From the NCBI GenBank assembly GCA_037043015.1, contig CM073323.1:5456001-5520000 (forward strand): a stretch of 64,000 nucleotides of DNA. The letters run 5' to 3'. The notes beneath the pieces were generated by a model. The model was not told the origin of the DNA and searched no databases. It worked only from the letters and a program-made list of their open reading frames with translations. This stretch comes from Bryum argenteum. Taxonomy: Eukaryota; Streptophyta; Bryopsida; Bryales; Bryaceae. The translations under genes were made by a program, and so were the position numbers. Shown one piece after another: positions 1-64,000 of this stretch (the first letter of the stretch is position 1; each line of letters begins with the position of its first letter).

Positions 1-292
1 TTAAAAATCATTCTGGTCACCTTTTTGTAATACATCTACAAAGTGAAATGTTACAATTCAAATCGCAATTTGTATGAGTGATTTGTGCTTTGAAAGGATT
101 GTGGTAGGTAGGTTGGGATTGCACAAAACCTTGTAGGAGGTTGCAAACTCATCATTGATTGGTTCATTCATGCTGCCCAAGTTCAAAAAGTGCAATATTC
201 ATGTTGCCCAAGGCCGAAAGATGCTGAGATCCAATTTCGGGCTGCCCATTGAGGAGTGGAAGGACCTGAGTGGAAGGACCTTTAAGGGTTAA
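1..292 (+). mobile_element. TTAA-flanked MITE, 370-bp subfamily, cut by window start
   Basis: This is the right-hand four fifths of an element whose fuller copies lie at 11521-11890, 22484-22853, 29415-29856 and 44415-44784. Shared text includes the TTGTGGTAGGTAGGTTGGG stretch and the repeated CCCAAGTTCAAAAAGTGCA unit. It ends at TTTAAGGGTTAA, the terminal inverted repeat plus target TTAA at 289-292. The last 40 bases differ from the other copies and contain a short duplication of GAGTGGAAGGACCT. Confidence 0.8.
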
Positions 293-759
293 GTGAAGGT
301 GAAGCAGAAGTGAAGACGATTGAAAACAGTTGCGGGGTAAAATTGATCGTTAAATAGAGCGACCGAGGTGGGGTTGTCGTCCTCGTCGACGTCGTCGTCG
401 TCGGTCGTCGCGGGCGCGTTTACCAGCACCAAACAGCGCGACTTCATCTCCATTCATGCTCCCTCCCATCTCGCGTGCTGGCAGCCTGGCTGCTTCATCT
501 TCCTCCATTTCTACCTTACCTGTCTCCGTCCTGCCTTTCTTCTCCTCCTGCTCCTGTTCTCGGACTTTGGCTGCACGTCCCACCGGCACCGCCACTCTCC
601 GAGCATCTCATTCATTGCCCACCCCACTGGCCCATTCATTGCCTATTGGCCCCGTCATGGGATTTCTGCTCCAGGCTTGTTCCATTAGGGTTCGCCAGTT
701 AGGGTTAGGGGTTGAAGCCCGCGGGGGATGGTGAGCAAGAAGCACGACCGCTGCTGCAG
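293..759 (+). promoter_or_regulatory. Upstream region / 5' leader of the MATH gene with telo-box-like motifs
   Basis: The stretch is GC-richer than the spacers and carries a long C/T-rich run at about 487-560, as many plant 5' leaders do. Just before the first ATG, at about 684-712, there are repeated TTAGGGTT motifs, which resemble the plant telo-box (AAACCCTAA on the other strand). No clear TATA box was found. The transcription start is not determined. Confidence 0.4.
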
Positions 760-3700
760 ATGACGACGACGACGAGTGGGTCGAATTTGACCGATGACGG
801 CGCGCCGTCGTCGTCGGACCCAACCACCGCCACAGCAGGCGCAGGCGCCATGGAGAATTCAGGGCGCCAAGACAAGAGCAACAACGGCGTCGCGCGCGGG
901 TGCGGAGAGACGAATGCCGATGGCGAGCCTCGTGAGGGCGGCCAGGAGTCCGTGATTGTGGAGAAGCGGGGCGACCACGCCGCGGTCTGCAAGTGGACCA
1001 TCAGCCAGTTCGCCAAGGTCAAGGCCCGCGCGCTTTGGAGCCGGTATTTTGAGGTAGGCGGGTACGACTGCCGCTTGCTGGTGTACCCCCGCGGGGACTC
1101 CCAAGCATTGCCTGGCTATTTGAGTATCTACCTGCAGGTCACGGATCCGCGCGGATCTTCCTCATCCAAGTGGGATTGCTTCGCCAGCTATAGGTTGTGT
1201 GTCGTGAATCAACGAGATGAGACGAAATCAATACAGCGAGACTCGTGGCATCGATTCTCTGGAAAGAAGAAGTCACACGGTTGGTGTGATTTTACCCCGA
1301 GTTCCACGGTGTTGGACACCAAGGGAGGGTTCGTTGTCAATGAGGGCGTGCTGATTACCGCGGAGATTTTAGTTCTTAATGAATCGGTATCGTTTTCTAG
1401 GGAAAATGAGCTGCCTGCAACGGGCGGGCCTGTCCCTGAAGTTTTGAGTGGAAAATTCACCTGGAAAGTGCACAATCTTTCGCTCTTCAAGGAGATGATC
1501 AAAACGCAGAAAATCATGAGCCCAGTGTTTCCAGCTGGGGATTGTAGTTTGAGATTAAGTGTGTATCAGTCGTCGGTTAGCGGTGTAGATTATTTATCCA
1601 TGTGTTTGGAGAGTAAGGATACGGAGAAATCGAGTGTCCCGGAGCGGAGTTGCTGGTGCTTGTTTCGAATGTCCGTGTTGAATCAGCGGGTGGGGATGAA
1701 TCACATGCACCGAGACTCGTATGGTCGATTTGCTGCCGACAACAAGAGCGGTGATAACACTAGCCTCGGATGGAATGATTATATGAAGATGGCTGATTTT
1801 GTGGCTCCCGAGATGGGCTACTTGGTCGAGGACACGGCTGTGTTTAGTGCCTCGTTTCATGTCATCAAGGAATCGAGCACATTTTCGAAGAATATAGGGC
1901 CGTTGAGTGCACGGGCTAATGCAAAGAAGAGTGACGGGTATCAGGGCAAATTCATGTGGCGGATAGAAAATTTTACCCGTCTCAAGGACCTTCTGAAGAA
2001 GAGGAAGATCACTGGGCTTTGCATTAAGAGTCGCAGATTTCAAGTTGGTAATCGAGATTGTCGCCTCATCGTGTATCCACGAGGTATGAAACGCAACCGT
2101 ATCATCGACAATCAGTGCACGGAATCAATGCAGGCTTACATATGTTGCTGGAGTCAAAATTTGATCTCCTTACGTTAGTTTAGTCTACAGACATTAAACT
2201 GGTGGGCTTAAGACCGCGCTCCAGTTCAAGTCAATCGGTTCTGTTTCCTAGTTGACGATCGGTTCTGTGGGTGATGGCTTTACAGGACAGTCACAACCTC
2301 CATGCCACTTGTCGATGTTTCTCGAAGTGACGGATCCTCGCAACACTTCTGCCGATTGGAGCTGCTTTGTGAGTCATCGATTGTCTGTTGTGAATCAACG
2401 CACTGATGAAAGATCTGTCACAAAGGAATCACAAAATCGGTATTCAAAGGCTGCGAAAGATTGGGGGTGGCGGGAGTTTGTCACCTTGACTAGCCTGTTT
2501 GACCAAGATTCGGGATTCCTCGTACAAGACATGGTTGTCTTCTCTGCAGAAGTGTTGATTCTGAAGGAGACCTCGACAATGTTGGAGCTTCCGGAGTACG
2601 AGGCTGAGACACCTGCTGCAACAGGAGGTTCTGACACGGGTAGAATTGTCAACCGCGGAACCTTTACGTGGCGAGTCGAAAATTTTCTGGCTTTCAAGGA
2701 GATTATGGAAACTCGGAAGATCTTTAGCAAATTCTTTCAGGCAGGAGGGTGTGAGTTACGCATAGGTAAGCTATTACGACTATCCTATCAATCGATCGAT
2801 CAGTATTTTCAACGATTAATGTATCATGTCACCATTTCTGAATTAGGTTCCAGATTTTAAGAACCAGCCATCGGGAGGTGCCCACGACGCTCGCGTCTTG
2901 GATCTTGTCGCTTGGGGACAATTATAATAATCAAATAATTTGGGTCCGACTCTGCACAGTAGAAGAATGCATTTGACGACGATGGTCTCGCATGCATCAG
3001 ACCAACAATGAGCGATTCAGTTATATTACTCTGGCAATTTTTCGGGTGCCGCCGTCTCTTACATTCGCGGTGGACCTTTCTGTCTTTCTGATGTTATGCT
3101 GCCCCTTGTTGCAGGTGTATATGAGTCTTTTGATACGCTCTGTATATATCTAGAAAGTGACCAGTCTACAGGATCGGATCCAGATCGAAACTTTTGGGTG
3201 AGATATCGCATGGCAGTTGTGAATCAGAAGCACGCAGATCGTACAGTCTGGAAGGAATCTTCTATCTGCACCAAGACTTGGAATAATTCAGTTCTGCAGT
3301 TCATGAAAGTCTCGGACATGGTTGAAGCCGATGCAGGCTTTTTGGTGCGAGATACTGTCGTGTTTGTCTGTGAGATACTGGACTGCTGTCCGTGGTTCGA
3401 GTTTTCCGACCTTGAGGTAACTAGCCACTGCACAGAGCATGTCTTGTATTGCACCTGATTGCAACTCGCCTGTTAGGATTTAGTGAGCCGATAGCTTTCA
3501 TACGTTGTTTGAAATTGGTCACCTGGAATATTAAGATGCTTGATTGCGTGCAGGTGCTGATATCTGATGATGAACAGGATGTGCTTTCCACTGATCCAGA
3601 TGATATCTTGGATTCTGACGACAGTGAAGGCATTAGTGGTGATGAGGAAGACATTTTTCGGAGCCTGCTGGCACGGGCTGGGTTCCACTTGAGCTACGGG

Positions 3701-6700
3701 GACAATCCTCCGCTTTTGTTGGATCCATCCCAGCTTCAGGTCACGTTACGGGAGAAACTTCTGATGGACGCAGGAGCTGTGGCTGCCTTTTTAGCAGGTG
3801 ATTCATTCAAGAGACGCAATGGCCTTGTTCTTCCGTTGGGTTGACTTTGCACTTTCAGTACAGCATTTGCTACCTTTTAGTCGTGTGTTTTACGAACTTC
3901 AGTTCTTGCGCTGTACTCATTAGGACAGCGGATCAAAAGAATCAAGACGTTTATCACAATATCTCGGAAGGATACATATCACAATGAAATTAGAGCACTA
4001 AAGGTGAAAGGAAGACTGAACGAACGCTAAGTATTGACAAGCTGGCACTCGTGTTCTGTACTTTGTAGGCTTGAGAGTGTACTTGGATGACCCAGCAAAG
4101 GTGAAGCGGTTGCTTTTGCCAACGAAGGTTTCGCCTGCAAGTGCGGGAGGAGCTGGAGGGAAAAACGCAGCAGGGAGGGGAGAAGCATCTTCACCTAGTC
4201 TGATGAACCTATTGATGGGGGTTAAAGTATTGCAACAAGCTATAGTAGATTTGCTCTTAGACATAATGGTTGAGTGCTGTCAACCATCAGAAGCTAAGAA
4301 GTACAATGATGCGCCAGTGGAGAATAAGCGAGCCGCAACTTCTGAAGGGAACAATGTAAGTTTGGCCCGTGTTGAATTTATCCCAGGAAAGAACCCGTAG
4401 AGATACCTATTCTTTGATCAGCACTGCACGTAGACGATGGATATGGTCAGATGTACTTATGTTGTGTTGATTAAATGTGATGGTAGGCTTCGAAGCCCGT
4501 GGCTGCAGGGGGTGTGGACTGGCGTAACGGTGGTTCAGCTGTTGATACTCGAGATAATGGTATAGGCCCAATTGATCAGCGACTAGAAGTAGGAGGAGAT
4601 GGAGCTTCAGGAGCACAGGCTGTGCAAAGCAGTGACTCGTTGGCAGTCGATTTGCCAGTGGGAAGGGCTGCTGCTTTTTCTGTGTCATCCTTGCACTCTG
4701 AGCCGGCAGCGAGCCAAGAATCTTTTGTTCCAGATTCTGTAAACAATAGTTTCTCAAATCTTGCTCACAAGGTGCGCTCGGTCATCCTCTTCGCTTTCGT
4801 TTTGGCCATAGTATGGAGAATTTTTTCTGTATGGTGATCGGTCGGGTTCTCTTTGAACAGTAATTAGAAGCCCTATCTTGCTGTGGATAATGGGCGTTCA
4901 TTGTGTCTGTCTCTGATAACTCCTCTATCACGAATGTTACTATGTTGATTGGACTGAACGATCAGGCATTAGATGGGCTTGTGTCTGACCATGTTTTCTG
5001 TGGTGTGATATCTCTTGTGTGTGTAGCCGAAGTGGCCTGAGCAATCGGATGAACTTTTAGGATTGATAGTAAATTCACTGAGAGCTCTTGAAGGAGCTGT
5101 ACCTCAAGGTGTTCCTGAGCCGCGTCGAAGACCACAGTCAGCACAGAAGATTGCCGTGGTGCTGGAGAAGGCTCCCAAGCATTTGCAGCCGGACTTGATA
5201 GCTCTGGTGCCAAAGCTGGTAGACTTATCCGAGCATTCTTTGGTGGCTTATTCTTTGCTGGAACGCCTTCAGAGAGCAGATGCAGAGCCTGCATTGCGAT
5301 TGCCGGTTCGTATTAAGCTCATATATTCCATCTCTTGTTATCTTGTTATTTTTATATTCGTGTTTACTTGGTCCTTCTTGAATGTCCTGGATTCATTTAT
5401 AGCACGGATGACTTACTGCAGTTTGTGAGTCTTGTCATTGACACTTGCGGGACCTTTTGTGTTATTCTTTAAGCCTGTGGAGGTGATCTGTATATTTATA
5501 TGGATGATTGACGTTTTACCCCTGTAATACACGGTTGCAGATGCTGGGAGCTTTGAGCCAATTGGAAGTCAGCAGTGACATCTGGGAACAGGTGCTCCAG
5601 CAGGCTTTAGATATTCTTCCGGAGCTAGTGGATGAGCCATTAGCAGCAGTGATGAGCTTCGTCTTCAAGGCTGCTACCGAGTCCCAACAGTTGTTGCAGG
5701 CGGTATGTATCTGAAACCATTTCTGGGTTTTATTTGATCTATTCCGTCAATATCTTGTTGTCTGATGTATCTCTATTGCTTTGTGATCAGGTAGCTGCTG
5801 TAAGACGAAGGTTTAAGAAACTGGGCCCGGATGTGTCTCCTCGGGTGCTGGATGTGGTGCGAAGCACTGTGAGCAGCAACTCGGATGTCGCCGAAGCACT
5901 ACTCCGAGACATTGATAATGACACTGATCGCAGTGAAACTGATATTTCATCAGCAGGCGTTTCTCTGGTCTTCGGGGACAATCGGGATGGTGGTGGGGCA
6001 GCTGCACAGTTTCAGGTTTGTGTTGGTTCAACCTTGACGATCTTATTTATGTCATGAAGTCTTGCTTACATCGACTCGGACATGTTGTGCAGGCAGCAGC
6101 TGAACAAGTGGCAGCATCTTGTTGGAGAGTTTCAGATGTAGACTTTCTAGTAGAGATGTTGACAATGCCGACCTTGAGAGTAGATGCTCAACGTGTCTTC
6201 GAGCGAGCGATTGCTAAGGGAGCTTTTGGGGAACAATCAGTAGTGATGGTGCTGGAGAGGCGGCGAGCTCAGAGGCCTATCCGAATGGGTGCGAGTGCTG
6301 CTGCCACTGTGCCAGCACCCCAAGATCCTTTGATGCCTGGTACTCCGGGTGGAGGAATCGACTACTCACATCCCCGCCTTGAGGATGATGACGATTTCCC
6401 AGCAGTTCTACAGCTTGCAGAGGCTTTGGCCCTCTCTCGCGACCTTAGAGTCCGGGAGTTCGTGTCCACCATGTACGCTGTGATGTTTAAAGTGTATGGT
6501 GACGAGGGCTATCATGAGCGTATGCTCAGGGGTCTTGTAGAGCGAGCAACTAGCAGCACTAGTGGTTCTCATGAGGTGGAACTAGGCATGGATATCTTGA
6601 CCTTCTTGGTGCGCGAAGAGGAAGGCACTGCCCGCCCCGTGCTAAGTATGATGCGCAAGGTTGCAGAAGCTGCGAATGCCGAGCGCAATGTTCTTTGGCA

Positions 6701-8367
6701 ACAACTTCGGTCTCGAGAAGACGATATCCTACGTTCCCGAAATGAGCGCCAAGCTGAAGCAGCTCGAGTAGCTCGAGAGAAGGCCCTGCTTTCTCAAAGG
6801 CTTGCTGATGCTGATATAACGCAAGGTCGATTGAAGGTTCGATTTTCTCACACTTACATCTTCGATCAGCAACTGGATATTTCTGCATTCAGAGTGTCAA
6901 TGGCTCGACTATTGAGGATTTAGTCATCAGTAGTTTCTCCTGGCTTAGAATCAGACCATGACTTTGAAGACCGATCTAACCTTGCGGGGTCACAGTGACT
7001 TGTCTACCTTTTCCTGGACCTGAGCTATGTTTTTGAGAAAGTTCTTTTTCACCATTGTCTGTATCGTGTGCGCAGGCGGACATGAGAGCAGAGATTGATA
7101 GATTAGGCCGCGAGAAGAAAGACATGGCAGAGCGGATTCGGGAGGTTGAGAATCAGCTTGAATGGGTGCGCTCTGAGCGAGAGGAGGAAAGTGCGAAGCT
7201 TCATAATGAGAAGAAGGGACTACAGGAGCGTCTGAGAGACACCGAGTCTCAACTAGCACAGCTCAAATCACGCAAACGAGATGAGCTGAAGGTGATCACC
7301 ATGTTATGCATTCATTGTCACATCCTTTCCGACGATTCCACTTTATTGACATCGTATACATATGCAGAGAGTGATGAAGGAGAAAAACGCATTAGCAGAG
7401 AGGTTGAAGACCGCAGAGTCTGCTAGGAAGCGATTTGATGAGGACATCAAGCGCTATGCTACGGAGTCAATAACCCGAGAAGAAATCCGGCAATCCCTCG
7501 AAGAGGAGGTTCGCCGGCTCACGCAAACAGTGGGACAAACTGAGGGTGGACTCCGGGAGAAAGAGGAGCAAGTCATGCGCTGTGAAGCGTACATAGATGG
7601 CATGGAGTCAAAACTCCATGCATGTCAGGTACACTATTCTCTTCTCTAGACCCCCATTCAGCATCAGAGCACCATTGTTGGTTTTCCATCACGCTTAGTG
7701 TGATTGTGAGGTATGGGTGATTTCGTTGAGGTGGCCCTTTGCCATTCTACTATACCAAAATTTGTCCACTCGAAATATCATCACCACCCGCTCTAATATC
7801 ACCAGTGTTTCATGACTGCTGTTCCGAAACATTGCAGGCTCACCAGTCATTTTTTACTGATTTTTAAGGACTGATTTCTAACTTACCTGATGGTGTCATT
7901 TTTGCGGAATACGGTTAGCCGTTTTCTTAGTTGAAGGTGTCAGTTCGAATACTCTAGCCGTTTCGCCATATTAACGGAATTGAGGTTGGGTGCAGAATTA
8001 TATTCAAACGCTGGAGGCATCGTTGCAGGAAGAGATGTCAAGGCATGCTCCGCTGTACGGAGCAGGTCTAGAAACGCTGTCGTTAAGTGAGCTAGAAACA
8101 TTAGCTCGAATTCACGACGAAGGGCTGAGAGCGGTGCGCGTGCTGCAGCAACAACGAGGAGGGGGCGGTGGGGGTGCGGAGCTCATGGTCAACATGGATG
8201 GCTCCATGGCAAACCACTCCCAACTTCCCCCGCCTCTGGGCATGTATGCCACTCCCCCTCCACCACCCATCGCCGTGGGAATGCCGTCCATCATGGCCAA
8301 TGGCATGACTGTGCACGGCAACGGCCACATCAACGGCACTGTGGGTCCATGGTACCCTCCCACTTAA
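760..8367 (+). CDS. MATH/TRAF-like domain protein, 1726 aa, 13 exons
   Basis: Exons read at 760-2083, 2286-2765, 3115-3416, 3554-3797, 4069-4355, 4487-4771, 5027-5305, 5541-5702, 5791-6015, 6093-6836, 7076-7291, 7368-7628 and 7996-8367. All borders are GT/AG, phases match at every junction, and the sum is 1727 codons including stop. The start is the first in-frame ATG after an in-frame stop. Four MATH domains lie at about residues 75-205, 230-373, 395-536 and 564-693. Each opens with a W-x-I/V-x-N/Q-F-like motif and contains a variant of a D/E-C-x-L-x-x-Y-P-R-G-like strand. An acidic linker and a helical middle region follow, then a long coiled coil at about 1395-1650 and a Pro/Gly-rich tail. 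Length and order match the large plant TRAF-like/MATH proteins of about 1670 residues such as Arabidopsis At2g25320. MATH domains bind protein partners, often in ubiquitin pathways. The exact role is not known to me, and no catalytic domain is visible. Confidence 0.93.
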
Positions 8368-9279
8368 CTCACTTTTTAAAGTTATATTCATTGATATGCC
8401 TTGGACTATATAGGATTATTATAATCCCTGGTGTGCATGTTGTTACTATTCCATCCATTTATGTTGAAAAAGAAAACGTTCATTTCATTTCTCTGCGAGT
8501 TCTCTTTGTGCTGTTCCGTATTGCATTCTTGCTACTTTTCATTCTTATTTGCGGGGATGAGTTTTCGGCAGCCGTATGCATTGAGTCAAATTTGCGTTTC
8601 ATTGTTGACTTGTGCGAGATTATGGAACTTGTTGGGTAACATGCCGGCATTCCAGATTCGCATCCTTGTGAAAAGGCAACTCCATTCAACACTTGATGTT
8701 CATTGTACACAACTTGCATCATAATATACATAATGCGTGCTCTGTAGTTGAGTATTTGTGATTTTGTAATGAGTATTGTCATTTGATCGCCTTGTTCTGA
8801 ACTTGTCTTGATGAAAAAAAGTTTATCAATACACATGATGTGCACTTTAATTCTGGATATAACTATTACTTGAATTCTCAAAAAATCCAAGTTCAAGCTC
8901 TTACCAATTTTACAAAGGCAGCCTTCAAAAGTTACAAGAGTATGTTTCAAAGTTTGCAAAAAAGCTCATGCATCAATTCAATTATGATCTCACAAATGGT
9001 GATAGGGCAGGTAGTCATCTTAGAGGTCTTAGAGTTGTACATACCCAAAAATTAAAATAATAATGAATCATACCTCAACTTGCACAAAGTGATCAAATAT
9101 TAAGGTTCAAAAACACGCTTGGTCCTTTAGGGGTTAAGGTAAAAGCACCTATTCTTGAGCAATAAAGGAGTTCACTAGACTTAGAGTGATCTAATGGATG
9201 AGTATGTATTTTTGAGGAATTAGCAAATAGAAAAAACATGATTTCCCTATGTTTGTGGTATTTTTAAGCACTTTCATAT
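8368..9279 (+). other. 3' flank of MATH gene and spacer
   Basis: T-rich sequence follows the stop codon and is a plausible 3' untranslated region up to about 8.8 kb, but no strong poly(A) signal was singled out. A lone element end, CCTTTAGGGGTTAA, lies at 9124-9137 without a visible partner. No gene was seen. Confidence 0.4.
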
Positions 9280-9548
9280 TTAACCCCTAAAGGCCCATGA
9301 TGTTTTGGGAGCTTGAAATCCCAACACTGACCACTATGTACTAATGCGGGTACGTCCAATATTTTTGGAAATTTTTGATAACTTCAACCGTAGGATCTTG
9401 AAGTAGACTACCATAGGTAGTAGTGTGAAAATTTTCAACCGTTGGATCATCACTGGATGTGAGATCATAACATTTGAAGTTGACTGTAAATTTTTTTTGG
9501 CCTTGACCGTAAAAGCCGAATCGGCGGCCGTGGGCCTTTAGGGGTTAA
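9280..9548. mobile_element. TTAA-flanked MITE, 269 bp
   Basis: The ends are TTAACCCCTAAAGGCCCA and the near-mirror TGGGCCTTTAGGGGTTAA, so both the terminal inverted repeat and the flanking TTAA are visible. The interior has two phrases of the type 'accGTAGGATCTTGAA / aaccGTTGGATCAT', also found in the 936-bp element at 36744. It is non-coding. Confidence 0.8.
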
Positions 9549-9990
9549 CTACAAATTTTAGAAATAACTAAGATAGATACACCTATAGTTCACCCCTACT
9601 CTCATGTACATATGAGAGGGACGCCCGGATTTAGGTTCTCATACCTTATATCAACTTGTTTTACATTTACAAAATGAGAGGGTCGCTATAAGCATGTCAT
9701 AACAATAATGTAACTGCTGATGTCAACTAATAAGTCACCCACTTTTAACTCTGTCAAAGATAAAATAAATAGATAGAAACTCCAGTCCCTTTCTAAAGGG
9801 CCGGCGTGAATGAAGTGTCCATTTGTAATGCTAATAAAGTGATGCCCACCAGACAAGGAGAAATTGGAATAATATTACTTCCCCTTTTGAATGTATTCTC
9901 ATAATATGATCATGTGATAATATATTATAATTGTGTACCTTAGGATATAAACTTCTTATTGAACACAAGTTGGTGACTACTTGTCGTGGT
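9549..9990. repeat. Spacer with a dispersed repeat (9770-9890)
   Basis: The segment around 9770-9890 (AACTCCA ... GGCGTGAATG ... GGACAAGGAG-like order) resembles 31300-31420 in the same orientation, so it is a member of a diverged dispersed family, perhaps the end of a retroposon. No terminal repeat, tail or duplication could be assigned. Nothing else was seen in this spacer. Confidence 0.4.
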
Positions 9991-10605
9991 TTAACCCTTA
10001 AGCGGGCCGAATGTCGAAAATCGACATTCTGGATGACAGAAACTTTGGAGAGCCATAACTTCTTCATCCGGACTCCGTTTTGGACGAAATCACTTGGGTT
10101 GGGTCCCAAATCAAGTTTAGTTCATGTCATACAAATCTCAGACCCACACAATGAAGTATGAATTAATGGCATGCATTTCAGTGACAGCAGCCTAGTTTTA
10201 GACATTTTTTCCTTTGTAAAATTTAGGGCAGTTTTCACCATTGCAGGGCCATAATTTGCACAAAGAAATTTTTCTCATGGTTTTTTTTTGTTCAAGGATG
10301 CTACTGAGATGAAGGTGAACAACATTCTAATTGGTGACTTTTTCATTGCAATAAGTCTAATGGTAGCATTTTCACTTTAAAGTGAAAATGATGAAATTAT
10401 GTGATCATTTTTGAGTATTAATACATTATGATCTCGCAATCTATGAAGCCTCATGACTCAAAATTTGACCCACATGATGTTCAATATGTCTACGACAAGA
10501 TTGTACGGTTGAGATTTGGATAACACACTTTTACCTCCACCTATGACAATGCTTTTGAGGATGTGTTCATTTTACTACAAATGAGTCAAACCATTTAGGG
10601 GTTAA
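9991..10605 (+). mobile_element. Internally deleted member of the 981-bp TTAA family
   Basis: It begins TTAACCCTTAAGCGGGCC, follows the 27172-28152 element through the 'GAGCCATAACTTCTTCATCC' part, then jumps to the second half of that element and ends CATTTAGGGGTTAA. It is therefore a 615-bp deletion derivative. It is diverged from the two 981-bp copies and so older. Confidence 0.8.
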
Positions 10606-10676
10606 AAAATAATTCTAAACCTTTTTGGCAATCTGACTATCGATTCTACCCTTATCGATCCTACTTCTTGTATGTG

Positions 10677-10897
10677 TACACTAAATTTGATAATTAGTGT
10701 TAGATTATTATAAGATTTGAAAATGCTATAAATTTTTACTTTTGTTTAAAAAAATTTACCAAGAGCATTGATTCTGATACTACATAAGGACCCCCGTCTT
10801 GGCCAATATAGTGGGTAAAATTATTGAACAATAGTAAAAACTTATAACATGTTTACGTAAATTAGTGTATCTAACACTAATTATCAAATTTAGTGTA
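10677..10897. mobile_element. 221-bp MITE with TA ends, copy 1
   Basis: There are near-perfect terminal inverted repeats of about 28 bp, starting TACACTAAATTTGATAATTA and ending in the complement. The only possible target duplication is TA, which suggests a Tc1/mariner-type MITE. A second copy, also 221 bp and in reverse orientation, lies at 28493-28713, with roughly 95% identity by eye. Confidence 0.85.
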
Positions 10898-11520
10898 ATC
10901 CCAAATGGAAGAATTACCAAGTTACATGTTCTTGGCATCATGTTGGCATGAGGAAAGAAATGGACAACCATAAAAGTGGCATTTTAGAGTGTTCCAAAAC
11001 ATGCAAAAAATTGTGAATTTAGGTCATTTTGAGTCAAAAACTTTAACGTTTTAAGATGGCCATTCTCCACTTTAGTAGAGGTGCTATAAAAATTCGGTGA
11101 TATAACAGAATGGGTAATATCAAAGAAAGTTGCCATTTCAGAAGCGTACATATGCAATTTTTGATGTGACAAGATGGTGCTTGGAATATCGCCATTTTAT
11201 CATAAAAAGAAGGGTTAAGAAGAAGTTAACTCTAGTTTCTTCTTTATTTGACTTGATTACATTACCGTGTTTTCTTCATCAAATTGAGTCGGAAGGCCTC
11301 ATGGATTGGGAGATCATAATGTGTTAGTACTAAAAACAAAGAAAAAAGAAACATCGTTATCACTTTGAAGTGGAAATTTGACCAACAAACCAAAGGCAAT
11401 CAAAAATCACCCACTACAAAGTTATTCACCTTCATCTTAAGAGCACCTTTGGATTCAATATCAAGCCTACAACCCCAAATTACTCTAGGAGCATGCTCTT
11501 AGAGATTTAAAACCAATACA
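10898..11520. other. AT-rich spacer with a diverged TIR-repeat relic
   Basis: The part at about 11040-11215 (ATGTGACAAGATGGTGCTTGG ... CGCCATTTTAT) resembles the 253-bp element at 30709-30961 and is likely an old copy. The rest is AT-rich with no coding signal. Confidence 0.4.
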
Positions 11521-11890
11521 TTAACCCTTAAACGCCCGAGCAAGCCCGAGGGGCTTGATTCCAACAGAATCTTCCCTGTAGCTCTCATTGTACTCAACGT
11601 TTCACTTATATTTTGATGTCAAACTGGTCACCTTCTTCTGATGCATTCAAAAAGTGAATTTTCACAATTCAAATCACAATTTGTATGAATGATTTTGTGG
11701 TTTGAAAGGATTGTGGTAGGTAGGTTGGGGTGGTACATAACCTTGTAGGAGGTTGCAAGCTCATCATTGATTGGTCCATTCATGATGCCCAAGTTCAAAA
11801 AGTGCACTATTCATGATGCCCAAGTCCAAAAGATGCTGTGATCCAATTTTGGGCTGCCCGTTTTAGACCCCAAGGGCGTTTAAGGGTTAA
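11521..11890 (+). mobile_element. TTAA-flanked MITE, 370-bp subfamily
   Basis: It starts TTAACCCTTAAACGCCCG and ends GGGCGTTTAAGGGTTAA, exactly 370 bp including both TTAA. The interior matches 22484-22853 almost throughout and holds two copies of the 31-bp TTCATGATGCCCAAGTTC... unit. It is non-coding. Confidence 0.9.
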
Positions 11891-12199
11891 AACTAGAGAA
11901 CAACCTTTACTCCTCCCCAAAACAATCTCAAGCCTGTTGGGGTAGTTGAACTCCTAAACAAGAGAGGCCGAATCTCTCGTCGATTTGCTCAAAAAAGGCA
12001 TGTTGTTTTTAGAATATCTTGAAACTTCGACTCAATGTATTTCAAGATCCGACTCAATGTATTTCAAGATCTGTAAGATGAAATTTGATGAAAATTGGTG
12101 GGTGGACCTTTAGACAGTTGTAAACAAGATCCCAAAATCAAATTCAAAAGATCTTTGTTCACGGATTTCAGACATGGTTGTCCGAAGGGTCAGTGTCAC
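11891..12199. other. Spacer with a 22-bp direct repeat
   Basis: Two adjacent copies of CGACTCAATGTATTTCAAGA occur at about 12028-12071. No gene was recognised. Confidence 0.4.
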
Positions 12200-12347
12200 G
12201 GTTGTCATATTCGACAAATCGCTATTCATTTCATGTCTTACACGACGAAGTACTATTTATTAGATGTGTCTTTTAAGTACATGTGATGAATATAAACTCG
12301 TCTTGTAGAACGTGAAATGAATAGTGACTTGTTCAATATGACAACCA
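12200..12347. repeat. Fold-back sequence with ~50-bp arms
   Basis: The arm at 12200-12250 (GGTTGTCATATTCGACAAAT...) is the imperfect complement of 12297-12347, with roughly 80% pairing and a loop of about 46 bases. The shape fits either a microRNA-type precursor or a worn-down small MITE. No family could be named. Confidence 0.5.
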
Positions 12348-12607
12348 TGGTGAGTGTAGAGCTTAAAGCAATCCCAACTTTGCATAGCCAAGTGACGTTC
12401 CAAGTAACATGGGGAAATATGTGTTGAATACGGTGTTTTGACAAGAAAGAAACCATCATGGAATGTGCCAATTCCGACAAGACGTTGCACAATACATGCG
12501 AAACGTAGCAATAGAATCCAAGTTTCTCACAAAGTCTAAGTAAGATGATATGCATCATAAAGCAGGTACACATTAATCGCACACTCAGGAGATTTACCAG
12601 TTGCTTA

Positions 12608-12790
12608 CTACTCATGCAAGAAGCCGCCATGGATTGCTGGCATCACCTCCTCGCATTCCTGCAATTTCAAACAGAAACGTCTGTTCATGATCATGTCGTG
12701 CACAAGAAGAGCATGCGAATCGGCACTGAAACCTGCAGCAGCAAGAATTTGAGCCCGACAACTAGCAACCATGTTACAACCAGCAAACAA
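12608..12790 (-). other. Short unrecognised ORF between fold-back and NPF gene
   Basis: A 60-codon reading frame on the minus strand is richer in Cys, Ala and Met than the random frames around it and lies in a locally GC-richer stretch (12600-13000). No family is recognised and no promoter or splice site was assigned. It may be noise or a broken exon. Confidence 0.15.
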
Positions 12791-13398
12791 GTCACACTCT
12801 AAGCATGCAGTTGCGTGCTCGAGTGGGAGGCTCCTTCATGTGATCCAGCCCAAATATTATTATTAAGCCCCCTTGCATGAGGCTGCTGCTGCCCCAGTAC
12901 GAGAAGTCCAGGACGTGAATGTGAACCCCTCCCATTTACTACTTGCCTCGAATCTACCCATCGTCGTCTTCGCTCCCTCGAGACACTTCGTCCGTCATCA
13001 ATCAGCAAGCTTGGTAACTTTTGCCACAAATGTGATTTTCTCATGATGCCCAAAGCTCGCCATTGCAGATGAAGCTCATGTCTTCTTATATAGCTCGCCA
13101 ATGTTCATCGTTCGGTGCAGCTTCCGGTTCGTGAGTAGCTTATTAGTTGTGGTCTCAAGGCTAATATGGTATACTCTCTCTCGTTCTGTGCAGTTTCCGG
13201 ATCTTGACTGATCAATAAGTTTGATGCAGCGGTGGACTCGAAGCTGATATGGTTTACTCACTCTCGCCAATCTGATCGATGCAAACCTAATTGTCACTTT
13301 TGATTGGAGAATGCTGGATGAGTGACATGATGCAAATTATGCTTGTTTAGTAGCAGAGTTCACCGATTTTGGATGTTCACGATCGATGGGTGTAGGAA

Positions 13399-15826
13399 AT
13401 GCAAGACAAGCACATCTTGCGTTGGTCGAGTGAGGAGGAAAAGCATGAGGAAGCTGTCACTAGTATGAACGATTTGCAGAATGGTGATCCTGAGAGTAAA
13501 CCGGCCTACTGGCCTGGAGGCTGGAAGACATCACCTTACATTCTTGGTACGTCTCTCGATCAGAGAATCCTGACCTCTTCAACAAGAATCAAGTCGTTTG
13601 TATGTGTGAGTGATGTGTGCATGGTGTCATTTTGGAGGTTCGAGTGTACTCCATTCTCTGAGCGTGGTGTTTCATGCACAGGGAACCATTTCCTGACAAC
13701 AATAGCGTATTACGGAGTGGCAACAAACTTAGTACTCTACCTCACGCAGGTTCTGCATGAAGGGAATTCCGCTGCCGCAGCGAATTATAGTAACTGGCTG
13801 GGGACGTCGTACCTTACGTCGCTAATCGGAGCGTTTCTGGGTGACGCGTACTGGGGTCGTTACTGGACTGCCATCGTCTTCTCCACCATCAACCTCTTCG
13901 TAAGCTCATGATAGTGTGTTCTTCTGATTTCCCGCACTCTAGCTGCGAGCCAGTGTGGCTAATCACTGCAATGCACTGGGTCGCAGGGAATGGTAGTTCT
14001 CACTCTGTCTGTGACAATTCCATATTTGCGGCCTGCACCATGCGCATCGGACTCGCGATGCCCGAAACCGAATATTGCGCAAACGGGCGTGTTCTACTTC
14101 GCACTGTACGCGGTGGCGCTCGGCGCCGGTGGGTTCCAGCCATGTCTGTCCGCGCTCGGAGCCGACCAGTTCGACGAGCGGGACACCAAGGAGAGCAAGC
14201 ACCAGAAGATCTTTTTTAGCGTCTACTACCTCTGTCTGTGCGCCGGCGCGCTCATTGCCGGCAGCGTGTTGGTCTACATTGAAGCCAATGTGGGCTGGGA
14301 CTGGGGCTTCGGAATCTCCCTCGCCGCTTTGGGCGTCGGCACTCTGGTGCTTATGCTCGGAAATCGGCTGTACCGGGTCAACCCTCCTGCTGGCAACCCG
14401 CTTGCTCGCATTGCGCAGGTGATCGTCGCCGCTGTTAGGAAATGGCAGCTCGTGGCGCCGCGAGACGACTCGTTGCTGTATGAGGTCGAAGACCGCTCGG
14501 CTATTCACGGCAGCCGCAAAATCAAACGCAGCCATGAATTCATGTACACCTTACACCCCCCTCGTTGTATACTTGAATTGTCGTCGTCCCTGGGTATTGC
14601 GGTAAACCCTGAACCCCAGTCGCCAATGCAATTTTTGCGTAATTTCGGCGACCTTTGATGCAGTGCAGGTTTTTGGACAAAGCGGCAATTGCGAGTGAAG
14701 AGGAGAGGCAGGGTGACCCGGGGAGCTATAGTCCGTGGAGGCTGGTGACGGTGACGCAAGTGGAGGAAGTGAAGTTTCTGTTGCGGATTCTGCCCGTGTG
14801 GCTCTGCAGCATCATCTTCTCCGCCATCTACACGCAGATGCTCACGCTTTTCATCGTGCAGGGCGCCACAATGGACACGCGCGTGGGAAGTAAGCACATT
14901 CCGCCGGCGTCCATTTCACTGTTCGACTTCATCAGTGTCCTCTGCTGGGCGCCGATCTACGAGTGGGTGTTAGTGCCGCTGGCGCGCCGCTACTCGGGCA
15001 ACGAACGTGGTTTCACGGGGCTGCAGCGCATGGGAATCGGCCTCGCGGTCATCACCGTCGCCATGATCGCTGCCGCCATTGTTGAGATTGAGCGCCTCAA
15101 ATTGGCGCGGATTCATGACCTCCTCGACTCGCCCGGCGTCCCCGTCCCCATGAGCATCTTCTGGTGCACCTTCACACCTCTCCACAATTCAACTAGTCAT
15201 CGCACTCGTAAGACCAAGGATCCATAAGGTGATCAATTGAACTGATGGACATAATCCAAATGGGCCAATTTTTGCAACACCAAGTCTGTTCATCAGATAA
15301 ATTGAACTGATGAAGTCTCAGAATCTCTAGAATCTAATTGGGCTCTTTGTGCAGGCAAGTGCCGCAGTACTCGCTGGTGGGAGCTTCGGAGGTGTTCACG
15401 TACATCGGGCAGCTGGAGTTTTTCTACGAGCAGAGCCCGGACGGAATCCGTGGGCTCGGAAGCGCGCTGGCACTCACAACGTTCGGGCTCGGCAACTACC
15501 TGAGCTCGATAATCGTTACAGCTGTGACGAACATCACGAGCTCGGGGGGACGCACCGGATGGATCCCAGCCAAGAACCTCAATCGAGGTCACTTGGACTA
15601 TTTCTACTGGCTTGTCGCGGGAATCAGCGCGCTGAACCTCGTCCTCTACATCAAATGCGCGCAGTGGTACCGCATCACGAGCACCCAGTTGACCATCCCC
15701 AGCGGCACTTGCATGAGCCCCACGGGGTGCATCGAACACAAATCCTTTTCACGCCATTCAGAGCCCTACCATCACGTCGAATGCGGCCATGAACACTGTA
15801 ACGACAGTGCAGATCATGTTGGATGA
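13399..15826 (+). CDS. NPF (NRT1/PTR family) transporter, 629 aa, five exons
   Basis: Exons read at 13399-13546, 13682-13899, 13987-14543, 14669-15163 and 15355-15826, all GT/AG, with phases joining to 630 codons including stop. NPF proteins are 12-helix plasma-membrane or vacuolar carriers for nitrate, peptides or hormones, usually proton-coupled. Family signatures are clear: WPGGWKTSPYILGN at the start, AYYGVATNL in helix 1, NW.GT.YL..L.GAF..DAYWGRYWT, a large hydrophilic loop in the middle, QRMGIGL, and VPQYSLVGASEVFTYIGQLEFFY near the C terminus. The helix-1 motif normally written ExxER/K (NEFCER) reads NHFLTT here, so the residues tied to proton coupling are absent. The substrate cannot be told from sequence. 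The alternative is a recently inactivated gene, but the frame is otherwise whole. Confidence 0.9.
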
Positions 15827-16256
15827 ATTTTTTACTCAAACACCTCTTAGTTGTATCTTTGGCCTTGAAAGCTTAATGAAAAATTACATAACGAGATTCA
15901 CCTCGCCATGTCCCACCACCAATGCGGTCGCAATCCACCGGCCCTGCAGATCATGTTGGCTGATTAACCGGCATTCATATCTCGGAATTGACGACTTCAA
16001 TGAAACTCATCACCATATTCATTCACGAGCACGAACCTTTTCTGCAGTAAAGTCCAAATTTCTGACGATAGGAGAGTGCCGATTGTCATGTAGTTTTGTG
16101 GTGGTACGTCTTTGCATGGATTGAATTATCTGGAACGGCGTCAGTTCGAGAAAAATACCTATCAACAGCCTTCACTGAGTTGATGATCCACGACCGCGCG
16201 CGTGTTGCGAGCGTCGCGCTTCTAGACTTGACAGTGGGGAGGGGAATTGGTGAGCT
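15827..16256. other. Spacer between NPF and RibB genes
   Basis: It contains the NPF 3' flank and the short, GC-rich upstream region of the RibB gene from about 16190. No mobile element was seen. The RibB promoter elements are not obvious. Confidence 0.4.
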
Positions 16257-16985
16257 ATGGGGGAAGTAGAAGCGGTGCCGGAATGGAGTGCGGCCCTGGA
16301 GGCCTTGCGAGACGGCAAGTGTGTGGCGGTGCTGGACGGCGAGGATCGCGAGGGCGAGACAGACCTCTTCTTCCCAGCGGCCTCGCTATCCCCCACCTCC
16401 CTGCGCTTCCTGCGCACGCAAGCGGGCGGGGAGCTTTACATTTCAGTCGGACACGAAGTCGCGAGTGCATTCGGGCTCCCTTTCATTGGGGAGGTTCTGG
16501 CGAAGCCTCTGGTTACTGACTCCTTCCCCGTCTTCCAGCATATGGGCAAGGCGCGTGGAGAGATGTGCCAGGGGAGCTGCTCCGTGGGTCTGTCGTTGGA
16601 CCACCGCACGACGAAAACGGGCGCGCCCGACGTCGAGCGCAGCTTCACGTGCCGTAGGTTGGCGGAGCTCTATCAGGAAGTTGCGACTGGAGTCTCTCAA
16701 AACGACGCTGCGAAGCGTCTCGGCGAGGAGTTTCACACACCGGGTCACATTTTCTTGTGCGTGGAGAATCCTTCGGGGCTGCGAACGCGCACTGGTCACA
16801 CGGAACTCTCCATCGCGCTCGCGAAAGCGGCCAATGTCACGCCCGTCATGGTGGGCTGCGTCATGCTCAGCAATGATGGAGACGATTTCGGCGCGCTCAA
16901 ACCTGATGCTGCTAGAGCCTGGGCGGCTCGTCACGACGTGCCCTTCATCACGGGCGCTGCCATCACCAAAGCACTCAGCTTGTAG
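16257..16985 (+). CDS. ribB-like: Monofunctional 3,4-dihydroxy-2-butanone 4-phosphate synthase (RibB type), intronless
   Basis: This 242-residue protein would convert ribulose 5-phosphate into 3,4-dihydroxy-2-butanone 4-phosphate plus formate, the four-carbon precursor of riboflavin. The Mg-binding acidic loop DGEDREGETD is at residues 27-36, TPGHI with its conserved His at 161-165, and GHTELSIALAKAA with the second metal-site Glu at 180-192. All key residues are kept and the length fits a stand-alone RibB domain. There is no N-terminal extension for plastid import and no GTP cyclohydrolase II half, unlike plant RIBA. The stretch from VGLSLDHRTTKTGAPD through RSFT and the 'REGETDL' loop read more like archaeal RibB than plant or E. 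coli versions. The gene is a single exon and GC-rich, while its neighbours are split. Horizontal acquisition is an inference. Confidence 0.88.
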   Translation: MGEVEAVPEWSAALEALRDGKCVAVLDGEDREGETDLFFPAASLSPTSLRFLRTQAGGELYISVGHEVASAFGLPFIGEVLAKPLVTDSFPVFQHMGKARGEMCQGSCSVGLSLDHRTTKTGAPDVERSFTCRRLAELYQEVATGVSQNDAAKRLGEEFHTPGHIFLCVENPSGLRTRTGHTELSIALAKAANVTPVMVGCVMLSNDGDDFGALKPDAARAWAARHDVPFITGAAITKALSL

Positions 16986-17604
16986 CACAATGCAGTAATT
17001 CTCATCTTTTGGGCTGCCAATTTCTGTGCACATTCTTCTGGTTTCAGCGGCTGCCAGTGCATGTTCGTAGAACTGATGAGTCGGCCATTTGGTCCTGGAA
17101 ACGAGCGGTAGGGTGAATGCCTGCTCCGCTTTGCCGCATACCAGCTTCCGAGCTTGGATTGCAAGAGTGATCGATGTCGCTATTGCAGAGTGAGATGGCC
17201 ATGGCCTGAGATCAGTTCGAGAACGGGGAGCGCTTGTATATCTCTCTATTGAGTTAATTCATTTGATATCGACCTGCCAATTGGTGGCATGCTCGAATTG
17301 TGCAATTCCTCTCTTGCTAAAAGAATATTGGTTGTCAACTTGGTGCTCTAATTCTCATTACATTAATTGATTGTCAGCAAATTACAGAAACTTGACCTTA
17401 TTGTTTACATACAACGCACCATTAGGGGACGAAGAAATTGTATCAGGCTTTGTTTATTTTGTCAAATTATTAATGAGCCAGGGTCCCTTTACACTATGGA
17501 CCATGAAGATTGACCATAGCCTTCTAAAACTTGTGATTGGAGAGTGAAGTGCTCTTGGTCCCATTTGGCTTTACACTACCTTGATTATAGTTTAGTCAAA
17601 GCAG
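16986..17604. other. Spacer after RibB gene
   Basis: A modestly GC-rich 3' flank fades into AT-rich sequence by 17.25 kb. No gene or repeat was recognised. Confidence 0.4.
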
Positions 17605-17756
17605 ATACCTTGCCCATTGTTTTTTTTTTTTTTTTTTTGAGACAAATGGTGTAGATTCCATTGCAGTAAATAAAATACAACACCCAACAAAACCAGGCTT
17701 GGTGACCCTCGCCGGCGAATACCTATTTTTTAAATACCTTGCCCATTGTTTAATTA
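17605..17756 (-). mobile_element. Short poly(A)-tailed retroposon with target-site duplication
   Basis: A run of about 21 T (17619-17639) followed by about 95 bases of unique sequence is bracketed by a direct repeat containing ATACCTTGCCCATTGTTT, left copy from about 17606 and right copy at about 17736-17753. In the minus orientation this is a body followed by a poly(A) tail with a target-site duplication, the hallmark of LINE-driven insertion. The body (GGCGAGGGTCACCAAGCCTG...) shows no tRNA box and is not recognised. It could be a 5'-truncated SINE/LINE end or a retrocopied transcript fragment. Confidence 0.75.
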
Positions 17757-18009
17757 TTTAAGAAGAAATGAGGGAAAAAAAGGAGGGTATGAGAGAGAAT
17801 GGTGAGGATTTATTTTAGAAAAATGAGCTCAAACTCTTGCACGTCCAAATCCACTTTACACTACAAGAGTGACCAAGCCACTCAAAAATCCATTTTTTGA
17901 TTTATCATGTTCAGGGCTGTTGGCCAAGAGCCAGGAACATGAAAATGATTTTAATTTTCTTGATCATGGCTCTTGGTCCGTAGAGTAAATCCTCCTGCAC
18001 AAAGAAAAC

Positions 18010-18122
18010 ACCTCTCACTCGTTTGACCCCTCACTCGGATGACCCCTCACTCGGATGACCCCTCACTTGGTTGACCTCTCACTCGGTTGACCCCTCACTC
18101 GACTGACCCCTCACTCAGTCGA
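18010..18122 (+). repeat. 16-17-bp tandem repeat, about seven units
   Basis: Variants of GACCCCTCACTCGGAT are repeated head to tail without spacers. Units differ by one to three bases. It is a minisatellite, with no coding meaning seen. Confidence 0.85.
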
Positions 18123-18609
18123 ATAAAGTTCAAGTTTGGTTCAGTCAGACATACGCAAACCCACTTTCGTCATCCAAGTTGTGTAGAAACTCGTCTTTGT
18201 ATGAAGATGAGACTTCTACCACGAAGATTGTTTGTAAGATTTTCATCGTTCAGATTTTCTCCGTTCAAATTTGAAAGCATTTCACTTCAATGCAGCGACA
18301 TGAAATACAGTCTTCCATTAAAGTACACACAATGAATCTCCATGTCAATTTGACAGAAGTTGGGCAACTGACATGAAATAAGAGTGAATCTATTCGGAAC
18401 TGCCGATTCGGAGAAATGATCACAATCATCGTACAACAAGCTTGAATCGATGAGGTCAAACCTGTGTACTATCGTCCAGTGGGATTCTGTGGGCCAACTA
18501 CTGAAACGTGGCCATCGGCAGAGCCGTACTTTTACTTCATTTTCTTCCTATAAAAAGTAATTGAAAGGATATATATACTACAAGTCAAAAATTTGTGGAC
18601 ATCTCTTCA

Positions 18610-18691
18610 GTCGCTTTGGCCGAGTGGTTAAGGCGTGTGCCTGCTAAGTACATGGGGTTTCCCCGCAAGAGTTCGAATCTCTTAGGCGACG
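18610..18691 (+). tRNA. tRNA-Ser (anticodon GCU), 82 nt, no intron
   Basis: The acceptor arms GTCGCTT / AGGCGAC pair fully, with one G-T, and the discriminator is G. The D arm is GGCCGAGTGGTTAAGGC (A box). The anticodon stem TGTGC/GTACA encloses the loop CTGCTAA, giving anticodon GCT. A long variable arm (class II, as expected for Ser) is followed by the T arm AAGAG-TTCGAAT-CTCTT (B box). A T-run at 18720-18726 can end RNA polymerase III transcription. The nuclear cytosolic type fits its nuclear surroundings. Confidence 0.95.
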
Positions 18692-18800
18692 ACAGAGTGA
18701 TACCGATTCTGCGACTGAAATTTTTTGTTTTCTTATGAACTCCTACGAACTAAAGTGAAGGCCTGCACCGGACACCGGCGCCTTCAATTGCGTAGAGATC

Positions 18801-19262
18801 AAGATCTCAGCTCTTTTGATAGCTGTGAAACTCGAAGATTCTAGGGTTTCAATCAAGGAACTTTCTGTGCCATGGTCTATTGTATGATCTCAGCTCGTAT
18901 GATAGGTGTAATTCCCTCAAAACTCGAAGATTCTAGGGTTTCAATCAATGAACTTGCTGTGCCATGGTCTATTTTATGCACTCTTCATGGTTTGGCTGTT
19001 CACTCAGAGCTTGAAGTGTCTGGAAACTGCGGCAGTATCGATATTGACATTTCAATTCCGGATTGCGGTATTTTTTTAGGGTTCAGGGTTTCGAGCTAGA
19101 ATTTGCATACTCTTGCCACCAATTAGAAGATGTGAGAGCTGCCGTTCATAGCATAGGCCTTCTGTTCAGATTCACAAGTTGATTGGCACAATTTGAAGAT
19201 GGTAGGGTTTCATACATGAATCTGCTGTCCCTTGGTCAATTTCTTGTTCTTCACGGTATGCT
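18801..19262 (+). repeat. About 90-bp tandem duplication with a third worn copy
   Basis: Two units (about 18801-18888 and 18889-18980) share ATCTCAGCTC, GAAGATTCTAGGGTTTCAAT and GTGCCATGGTCTATT. A worse-preserved third copy is at about 19195-19262. A 75-codon frame runs across the second unit but is not recognised. Confidence 0.7.
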
Positions 19263-19357
19263 GGTCACTTTGAACGAATCGTTTATCCTGTGTGAATGTG
19301 CGTCAATTCAATTCTACGAGTCTGCGACTGTTTCTACAGAAAGCTGACATGCATCTC

Positions 19358-19468
19358 CTTTGAATTGTTGTATTCTTTCGAATTGTTGTATTCTTTCGAA
19401 TTGTTGTATTCTTTCGAATTGTTGTATTCTTTCGAATTGTTGTATTCTTTCGAATTGTTGTGTTTCTT
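19358..19468 (+). repeat. 18-bp tandem repeat, about six units
   Basis: The unit TCGAATTGTTGTATTCTT is repeated nearly perfectly. Because 18 is a multiple of three, it gives an open frame reading FELLYS repeatedly. The frame is short and has no other gene signal. Confidence 0.9.
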
Positions 19469-20294
19469 TTGGGATTCAGAGTTTCACGCTTAAATTTTTT
19501 ACGGGCTTGTTGGTTGTTGCGTTGTGATGAACGATACCTTGAATCTAAAGTGTTGCAGGTGGGGTGCATCACTAATTGTCATTGGGTTTGCAAATAGAAT
19601 GTAAGAGGTAAATGGGAATACTATATGTCATGCAACACTATATCTGATTATTAGTGTAGTGCATATTCCACATAAGATATGAAAAATGCATTTTGGTAAA
19701 CTTCTCTTTTTATAAACTTTTGGTTGTTCCAATGTTGGGTGTATTCGGAGCGAAACAAACAAGGACAATCTTTATTATTGTATACATGCCTCATTTAACT
19801 AAATCCGAATTCATTTGAGAAAACTAGACTAGAAGAGATTTTGGACTTTTCAATTTGTGCGACGGTAATTATTTTAATGATTACCTTTTAGTATCTTCAT
19901 ATTCTTATGCAATCCCCAAATTGAATATTTAATGTGGTTCACTTTTCTTTCACAAAGCTATGGGGGAGCCCACGTTGTGTTACTTCTAAATTGCTGTTAG
20001 TCTAGAAGTAGTTAAGGGTGGCATATTTATATTCAAATGGAGTGATTAAACTTGTGCTAATTTTGGAACATATAGTCGTGAAAAAACGTCATGAAAGTGA
20101 CTATATATCATAAAAACAAGGATCACTTTACAAAACTCATATTTTATAAAAAAAGCTATTTTGCTCTACATATTCTCAAAATCAAAGGGGTTCTTATATG
20201 TGGGCCAATGCATGGGAAGTAGCATAGTTGTCACACAAGAATGAGATAAGAATCGCACCATTTTGTCATGGCCTTTAGTCATAGACATTCAAAA
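19469..20294. other. AT-rich spacer
   Basis: I see no coding, structural or repeat signal that can be named here. Confidence 0.4.
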
Positions 20295-20512
20295 TTAACC
20301 CCTAAACGTCCCTAGTGTCGAAAAACGACATTTTGGATGAAGGGCAGAAACTTTGAAGAGCCATAACTTCTTCATCCAAACTCCATTTTTGACGAAATCA
20401 CTTGAATTAGGTCACAAATCAAGTCTAGTATATGTGGTAAAAATTGCAGACTCATAAAATAAAGTATGAATAAATGGCATGGATTTCGGTGAAGGCAGCT
20501 TTTGAATGATCT
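20295..20512 (+). mobile_element. 5' fragment of the 981-bp TTAA family
   Basis: It begins TTAACCCCTAAACGTCCCTA and follows the 27172 copy for about 215 bases (including the GAGCCATAACTTCTTCATCC phrase), then the match stops. No right end is found, so the copy is truncated. Confidence 0.8.
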
Positions 20513-21119
20513 CTTTACACTAACAAGGTCATCTATGATATTTCTACAATACCTCATGGGCTCTACTTTACAATGGCAGAAAATTATAAATCGCTCTCTA
20601 CGATAAACATTGCAATACAGTTTCCTACTTAAGCCCGCTTTATAGTACAAATGACAAGCCTCTCGCCTCCGCTTGGGCCCTAGTTTATACTTGAGAGGCC
20701 AATGCTTGGGAAGCCATGGCCTTTGGATGTGGTGTAAGTGATAGAAGGCTCTAATGATCTAAAATGATCATTAAATATAATAAATGATTAGTTGGGTTTT
20801 TTAAGAGTAATGCTCTCCTCCCCGATTTAGACTTAGCCACACCTCACGCTGACAATGGACCCGGCGCCCTCAACCTTACCGACTGTTCCTACAGTCACAC
20901 CTTGATAAGTTAACTGTTGGGAGTATTCTTTTTGTGAACACTTAGGGAATAGTAAAATTTAACACTTATAACACTTACAGTAATTAGAAAGTAAATACAT
21001 AACATTCGTAGAAAAAATGGGATGAAATTACAAAACATTGATTCATTATTTACCTAAGTCTCTTGAAAGAATGAGTCAATAGTAGTGTGGTGAGATTCTG
21101 CTACACACCAAGATTTTAT
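20513..21119. other. Spacer, possible left end of the pogo-like element
   Basis: ACCTTGATAAGT at about 20901 is mirrored by ACTTATCAAGGT at about 22157, both pointing toward the transposase relic between them. These could be terminal repeats of that element, but no target duplication was seen. Nothing else was recognised. Confidence 0.3.
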
Positions 21120-22085
21120 TTCCTTTTGTGATGCTCTAATATTCCTAATGGACAACATGGTGTCATTAGGTCTTTGCTTCGAAAACGTCTTCACAATTTG
21201 AAGAGCGCGACTTACATCTTTGAAGCCCACAACCTCTTCTGCTATATTGTGAGGAATAGCTTTATCGAGATCTTTAATATATTTGTGCTCACTACCTTGT
21301 TGTTAGGATGAAAGCATTCAAAGAATTTCTTCAAGAGTGGGCTGATAAGGGTTATTCGAATCAAACTCAAGCTTATAATTTTAACACTCTTAAACGTCCA
21401 TATGAAGACATCCATATTAGGAGTCTCGTTTTGAGAGGAAGATGGTGACTAATTCAAAAATGGTCAATGATTCAAAAGTTTGTGTTGTCATCTATGCTTT
21501 TTTATTAGCATGCTATTAAATGCCTAGATTTTTTGGATTTGAAATGTGCTTGCTTGTAAAAGCGTGAGGCTTCAAGTATCATTGATAACCAATGGAGAAA
21601 GCATTTGCAATAAGTGCCACTATGATTCGTTACATTTGTTTCTTTTTTCGAGATAACCTTTTTGTGACTATTGTACGATTTGATTCCAATCTATAAAAAA
21701 GTTGAGTTTCATTCATGCTGAAAATATCACAACTCTTATATTGATATATAAGAGTTTTCATGTCTTCCATGTTCTTTAGAACTTCTTCAAAAACGTTGAT
21801 TGGTTGACTGATGCATCTTCACCATGACAAGTATAACTCTTGACATTATATCTTTTCTTCAATTTTTGCACCCATCTACGAGAAAATTGAAGCTCCTTCT
21901 AGTTGCAACCCCTAGGAACTAATGCTTAAAATCTCTTTTGCAGCAGCCACCATAAGGTGATCGATAAAGCTACATTATTTTCTTACATTGTTGTAAACCA
22001 ATTAAAAGTGGCTTCACCCACTTCGCGGTACTCAAACTTCCGTATGCACTTGGGATCACCAAAGTGTACAACGTCAAGTCCACTA
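21120..22085 (-). pseudogene. Pogo/Tigger-like transposase relic (CENP-B-type HTH)
   Basis: Read on the minus strand, about 21850-22060 carries a CENP-B-like helix-turn-helix pattern: EVGEATFNWFTTM, then RRWVQKLKKRYNVKSYTCHGE ending HGEDASVNQ. This is the layout of Tigger/pogo transposases (..WF..M R.....F.aS.GWl.rFk.Rh....). The last part (about 21130-21330) encodes KDLDKAIPHNIAEEV ... HTTIDSFFQE, like the C-terminal 'tsLDSFF' of that family. The middle is too worn to read, and several frame breaks and stops are present. This is a plain DNA transposon, long dead. Confidence 0.6.
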
Positions 22086-22239
22086 TATTCTTTTTTTTGC
22101 TTTATGAGCTTAAAATGTTTTACTTTATGAGCTTAAAATTGTTTTACTTTATGAGCTTATCACTTATCAAGGTAAATTAACAAAGTTGGGAGCATAACAT
22201 TGTATAACACTTAACACATAACAATTCATAGTGTTAAAT

Positions 22240-22487
22240 TTAACCCCTAAAGGTCCAGGAAATCGAAAACTGCTTTTTGGAGTCTAAAATTCAGCCAACT
22301 TTGACAATTATAATCTCACAAATGAAGAAGAATCAACGGTTCAATTTTGGCAAGTGAGTGGAAGGTTAAATTAACTTTAAGATCCTACGGTTGGATCTTC
22401 CAAATAATTCTTAGATTGAGATTTTTTAGGCCTGAAGTAAGGGAATGTCCATTTTTACAATTTTGCATCAAGAACCTTTAGGGTTAA
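22240..22487. mobile_element. TTAA-flanked MITE, 248 bp
   Basis: The ends are TTAACCCCTAAAGGTCCAGG and AGAACCTTTAGGGTTAA. It belongs to the same subfamily as 9280-9548. Its right TTAA (22484-22487) is also the left TTAA of the next element. Confidence 0.8.
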
Positions 22488-22853
22488 CCCTTAAACGCCC
22501 AAGCAAGCCCGAGGGGCTTGATTCCAACAGAATCTTCCCTGTAGCTCTCATTGTGCTCAACTTTCCACTTATATTTTGATGTCAAACTGGTCACCTCCTT
22601 AAGATGCATTCAAAAAGTGAAATCTTACAATTCAAATCACAATTTGTACGATTGATTTTGTGCTTTGAAAGGATTGTGGTAGGTAGGTTGGGGTTGTACA
22701 TAACCTTGTAAGAGGTTGCAAGCTCATCATTGATTGGTCCATTCATGATGCCCAAGTTCAAAAAGTGCACTATTCATGATGCCCAAGTCCAAAAGATGCT
22801 GTGATCCAATTTCGGGCTGCCCGTTTTAGACCCCATGAGTGTTTAAGGGTTAA
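22484..22853 (+). mobile_element. TTAA-flanked MITE, 370-bp subfamily
   Basis: The ends are TTAACCCTTAAACGCCCAAG and GAGTGTTTAAGGGTTAA. It is 370 bp including both TTAA and close to the 11521 copy. It abuts the 248-bp MITE and shares one TTAA with it, so one element inserted at the border TTAA of the other. Confidence 0.9.
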
Positions 22854-23225
22854 GGGAATAGAAATCTCCATAACACATATAGAGTTTTAACACTTATCGA
22901 GGTAACAGTTATAGTGTAAAACTCGTGCATTTCACTTCTCTCCATCTATCTCATTTCGAATCGATAGATCTATCCAGGGCTCCAGTCAGTCCAGTGCAGA
23001 CTGCAGACTTACGTTGACTTTGATGGCTTTCCGGCACCTCCAGCCTGTTCCACTCCCTTCTCGCACCCAAATCGTCGGTACCGCTAGAGCATTTTCAGAT
23101 GTCTTGTTCCCGAATAGCCGGTACCTCTTTATCATTCTCACAGGTTCCTGTTCGGGGAGGTGCGAGACGAGACGAGACGAGACGAGAGTCTGTCGATTAG
23201 AGCAAGCTAAGTGAAGCTAAGCGCA
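22854..23225 (+). promoter_or_regulatory. Upstream region and leader of CASP-like gene 1
   Basis: C/T-rich sequence leads to a GACGA microsatellite at 23163-23187 (about five units) just before the ATG at 23226. No TATA box was assigned. Confidence 0.35.
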
Positions 23226-25390
23226 ATGGCGACTGGTGGGGCATGGCAGTCGGAGTATTTCGAGAAGCCGACGGGGGTGAGCAACATGGGGGCGCCGCCG
23301 CGGGCGGAGACGCATCCTGCTGGCCCAGGGTCGCTAGCGCCACCCCCGCCCATGTACACCACCGCGGGCTCGGACCACCGCCCCACCAAGGGCCGTGGCA
23401 CCATCGTTGCTTCCCTGGTGCTTCGCTTGCTCACATTCGTGCTCGCGGTCGTTGCGTTTGTTCTGGCCATTACTGGCAAAGGCACCTTCGGAGTCACCAT
23501 TGGATCCAGCAATGAATATTACCTTAGGACCGTCCGCTTCACCATCTTGGGCGCCGGCAAGTAAGTCTGCTCCATTCCTTTCCCTGGGCTCGAGTTTCCC
23601 ACACAGATTTCTCGCCCTCATTACCTCAAGTGCCAAGTTATTGTATGACAAACTGTCAGTACCGTAGTAACAGACATCACATGCGCTTTTTATATTATTC
23701 TATCATTCTCATTTCAATATCAACATATTGTCAAATGTTTCAATATCAACATATTGTCAAATGTTTCAATATCAACATATTGGGTTCTTTTGATCCATGT
23801 ACTTCTGCATTCAAAGGGAAGTTTAAACTCTACATTCATTTTGGTAGCGCTCAAAGTCTTTCCACGATAAGTTGCAAGGAGCTCAGTTATGAGAGAATCA
23901 TTTTGGAATTTCGGTTTCGTTGAAACCTGTGTCAACTTGATATGACTTTGTGTCGTTTTAAATACTATTAAATTAGCGTACTCAGTCTACTCATGAACGT
24001 TCAATCTTTTTACATGCAAGGTTTTGTAATCTGTTATGTACCTTGCACTTGCTTCAAATTTTTACTATTTTACAGGAACCCTCTCTACCGCTTTTTGGTT
24101 CTGAAAAAATAAATTATATTCAAAGGTTTGAGTGGTTCTCATTTCATGGATTGAATGATTTTTCCTGGTGCAGGTATTTGGTTATAGCCTGTATCATTGT
24201 GGCCATCTATTCCCTGATCATGATGATCCTCAATGCCGTAAGCCTCTGTGCCCCGGCCTTAGGTCACAACAAGATTCTGAGTGCTCTTACATTCATTCTG
24301 GATCAGGTATGAACCCCCTCCTTTTCCAATTTCATGATGGAACTATCAAGGCGCTAGCCCAATTACGTAGAGTTAGCGAATTAGCAGCTTATATGAGAAA
24401 AACATGAGAAAAGAAACTTGGTGACTCAGCTTTTTGCTAAGAACCCTAAACTTATCAATTGAACGAGAGAATGTATATGGGAGTTGAAGCACAATGGTGC
24501 CTACCATCGTAGCCCACCCACATAATCTCCTTAAGATTCTTGGTGCAAAATTGTCTAAATTACTTAGTAATACCTTTCTCTATTTCAAGACGAAGAAAAC
24601 TTAATCTAAGCATTATTTAGAAGATCCATATGTAGGATCGTAAAGTTCACTTGTCAAATTACTTGCATGCCAAATTTGAACCTTACGATTCTTCTCACAA
24701 ATTTCTTCTCCATTTGTGAGATTATAACTAAGAAAGGACCTTCCCTGTGTAATGATTTAAGTATTTTTTGGACATAGAGCATAGAATTTGGTGCTTTACT
24801 TATGACAACCTATTTACACCTATGTCCTTTTTGCTTTTATTTTTTCAAGCATAACCAAGGCACTTCATATCTTAAAAATGTTTCGATGCTTGAAATCACA
24901 AAATTGTGACACCATCTTTCCTAATTATGCAATCCCAACTTAGAGTTGGATGACTACACTCAATAACTTGGAAAAAACCCTAGTCACATGGTAGGAGACA
25001 ACTTGAACTTATGAATATATTCAAGAATCTATTAGATGTTCAAGTTTGAGAATTCTCTCATTGTATTCAATATGATCCTTGGGTGATAATCTAAATTGAT
25101 TCTTTGTAATCCTAGTAAGTGTTGGATTCTGATATAACAAACAATGGAATGAGCAGTTTTTGGCGTACATGTTGATCGCCGCGGGTGCTGCCGCGGCCAA
25201 CGCGGTGGTGGCAATGACGAACTCCGACGAGAACGTGTCGGGCCTCAATAGGGGTAATGTCACGTGTTCCCTCTTGGGCATCGGAGGGATGTGCAGCAAA
25301 GCCGCGGCAGCTGTGGCCCTGGCCATGGTCGCCTTCTTGTTCCTGGCCATTACCAGCGTTTTGTCCGCACGTCGCTTCTTCAGAAACTGA
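23226..25390 (+). CDS. CASP-like membrane protein 1, 233 aa, three exons
   Basis: Exons 23226-23560, 24174-24306 and 25157-25390 join in phase with GT/AG borders to 233 codons plus stop. The protein has a Pro/Gly-rich cytosolic N terminus with GAWQSEYF, then four membrane spans at about 60-83, 113-136, 148-177 and 203-225. The family's conserved Arg in span 1 (R67 in LVLRLLT) and Asp in span 3 (D155 in FILDQF) are present, followed by an Ala-rich AAGAAAANAV stretch. CASP-like (DUF588) proteins form plasma-membrane scaffolds. True CASPs organise the Casparian strip, while the role of CASPLs outside vascular plants is open. An upstream ATG-less extension exists, so the ATG at 23226 is preferred. 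Intron 1 holds a 26-bp repeat in three copies (23713-23780). Confidence 0.92.
23713..23780 (+). repeat. 26-bp tandem repeat in CASPL-1 intron 1
   Basis: TTTCAATATCAACATATTGT plus CAAATG is repeated about 2.6 times without change. Confidence 0.9.
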
Positions 25391-26349
25391 TCACTTTTCT
25401 TACGTAGCTAGTTCGTGCCCCCTTCTGATTTTTTCGTAGCTTTTTTGTCACCCAGTATGTTTACTATTTCTTCCATATCCTGTGCTTTTCAGTACATTTA
25501 CTTCCATCCTTTCGTTCGATTGTCTCTGACACGCATACATTCGTTGATGGAATCCCTTGATAACATGCCACAAGGTTGCAATATCTCTCTGGAGATTACA
25601 GTTCTTCCAATCCTCAAAGCTGGGTGCGTACTTTGATCCTGCTCGGAAATCAAACAGGAGCAGATACCGAACTGCCTTGGTATTCAGCTTCTGGCTTTTC
25701 ATGTACAAATCTTGATACTCAACTCAATTTCTAGCAAACTTCGGGACGGACCGAAGGAGGGGGGAAACTCTCTCAATGATCCATTTCTTGTAACTCTTAT
25801 CAGAAAATACTAATACATGAGATGCCTTTCTTAGTACTTAGACTGTTTCCGTTACCAATTTCAGCAAATTTTTTTTGTCGCCAACAGAACTGAGTCAGTT
25901 ATTGAGCACATAACCTTCATCACTACTTCTTGAGCAATCAATCTTAACAGAAATTCATGGTGTGAAGATATTGTGAAAATTTATTCGCGTAAAAGCTTCG
26001 TGGAGACAAGAAATGTATGACGAATGTAACATACAACTAAATGTTGTGTTCTAAGGATTTCATCACTGAGAAGTAATCAATCTATACTGTAAGTTGTACA
26101 GAACCTTCCAACTATTTTCGGCGACACCTATTTGACAGTAGTAGACAACCCAAGTGAAATTCTAATCGCACTGAGGGGAGTAGTAGACGAGAATGATGAA
26201 TGAAGGTCAAGCTATACTCATGCTGATATTGCTTCTTTCCGAAGGATCCGGTGACTTACAGCAACTTGCTCACTAAGTACAAGCTCCGACGGAGCGACAC
26301 TGACGTCGTGGATGCTGTTACTGCGGTGTTAAATGTGCCACGTTCCGCA
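25391..26349. other. Spacer after CASP-like gene 1
   Basis: This is the 3' flank of the gene and AT-rich sequence. A locally GC-richer patch at 26245-26340 adjoins the CASP-like relic, but its frame (VTYSNLLTKYKLRRSD...) is not recognised. Confidence 0.35.
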
Positions 26350-26550
26350 TCACTTGGAAATTCTCAAGAGGCGGACTGGGTACAGAGAAATCGCAATCAA
26401 GATGGCCAGCAATACCCAGGCCAGGAACGACATGGCGATTGCAATTGACGCCGATGCCTTCTGACAGAACCCGCTCACAGTATCGCAGTAATTTGCTTTT
26501 GAGAGAGTATGGGCTTTCCTCTTCCTTGTGGAAATCGCTGCAATTGGCAC
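26350..26550 (-). pseudogene. CASP-like C-terminal exon fragment
   Basis: On the minus strand the frame ends KASASIAIAMSFLAW...LYPVRLLRISK. CASP-like gene 2 ends RASASIAIAFFAFAV...LYPVRLLRMSK, so this is a clear paralogue of its last span and tail. Only about 35-45 residues match. The sequence before GFCQKASAS does not continue the earlier spans, so the piece is truncated. It may be the lost 3' exon of the relic at 33186-33690, which is on the same strand and upstream of it, or an independent fragment. Confidence 0.75.
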
Positions 26551-27171
26551 TCCACCTAGACATGTTCAATGTTCTTGACTGGATAATTGGAATTCTGTAC
26601 CATACACATGCAAATGAGTTACTTTTCAAATGAACACTTTCGTTCGGTAAAAAATTAAAAAAGCTACTTGATTATAATTTGAGCTTAGTACTTAAAAACT
26701 CACACTTTGGTTATGAGTACCCATGAGCTTGTTGAGTGGATGTTGAGTTATATGAGAGATGTGAAATTTGATAGGTAGAAAAATCCACCAAGTACATGTG
26801 CAATTTATGAAATTTTGAATGCATAAAGAATAAAAAGTCATAAACACTACAACTAGATAAGAAATGGTATTAACAAAATATACTTCTAGGAAGACACACG
26901 AGTATCTAGGCCAACTAAATAGCTTTCAACATGAGAAAAATGATCAATCAGGATTATGTTGAACTTTTCACCATTACTATGAGCAATTTCAATTACTCAT
27001 ATTAATGTTGATTACTCTTTACTACAAAGACGAGTAGGTGAATAGAATTTTATTCTCACTTGCATGGGAGTGTAGCACCATCCATGAATACAAATCAAGA
27101 ATCAATAACTCTTAAGTACAAACTTCGATTAATTCTCTACTTTAGATACCTACAATAGAAGAAACTTATGT
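26551..27171. other. AT-rich spacer
   Basis: No gene, RNA or recognisable repeat was found. Confidence 0.4.
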
Positions 27172-28152
27172 TTAACCCCTAAACGTCCCTAGTGTCGAAA
27201 AACGACATTTTGGATGAAGGGCAGAAACTTTGAAGAGCCATAATTTCTTCATCCGGACTCCGTTTTTGACGAAATCACTTGGGTTGGGTCCCAAATTAAG
27301 TCTAGTTTGTGTGGTACAAATTGCAGACCCATACAATGAAGTATGAATTAATGGCATGCATTTTAGTGACAACAACTTTTGATTTTGAGATTTCAAACAT
27401 TGGGCATGTTTCACCATTGCAAGCCAATTATGCAAAACCAAAAATAGTTTTTCATGAATTTTTTTACATAAGTATGATCTTTAGATGTATTCTAACAACT
27501 CTCTAGTTGCAAGTTTTTCGATCCAAATAACTTTGCTAGTGGATTTGCAATGATGTTTCTACAATGAAAAAAGTGAAAAAATGGATGATTTTTGAGGAGC
27601 TAGATCTCCTTCATCCACCGTTAGATTTCGACTTTATACTTTGGGATAGATTCCAATCATAGTCTATTTTAAGTGGTAGAAACCTTAACCTAATTGAAGA
27701 TGTATTGAAGATAGGGCATGGATTTGAGTGCAAAGGGTCTAGTTTTGGACTATTTTTCCTTTGTAAATATTGAGGCAGTTTTCACCATTGGAAGGCTACT
27801 ATTTGAGCCAAGATATTTTTATGATGAATTTTTTTGGTACAAAAGTGTTTTTGAGATAGAGATGAACAACTTTCTAGTTGGTGATTTTTTGATTGCAAAT
27901 TTCATGTTGGTAGTATTTTCACTTCAAAGTGGAAATGATGGTATTTTGTAGCCTGTTTTGCGCACTAATACGTTACGATCTCCCAATCTATGAGGTCCCA
28001 TGAGTCAAGTTTTGGCCCACATGATCTACTACAAGTCTATTACAAGTTTGTACGGTTAAGATCTAAATAGCTTATCTTTATTTTCATCTATATCACTTTT
28101 TTTGAAAATGAGTTTTTGGCTAAAAATACCCCAAGGACGTTTAGGGGTTAAT
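27172..28152 (+). mobile_element. 981-bp TTAA-flanked element, copy A
   Basis: The ends are TTAACCCCTAAACGTCC and GGACGTTTAGGGGTTAA, a 17-bp perfect inverted repeat counting the TTAA. Length is 981 bp including both TTAA. The reverse complement at 40057-41037 has the same length and only scattered differences. The interior contains an incidental 77-codon frame (27718-27951) but no transposase motif, so the element is non-autonomous. TTAA targets and CCC/GGG ends fit piggyBac-type transposition. Confidence 0.9.
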
Positions 28153-28492
28153 ACAAATTATGGACAATCAATGAAATATTCTCCAAGTCCATACATCATA
28201 GAAACAGACACCTGCAAGAAATCTCATGTACAAGCAAACAAATTTCTAACAAATTCAAAGAAACTAAGATGTGGAAGGATGAATGAATGAATTTTTATAC
28301 AAGGTTTTAATACGATTTTAATACAAGATTTTGATACAATTTTAATACAGGGTTTTGAAATAATAATATAACGCAGAACGTAACGTTTTACAGACAAATT
28401 TGATGCTTACCTCTCATCCAATCCAATACATCACCATTATTCTAACTTCCATTTATGACTGTTGAATTCACAGATATTTGACGACATTAAAC
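28153..28492. other. Spacer with TTTTAATACAA-type repeats
   Basis: At about 28298-28360 a 15-16-bp motif (TTTTAATACAAGATTTTGAT) recurs four times. Nothing else was recognised. Confidence 0.4.
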
Positions 28493-28713
28493 TACACTGA
28501 ATTTGATAATTAGTGTTAGATACACTAATTTACATAAACATGTTATAAGTTTTTACTGTTGTTCAATAATTTTACCCACTATATTGGCCAAGATGGGGGT
28601 CCTTATATAGTATCAGAATCAATGCTCCTGGTAAAAAATTATAAACAAAAGTAAAAACTCAGAGCATTTTCAAATCTTATAATAATCTAACACTAATTAT
28701 CAAATTTAGTGTA
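28493..28713. mobile_element. 221-bp MITE with TA ends, copy 2
   Basis: This is the reverse-oriented sister of 10677-10897, also 221 bp. It starts TACACTGAATTTGATAATTA and ends TTATCAAATTTAGTGTA. The flanks share only TA. Confidence 0.85.
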
Positions 28714-28768
28714 GCAATATAGACCAACCTAGACTTCCAAAAACAAAGTTTATCTCACAGGTCAGTTA

Positions 28769-29190
28769 GAGCATTCCCAGCCCTGTTAGTGAGGCCGGGC
28801 CACTCTGCTGCGTAAAAACGTCGCAGGCGCCGCTTGGCCGGGCGTATTAGCCCCACCCCCAGGCCAGGACACAGGCCGGAGCAAAAGGCCTCTAGCCAAT
28901 CACATGCTAGAAGAAAAGGCCTCTCACCAATCACATTTGATGAAAAGCATATTATAATTGAATAAACATTTGCCAATCAAATCTCTGCCATGTGTTACTA
29001 TTCCATTGGTTAATAGGGACACTAAAATATGAATGAAGGCACGGGATAACTTGGAGTTATAGTGTTCTAGAATTTAGGAGACCTCAACCCTCTTGACCGG
29101 GTTAGAGGGATAGTGTGTGGGCTGGGGCTCCTCGCACACTAAATATGGCTCCACTCTTCGGCCCACAGTGTTGGCTGGGCATGCATGCTC
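28769..29190. mobile_element. PIF/Harbinger (Tourist)-type MITE, 422 bp
   Basis: The ends read GAGCATTCCCAGCCCTGTTA and, in complement, GAGCATGCATGCCCAGCCAA, so the termini are imperfect inverted repeats opening GAGCAT. They are flanked by TTA at 28766-28768 and TTA at 29191-29193, the 3-bp TWA duplication typical of PIF/Harbinger. The interior is GC-rich near both ends and non-coding. Confidence 0.75.
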
Positions 29191-29414
29191 TTATTACTCA
29201 AGGGTGAAGCATTATCCATGATTCTAAACTAAATCTAGTGTATGAATAAATGGTGCATGTTTTTTAAAAACATTGTCAGTTCTAGACAGAAATCCTTTTT
29301 TCTAGTTTATAAAATCATTCTTTGAATTACCACCCATAAGTGTGGTTGATGCCAAAGGAGTACCTATTGATGGAAAAGGTGCTTTAAGCGCTGCAGAACG
29401 AGAGCCTGTAGAAG

Positions 29415-29856
29415 TTAACCCTTAAACGCCCAAGCAAGCCCGAGGGGCTTGATTCCAACGGATTCTCCTCCATAGCTCTCACTGTACTAAACTTTTCCCT
29501 TATATTTTGATGTCAAAATGGTCACCTTCTTGTGATGCATTCAAAATGTGAAATTATACAATTCAAATCACAATTTGTATGAGTGATTTTGTACTTTGAA
29601 AGGATTGTGGTAGGTTTGAAGGAGGTTGCAAGCTCATCATTGATTGGTTCATTCATGATGCCCAAGTTCAAAAAGTGCACTATTCATGATGCCCAAGTTC
29701 AAAAAGTGCACTATTCATGATGCCTAAGTTCAAAAAGTGCACTATTCATGATGCCCAAGTTCAAAAAGTGCACTATTCATAATGCCCAAGTCCAAAAGAT
29801 GTTGTGATCCAATTTTGGGCTGCCCATTTCAGACCCCATGGGCGTTTAAGGGTTAA
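29415..29856 (+). mobile_element. TTAA-flanked MITE, 370-bp subfamily with expanded internal repeat
   Basis: The ends are TTAACCCTTAAACGCCCAAG and GGGCGTTTAAGGGTTAA. Length is 442 bp because the 31-bp unit starting TTCATGATGCCCAAGTTCAA is present about five times (29647-29797) instead of twice. A short deletion removes part of the TAGGTTGGGG stretch. Confidence 0.9.
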
Positions 29857-29975
29857 AGCTCCCGGGATCCCGACAAACATCAAAACCTATCCTCGTTTAA
29901 ATTCAAACTTCAACTGCAAGAAACTTCACAACAAGACATATTTCGACAAGAGCAAGTGAGAGTGAGGTTACCTAT

Positions 29976-30363
29976 GGTTGAAGTACCCATAACCACCAGC
30001 ACCCCCACTATCAACATGTGGGTCTCCCGATAACCGCACCTAGCTTGAACTAGCATTGTCAGAACACTCAATTCAAACTGACCAATCAAAACAATAAAAA
30101 AGCTGGTGGTTTTGGGTCGAATCATGAACGGAAATTTGTACCAGCTAAGGTGGTTTTTGCATACCCTATAGGTTGATTACGGGTCCTGCAGTACTTTACT
30201 ATTTGAAAATTTGTATTAATTCATGTGTTTTACAAAAAAATATAAAAAAAATTACAAACCTTCCTAAAAACTATCTTGCTACCCAAAAAAAATTACCCAC
30301 TATAAATAGACCATTTACAAATGGGCGAATTTTCTTATGTTGGTGGTTATGGGTACTTCAACC
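29976..30363. mobile_element. 388-bp MITE with 23-bp inverted repeats
   Basis: GGTTGAAGTACCCATAACCA at the left end is repeated exactly in complement at the right end, and identity extends through 23 bases. The interior is AT-rich and non-coding. No convincing target duplication flanks it, so the superfamily is left open. Confidence 0.75.
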
Positions 30364-30708
30364 TTAATAAGAAGCCAAAGAATAACGCTGGAACGGAGTC
30401 GGTCTCTCTTCTCTCCCGAAGTCTTCGCTTCTATTACTTGAAAAGGAGAACAGTCTGAGATGCTTGTGCTTCTACAACAGCTCATCAAGAATAATCGGTG
30501 CATTCAAACAGAATTGATAAGTACAATTGATAAGCCAACACAATCTACACTGTGATTACGAGCACGCTAAGCGATTTGATACTCCCAGCCTCGAAAAGCG
30601 GTGTACAACTAGAAACAAGTTATCCAGATGTACACATAAAAAAATCATAAGAAAATCAAAAATTTATACAGTTGGTGCTACCTCATATTCTACATGTCTT
30701 GTATAGAT

Positions 30709-30961
30709 CCTCGATTCCGTTAAAATGGCGTTATGCCGCTAAAATGGCACACCTAAACTTTCTCAACTGCAGTTCAAAAACCATGTGATAGAGCAGAATT
30801 TGAAGATGATATTATGGAAAATGAGTGAGAATATATATAAAGGAGTGATGTTATCAAAAAAGTTCTGATATTACAAAATACACCATTCCATGTGAGCACA
30901 TATGTAAGATTTGGTGTGACAAAATGGCACATGACATAGTGTCATTTTAACAGAATTGAGG
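30709..30961. mobile_element. 253-bp TIR element
   Basis: The ends are CCTCGATTCCGTTAAAATGG and the complement of CCATTTTAACAGAATTGAGG-like text (CCTCAATTCTGTTAAAATG). A second member, split by a 981-bp insertion, is at about 40000-41221, and a worn one is at about 11040-11215. It is non-coding. No clear target duplication was seen. Confidence 0.65.
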
Positions 30962-31718
30962 TTATAGGCGAATCTCTGAAGAAAGATGGTTTGTAGGGGC
31001 CTTGCTTGTCGATTTGGCACATTATTCCTTCAACCAAACGAGGACTAGTGGTTGGAGTATTATGAACTTGGAGGTTGTTCAAGTGCTTCTTCAAGCATGG
31101 TGAGTATGTACAGAAGGCCTCGATGGATGCAATGGAGCTCCTCTAGAGCATGCTGCTAGAGCAACCCAGTTATTGAATGATGTTAGAAGATTTGGCCCAA
31201 GTGAGATATATTGGTGTTTCGTCTTTGAGCGAGAAGTGGCTTGATTTGGAAAGATCATATAAGATCATGATGGAAACAAGCTTCATCCGATATTATAGAT
31301 AGATAGATAAGAACTCCAATCTTTAAATCAAAGATTGGCGTGAATGTATGTTCGTAATGCCTTTACCTCGATGGCCACAGGACAAGGAGGTAATAGAACA
31401 AAACTACTCACCTCTTTCGGGATCTGATATTATATACATATACACACCAAGCTTTCACAAGTGTGGTGCATCAAATAAGTAAAGAACAAGATTTTCTTTA
31501 TGTATGTCAAAGAGCCCTCAGAAAGGTTCATGGGTATTTACTGTATCCTGAAGGGGTCGACCAAGACAATCGTGAAGGGTTCCATCAGTGTCCTTTGTAG
31601 TACACTAGAGGTGGAATCTATACTAGTTTCATTCAGAAAACAAAAGATATAACAAAGACTTCGAAACTTCCAAGTGGTAGTCCATGTGCATTGATGGTAG
31701 CAATCAAAGGCACTCTTA
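30962..31718. other. Spacer with dispersed-repeat segment
   Basis: 31300-31420 resembles 9770-9890 (see there). The rest has broken reading frames of unknown origin, possibly the 5' part of the relic that follows. Confidence 0.3.
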
Positions 31719-32230
31719 TTGGACGGAAACATACTCCAAGGTTGGCACAATCACTTGGATTGTGGAATACTTGGCTCCACGCTTTTACAAGAAAAGATGA
31801 TGGATCCCTTTTATATACAAAGTAAACAAAGCATATGTCATGTTGTTGTGAAAAATAATAGTGGCGTATATGATACTCTTTTCAAAGCAAAGATCCATGG
31901 ATTCTTTAGCCATAATTTTATGGGTGAGATCTCTACCTACTTCAAGACATATCCTATAAGGATATAAGGAGATATATGTGGACGTAGTAGATGAGGTCAG
32001 TGGCATGAATGTTGTTTACAACAATCATTGACCCGTGTCCATTTGATCATACATTTATACGGCGTGTAAGAGCAATACTTCATAACTTTATGTTGGTGAA
32101 GCCTGGACTATCAAAAAGAACTGCATATAATAAATCGATCAACATTGCATATGAAGTGAAGGATAGCCGGCCGAGGAGCCAATTGCTTATCCAATGTCAA
32201 TCCATCTTGGAGGTGCCAAAACAATGAATA
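31719..32230 (+). pseudogene. Possible hAT-like transposase relic
   Basis: The frame reads ...IHGFFSHNFMGEISTYF..., then, in another frame, DVVDEVSGMNVVYNNH, then RRVRAILHNFMLVKPGL. The second piece resembles the 'vvdevG..NVVQvvtDN' patch of DUF659/hAT transposases and the third the following 'I..FIYNH..vL' helix. These are only short resemblances and stops interrupt the region, so the call is tentative. If right, it is a dead plain DNA transposon. Confidence 0.3.
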
Positions 32231-32878
32231 AATTGTTCGGCTTCATAAGTTGGTTGAAGAATGGAGCAATCTATAAAGTTTATGATAGCAAGTCTCTAAT
32301 TTTGTGCCTTATGGCTGTTCATTTGATGCATTTATGCAGTTACTTGTATTACTTGTATTGTGTGAAATTTCAATTATTTTAGTGCTTTGCACGCAAATTT
32401 AGAAAATTTAGATTGCCTAACTTAATCACTTCAATTCTAGGTTTGAGTGAATTGCTAACTCCTTTTAGTAAGTGTAAATACAATAAATGTTCTTTGATGG
32501 TTTTAGTGATCATTATATTACATGGCCTTGTTTGAATTTCACTATTTATTCATTGTTTTCTCATATCCATGAATGCCTCTTAAGTTTGATCAGTTTATGA
32601 ATTAGTCTTTTGAGTTCAAAAATGCCTCTTTGGCTCTCTACGTTGATAACGAGGTATACAGCCAGGCGGAAGAGAATCCGCACCCATACTTGCCAAGTGT
32701 CTGATACACCCAATAAGTGAATGAGTAATGTTAAGGGCCCTTCAAAAATGCCTCGTGGCTCTCTACTCTGGCGCGTCAAGAAATGGCCCTCCAAATCTAA
32801 GCTTAGTTGACTAACCTCACATTCTACTTGCGATTGCTGCATTGATTATTTTACATGCACTTTATGCACTTTAGGTGC
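32231..32878. other. AT-rich spacer
   Basis: It contains two similar phrases, AAAAATGCCTC and TGGCTCTCTAC, repeated at about 32620 and 32745. No gene or element was recognised. Confidence 0.35.
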
Positions 32879-33119
32879 TTAACCCTTAAACGTCAGACCT
32901 AGCCGGAGGAGTTGGGTTATTTTTTGAGAGAATCTTGCTCATAACTTATACTCCATTATACCAAATGGAATTTTTAGAATTCCAAACTGAGCACCTTAAA
33001 GAGATCTATACTTTCTTATAATAGAGCTCAAGCAAATTAAAAATAGAATAATGCTAAGAATGGAGTTTAAAAGAGATTTTGGGTGTGGTATCAGGAAAGC
33101 ATATGACGTTTAAGGTTAA
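32879..33119 (+). mobile_element. Diverged TTAA-flanked MITE, 241 bp
   Basis: The ends are TTAACCCTTAAACGTCAG and ATGACGTTTAAGGTTAA. The interior order (AGAATCTTGCTC..., ACTTATA..., CCAAACTGAGCACCTT) parallels the 370-bp subfamily, but with deletions and many changes, so it is an older relative. Confidence 0.75.
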
Positions 33120-33185
33120 GGGGTCTTTAAGGGGCAGGGAGTGTGATTTCAAGGGCTCTTCATATATACATGAACATTTTTAGCG

Positions 33186-33690
33186 AGTCACCTTCACCGA
33201 GTATGGGTGAAGATGCTCTAAGCACTGTAAATAGTCGTTTGGCTCCCACCACACTGAACGCTGTAAGCATGAACAGAACCAACGCACTGCGTAGCGAGAG
33301 GACCACGACGCCGAGCGCTCGGGAGTCCTTGCCCATGAATTGCCGCAGAGCACCCCTACGAGCTTTTCCCGGTGGATTTCAGTTTTTTAAATTTAAACGT
33401 GAAGGGATAACTCCAAGAACAATTCGGGGTCGCAGGTTCCATTTCTGAATTCGGGAAAATGGGCCTGAGGGGTTCCAAATTAAAATTGACAGGTCTCTGA
33501 ACAAAAATCCCCATTGGCTGGTGGAGCTCCGCGAAAAGCTCTTAGGGGAAATACGGTGATGGGCGAGGGCTCAGGGTTGTACATGCCAGGCTGCGTCCCG
33601 GCTTCCATTCCGACGCTTCCTGCCGATTCTTCTGAAAGTCACGCCCGCTATCGAAAACATCGGATTGTCATGCTCCCACCGACATCACGA
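33186..33690 (-). pseudogene. CASP-like first-exon relic, split by a small TIR insertion
   Basis: On the minus strand 33190-33330 encodes KDSRALGVVVLSLRSALVLF...AFSVVGAK, matching TESRTLGTLVFSLRCALALL...AFSIMAANK of CASP-like gene 2 (span 1, with the conserved Arg). Further upstream (33550-33690) the DNA matches gene 2's leader and N terminus, including a long run around ATGGAAGCCGGGACGCAGCC. Between them 33350-33545 holds an insertion with inverted ends (CCCCTAAGAGCTTTTCGCGG / CCCCTACGAGCTTTTCCCGG). The N-terminal frame is broken and the exon's end is lost. Confidence 0.75.
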
Positions 33691-35029
33691 ACCACTGTAC
33701 CTGTCTGTGGATACCTCGCACACTGCAAGCACTAATCCAAGAGCCTCGTACGGACCCAGAACCTACTCATTGGCAAATTCCAGAGCCTCAACTGATCGAT
33801 TACATCGAGTCCGTCTGCAAACAAACAAAAGCATCACGTACAAGCAGGACGTAGCCGAGGCTGTTGACTTGAGAGTGCAAGCAGGAACAAGTGGAGCCTG
33901 ATAAAGCAATCAGTATCACGATGTGGTGCCGTGAGCGGCCGGAGATTGTAGGAATCCGGTACAAAATGTGGTCGGAGCAAAAGACTTTGGGTGCTCTGTG
34001 CTGCAGTACTTGACGATAAGACAGTCGCGAAGGAAACTGTAGCTAGAGTTGTGGGTGCCGCTGTACTGATCATAAAGCTCAGTCAGAAGAGTAGGTGGAG
34101 CTTTTAGTGCTGGAGCAGATTGGGATTTTTTTATTCCTTTCTTTGCACATGGCCGGTGGCAGGTGATTTTTTGAGGGTATTCTATGCATCAAGTGGTGAG
34201 GTGCGTTTATAGGAGGTTGACTCTTGGTCACACTATGGTAAGGTGTCCTATAATGGCGCAATTTTCAGCACAGAAAATCTACAGTAATGTTGCCAGTGCA
34301 AGCAATTTTTGTGCATGCGGAAAATTAGTAGAAAACTAGAGCAAGTGGAATCATCATTTTTCGACTCTTCTACAGTCTGTAATGAATTTTCAAATATGGA
34401 AATATGGTGCCCCAAAGTGACGCCCTATGATCTTTGCAGTGTGTACATGGTACTGTTGTATGGAGAAGCTATTATGTACGTGTCAGTGAAGATTACTAGG
34501 GCTCCATTTTTGGCACTGCGCCATTTTTGGCTGCTCTAACATAAATTCCTCCTCTCCCACCATCCTCTGCTAGTTTAAGGTCATTTCAGATCAATACTAG
34601 ATTGGCAATTGATGGTGCAATGGAGTGTGAATGTGGAAGTGAATCCGGCCTGTCATTTATATGCACCAATGCGTTGCAAGTGGAGACGAAGTTCCGTGTT
34701 GACCTTGCGCCCCCTTGTGGCCGTTTGCTTGTTTGATTTGCGGATAGATTGAGAGGACTTTGTTGCTAATGAGGACATCATAAATCGTGTCAATCATGTT
34801 TATTGAGTCATTAAGGGTTGAGTAAGCTAATGATGATATTTAATATTTATTATATTCAATGTTGATCAACTTTGTTAATTCATACACTTTACTTGTTTAA
34901 TAACTATCTTCATTGAGCTCACAACTATTTCTATTATGCTACTTATCTACGAAATTTCTGTAAACAAGACTGGTAGAAATCTTCACTACTAGTAAATTAT
35001 CATGTCATTCTTTACAAGGGGAGATGCCA
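33691..35029. other. Spacer; possible old promoter of the CASP-like relic
   Basis: GC-richer sequence to about 34.05 kb could be the former 5' flank of the minus-strand CASP-like relic. After that it is AT-rich with short insignificant frames. CCTATAATGGCGCAATTTT at 34250 and CTGCGCCATTTTTGGC at about 34520 are loosely mirrored and may be another worn TIR element. Confidence 0.3.
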
Positions 35030-35523
35030 AACTTAGTTACCTACATGGCAAAATCATAAGAAAGTTGTTTGAGGTAACAATCATCAAGCCCCCATATGCA
35101 CCTTTTAGACAATGCCCTTTCGGCAAAGCCCAAATAACTTTTGGATTAACATTAAAAGGTGCAATTTTGGAGACGGTGAAGATCCATTGATTTAAATCTT
35201 ATATGGTTTCAATTAAAGTGATTAGGTCGATTATCTTACAATTGGATATACCATATAAGTACCCCACAAAACTTGAATATTGTTGAAGCTTTTTGGTTCG
35301 GAAGAAAAATGAAAGTTGGAAAGTTACCTTTATGAGTTTGTGAATTCTACAAAACCCCAAATCTCAATTTTGACATTTTCTAAAAGAAAAAGGATGTAAA
35401 CTACAAAAAACTTCAATTGATGTTCGCTCTTGTAAATTTTGAAGGTTGCCCTTGTAAATTTGATGAATGTTGTACTTGGAATTTTTTAGAAGTTTAGTTG
35501 CAGTATTATCAAAAAGATTTTTT

Positions 35524-35563
<40 letters not shown>
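35030..35563 (-). repeat. Diverged fragment of the 936-bp TTAA element, ending in a 42-A run
   Basis: 35030-35160 matches the reverse complement of 36980-37085 (TTAGTTACCTACATG..., ACAATCATCAAG..., TTTAGACAATGCC), and 35320-35480 resembles 37230-37400 (GGTTGCCCTTGTAAA). A run of about 42 A follows at 35525-35563. Neither element end is preserved. Confidence 0.5.
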
Positions 35564-35564
<1 letters not shown>

Positions 35565-36212
35565 ACTAAAAAAATTATTGCCCTATTTTGAGATAAAAAT
35601 TTGTTGCCCTATTTTGTGTACAAGAGTTCTATCTAAGATAATAACAAATTGTGTTATGTATTGTGAAGAACCTCGTGTCACTGTATTTCTCATACATCCT
35701 TTTGTCCTTATAATAATGTCATTTGAAACAAATTTTTGAACACAATTTTCAATAGATGATATTAAGTGCAATTTCAAACATAAATCACCAAATGTGGATT
35801 TCAATTGGCCCTCACTTTATTAGTTGTACAATGTGTTCTCCTAGTGGCCCATGGAGTCAATTGGACTCAAAATATAAGTGAATTAGCTCATAAATTTGTT
35901 GGCCTTGACTCCCCATGTAAAGCGTCCCTAAACTTTTGCAGACAAATAAAAACATGAGTAACAAGTATGCTATTTCTTAAAATTATAGAAGCAATGGAAG
36001 GTAATTTGAAACCCTACTCTAGTGGAAGCAAAATACAAGAATTTCCTCGAGTCCAAACAATCATATCCTTAGAGGAATCAGCTATTTGTTGACTTCTATC
36101 ACCCATGTATATTTATCCGGAGGTAGAGGCCATTAATGAGCACCTCCAAAAATATATTTAGCATTTTTCTAAGGTGCTTGTGAGGTACTTGTCTTTGAAA
36201 AGTCATCCAACA
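35564..36212. other. AT-rich spacer
   Basis: No gene or nameable element was seen. Confidence 0.4.
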
Positions 36213-36398
36213 ATCGATCCTCTGTGGAGGCAAAGATGCCATTCGATCAACCTTCACTTGCACCCCGATGGGATGTCCGTGCTTGTAATTCCAGAAAAAC
36301 AAACCGGTCGCATGGGTTAGAGTCAGAGTCAGTCCATTGCTGCGACTCTCAATCTCGAGGTCGTATGTGTCAAAAAAAAAAAAATAAAAAAATAAAAA
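36213..36398 (+). mobile_element. Candidate SINE-like retroposon with A-rich tail
   Basis: A 155-base body rich in GC relative to its surroundings ends in AAAAAAAAAAAAATAAAAAA-type tail (36370-36397). TCATCCAAC occurs right before the body (about 36203-36212) and right after the tail (about 36399-36407), with adjoining A bases also alike, which fits a short target-site duplication. The tail-near phrase GTCAGAGTCAGTCC is not a tRNA box. No family is assigned. Confidence 0.5.
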
Positions 36399-36736
36399 TC
36401 ATCCAACGCGGAGTTTTTGTCCAAAGTAGGATTTCATATTGACTCAAAAAAAATAACTCCGTGAACTACATGTTTCCCACAAATATTCCCACAAAAGTAG
36501 TTCCTTTGGTAATGAGCACATTTTGAGAATGAGCAATTACCATCAAATAATCTATTGAGCCTTACGGGATTAACCAACTCGTAGGGATTCTAAAATGTAA
36601 TGTACATGGTACTCGATACCACCCATGTACCACCTAGATTACTTGAAACTCCTTTTTATCATAATTTTCACAAATTAAACCACAAAACAACACAAGATAG
36701 TACTGATTATTCTTCATGCATTTAGTTTGTATCCGC

Positions 36737-37901
36737 TTAACCCTTAACCCCTAAAAATCCAGGGGTTTCCTCGACCTCCAGAACCAAAAACTGCCATTTT
36801 TCACCTTCGTTAGGAAATGGGGAAATGGAGAAACTTTTTTTTCCGGTTTTAGACTTTGAACCGTAAGATCTTGTACTTAACTTGTATACAAAGGACTGGT
36901 CAAAATTTCAACCGTTGGATGTTTGTCATTTGTGAGATCATAACAATCAAAGTTTGACCAACACTTTTTTTTGCCGCTGCGTGAGAGGCATTGTCTAAAT
37001 GGTGCCAAGGGCAATTTGATGATTGTTATTCCAAATATTTTTCCCTCATTTTTTTTCATGTAGGTAATCAAGTTGGGTATGCTCATGCAAAATTTTAGAG
37101 ACCAATTCCACTTTTTGACCTTAATGTAAAATATTTTATTAAAGAAGGTCTAAAAACAACCATATAGTAAAACAAGCACCACGTATGATATATTTAGTTT
37201 GAGAAAAATCTCGACAGTGAGAAGGTGCATTTATGATAATGTGAATTTTGCAAAAAAAATTCTTGGAAAAAATCCAAAATCTCGAATTTTGGCAATTTTT
37301 GAAAGAAAATATTGTAAAATTACTAGAAATTGTGAAGATTGTTTTTGAAAGTTTTGGAGGTTGCCCTTGTAAAATTGGTAAACTTTTTGACTTCGGGAAC
37401 TTTGGAATTTGAATAGTAATTTGGTAATGAACATATTTTTTAAAAAAGATAAAATAAAACAAAATTATTTTAAACTGCCCGTTTTGGACTTGAAACCTAA
37501 AATTTCTAGATGAAGGTTTCAAAATTAAAATTTGACTTTGAAAATTTTACCACATACACATTACTGTATGGGGAGCACCCAATAAAAATCTTAGGCAAAA
37601 ATATCAATTTATATGCTTAAAATGAGCTGCCCGAAATCTCAAAAAACCAAATCGGTTTTCCTGGATTTTTAGGGGTTAAAGGTCTGAGAGTGCCGTGGCG
37701 ACCAGTAGAATACGGTGTATTTTGGTTGTATTTGGAGTGAATGCACACCTTTAATGGGTTTGAGTTCAAAGAAGAAGTTGAAATTTGAATTAATGCGGTT
37801 CTAGTGAGCTATTACGATTCGAGTTTAGAGTTTCTTGTTGGTAGCAAATCCTAATTATACGACAACGTACATACTATCCCCAATGGACTTTTAAGGATTA
37901 A
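36737..37901. mobile_element. Old TTAA MITE hosting a nested 936-bp element
   Basis: Outside the nested element, 36737-36743 (TTAACCC) and 37680-37901 make one older element whose ends read TTAACCCTTAAAGGTC and GACTTTTAAGGATTAA. The inner element entered the second TTAA of the left terminal repeat and duplicated it. The outer element without the insert is about 230 bp. Confidence 0.65.
36744..37679. mobile_element. 936-bp TTAA-flanked element
   Basis: The ends are TTAACCCCTAAAAATCCAGG and the exact complement CCTGGATTTTTAGGGGTTAA. The interior is AT-rich, non-coding, and contains the 'GTAAGATCTTG ... CCGTTGGATG' pair seen also in 9280-9548. It is non-autonomous and relies on an unseen transposase. 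Confidence 0.85.
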
Positions 37902-39999
37902 AGAATTTGTAAGTGGTCGGTTTATACCGGTATTTTTACAATACCATAGTCCACCCAACTATGGTGGGGGGGGGGGGGGTTCTTGGACCTTGTTGTCGTA
38001 TGGGTACTCCAAAGCCTTTTAGTGGGATGCCACGTGGAGTATCGTCAAGGCACTAGACAGGAACTAACATAGCGTTCACTTCAAGAGGAGCTAGTTGTAC
38101 CACCATTGGTGTTATGACCTCGGAACATACATCCCAAGGATAGGTTGAATAGACACTCTATTCACGTCAACCTCAAATAAGGTTAAATTTCTTCTTTTTC
38201 TACTTTTACGCTACAATACTAAATGGATATTCATGATTATATATATTTTTTATATTCCGAAACCAATTAATGTATCAATCAATTAAGAGAAATACAAATA
38301 TGACCAGAGTAGGTTTCCATGATTATAAGTCTCTCAATTCATTGATACATGGATTGGTAAAAAAATATTAAAAGGCGGATACTAGGCGGATACCAGGCGG
38401 ATACTAGGCGGATGTGAGGCGGATATCTACAGTGCTGCATACCACTCTACAGTGATATGAACGGATTGCGCGGCGGAGGGATGAGCTTGCTGCGATCTGC
38501 AGTGATAGCTATCATAAGAAACAGACATCCAGCTAAGATGTGCTGGCCGCCTCTTTAGTGGGCTATAATTTCGGTGGTACTAAACAACAAAATAGACCTA
38601 CCTTGACCTCACTGAACCTCTGCCTAAAGACAAGCAATGCATTGATAGCTTGCGAGTCGTCAGCCGCATTTTTCTCACTCTGTTTGTACACAACTGTAAA
38701 CCATGATACGGCCGATACCCAAGTGGGAAAACTACATGCCGAAACTTATGCGTATAACTGTACGCGTATAATTTTGCATGCATTCTCATCCTCCTTTTCC
38801 TTGTACACACGGCTTTCCATGCTTTTCATACCGCACGCACTCGATTTTGTCTTTCAGGCTGTAGATTGTGAAGATCACCTACAGTGGGAAAGTCACTCAT
38901 CCTGCAAGTGTACGCTGCTTTTATACACGTCTGTCTTGTTTAACCGCTAATGTCACAATGAGAAGATTCGACTCTGGTCAAGCTCTCAGTTACTAAACAT
39001 AGATTGTGTGAAGTTGAGATTTTTTGTAGATTGTAGAGTTTTTCCATACCTTTTTGACAAGTCATTTTGAGCTTCAGAATTCCCTGTACTTTAGGAGATA
39101 TTCATGGTCAAAGTTTGAAAACAGTATTCAAAATCTGTGATATATGTTCCTTTATTCTCAAAATCTGCCCAGAATCAATTAGATTGCAGTAACTTTGAAA
39201 ATTCACCAAAAGTTGATATTTGACTCTCTTTTTTTTCCAAGTTTTGTTTTTTTGTGCATGTAGAAGGGGTACTAAGGCATGATGTCTCCATTTGGATTTT
39301 CAATCCAAGATTTTTTTCACACGCCTTTTTTATCGTCAAAGACCCGCCTATGTATTTGCATTCCAACATACATCCATGTGAATAATCAAGCATTTCTATA
39401 GGTGGCATAGTTCCAATAAGGACCACTTGGAGAACACATTAAACAATTAGTAACATGTGGGCCAATTCCCCATGTAATCCAAAGTAAATTATCCAAATTA
39501 TTGGGTTGAAAGCATTTGAATACATATGAGCTCCTTGTAGGGCCTCAAAATAATTCAACTAAAAGTCGGAGTGGCACTTTAGCCAGAATCATATGGTGGC
39601 AATTTTACGAGAATTACTTGCAATAAAGTGTGGAGTATTTGCTACTTCATACAGTGTTAGAGTGCTCCTACTACAACAACCACCTCCATTAAGTTGGTGT
39701 AGCCCTATTCACCACCCATAATACAAATTACTACTAATAGATTGAATTTCTTTAAGAAACAACAATTTTTGATTCAATCCATGTTGTGATATCATATACC
39801 ACCATAAACTAGAGCTTGCTTATGAGAAATACATATGATTTGGAACTTTCTTGGAAAAGACAAAGAATAATTCATGATGAAGTGAAATGATTTATAATAT
39901 TCCGTCTGCTCGGTGATTTCTTACATCAACTAATTTCCATCTATTAACCAAATGTTGATCTCGTACAACGAACATCCTCCTACATTTGAATTCAACTCC
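37902..39999. other. Spacer with G-run and 13-bp tandem repeat
   Basis: A run of about 15 G lies near 37965-37979. A 13-bp repeat (GGCGGATACTAGG) is present about five times at 38374-38430. The 136-codon frame at 38540-38950 starts at a non-ATG codon and shows no family likeness. The remainder is AT-rich with nothing recognised. Confidence 0.4.
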
Positions 40000-41221
40000 A
40001 ATTCTCTAAAAATGGCACTACTCCGCCAAACGAAACACCTCAACTTTCTAAACCGCTTAACCCCTAAACGTCCTTGGGGTATTTTTAGCCAAAAACTCAT
40101 TTTCAAAAAAAGTGATATAGATGAAAATAAAGATAAGCTATTCAGATCTTAACCGTACAAACTTGTAATAGACTTGTAGTAGATCATGTGGGCCAAAACT
40201 TGACTCATGGGACCTCATAGATTGCGAGATCATAACATATTAGTGCGCAAAACACGCTACAAAATACCATCATTTCCACTTTGAAGTGAAAATACTACCA
40301 ACATGAAATTTGCAATCAAAAAATCACCAACTAGAAAGTTGTTCATCTTCATCTCAAAAACACTTTTGTACCAAAAAAATTCATCATAAAAATATCTTGG
40401 CTCAAATAGTAGCCTTCCAATGGTGAAAACTGCCTCAATATTTACAAAGGAAAAATAGTCCAAAACTAGACCCTTTGCACTCAAATCCATGCCCTATCTT
40501 CAATACATCTTCAATTAGGTTAAGGTTTCTACCACTTAAAATAGACTATGATTGGAATCTATCCCAAAGAATAAAGTCGAAATCTAACGGTGGATGAAGG
40601 AGATCTAGCTCCTCAAAAATCATCCATTTTTTCACTTTTTTCATTGTAGAAACATCATTGCAAATCCACTAGCAAAGTTATTTGGATCGAAAAACTTGCA
40701 ACTAGAAAGTTGTTAGAATACATCTAAAGATCATACTTATGTAAAAAAAATTCATGAAAAAATATTTTAGATTTCACATAATTGGCTTGCAATGGTGAAA
40801 CATGCCCAATGTTTGAAATCTCAAAACCAAAAGCTGCTGTCACTAAAATGCATGCCATTAATTCATACTTTATTTTATGGGTCTGCAATTTGTACCACAC
40901 AAACTAGACTTTATTTGGGACCCAACCCAAGTGATTTCGTCAAAAACGGAGTCGGGATGAAGAAGTTATGGCTCTTCAAAGTTTCTGCCCTTCATCCAAA
41001 ATGTCGTTTTTCGACACTAGGGACGTTTAGGGGTTAAATATCAAAAACGACATGAATTATTAAAATCGGAGATGATACTATGGAATATGAGTGATCATTT
41101 TGTATGAGCAAGAGAGATTTTTTTTTTTTTTTTAAAATTTTAAATACCATTGCGTAGGGATTCAAATGCAATTTATGGTATGACAAAATGGCACTTGGAA
41201 CCGCGCCATTACAATGGAATT
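40000..41221. mobile_element. Second member of the 253-bp TIR family, split by copy B
   Basis: The left piece 40000-40056 (AATTCTCTAAAAATGGCAC...) and right piece 41038-41221 (...GGTATGACAAAATGGCACTT, CGCGCCATTACAATGG) together follow 30709-30961, about 240 bp. The 981-bp TTAA element lies between them. Confidence 0.6.
40057..41037 (-). mobile_element. 981-bp TTAA-flanked element, copy B
   Basis: This is the reverse complement of 27172-28152 with identical length and identical 17-bp ends. The incidental 77-codon frame at 40257-40490 differs from that of copy A at only two adjacent residues. It sits inside another transposon. Confidence 0.9.
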
Positions 41222-41864
41222 TATCAAATTCAAACTGGGAAGCCTAGATTCGCCACCTTGAATTGAAAATTCAGAAAAACCGACAACCCGGGTGGCCGCC
41301 TCCGAGAGCGTAATACGCCAATACCGTCCAAAATAGGAGACCGATACAGTGAAGAATGAACATTGTACTGAACATTGTGCTTGGCAGACGCGGATTCCTG
41401 CAATTTTAGCATACAATGGCCACATGGGTATAACTTGTGTGCTCACCGAACTCCATCTTCAACTTTTAGTTCCCTTTTACCACCACCGAACATTCGAACG
41501 TGCATCATGTCCAATCTCGGCCTACGATTCACAGTACAGTTGGTTGAGACCCTTCAATACCCACTCCTGACAAGGCCGGTTACCACTACAGTACTCAACT
41601 TGCATTACCAATTTGCAGGCTTGCCGACTGACTGGCTTCAGTCACTCTTTACCGGCAAAAGTCAAATCCCAAGTCAACTACCATATAATTTAAGGTGGGT
41701 ACAAATACCATATATGAATGTGACTTGGATCAGAGCGTGCTAGAGCATTCGGTGGTAAGCGTCTGGTGTGTGTCTCCTAGGTGTCTTGTGGGATCAGTTC
41801 GAGTGTTCTCTCGATCGAAGCTAGACTTGCATCAGTGCGTGCGTGCGGAACGGAGCGAATCGTG
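41222..41864 (+). promoter_or_regulatory. Upstream region of CASP-like gene 2
   Basis: GC content rises toward the start codon. No TATA box or named operator was singled out. Leader sequence just before the ATG is recognisable in the relic at 33186-33690. Confidence 0.35.
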
Positions 41865-42730
41865 ATGGAGGGGGGAGCTTGGCAATCGGAAGTATTCGAC
41901 AACGGGAAGGATTTCCACAAGACAAAGCCGTCTGTGCAAGGAGCATCGGCGATGGAAGCCGGGACGCAGCCTGCCATCTACAACCCCCCGCCCGTGGGCA
42001 CAGAATCTCGCACCTTAGGCACCCTGGTCTTCTCGTTACGCTGTGCCTTGGCTCTGCTTTCGCTCATCGCGTTTAGCATTATGGCAGCCAACAAAGAATC
42101 GATCTACGCTTATTACTCTGGGGTGTACACCACCTACTACACCACCGTCACCGTGAACTTCTCCGCCGTCAAGGCTTTCATGTAAGATATCCATTTTGAG
42201 TTATCTCTATCCTTCGTCGCTGTCTTTTCGTTTTCAATGTCGTCTTTTTTCAGTCCAGCTCTCTGATGATGTGTTGTACAACCCATAGCAAGTCAATTTC
42301 AATGGGAAGGAACGATGGTTGTGGATTAGGAAGTGAGACTGCATTCTCAATAAAATGATGTTCTATTGGATTGGTGGGTGACCGCAGAGGGTTACTGAGC
42401 CTGGCCATCATCGTGTGTGTGTACGCGATTGTGCAAGTGGTGCTCAGCATAGTGAAAGTGACATCGACGGGAGCATTCGTGTCTTCAGCGACGACGGGCG
42501 GCAGCATGATCTCCTTCGTGTTTGACTTGGTGCTGTCGTACGCTCTCATTGCGGCGGGAGCGGCTGCAGCCGACTCGGCGTACATCATAGACCAGTTAGG
42601 ATGGTGCGATGAGTACAGTAAGTTCTGTCCGAGGGCATCGGCATCCATCGCCATTGCGTTCTTCGCATTCGCAGTACTGGCGGTGTTGACTGCCCTGTAC
42701 CCCGTCCGCCTCTTGAGGATGTCCAAGTGA
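41865..42730 (+). CDS. CASP-like membrane protein 2, 219 aa, two exons
   Basis: Exons 41865-42181 and 42388-42730 join in phase (GT/AG) to 219 codons plus stop. The frame is open further upstream, but 41865 is the first ATG and aligns with gene 1 (MEGGAWQSEVF versus MATGGAWQSEYF). Four membrane spans are at about 52-73, 104-127, 147-173 and 189-209. Arg59 in span 1 and Asp152 in span 3 are the conserved CASP/DUF588 residues. The C terminus is basic (PVRLLRMSK). It has lost or never had the second intron of gene 1. It is a membrane scaffold protein by family, and its specific role is unknown. Confidence 0.92.
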
Positions 42731-43105
42731 TGAATGCAGCATCTTTCCAGCATGCTTGTTAACAGAGCTTTAGCTAGTAAGAGCGTGATTTGATCACACC
42801 CACAGCCCACCCACGGCTATCGAGCAGAATACGATTCATAGATCCAGGGGGTATTCGATCACATAGATTTGAAGATACTGAATTTGTATCACGTAGAGTA
42901 ATGTCGTTCTAAAGCTTTTTTTTCTTCCAAGTTTTTGAACTTGCTGAAAAGGGGTTTTGCATTGTGATTGTGATTGAGAAAGTATCGTGTCTGAATCTGC
43001 ATACATGTAGAAGAGGGACCTTGCTCGACAGGAAGTCACTATGGCCGGATTAGAAATACTTGTTGTCTTATTCATTATTCATTCTCTGATAAATCTGTAT
43101 TATAT
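42731..43105. other. 3' flank of CASP-like gene 2
   Basis: No clear poly(A) signal, gene or repeat was seen. Confidence 0.4.
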
Positions 43106-45110
43106 TTATTTTAGACATGGGCATGTTTTACCATCGCAAGCCACTTATATGGATAAAAAATAGTCATTCATGAATTTTTTACATGATCATGATCTACGTG
43201 TGTGAACATTTTGGAAGAGAAGCAACAACTTTGAAGAGCCATAACTGTGAGCATTTTGGAGGAGAAGCAACAACTTTGAAGAGCCATAACTTCTTCGTCA
43301 GGCTATTTTGGATGAAATCACTTGAATCTTTGTTAGTAAGGTTGTTTTGGATGAAATCACTTGAATTGGGTCTCAAATCAAGTCTAGTTTGTGTGATAAG
43401 ATTGCATACTCATACAATGAAGTATGAATTGATGGCTTTCATTTTCGTGAAGGCAGTTGTTGTTTTTTAGGTTTCCAAACATGCAGCGCGTTTTGCCATT
43501 GAAGGCCAATTATTTGAAACCAATTTATTTTTTTATGAATTTTTTGAAGAGTATGATCTCAAGATGAAAAAAGTAATCTTTGTGGTTGGAATTCTTTTGT
43601 TTTGAATAGTTTAGGTATTAGATTTGGAATGATGTTCTATCTTGAAATAGATGAAATAAATACATGGTGTATAAGGAGATTGAAGTTTGTTCTTTAATCG
43701 CGCTGGATTTCAGTTTTGTTTGTTGAGTTGTATTCTTATTTGAATTTAGATTTTGTAGCAAGAACCTCAATTTCATCCAAGACGAGAGAAATTTATGGCA
43801 TTTATTTTTTGTGCAAGGGGCTTAGATTTGGACATTCTTATCTTTAAAAATTATGGGGATTTTTTATCATTTGAAGGCCATTATTTGAGCAAAGAAATCT
43901 TTCTCATGGATTTTTTTTTGTTCTAGTATGTTATCAAGGTGAAGGCAACCATCTTTGTAGTTAGTCATTTTTTCATTACAATAAGTCTATTGGTAGAACT
44001 TTCACTTCAAAAGTGAAAATGTTTAAATTCTGAGATGTTCTTTTGAGAACTAATGCATTATTATCTCTCAATCTATGAGGTTTCATGACTCAAAATTTGA
44101 CCCACATGATATACAATATGTCTATTACAAGATTGTAGGCTTGAGATCTCAATACCTTACCTTTGTTCCATTCATGACAGTTTTTGTGTTGTGTTCTTTT
44201 GTGATAAACATAAGTCAAACCATTTATGGGTCAAGAGGTAAAATTCAGTAAATTTTTTTATTGGCATAATTGGTTTTGTGGTGATAATTCTTCGCTAAAA
44301 AATCAATGAATTACATGGTGTTTGTAAAGTTGTATCTCCTTCATTTAGTGTTGGATTTCAACTTTATTTCTTGGAATGGATTCCAATTAGGATCTAGTTT
44401 AGTAGTAGAAACCTTTAACCCTTGAACACCCATGGGGTGTGGAAGGGGCAACCCAAAGTTGGATCACAACATCTTTTGGACTTGGGCATCATGAATAGTG
44501 CACTTTTTGAACAAGGGCATCATGAATGCACCAATCAATGATGAGCTTGCAACCTCCTACAAGGTTATGTACAACCCCAACCTCGCTACCACAATCCTTT
44601 CAAAGCACAAAATCACTCATGCAAATTGTAATTTGAATTGTAAAATTTCACTTTTTGAATGCATCACAAGAAGGTGACCAGTTTGACAGCAAAATATAAG
44701 TGAAAAGTTGAGTACAGTGAGAGCTACAGAGAAGATTCTGAAGGAAGGTGACCCCTCGGGTCACCTTGGGCGTTTAAGGGTTAATGAAATGAAGGTGTTT
44801 TGAAGATAAGGCATGGATTTGAGTGCATGGGGTCTAGTTTTGGACTTTTTTCTTTTAAAGAAGCTTTAGAGAGCTTCTCTAGTTAATAGCTATATTGGAA
44901 GGATTTTCATTCTTATGTGAAACCAACAAAATAATCTATACCTATTTTTCTACTATTACATTATGATGATGCAACCTATGGGGCGTCGTGATTCAAACTT
45001 TGATCCGCATAACCTACAATAAGTCTTCCACAAGATTATATAGTTGACATCTAAATAGGTTACCTCTAGTTTCAAAATAACACTTATCTAAAAAATGTAT
45101 TTCTGGTAGA
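43106..45110 (+). mobile_element. Mosaic of decayed copies of the 981-bp TTAA family
   Basis: Segments match different parts of 27172-28152 in shuffled order. 43106-43200 matches its middle, 43203-44240 most of it from near the left end, and 44260-45100 its second half again. A 54-bp tandem duplication (AACTTTGAAGAGCCATAAC) lies near 43210-43300. Identity is low and no terminal repeats remain. A 370-bp MITE is nested at 44415-44784. Confidence 0.65.
44415..44784 (-). mobile_element. TTAA-flanked MITE, 370-bp subfamily, nested
   Basis: The ends are TTAACCCTTGAACACCC and GGGCGTTTAAGGGTTAA, exactly 370 bp, reverse orientation. The flanks GTAGAAACC and GAAGATAAGGCATGG match an uninterrupted stretch of the 981-bp element at about 27680-27715, where the site reads GAAACCTTAACC. 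Confidence 0.9.
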
Positions 45111-46000
45111 ACATAGTATGAGACATTTAAAATAAGGCCTTTCTTTCTAGCAATGTAAGATTATGAAAATTAATAAGTAAATAAAATCTGTAGTGTGTTG
45201 CAAAAACTATCAAATTGGTATTGTAGTATGAGTCTATAGTTGCTTATTGAGTAATTGCAAAACACTTTGAGCAAATCTAAGTAATTTGCAATAGTTTAGA
45301 AGATTACAATGCTAAGTCTTCATAGTTAACCTACAAAAGCACTTTTAATAGTATGAACAATGGATGAATGATTTATAATTGCGCGAGATGAATGGGGTAA
45401 ATGAGGGAAATGGTTGAGCAATAGAATTTAGGTGAAAAGTAAAAAGAAGATCGATAGAAATTCGAAGTTTGGCGAGTGTCTAGAGTGCCTGTGTTGAAGG
45501 AATCAACAGTTAGTTTGCGATACTTTTTAAATTGTGTTTGATATTAGACAAATATACTTTGTGCAATCGAATTTGTGTAATTTCGTGATCATAAATCCAT
45601 TGAATATAATTGTGAGATCTAGTTTAGAGTGGTGTAAATTGTATTCCATTGTTGGATGTCGAGTGCAGTTTCTGTAAAGTGAAGTCAATTGTAAAACTTG
45701 ATGTTTAAGAGTGTGTTGAGACTACACTGCCTATAATGAATTAAGATAGATACAGAATCTATCAAGAGTAAAATTACTATAAAAGAAGAATCCATTGAAT
45801 GAGTGATGTAAGCATGTGAACACAAAATGTGAGGATTCTATTGAATGAGTGATGTAAGCATGTGAATACAAAATGTGAGGATTCTATGGTGATATAATAC
45901 GTGAAGTAGGATCAGATTACAGGTCTATATCCATGGATAGAGGATTGAGGTGGGTACAATTGATGATTATTAGTCAATTGAATGTGAAAAGCACATGATT
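45111..46000. repeat. Spacer with 52-bp tandem duplication
   Basis: Two copies of a unit containing ATTGAATGAGTGATGTAAGC lie at about 45790-45890. The stretch from about 45.4 kb may belong to the retroelement fossil that follows. No gene was recognised. Confidence 0.4.
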
Positions 46001-46320
46001 GGAGAATGTGCTCAAATGAATAAAAGCTATAGTGATTGATGTCATGGAGAATACTATGAAAGCAATGGAGTCAAAGAAGAAGAATTCCAAATGCAAATTT
46101 TGTACCCGATTGAATCACATGAAATTGGAATGTAATACAAGGATGATAAATTGAATCAATTGAGATTGGAGCCGCTTGTGGAAGTAAAAGGATCCACATC
46201 AAATGTTGATTGAGATAAGAGTTGAGCAAAATAAAGATTATAAATTCATTGAGTGTAGAAGCTGACAAAGTTGAAGCAATAGACATATCCACACACGGTA
46301 AGTATTTCTTTGGCTTAATC
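46001..46320 (+). mobile_element. LTR-retrotransposon fossil, gag zinc-knuckle piece
   Basis: 46092-46133 encodes a CX2CX4HX4C zinc knuckle (CKFCTRLNHMKLEC) following a Lys-rich patch, as in the nucleocapsid part of Ty1/copia-type gag. No other domain or end can be placed. The element is broken, small and old. It lies directly beside the Helitron terminus at 46322. Confidence 0.45.
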
Positions 46321-47329
46321 ACTAGCGGTTGGCGCTTGCGTTGCAACGCATTAGTCCAACCATTTTAATGTGGTTTTTATATTATTACACAAAAGGAAAG
46401 TAAAAAAATAAGGAAGGTAACAAAAGAATGTTTGCATTGGAAAATATACATTCATTGAATTGTAAAATCAAAAGTATAACCTTTTTCAATTGAATGATAC
46501 ATTGCTTCAAGGGAGACAATATAATTGAACACCAAAAGAATGCAATATGACCGAAGCAGACATTCCTCAAACAAAATCTTAACATTTTCAAGTATGATGC
46601 AACAAACGGCGCTTCATTTCGATCATTTTTGAGAAAAATGTGAGTGGTAAAAGAATTGAAGTGGGGAGCGAGGTTGCAACAACTTTCATCCATAACCTAT
46701 TTTTCATCCATTGCATCCCCAACATTTTTTCCATTCAACGCGCGATTTGCATCCACTGTGAGATTTGTCATCCCTTCGCGATTTTTCATCTATCGCACAT
46801 ATTTTCATCCAGTGTGGATGAAACTGTATTTTGAGCAGAATTAATTTAACAGTGAGTTATTATCTCCCAAAATACATATTTTTTTTGAATTCCGACTTCG
46901 GATTCGAACTTATTAGGTGCATTTTCATCTTGTAGGATAGAAAAAAGATTGTGACAATTTTTTTCAAAAATCGACATTTTATAGTGTCTTCAAAAAGAAG
47001 AATTTAGAGTCTAAACTTTGAAGGCTTGAGAATATGTTCATCACATTTGTTTTTATGCATGTTTTTTGTGTGTTACATGTCAATTGTGGTTCTTGACCAG
47101 TTATGTATAGCAATCTTCATTTACACAACTTGTAAGATGTCTCATTTGAAACAATAACATGATAATGATAAACACCAAAAGAATACAATTGGATGGAAGG
47201 GGACGTCGCCGAAGCGTGCATGAACCCTAAACATGCAGAGTTTGAAACAAACTCTTAACTTTTCCATCCACTTGTTTCAGGTGTAAAAATTTAGAGGAAT
47301 TAATAATAATATATTATACATGACAATGT

Positions 47330-50300
47330 CATGTAAAAACCTCATGATAAACAACATTTTTCACCGTTCTCACGGCTTCATTGTTGTCATTGGCAACCTT
47401 AATGTTTGCAGGATGTCTACCACGAGACAATGCCACATATAATTGACCATGGCTAAATACTTCATTACGAAGATACATGCCGACTTCGATCATATGATTG
47501 GCCCCGCGATTTGTTAATTGTCATGGCAAAAGCACCAAAGGAGAAATTGTTTCCGGCAAAGTGTGAATGGCAAGCGGCTATCATTGCAATGATGGGTGAT
47601 TCTAGGAATCAACACCTCTTGGCTACGATAGCGTCCTTCTACAATTTCGCACAACAACACACTGGAAGACACTTGCAAAAGACGCAAAAGCGACTACCAT
47701 TGCACAAACCTTTTGCGGATTCAAGTTCCTTAGCAACATCAAATATTGACCACATTTAAGATCTAATTGGTGAGGAGGCAAACCACTCAATTGTAAAGAA
47801 TTCAAAAACTCTACGGGATAATGATGAGCATGTTCATCATTCTCGTGAACAAAGTCAGCACTAAACCATTGATGCACATCACCGGGTAAACGATCGGTAA
47901 TTTTTCGGTTGATTTCTTGAGCATCATCATTTCGAACAACCAAAATGACACGTTCAGAAAAATCAACCGGATCATCAAAAATAGCATTAATGAGACCATC
48001 TAAAGAATTTCCAGGAGCAACTAATTCGGGCGGTAAATCTACCTTTGGACCGGTTTTGTCTTCACCAATATCTAGCAAAAATCGTTGAAAGTCCGGTTGA
48101 CTTTGCAAACGCATGTTAGTGGTCAGATGAAAATGTTGCATCAGTGGAAATAAATATGAATGTCGCAAGCAAGCCTCAACAGTTTGCTTGCGACCTCCAC
48201 TTACAACTACGGGCAAAGTTTGGCGAAAATCACCACCATATAAAACTACAACACCGCCATTTGGACTGTCTATACCGCGTATATCTCGCAAAGATCTATC
48301 TATAGCTTCATACATAAACGATGTCAAAGACAAAGCTTCATCAAGTACAATCAATTGTACTTGACGTAAGCTTTGACCTAATGTAGATTGGGCACTAATG
48401 TTGCAAATTGATGCATCGTGCAACTGTAAAGGAATAGCAAGAGATGAATGTGCCGTTCGCCCTTCATTCAAAAGGCATGCGGCAATTCCACTTGTTGCCA
48501 TTGCCATACACTTGACATTACGACCACGAAGATAACCTAATATGGTGTTATACAAAAAAGTCTTACCTGTACCACCAGGACCATCTAAAAAGAAAAGCCT
48601 ATTTGAAGAATCAAAATTTAAAACAGCAGAGGTCACTGCATTAAAAACAATGTTTTGTTGTTGAGTCTACCTACATCCTCTTCTAGAAAAGTAATGTTTT
48701 GGTTATCAAAATCAATATTGTCATTGGTATCACTACCAACATCAACAATGTTTGGATAACCAAACTCATTCAATTCTTCGATATTAAAAAAATCTGTAAG
48801 ATGTTTATCTGATGATGACAAATATTCTTCAATGGACAAAATCGCTTTGCAATAGCGATTTTGATCATTGCGCCAATCATTAGACATAGCATCAAGATGA
48901 CTCCTTAATAAACTAAGAGGATCTAGTGGTTGTCCAAACACAAGAAGTGTTGCAAACAACCGCCGAATTTGCTTAGGCAACGCAATGAGAGTTGCCTCTT
49001 GTAGACAATTTTCCCACTCAATATCATCATGTAAAAGTCCTCTTGCAATAAAAGCGGCTTTGTACGTTAAATGCACAATACCATTAAAACAAAGTAGGTC
49101 ATCAAATGAAGTTGGTGCCTCAACATGAGTCAACAACAAACGTAAGTAAAATACTTCGGTACCCATGGGAACCATATTTATCCTACCAAAAACTTTAATA
49201 TTACGTAGTCTTCTTTTTCCCCATGTTTTTCTTCACATCCCACTTGTAATGGAGTGGAAGATCCATGTAACGAAGAAGCATATGATTGCCTTGATTGCGG
49301 AAGCAATCAAGGCACGAATGTGGCGATTGAGCTCAAAAACTTAGTGAGTTTAGTCTCGGCATTTTGATCAATCACCGTTTGCAAAGATGTTGCCTCCTCA
49401 AAAGTAACATATTGTTGACCAGGAAGGTGAACGGGTAAACGACAAATACTATGACTCTTATTGTTAGTTTCAAAACCAAAAAGTCTCAACATGCTTCTTG
49501 GGCGGCCACATAACGACCTTCCAAGAAATCTTTAATCTCATCTACAACTTCATCTGTTTCTACAATACCACGATCCGGACCTTTAAAAATATACTTGTGG
49601 AGGTATTTGATTGTTTTTACCGAACTACAAATTTCCACATTAATGTGACAATTAAATCGACCTATCAAATATGGATTGTATGGTACAACCCATCGATTGT
49701 CTAAGCGAACGATTTGTCCATGTACACGTTTCTCGACATATCGACCTTGGTTTCGACGACGGTATAAAACATGACCATCACCATCTATCTCGGAGTATCT
49801 CGAACTTGCATAGGATAGTTTTTGTACATCTACTATTGTCTTCCATGCATGGACAATTGGGATTGTCCAAACCACAAGGTCCATGCATCATATGTTTGGC
49901 AAATCATGGCATACAATTGAGGTTGTCTATCTAAATCGAGAATCTCAAAGACATACTATTCTATCTATAAGGTGACAGTCATTGACCTTGTCTTTTAACC
50001 AAAGAAGAATGTGTGCATGAGGAAGACGACGTTTTGAAACTCAATAGTGTAACAAAAAGCAATTGTCTCTCCCATGACATTCTTCTTGGTAATCTCATCC
50101 ATCAAAGTTTTTAATTTAAGTTCAAAAACACACGTACAACAACATCCGGACGATCCGGAGGACTTTGACCTGGTTCAAGCTCATTAAGAATATCGGGGCA
50201 GTCGGATTACACGTCATTGTCACAAACAAATCGGGTTTTCCTAAAACTCTAACCAAAACCATACTATCATGAAAAAGTTTTTGCATGTATCGAGGGGAGC

Positions 50301-51375
50301 CAATAAATGTTGCGGGTAAGACAATGCGGCGCCCAATGCGTGCTCTATTGTCCTCCCGCAAAGCATCTACAATCCCCGATAACATTCTCGCACGAAGTTC
50401 ATTTTGATGTTGTCTAATGAATAACAAATTTTCATGTTCTACACGTAAATATTGATCTACCACATATTGCTGGAATAATCTACCAGCCCTATGTAGTACA
50501 TTAGATTCCGGCCGCTTTTGAAGCAAATATTGGACATATGACTTTAAAGTCACTCCAGTATTTGCTTTAAAAGTCGGTGACCATCCACATTGTCCCTCAG
50601 GAAATAACAAAGGATAGGATAAAGCATCGTACGCAGGGTGAATTTCTTTTATTCGTAGTAAATTTCCACCGTGTTGGTGAAGAATAATATCTCTACCTAA
50701 ATTCATGTACTGTTCGTCAAGAACAATAGCAGCAACTTCTGGAACTACTTGGCGATTATATCGACGGGGATGTTCTCCAGAAGGAACTTCACCGGAGATA
50801 CGAAGTCCCATGTTTGATCCCCTTTGAAGAACATCACGCGAAGACTTAAAACCTCGAACTAATGCATTTACGGATTCTAAAACTTCTTGAATGTTATTAA
50901 GAGTATCACGATGAAGATCATCAAAAATCTCCATACGACGATTCGTTTGTAAACCATCATCCAAGAAATAAATTTGTGCAAATTTAGCACCTTGGTCTAA
51001 ATCGGGTTGTAAATTTCCAATGTGGTGGCATAATTCTCCGTTTACACGAAAAGTATATACCCCTCTACCTTCAACTTGGCTAGATTGAAACTTACTTCTC
51101 ATACTCGTAAATGCAAAAGCTTGATTATACTTTCGAATATATTTAATAAACTCTCGAGATTTAGGTGTAGTGCCCATATAAAGCTCATTGAGCATTGGAT
51201 GGACGATTGGGTGATTAACATGTTCATTGGCAATTTTGCCATTGTAACAACAAATGGTATTTTTTTCTTTTTTAAAACGAAATGCCAAACATTTTGGACA
51301 TTGGATGCACATTGATCCAACACTATCAACATTGACATCTAGAAAATTATCAATGGTAGACAAAGCACGTGCCAT
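47330..51375 (-). pseudogene. Helitron RepHel: Rep (HUH/Y2) plus PIF1-like helicase, frameshifted
   Basis: Order on the minus strand: an N-terminal Helitron-like domain (51375-50122) with the Cys pair CIQCPKC and FVTMTCNP; an HUH region near 50.03 kb readable as LPHAH but out of frame with the preceding part; a two-tyrosine motif KYLHKYIFKG (about 49.6 kb); then a SF1B PIF1-type helicase (48636-47340) with Walker A GPGGTGKT, IVLDEA, GGDFRQTLPV and a C-terminal LYVALSRGRHP followed by NVVYHEV. The Rep enzyme nicks and joins DNA ends and the helicase unwinds DNA for rolling-circle transposition. At least three frame breaks plus stops (near 50.1, 49.9, 49.3 and 47.6 kb) make it non-functional as read. 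Confidence 0.85.
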
Positions 51376-51403
51376 TGTCTAAAAAGACAATAAAAAAAAG
51401 TAG

Positions 51404-51600
51404 GATTTATGATAGGATGATGAAGATCCTATCATAAATCATATAAAGTCTACAAAATTTCAACGAAGGATATCAAAAATATAAGATTTAATATAGGATA
51501 ACAAAGATCCTATTCTAAACCCTGTAAATCCAACAAAGATTTCAAAAATTATTATAAAGTAGGATTTAGTGTAGGAAAAAAATCCTACTATAAATCCTAA
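51404..51600. repeat. Three successive hairpins upstream of the Helitron ORF
   Basis: GATTTATGATAGGAT / ATCCTATCATAAATC (51404-51418 and 51426-51440) is a perfect 15-bp stem with a 7-base loop. Two further imperfect stems built from the same AGGAT/ATCCT theme follow at about 51488-51525 and 51560-51600. Spacing is 60-80 bases. Confidence 0.8.
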
Positions 51601-51664
51601 TTTCAATCTTTTTAAAATCACAAGAGTAAAGTCATTGATAATACCTTTTAGACTTGTGCTCCAA

Positions 51665-51755
51665 GAGATTCCACTCCAAGAAGTTTACCACCACTTGCTC
51701 CACTCCAAGAAGTTTACCACCACTTGCTCCACTCCAAGAAGTTTACCTCCAATGC
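51665..51755 (+). repeat. 29-bp tandem repeat, three units
   Basis: CACTCCAAGAAGTTTACCAC plus CACTTGCTC is repeated three times head to tail, the last unit slightly changed. Confidence 0.9.
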
Positions 51756-51871
51756 ACTGTGCTTCACCAATCATTCATTCCATAAAAATAAAAAATTTAG
51801 GTTAAAAAAATTTTAAAAAAAAATAAAAAAACAAAAAACAAAAAACAAAAAACAGGAACATCAATCGGCAC

Positions 51872-52121
51872 AATTCTGCGTTTCACAGAACTGCGCCTGC
51901 GCGAACGAACCGCGCGCGCAACTGCGCGCAGTCGCGCGGTTCTGCGCGAACTGCGCAATTCACGCAGAACCACGTGACTGCGCGCAGTTGCGCGGTTCTG
52001 CGCGAACTGCGCAATTCACGCAGAACCACGTGACTGCGCGCAGTTGCGCGCGCGGTTTGTTCGCGCGGGCGCAGTTCTGTGAAACGCAGAACTGCGCCAG
52101 CTGCTGTCTCGCGCAGCAGCT
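51872..52121. repeat. GC-rich palindrome with two internal 56-bp tandem units and a terminal hairpin
   Basis: The arm at about 51874-51932 is nearly the exact complement of 52032-52092. Between them lie two exact 56-bp units beginning GTTCTGCGCGAACTGCGCAA (51939 and 51995). A further hairpin AGCTGCTG/CAGCAGCT follows at 52099-52121. The surrounding DNA is strongly AT-rich. Confidence 0.85.
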
Positions 52122-52125
52122 GAAC

Positions 52126-53228
52126 TTCAATTTGTGAAATTTCAACTTCAAAACTTGCAATCTCACCTCAAAACTCGCAATTTCAACTTGAAAACTTGCA
52201 ATTTCAATCTCCACAACTTGAACTTGCAATTTTGCAACTCCAAGTTTGTAAATTCCAACTTCCAAGATCACAACCTCACAACTTCACAACTTCACAATTT
52301 CACAATTTGTCATAAATCTTCAAGTGTTGAACTCAAATGTGTCAAAAAAGTTTGCAATGTGTTGTGTGTAAGCTCGAATTGCAACATACAAGTGCATTTT
52401 CACAAACCCACAAACTCAACGTTCAAAAACACTGTGGAAAAGTAAAAGTACAGTTAAGAAGTAAACATAGAAGTAAAAAGTAACATAAAATGTAAAAGGT
52501 AATAGTAATAGTAAAAGTAAAGTAAAAGTAAAGTAAAATATAAAGTAAATATAAAGTAAAAGGTAAAATAAAAGGTAAAGTAAAAGATAAATTAAAAGTT
52601 AAAGTAAACGTCCAGCTGGGTGTTATGATAATAAATATTAGGTTTACTCTATTGATTTGAGAAAGTATGGTTCCACTCTCAATCCTTCAATTGTGCATTA
52701 ACCATAAAGAATAGTGGAGTCAACATAGTTATTACCATAGAATCGCCAAAATCATTGCCCCTTCCAACGTTCGAACTTCTAGAATTTATAGCTAAAATCT
52801 ACTGTAAAACTTTTCCCTATTACAGCTACTCAAAGTCATTATCTTCTATCACACATTCATAGTTGTTAAGTTGTTCATTCTCCATTCTTTGTGATTCATC
52901 TGCCCATCTGCTTCAATAAAATCAAATCAACATTATTGCTTTTGGAACGTATACAGGCTTTTGCAGAGTGGTCTCTTTAAACTCATCAATATTATGTTTT
53001 TGATGTGAATCAATCCACACACACTAACCTCCAATTCCGATCACTCACAAATTCTCTCAACGTTGTATACATTTCTTCTAACTTTGATATTGTACCTGAA
53101 TTTTGAAAGTTAATCCTTTTCTACCACTTGTATCGAACCTCTGCATTCAACATTATGTACTTTTACTTCGATCTCTATGCTTTTAATGGTAGTTTAAAAA
53201 AAATAATTAAATCTCTTCTATTAATATA
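52126..53228. repeat. Low-complexity spacer
   Basis: 52130-52320 is built of variants of CAACTTCAAAACTTGCAATTT, and 52440-52610 of GTAAAAGTAAA-type repeats. 52.6-53.2 kb is AT-rich with nothing recognised. Confidence 0.6.
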
Positions 53229-53476
53229 TAGTGTGTGGCAAAACCGAGTCAAACTCTTGAAATTTGTAATTTGATTAGCAATGTGGAAAACTTGGCAATA
53301 GATTTTTAGAATGTGTAAATTGTGCAATATAGCAATTTGAATGGGCTACAATTTGATGGAGAAGATGTTCCTTCTTACATTGAAATGTACAAGAAAATTA
53401 CATTTAAAGGAAACTAGGTTCCTTGACTCACTTTTGCATCCACTATCAAAAAGCAACTTAATATTTTGTCCACTTG

Positions 53477-53963
53477 TGTCAGGGACACGGAAACAGATGA
53501 TAAGAATATGTGGAAACTAACAAGAACTGACAGGAGCTTTAATTAACAAGAAGAGTACACGAACAACAACAAGAGAGATGAGCTAGAGCTCCAAGAGATG
53601 CGTTGTCGAGACTGAGGTTGCCCTCAGCCTCGACTCCTATATATACTAGCTAAGAAGAAGGTTCTCCAGAACCTTCCTCAACCTAGGACCTTCTAGGACC
53701 TTCCAAGAACTTCCAAGACCTTCTAGAAGCTTCCAGGGCCTTCCGGAAACTTCAAGGACCTTCCAAAAACTTCCAGAGACTTCCAGGAACTTCCAGAAGT
53801 TTCCGGAAGCTTCTAGAACCTTCTAGAACCTTCCTAAGTTGTCTACCTAGTACGTGGCCGTGACACAGGGAATCTTCAAGGAATCTTCGAGGAATCTTTT
53901 AGGGAATCTTCAGAGAATATTTTAAAAGAACCTTCTAGAAACTTCTTGTGTATGTCCGTGACA
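53477..53963 (-). mobile_element. Solo LTR with heat-shock-element-like array
   Basis: It starts TGTCAGGGACACGG and ends GTCCGTGACA (plus strand), bounded by TGTCA/TGACA, with a perfect 5-bp target duplication ACTTG at 53472-53476 and 53964-53968. No internal retroelement sequence remains, so it is a solo LTR fossil, whole as an LTR. In minus orientation a TATATATA box (about 53638-53645) lies downstream of an array of GAAnnTTC modules (53650-53830). The superfamily (copia or gypsy) cannot be told from the LTR alone. The intact duplication suggests it is younger than the Tc1 copy it sits in. Confidence 0.85.
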
Positions 53964-54962
53964 ACTTGCCTTTAGCGGCTAAAACTGCTTGGATCCGCCT
54001 TGGCATGCTATCATACAACCTCCTAGACTCCTCTATTGCTAAAGAAGCCCAACACTCCTCAATACGCTCCCACAATTCTAAAATTCCTGTTGGAGCGCTT
54101 TCATATTGGTTAAGACGACGTTTTAGTCCAGCCCAAAGATGCTCAATTGGATTCAAGTTAGGAGATTGTGCAGGCCACTTAAGAACATCAAAATTATGTG
54201 ATCTCAACCATTGGCGAACACTTTTTGCTGTATGTTTGGGATCATTGTCATGCTGAAAATCAAATTTGAAGGATCAAGATCATATGCACAGATGGTATAC
54301 AATAAATCTCTTTGCAAGATTTTTTTATATTGATGTTGATCCATTCTTCCTTCGGTTCTACATAACATACCAGGGCCAGGGAATGTCATGCAACTCCATA
54401 CCATCACTGAACCACCGCCAAACTTCACAGTCTCTTGTACTTGTCTTGAATCACAAGATTGTTCATTGGGAATCCAACACCAATTACGACCATCTGAGCA
54501 AAATCGATTTACCTTGGTCTCATCAGAAAAGATGACATGCTTCCAGTCACCAACGGTCCAATGTTGATGGTGCTTAGCAAATTCAAGTCGATCCTTAATG
54601 TGTTTCTGGTTCAATTTTGATCTCAAGCCTGCTGCACATAAAGTCCTTCACACTCTATCAACACTCACAATAACATGGCATTCCTTGCATACATGTTGGG
54701 CAACTTGTGTAGCACTTTCAAAAACTCCTTATGTGACAACACGAACACATGCTCTCTTCTGTGCATCACTTAGCACTTGTAGTCTACCACGACTACTAGC
54801 TGACAAATCACATAATCTCTTCTTTCTAAGTCTTGCAACATGGCTCTGAGACACCTGCAACTCATGTGCTACATCTCTTGTAGTCCTACCAGCTTGCGAC
54901 ATCACCAAAATGGAGTTATCAAGGTCTTTTTGAGCACTACCACAAAGCTCATCTAAGTGCAC
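53964..54962 (-). pseudogene. Tc1 transposase (HTH + DDE), broken
   Basis: The paired-like helix-turn-helix part (54962-54729) reads GRTTRDVAHELQVSQSHVAR. The catalytic part (54626-54204) has VIFSDETKVNRF (first Asp) and GGGSVMVWSCM. The last part (54207-53964) has WPAQSPNLNPIEHLW with the final acidic residue. Two stop codons interrupt the link between the domains (near 54.73 and 54.64 kb), and a one-base shift near 54.24 kb separates the first Asp from the HDNDPKHT stretch. The final codons are interrupted by the LTR. Confidence 0.88.
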
Positions 54963-55322
54963 TATGGTCTGTCCTCACACTCTGCTTACAATGTGCACTA
55001 AGTCGACATGGAGTATGTCAAGATTGACACTCGTTGTGCCCATGCCAATCTGGTCATAGAAGTCTTCCATCCATTTTTAACCACCTCATTGCATTTATTA
55101 TGGCATGCCATGGAAAACTGAGTCAAGCCAAGTGTATGTGTTGGAAGACATATATCTCCTTATAACTTTTTTATATGTCACCATGGATGCTATGTCAACT
55201 AATACACTCCATATTATATCTCCTCCATGTTAAAAATGGTCATTTCATTTATTGAGTTGTTAGGAATTGACGGCCAAACAATCTCTTTCAACAATGTTGA
55301 CTCAGTTTTGCCACACACTGTA

Positions 55323-56559
55323 TGTGTGCAATCACATAGCAACCATTGCAAATGTATCACTGTAGTACTTACTTTTTAGTAAAAAAGTTAAAACTTTAAA
55401 AACTTTTTACTTTTTGGATAGATATTGCAGTATATATTCGAGAAAGTATGTAAAAGTTAAATAAAAAGTAACAAAAACAGTAAAAATAGAAAAAACTAAC
55501 CGCAGTAAGAAAATTGGCCGGATGAACGAAAAAATCATTCGAATGAAAAATTAAGTGGATGAAATTTCGGGGATGAAATTTCGGCAGTTGCAAAAGACGC
55601 GCCGCTCGCGAGCGGGTGCGTAGCATGTATAAAACTGTTGAAATTTATAAAAAAAAGCACGGCATTTTTATGAAAATTGCGCGTCGTGTTGCGCTCTTTG
55701 TCTTTTATTCTCTCGTGTGTGCTGTTGTATGTTTTAATCTTTGAGATTTGTGCGAAAGTTGTGTGACGAGATTGTGAGATTGGAGGGATATTTGAGTACG
55801 AGGCTGCTGTGCCGGGCAGAATTCGAAGCGAGGAAGCGCGGTAATTGGAGCGATTGGGATCAGGAGAATTTGGTATCCGGTGGAAGGTGATCAAGAAATT
55901 GAGCAACGAAATGGGAATTGTGTGAGGAACTTGGATTTCTGTTCGAAGGGTTCCTGAACGCTGCTGGAGATCAATCAAGAAACTGGAAAGAAAGCGAAAG
56001 TGTTGGATGACTTATGGATCTCGCAGCACGAGCTACGATTGACTGATCTCTTATCACATCGAAGGGCTCGGTGATGCTGCCGGTAGGGCTGTTCGGAGAT
56101 TGAAGTGTGAAGACGAATTTGGAGATTACGGTGCGAATTGCTCCTCGTTGGGAATTACGGTGGACGAAGAGCGACGTTGTTTCTGTGCTACGGAAGCCCG
56201 GCGGATTGAGCGGTTCCGGTGATTGTCGATTGGTGATAAGTTGTTGTCCACGGCTCGAGGAGCGAAGTACTTCCCCGCTGGATGCAAATTCGTGGCAACG
56301 ACGTGCTGTTTGCTGGTTCGGAGAGCTTCCTGCTGTTCGAGGCTACCAATTGAAGGTACTGATACACTCCCTTACCTGAGAAGGTTTGCAGGATTTAATT
56401 GTGGAGGCACTGATTAGAGGCACTAGCACTCGACCAAGTGCCGGAATTGAAGATTGTAGGTTCCGAACTACATGTCGAAGGAAAGATTGGCGATGATGCA
56501 GGTGTGAAGTACAATCGTCGAAAATGCAGGATTGATGCAAATCAGAGATCAAGTCGGAT
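55323..56559. other. Spacer, partly GC-richer, unidentified
   Basis: TATAAAACTG at about 55628 and the following 1 kb of mixed-composition, stop-rich sequence could be an LTR or leader of an old element. No ends or domains were found. A 90-codon frame at 56107-56379 is not recognised. Confidence 0.25.
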
Positions 56560-57840
56560 TGGGATCAGTAGAGTATCGGATGGAGGTGTTGTGAGGAATT
56601 AGAACTTTGTTTGTAAAATTGCGAACTTAAGCTGTAAGCTATTTGCAAATTGCATTGCATCATTATGTTTACATCATGGGATTTGGGTCATAAGAGTGAT
56701 TCAAATTGAGAGAAAAGAGTAGAATTGGGTTGAAATTCTGAAGAAATTCAATCGCAGCAGTCGATACAATTCTGCGGGAGAAATTAGGGATTCGGCAGTC
56801 TGTCTGTGTATGTTACACGCGTATAGGGGGCGGCGTTTGGCCATAGGGTTCTCTTCTTCCACGGCTATAGGTCCGATCGCGTGGTCATAGGCTCCCCGTC
56901 TGAAATTCAATTTCATTTTTTTTGCGTACTTTGATTGATTATAACTAAAGATCCGTACGGTCAACTTCCTTGCAATTTGGTACATAGACTAATTGAGTAT
57001 CTCTGAACAAGATCCTACGGCTGGATTTTCAAAATTCAACTCTAAAATTGAAAGATCAATTTCCAAAATACCCCAATCAAACAAGTTTGTTCGAACTTCA
57101 TTTGGAAACTAAGTGTTTGAGTTATGTTTTGAGGTTTCCTTTGGTTTTGGAGTAAGTAATAGGATTATTTAAAGAATTTGAATAATAAGACCGAAATTTG
57201 AAATTGAGTGAGATCTATTGACATAAATTTTAGGGTAAGTTCTTGGGTTTGGGTTTGACATTTTTTTGATATTTTTGGAATTTTGAACTATTATTGAGTG
57301 TTTGAACAGGAGATTGAGCGGAGTGTGTGTTTTTGCAGGGCATAATTGCATACATACTGCATGTGTACAAGACCTATTGACTTGAGAGACTTGGAGAGCT
57401 GCACAGAGGTAGGCAGATTCTATATCATACCCTGCATCTAGTTCTATTGACAAACTGTTCACTAGGCATTGTGTAAATAGTATTGTATATAATACACTGG
57501 GACTGGACCTATTGACTAAATATTTATTTGTATTATTTCAAAGTATTATAATGGCATTTTGCTTAGGTGATAGTCTGCATTTGGGTCTATTGACATAACC
57601 TGAACTATTAACCAGAACTATTGACTTCCCATAGAATCTTAGATAGGACTGGGACAGCATCGTGTCTAGTGCATTGGTAACGGACTGGCAACCAAATTGA
57701 ATGATCCCTGGGTTTAAGAGTGAATCGTCGCGAGACAAGCCCTCAGGTGCGTTTATACATAGTTATACTTATCCCGCGAATACATGTGACCTTAGTCACA
57801 ATACGATAGACTACTTTGTTTTTCCACCCTTGAACCACAC
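56560..57840 (+). repeat. Left inverted arm with tRNA-like segment
   Basis: It matches the reverse complement of 61715-62900 collinearly: ATCCGTACGGTCAA..., CAAGATCCTACGG..., GAGAGCTGCACAG..., GACTGGCAACCAAATTGA..., CGAATACATGTGACCTTAG. At 57661-57734 GTCTAGTGCATTGGTAAC and GATCCCTGGGTTTAAGAG resemble RNA polymerase III A and B boxes, but no tRNA fold was completed. The motif CTATTGAC occurs about six times. Confidence 0.75.
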
Positions 57841-58007
57841 TATACTGTAGGTAGTTTAGATTAGGATAAAATTCTTATTACAATCACCCACAAAGATTTG
57901 TTCCAAACTTGTCTATATTGACATGGTGAATCGAAGAAACCCTCCATCATAGTTCTCCAATCTCATGCTTGAAATAATTCTACTAGCACAACATTTGTTT
58001 CTGATTT

Positions 58008-61000
58008 TTAAAAGTTTTTTAAGTAGCTACTTGATAACAAATTTTGTTGATATGAAACTTCCCAAATTGGGATGACCTTTTCTCTTTTGTGATTGCAATA
58101 CATATTAAAGTATGAGACACTTTTGATTTTGTGCACTTTACGACAAACCATTAATCCAAAAAATACTACAAGCTTCTTGCCTAATTGATAAGCATTATCG
58201 ACTTGTAAAGCTTTGCTTTTGACATCCAAATGCTTACTTTTGAAGTTTTCTCTATTTCTACAAAAATCGTTTTACTTGATTCACACTTTCCTACAGTACT
58301 CTTTTTCCTTGATTTACTTATTTGAGATGTAGTTTAAGGCCACATGAGCTCAGGACATTCAACTAGCCTACTAAGTTGAGTAGTAGGAACTTCTTCACAT
58401 TCGAAGAAATGCTAAATCTTCTACAACTTGGTTTTGTACTTCATATTCGAATAAAACTTTGAAAATCAATCAAAGTTGATTATAATAGGTCAATTCATAC
58501 TCGTCAAGTCCTAGCAACAATGGCACCAATGTTGGACCATGGTGGACCAAAATATTTGTTTGTTGCTCGTACATATTGTGGCATGCTACCAAAGCGATCT
58601 AAGTGAAAACATGGAGCACTTGTTCATGTCGAAGAGATTAATCATCACCCAAGCATAGAACATTCTAATAAAAGTCAAGTTGTATTTAGCACAAATTGCG
58701 AACTAAAAACTTCAATTTTTGCAAAGCTACATATAATAACATTGAACCAATGTAAAGCATACCTCTCTACCTATGAAATTGTTTTCAGCTATAATGGTGT
58801 TAAAAGTCTCATAGAAATTGGTTTGTAGGTCTTGTTGCCTATGAATTGGATTGTGAGTACTCTTGGATACAAAAGGTTGCGTGGAATCAAATGAAAATCC
58901 AAGAGCTGGACCCAACCATGAACTTTACAAGATTACTTTTGCTCACCATAAAACATTCAAACCTCACTCCACAGCCTTCAAACCCACAATACATTAATTA
59001 CTAGTCAAATTAAGAAGCCACTCTAGCTTTTATAATAATAAATGCCATACTTTAGCCGAAATTCAAAGACAAGATTAATAATGACTTTTTAAATAATAGT
59101 AGAACAAATTGTATGATTAAACTCTTACTTGGTCTAGTAAAGTATATTTCTTTATCTCTCTAGAGTTAGTGTCTTGCCTCTTCCGTAATGCAACAAGTCT
59201 TTGATTATGTTAGGCAATTTAAAGAGTAGCTTGCCTCTTATTGCTACTTCTGTATTTATCCTTCATGAAAGTTGTATGCATTCGTTAAGACGTATTAATA
59301 CTATACTCGCATAGATGTCCAGATTGACAAATACAATCATTAAGATGTGACATGGCATGAGTTTTCACTATGTTGAATCTTGGGTTTTGCTATTTCGATA
59401 TGGCTCCCCCCAAAGCTTGTTCAGACGTGATTAGCTAAAGACATTTTAAAAATTATCATATTGTTACTAAAAATTTCAAATACTTAATTCTATTAAACCT
59501 CAATGCCCTAAAAACGGCCTTCCATGTGCCATTTGGAAGAGCATTTGGAACAAATCTTGGCACTTTTGGCATTTGTTGAGAAACATTGTACCTTTTGGTT
59601 GTTTGTTGATTGACTTTTATTTTACTTTTATTTTACTTTGATCATAACACTTGCAATCAAGTTAATTCATTTAAGAAGATGAAATGACTATAGAAAAAAA
59701 CCGAGACATACCTTATCATAAGCTCATCCATTTTTGCCAATAAATCTTGTGTGTGTTTAGGACTACAAGTAGCAACCTTGTACCATCGTAGAAACAATAC
59801 AAAGGATCTAATGACATCAAATTTGTAGATCCCAACAAGGCACAAAACAATCACCTCAAAATTATACAACATCACAACAACAAAACTTTAATACCAAAAT
59901 GATATTCACTAACAAAACTCTCACAAAGATGTTCAAAGTCTATGAAGGTAATAAAAAGCAAAAAAAAATGTGCATGATTGCTCGATGCTCAAACCGTGCA
60001 AAGTTTGCATTTGATCCAAAGAACCCCATCTTATCAGTTCTTGGAATTCTAAAAATGTAATAAATAAAAGTATCACTCAACAAACAACCAACAATGATCA
60101 TTTTTCAAAATTATTCAAAATCACACATTTTCTACAAAAACATGCAAATACAATAAATTATTAAATTCAAGATAAAAAAAACTTCAAATCACAAAATTCC
60201 TAAGTAATTGGTCATACTACACCCAAATAATTCGAAAGATATGAAATAGACACCTTAAATGAGCATGACGGGCGTCATTTTTATGACAAGTAGGCATACA
60301 TCAAGCTCTTTGATTGCCCTTGAGTGCATAATATCACCCTCACTTGCCATAAATCTCAAAAATCCTATAAGAATCTTGAATATACCAACATCTCTTTGAT
60401 AGAAAACTTAAATGGCCAACTTGAATAGTTGAATGGCCAAGTAATGATTGCCAAACTTAGTGTTACCACTATTGAATCTCCAAAGAGCACACTCACTACA
60501 ATAAACCAAATAAACTTATTTAGACCAAAATAATGAAAGTACCATACAGGAAGAACCAAATCCTTTGGAGAAAACATTGGATAATCTGAACACTCACAAG
60601 GATTGGATGCAATGTCCATTTCTTCAAGAGGGCAACCACATCTTTATTATCTCTTGTTTTCATCATAGCTTCATACACTAAGTTTTTTTGATGTACATCT
60701 CGTAAAGAATCTTTTCTACACAAGCAAATGCTACAAGGAAAGTGACATTCGTTTTTTTCTAAATGTGCGCCTTACCTGCAAAGATTCTCACTTACTATCA
60801 ACTTTAATTTTAAAAATAATAACATCATTCAATTAATTTAGAGTTACAATTTGAAATTTCAAACTATCAACATAGTTGAACAATGAGAAAGAACTTACTT
60901 TACTACCTTTAGGATGGTTACATATAAAGGAGTGGAGGAGTGGATAAGCCCTTTGTGCTACACCATGTGGGTCTACAAGTTGAAGGCTACTAATTATCCA

Positions 61001-61690
61001 AAAAACAAAAAAAACTTATACACCTGCACAAAAATGAAAAAATAATAAAATTCAGTCAATGCCTAAAGTTTGCTTATTTTAAAGGCTGCATAATGCAAGC
61101 AAGACATTCTTGTAAGACTTCTAACTTGCGTGCTGAAAAATCCACCTCTTATATTGAAGTACTTGTATTTATTTTCAATCATGAATTCAGAATTTGGTTG
61201 TGGAATTTAGAACTTCCTCTAGCTTTATCAACTACAATAGTAATATTTATACCAAGTAAATAAATTCTGGTGCAAACAAGAACTTACTTGAAGTTAAGAT
61301 CGACAATATTGCAAGGGGAGTATGGCCTTGGGAATGGGTCGGTTTTCACAAGCAACATTTCCTAAACGGATCATCCAAGGATACTGATGGACTCTCCTAT
61401 CATTGGATAATGTTGCATGGTCACTAAAGAAAATTAGAGGTGCATTAAGAGCTCCATTGCAGTTCACATGTTCCCGCTAACACAAAAATTTCAAAATTGT
61501 ATCAAGATTTAGATTCACTTGCATAAAAATCGACCTTAGAGTTTGATATGATAAAATAATCAAACTATTTGGTTACATACCACCATGGAACTCCACCAAA
61601 AGCTTGAGTCAAGAGTTGATATTGCTTCTGACAACCAAGAATGCGACTTGAAGTCTCAACATTTGTTGATGTGGTAGGAATTCTATTCTA
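58008..61690 (-). pseudogene. Plavaka-like transposase gene, intron-bearing, probably degenerate
   Basis: Coding pieces on the minus strand, in order: ending GVPWW before a GT donor (about 61580); LIFFSDHATLS and IRLGNVACENRPIPKAILP (61470-61285); LQLVDPHGVAQRAYPLLHSF (about 61000-60910); CHFPCSICLCRKDSL and VALLKKWTLHPI (60750-60615); VIRSFVLFLRWYKV plus a T..LL.KMDEL patch (59815-59705). The same order occurs in Plavaka transposases of fungi: DKTQLT, TIGNI, ADG...PLLAAYI, CPxC, GLRPI, and the aLldFiyya...T..L helix. Pieces are separated by AT-rich intervals with GT/AG borders. One stop falls near the end of the second piece, and the C-terminal third (58.0-58.9 kb) is not recognised. Confidence 0.5.
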
Positions 61691-61714
61691 CTCGAAGCTC
61701 CTTTCAGTATAACG

Positions 61715-62900
61715 TGGTTTACCTACTGAAAAGCAAAATAGTTCGTCTGTTGTGTCTAAGGTCACATGTATTCGCAGTATATATTTTATATGTGTATATG
61801 CGTACATGTAGCTCGTCTTGCGGTTTTCACTCTTATATCCAAAGATCACTCAATTTGGTTGCCAGTCTATTACCAATGCTCTAGACACGATATTGTCTTA
61901 ATCCCCTATAGGATTCTAGGTCACGATAAGTCAATAGAGCATAATGCAACTATCACCTAATCAAAATGCCAAGGTAATACTTTATAAATAGTACAAATAG
62001 GTATTATGTCGATAGGTCCAGTTCCAGTATATTTATACGCACCTATGTACACAATGCCTATCGAACAATGTGTAAATAGGTCTAAATGCAAGGCATCAAT
62101 AAAATCTACATACCGCTATGCAGCTCCCCAATTCACTCAGGTCAACAGTTCGTTACAGATGCAGAATGAATGCAAGAATACTCTCTAAGGCCAAAGACTC
62201 ACTCAACCCAAACACTAAGTAAAAACACAACCAAAGCATCTACTTATGTTGATAGGCCTTATATAATTTCATATGTTCCAAAATTGCCCACCTAAAATAT
62301 TTAAAGTCAAAATTTAACTCCAAGTAGTCAGAAACTTAGTTTCAATCAAACTCTAAAGACTTTTTAACTAGGAGTTTTGCAAATTGATAAATTTTTGAAT
62401 TAGATTTTGCAAAATCAATCCGTATGATCTTGTTTAGCACTGTGTAATTAATCTATGTATTAAATTACAAATAATTTGACCATACGGATTCTAATTTAAA
62501 CATCAAAGATCCAAGAAAATTTAATTTGTAATCAGCCAACATACCCTACTACCACGCGAAGCTGATCTTATTCGTGCTTTTTACCTTGTTTCCGTGTTGT
62601 GGATCCATGGCCGTAGACAAACAGACCCTATTGTCATCCAAAGCAGGCCCTACGAGGCTATGACCGTCCGAATTTCACCGCACAAACAAGGAACGCCAAA
62701 ATCCATAATTTCCTAGTGACTCGCGTTCAATTTTCTTTCAAAATTCTCACAATTCTCAAGATTTCTCCTAAAGTATAAATTCCAAATCCTACGAGGATGC
62801 AAATGCGGTGCAATTGAATAGCTTATAACTTATAACTTGTACAATTAGCGTTTTTACACAAGATCAGAGCTTCTTCCTACTAGATCAGACTTCTTTCTGT
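61715..62900 (-). repeat. Right inverted arm with tRNA-like segment
   Basis: This is the inverted partner of 56560-57840. The tRNA-like part lies at 61815-61889 in complement. The most conserved stretch is around it (GACTGGCAACCAAATTGA is exact). The outer 200 bases are poorly conserved. Confidence 0.75.
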
Positions 62901-63059
62901 CTATTCACTTTGATCAGATTAATTTCGGTCGTTCACAACACTGTATAAGGGAGATTTGTTCTTGACAGCTTCTTGATTGCGATAGATTTACAGTTCATCT
63001 TATGTCTCCATCTATATTTCCCTATACAGTTATAGATATTATATGGTCTAATAAGTAAA
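62901..63059. other. AT-rich spacer
   Basis: Nothing was recognised. Confidence 0.4.
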
Positions 63060-64000
63060 ATAGCTTATCACATTGTATACAGATTCATATTATGGGAAAG
63101 AAGAAAATTACCATCATTTCGGTGCCACCATACGAGTTTCTAGATTAGGCTTTTGCCGAGCTGCTAGAGCCTAAGAGGGAGTTTCTTAGACGGGCGGGAG
63201 TATGGGAGAGTATCACTCTCAGGTTGCCGTCTCCTGACTTAGACATGATACAAGACTTTATCACTGTCACTGATCACGACAAGCTTACACAGGTGGTGAT
63301 GGATGGGAGACCAGTGAGCTTGACACCAGAGATGATAACCGGAGCCCTTCACCTTCTTTAAGGTGGGAATCGCACTACTTTGGCTAGCAGACTTTCTACA
63401 GAAGTCAAGACTTTTGTGTTTGGACCCGAGGCAGATGCTGCCAAGACACTTGGTGATGGGATTTGAGACGGATTAGGGAGAAGGATTTGAAGGTTTGAAT
63501 GACTTATCTAAACCAAAGGATCTTTTGTTCATCCCAGCCAGAGCTTGCGACTGATGAGGTTATACATGTTGGATGGACATCATGGGGTGGCGAGCGTTAA
63601 TCATAGGTCAGGATTGCTTTACGACTTTATTTTTCGGGACTTAGCTGCCAAGAAGAAGCGCAATCCTATGACTCTGGTTTGAGCACCTATTTTATTGAAG
63701 ATTTATGCTCGAGCTCCGACATATATATCGATTGAGCCATTGGCGGTGAGACAGCCAGTATTGACGACATCACCAAGTGATAGTTCGTCTATTCTTGCAT
63801 CTATACCGAGTGAGCAGGAGATAACAATATCTATTTCAGTTACACCAGCTAGTGAAGGATCTATACCAAGGTCACATTCGGACCCCTCTCATGATGAGCA
63901 ATTACGACGGATTTGCTGGGTATAGAGAGATGCAGAGATCTATGAGACTAGAGATTGACACGTACAAGAACAAGGAGATTGCTTGGGAAGCACAAGCCAG
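63060..64000 (+). mobile_element. Broken coding-like stretch, possibly a retroelement gag fossil
   Basis: Composition shifts to codon-like, with a Lys-rich start (GKKKITI) and an amphipathic, Leu-rich stretch, and later a Ser/Thr/Pro-rich part (63695-63925). Several interruptions make it non-functional. Absence of introns and the layout (structured part, then Ser/Pro-rich linker, then charged helix) suggest the gag-like part of an LTR-type element running off the window. No diagnostic motif was found, so the family is open. Confidence 0.25.

What the first reader, a model, noticed from the sequence alone, without database searches (positions are those of the whole stretch)
16257..16985. Stand-alone, intronless RibB of archaeal flavour in a plant nuclear context
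Plants normally make DHBP synthase as one half of the plastid-imported bifunctional RIBA. This gene encodes only the RibB domain, keeps all metal-site and catalytic residues (DGEDREGETD, TPGHI, GHTE), has no transit peptide, no intron and a GC-rich frame. Its middle section reads closer to archaeal RibB. It could be a horizontally acquired gene supplying a cytosolic branch of riboflavin synthesis or another use of the butanone phosphate.
Basis: partly seen in the sequence, partly recalled or inferred. Interest (0 to 1): 0.72.

Follow-up and report, generated by a model that had tools for sequence, protein, structure and literature searches.

The report
Archaeal vitamin-B2 enzyme gene in moss
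A moss chromosome carries an uninterrupted gene that looks borrowed long ago from archaea, where it makes a building block of vitamin B2, but the moss version has changed an amino acid that the relatives we compared all keep, so it may now do something else.

Summary
The ORF at 16257-16985 is real: 242 codons, one exon, a whole DHBP-synthase (RibB) domain and nothing else. It lies in a 30.6-Mb contig of a plant, probably moss, assembly that also has an ordinary intron-bearing RIBA elsewhere. The gene is archaeal in type. Its best PDB match is the M. jannaschii enzyme (116 bits; other organisms at most 59), and trees place it among Thermoplasmatota, away from bacteria and the moss's RIBA. Topology tests back this only marginally. 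Its highest scores are to a subset whose genomes mostly carry a rhodopsin, probably Poseidoniia; the exact sister is unresolved. Codon composition is host-like. Metal and phosphate ligands remain, but Val202 replaces a Glu, and Val110 a Phe, present in 126 of 126 rows compared. I recall that Glu as essential. Best reading: an old archaea-to-moss transfer, probably still selected, with DHBP-synthase activity lost or altered. No transcript, read, assay, structure or other plant genome was available.

The parts
16257..16985 (+). Stand-alone archaeal-type RibB gene, 242 codons plus stop, single exon
   Evidence: ORF; PF00926 E 2e-41; one copy in the genome
16335..16364 (+). Acidic loop DGEDREGETD (residues 27-36) with the first metal and substrate ligands, kept
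   Evidence: D27, R31, E32, E34, D36 present in 126 of 126 comparison rows
16566..16571 (+). Cys104-Gln105, replacing Tyr-Asp
   Evidence: Tyr-Asp in 115 of 115 archaeal rows
16584..16586 (+). Val110, replacing Phe
   Evidence: Phe in 126 of 126 rows
16740..16751 (+). PGHI motif (residues 162-165) with ligand His164, kept
   Evidence: P, G, H in 126 of 126 rows
16788..16805 (+). RTGHTE motif (residues 178-183) with R178, H181, T182, E183, kept
   Evidence: R, G, T, E in 126 of 126 rows; His181 in 109 of 126, Gln in 17 archaeal rows
16860..16862 (+). Val202 (GTC), replacing the Glu that equals Glu185 of M. jannaschii
   Evidence: Glu in 126 of 126 rows; numbering from the alignment
16141..16152 (+). 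Left copy of a perfect 12-nt direct repeat bracketing the gene (possible insertion footprint, weak)
   Evidence: 0.6% of 5,000 resampled flank pairs
17212..17223 (+). Right copy of the 12-nt direct repeat
13963..15826 (+). Upstream neighbour: NPF/PTR2 transporter exons (context)
   Evidence: PF00854 in three ORFs
18610..18691 (+). Downstream neighbour: tRNA-Ser(GCT) (context)

Best explanation
A moss lineage (or an ancestor of it) took up an archaeal ribB gene from a Thermoplasmatota lineage, probably near Poseidoniia. The gene settled in the nuclear genome as a single-exon gene and took on host codon composition. Its protein is inferred to be a cytosolic RibB-fold homodimer that can still hold Mg2+ and ribulose 5-phosphate, because the ligands for both are kept. 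An active-site Glu (E185 in M. jannaschii; recalled as essential) is now Val, and a Phe that lines the pocket is Val. It therefore probably does not complete the Ru5P to DHBP plus formate reaction at a normal rate; it either runs a shortened or different sugar-phosphate reaction or acts by binding Ru5P. Shown: ORF, domain, archaeal affinity, host context, residue changes. Inferred: donor class, location, kept ligand binding, changed activity.
For: Archaeal best matches: M. jannaschii 116 bits against at most 59; best five plasmid records haloarchaeal; 80 of 80 kept contig loci archaeal (with an archaeal-weighted pattern); 79 of 292 Thermoplasmatota genomes at 149-203 bits. Tree supports 100/97 and 99/95. 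Host-like GC3, plant neighbours and chromosome-size contig. Ligand set kept (11 of 12 mapped positions) with invariant Glu and Phe replaced. Intact ORF at high divergence. Acidic N-terminus. Related archaeal genes sit next to a CTP_transf_like and a Lum_binding gene in L109, so the starting function was riboflavin synthesis.
Against: AU tests are marginal: p 0.044 for joining bacteria and RIBA, p 0.087 for a place outside the Thermoplasmatota set. The query's end branch is long (2.16) and the bootstrap had not settled. Identity to any relative found is at most 46%. Bacterial chromosomes and all other eukaryotes could not be searched. Essentiality of the lost Glu is recalled, not found in a paper. 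No structure, transcript or activity data. The selection argument weakens from p 7e-4 to 8e-3 if two more loop positions, at which the moss protein differs, are added.
Confidence: 0.57

Rival explanations
1. One reading: an active cytosolic DHBP synthase of archaeal origin that gives a second source of DHBP for riboflavin or another product.
For: Whole domain; metal and phosphate ligands kept; Asp to Glu at 127 is the change PMC5228156 reports for S. pneumoniae (passage); related archaeal genes lie beside riboflavin genes.
Against: Glu and Phe found in 126 of 126 rows are both Val. RIBA is already present. Whether the other riboflavin enzymes are in the cytosol was not examined.
Confidence: 0.2
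2. A transferred gene that is decaying: still open, no longer useful.
For: Long branch; changes at family-invariant sites. At 90% identity to the starting sequence a neutral ORF would still be open in 43% of simulations, so recent decay cannot be excluded.
Against: Ligands kept while the rest diverged (p 7e-4 to 8e-3); open frame has probability 0.18 at 80% and 0.03 at 60% identity under neutrality, indels ignored.
Confidence: 0.15
3. The archaeal-like gene reached mosses by another eukaryote, or is an old eukaryotic gene of which only this copy was sampled; archaea may even be the receivers.
For: No eukaryotic collection could be searched; long branch and unresolved sister.
Against: The archaeal rows keep the YD..S.F motif, Glu and Phe that the moss protein has lost, and the 17-row clade is 100/100 without the query.
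Confidence: 0.2
4. Contamination or misassembly.
For: Intronless archaeal-type protein.
Against: 30.6-Mb contig with plant neighbours; GC3 like host genes and unlike three related archaeal genes; at most 46% identity to the archaea found.
Confidence: 0.03
5. A duplicate of the plant's own RIBA that lost its second half and introns.
For: Same domain family.
Against: 26% identity to the moss RIBA domain against 43% to L109; RIBA falls with bacteria in the tree.
Confidence: 0.01

Closest known systems
RibB of rhodopsin-bearing Thermoplasmatota (loci L109-L123, L125, L126; probably Poseidoniia)
   Same: Whole length, up to 46% identity; shared stretches GHEV..FGLPF, EFRTPGHI, GHTEL, GD..AL
   Different: They keep Glu, Phe and Tyr-Asp and, in L109 and L120, sit with other riboflavin genes
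Methanocaldococcus jannaschii RibB (PDB 1pvw, 1pvy)
   Same: Best solved relative, 116 bits over residues 12-236; same metal and phosphate ligands
   Different: Glu185 is Val202 in the moss; the moss protein has a longer segment near residues 140-155
Plant RIBA (bifunctional DHBPS-GCHII)
   Same: Same PF00926 domain; present in this genome on C4
   Different: Fused to GCHII, several exons, bacterial type; 26% identity
Arabidopsis RIBA2 and RIBA3, which have each lost one of the two activities (PMC3509567, passages)
   Same: Plant riboflavin-pathway proteins with conserved residues replaced
   Different: They arose within the plant RIBA family; this gene is of archaeal type

Membership tests
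DHBP_synthase domain family (PF00926) | Score above the curated cut-off over the whole profile | tested here: met
   142.1 bits against 26.4, profile 2-190 of 191
ribB equivalog (TIGR00506) | Score above the curated cut-off | tested here: not met
   141.4 against 177.45; control: 6 of 9 relatives pass, L120, L043 and L016 do not, so the test is weak
Functional DHBP synthase | Metal and phosphate ligands | tested here: met
   11 of 12 mapped positions identical, the twelfth Asp to Glu; mapping of published numbers by motif spacing is mine
Functional DHBP synthase | Invariant Glu of the C-E-M/L motif (recalled as essential) and the pocket Phe | tested here: not met
   Val202 and Val110 against Glu and Phe in 126 of 126 rows
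Functional DHBP synthase | Conversion of Ru5P to DHBP and formate | not testable with these tools
   No assay
Archaeal RibB lineage | Groups with archaeal rows away from bacterial ones | tested here: met
   100/100 split (L016 the one bacterial row on the archaeal side); AU p 0.044
RibB of Thermoplasmatota | Place inside Thermoplasmatota | tested here: inconclusive
   100/97 for query plus 32 of 36 Thermoplasmatota rows, but AU p 0.087 for a place outside
Plant RIBA | Fused to GCHII and grouping with bacterial-type DHBPS | tested here: not met
   Single domain, tree

The most novel reading that the evidence does not exclude
A gene of planktonic-type Thermoplasmatota was domesticated in mosses and turned from a vitamin-B2 enzyme into a new Ru5P- and Mg-dependent activity or a Ru5P-binding regulator in the plant cytosol, by losing the catalytic Glu while the ligand-binding set stayed under selection.
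Probability: 0.3. Interest if true: 0.78.

Novelty: new variant of a known kind. Interest (0 to 1): 0.52.

Why it matters
A passage of PMC7027989 describes gene transfer into a moss and a liverwort as coming from bacteria or fungi; a transfer from archaea with a traceable donor phylum would be unusual. If the protein is expressed with the invariant Glu gone, it makes a testable case of how a sugar-phosphate enzyme is reused, at ribulose 5-phosphate, a branch point of plant carbon metabolism. DHBP synthase is also the target of the plant toxin phosphonothrixin (PMC12268802, passages and section 3.4), so a second, altered protein of this family in a plant is of some practical interest.

Tried and rejected
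Plant RIBA duplicate: rejected by tree, 26% identity and lack of introns. Bacterial origin: the bacterial plasmid rows listed (35 of the 40 listed of 157 records) score 55-97 bits and the five phage records 53-81, against 138 for the best haloarchaeal record; bacterial chromosomes were not searched apart from PDB chains and whatever the two genome-contig scans reached. Virus as vehicle: three viral-contig scans gave one partial match near a contig end (L100, residues 20-125) and otherwise none. Transposon or duplicated cargo: the 1,351-bp stretch matched only itself. Retroposition: a 12-nt direct repeat brackets the gene, but I see no poly(A) tract before the right copy. Resistance to a DHBPS-targeting phosphonate: considered after passages of PMC12268802 and PMC12871164 (there the resistance gene is lumazine synthase); nothing in the window supports it. 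Naming the moss from genome size failed. Print: the listings showed no paper on an archaeal-type RibB in plants; only the held open-licence library was searched, supplements were not. The role of the lost Glu was sought in passages of PMC5228156 and PMC10366380 and without result. One search drew nearly the same genomes as and added nothing.

Full report
What is there. The ORF at 16257-16985 encodes 242 residues and is one complete DHBP synthase domain (PF00926, E 2e-41, 142 bits). An in-frame TGA lies at 16251-16253; the sequence just upstream is purine-rich, which makes a spliced-on leader exon unlikely but not excluded. The protein is acidic (pI 5.3) with a non-transit-like N-terminus and the end KALSL.

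Where it is. The window is G000:C3:5456001-5520000 of an assembly of 258.8 Mb in 25 contigs; C3 is 30.6 Mb. Plant identity: the ARF_AD domain matches 15 places, 0 of 14 control genomes, and NPF exons lie next door. A contig C12 carries psaA and psaB. Its psaA is closest to PDB 6l35 (with 7ksq, 7kux, 7xqp) and 8htu at 1642 bits, then 9lut at 1611 and 7wfd at 1573. I recall the first group as Physcomitrium patens photosystem I, so the host is probably a moss; no call names it.

The normal pathway is elsewhere. On C4, 21548792-21551354, DHBPS and GCHII pieces occur in several exons: the ordinary RIBA. On C5, 705430-706038, only GCHII pieces match. The window stretch is unique at DNA level.

Where it comes from. 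M. jannaschii RibB scores 116 and 112 bits (two chain sequences); the other 15 solved sequences score 46-59. Plasmids: 157 of 72,556 records match; the best five are haloarchaeal, 34.5-37.5% identity. Genome contigs: a scan with the query alone found no relative; a scan with an alignment of the query, three haloarchaeal, one Roseovarius and one M. jannaschii protein used a single REGETD-like pattern and found 275 relatives, of which the 80 kept all carry archaeal titles. That pattern favours archaeal-type proteins, so it does not measure bacterial ones. In the phylum of L029 (titled Thermoplasmata archaeon), 275 of 292 genomes match; 79 of the 292 score 149-203 bits at 38-46% identity, and the next is at 142.

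Which archaea. These 79 genomes are 1.2-2.2 Mb. A microbial rhodopsin (PF01036) is found in 15 of the 20 tested and in 0 of 17 other Thermoplasmatota tested; with L124/G106 moved to where the tree puts it, 15 of 19 against 0 of 18. In L109 the gene is followed by a CTP_transf_like gene (like archaeal RibL, recalled) and a two-domain Lum_binding protein (riboflavin synthase); L120 shows the same order by ORF sequence, not scanned.

Tree. With 70 rows, hand-picked (68 of 125 relatives), bacterial rows plus moss RIBA split from the rest at 100/100, except L016, a very long Roseovarius plasmid row that fell with haloarchaea. Without L016 the query sits with 32 of the 36 Thermoplasmatota rows at 100/97 (L029, L096, L139 and L140 fall elsewhere) and in a 24-row subset at 99/95; its end branch is 2.16 and the bootstrap had not settled. 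By path length its nearest rows are other Thermoplasmatota (L135, L137, L136), although its highest identity is to L109. AU tests: with bacteria and RIBA p 0.044; outside the 32 rows p 0.087; as sister of the 17-row clade p 0.379. Archaeal origin is thus well backed by scores and branch supports and only marginally by AU; the exact donor is open.

Host adaptation. GC3 is 0.72: like NPF (0.72, 0.79) and ARF (0.69), above MATH (0.60) and RIBA exons (0.35-0.59), and far from three related archaeal genes (0.24-0.42). This argues against contamination and suggests a long stay.

Active site. From passages of PMC5228156 (V. cholerae numbers) and section 3.4 of PMC12268802 (Z. tritici numbers) I mapped, by motif spacing, D30, R31, E32, E34, D36, T121, G122, E127, H164, R178, H181 and T182. 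Eleven of 12 agree; Asp to Glu at 127 is what PMC5228156 reports for S. pneumoniae. Two further positions named there as strictly or mostly conserved (Val-110, Ser-111) are Ala123 and Pro124 here; Ala123 faces Ile or Val in all rows but L016. Against 115 archaeal, 10 bacterial-plus-RIBA and one further row, the moss protein has Val202 for Glu and Val110 for Phe (126 of 126 each) and Cys104-Gln105 for Tyr-Asp (115 of 115 archaeal). By the alignment, Val202 equals Glu185 of M. jannaschii; I recall its E. coli equivalent, Glu174, as annotated essential, but found no paper for it. Phe110 equals, by my alignment, the residue that packs on the inhibitor's methyl group in PMC12268802 (Y92 in Z. tritici, F212 in Arabidopsis).

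Is it under selection? Keeping at least 11 of 12 ligands at 43% background has p 7e-4; with the two extra loop positions, at least 11 of 14, p 8e-3. Neutral simulation from the present sequence: no stop in 0.43, 0.18 and 0.03 of runs at 90, 80 and 60% identity. These are rough, ignore indels, and part of the divergence lies on the archaeal side, so recent decay is not excluded.

How it most likely works. Shown: an archaeal-type RibB gene in a moss. Inferred: a dimer that binds Mg2+ and Ru5P in the usual pocket; without Glu and Phe the rearrangement that ends in DHBP and formate is blocked or diverted; the protein acts in the cytosol. An active DHBP synthase stays at 0.2.

Insertion. A perfect 12-nt direct repeat at 16141-16152 and 17212-17223 brackets the gene, 1,059 bp apart; such a match between flanks 16000-16256 and 16986-17300 arose in 0.6% of 5,000 resamplings. 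The flank ranges were chosen after the repeat was seen, and there is no poly(A).

Verdict.

Noticed in passing
L038, L041, L044, L047, L048, L053, L059, L062, L065, L068, L073, L078, L082, L083, L087, L094, L097: In 17 of 115 archaeal RibB rows, including those titled Methanoperedens, Methanophagales, Alkanophagales and Methanosarcinales, the metal-binding His of GHTE is Gln (GQTE).
   Followed up: partly
G000:C5:705430-706038 (L019): A second locus matches GTP cyclohydrolase II exons only, with no DHBPS match on that contig: a partial RIBA copy or a GCHII-only gene.
   Followed up: no
L016:992-1654: Roseovarius plasmid stand-alone RibB, very divergent (end branch 3.68), falls on the archaeal side of the tree and lies between an alpha/beta hydrolase and an aminotransferase gene.
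   Followed up: partly
window 47623-51378, minus strand: Helitron-type pieces: PIF1-like helicase and Helitron_like_N domains in separate ORFs.
   Followed up: no
window 709-2860: Several MATH domains in adjoining ORFs.
   Followed up: no
window 19296-19493: Short tandem repeat that reads FELLYS several times in one frame.
   Followed up: no
G000:C5:8161886-8412977, 14730833-14760859 and C2:25064562-25094660: Large clustered arrays of weak Chloroa_b-bind matches, possibly early light-induced proteins (name recalled).
   Followed up: no
L100:4001-4315: Part of a RibB relative (38% identity, residues 20-125) near the end of an IMG/VR contig; may be a misfiled archaeal piece.
   Followed up: no
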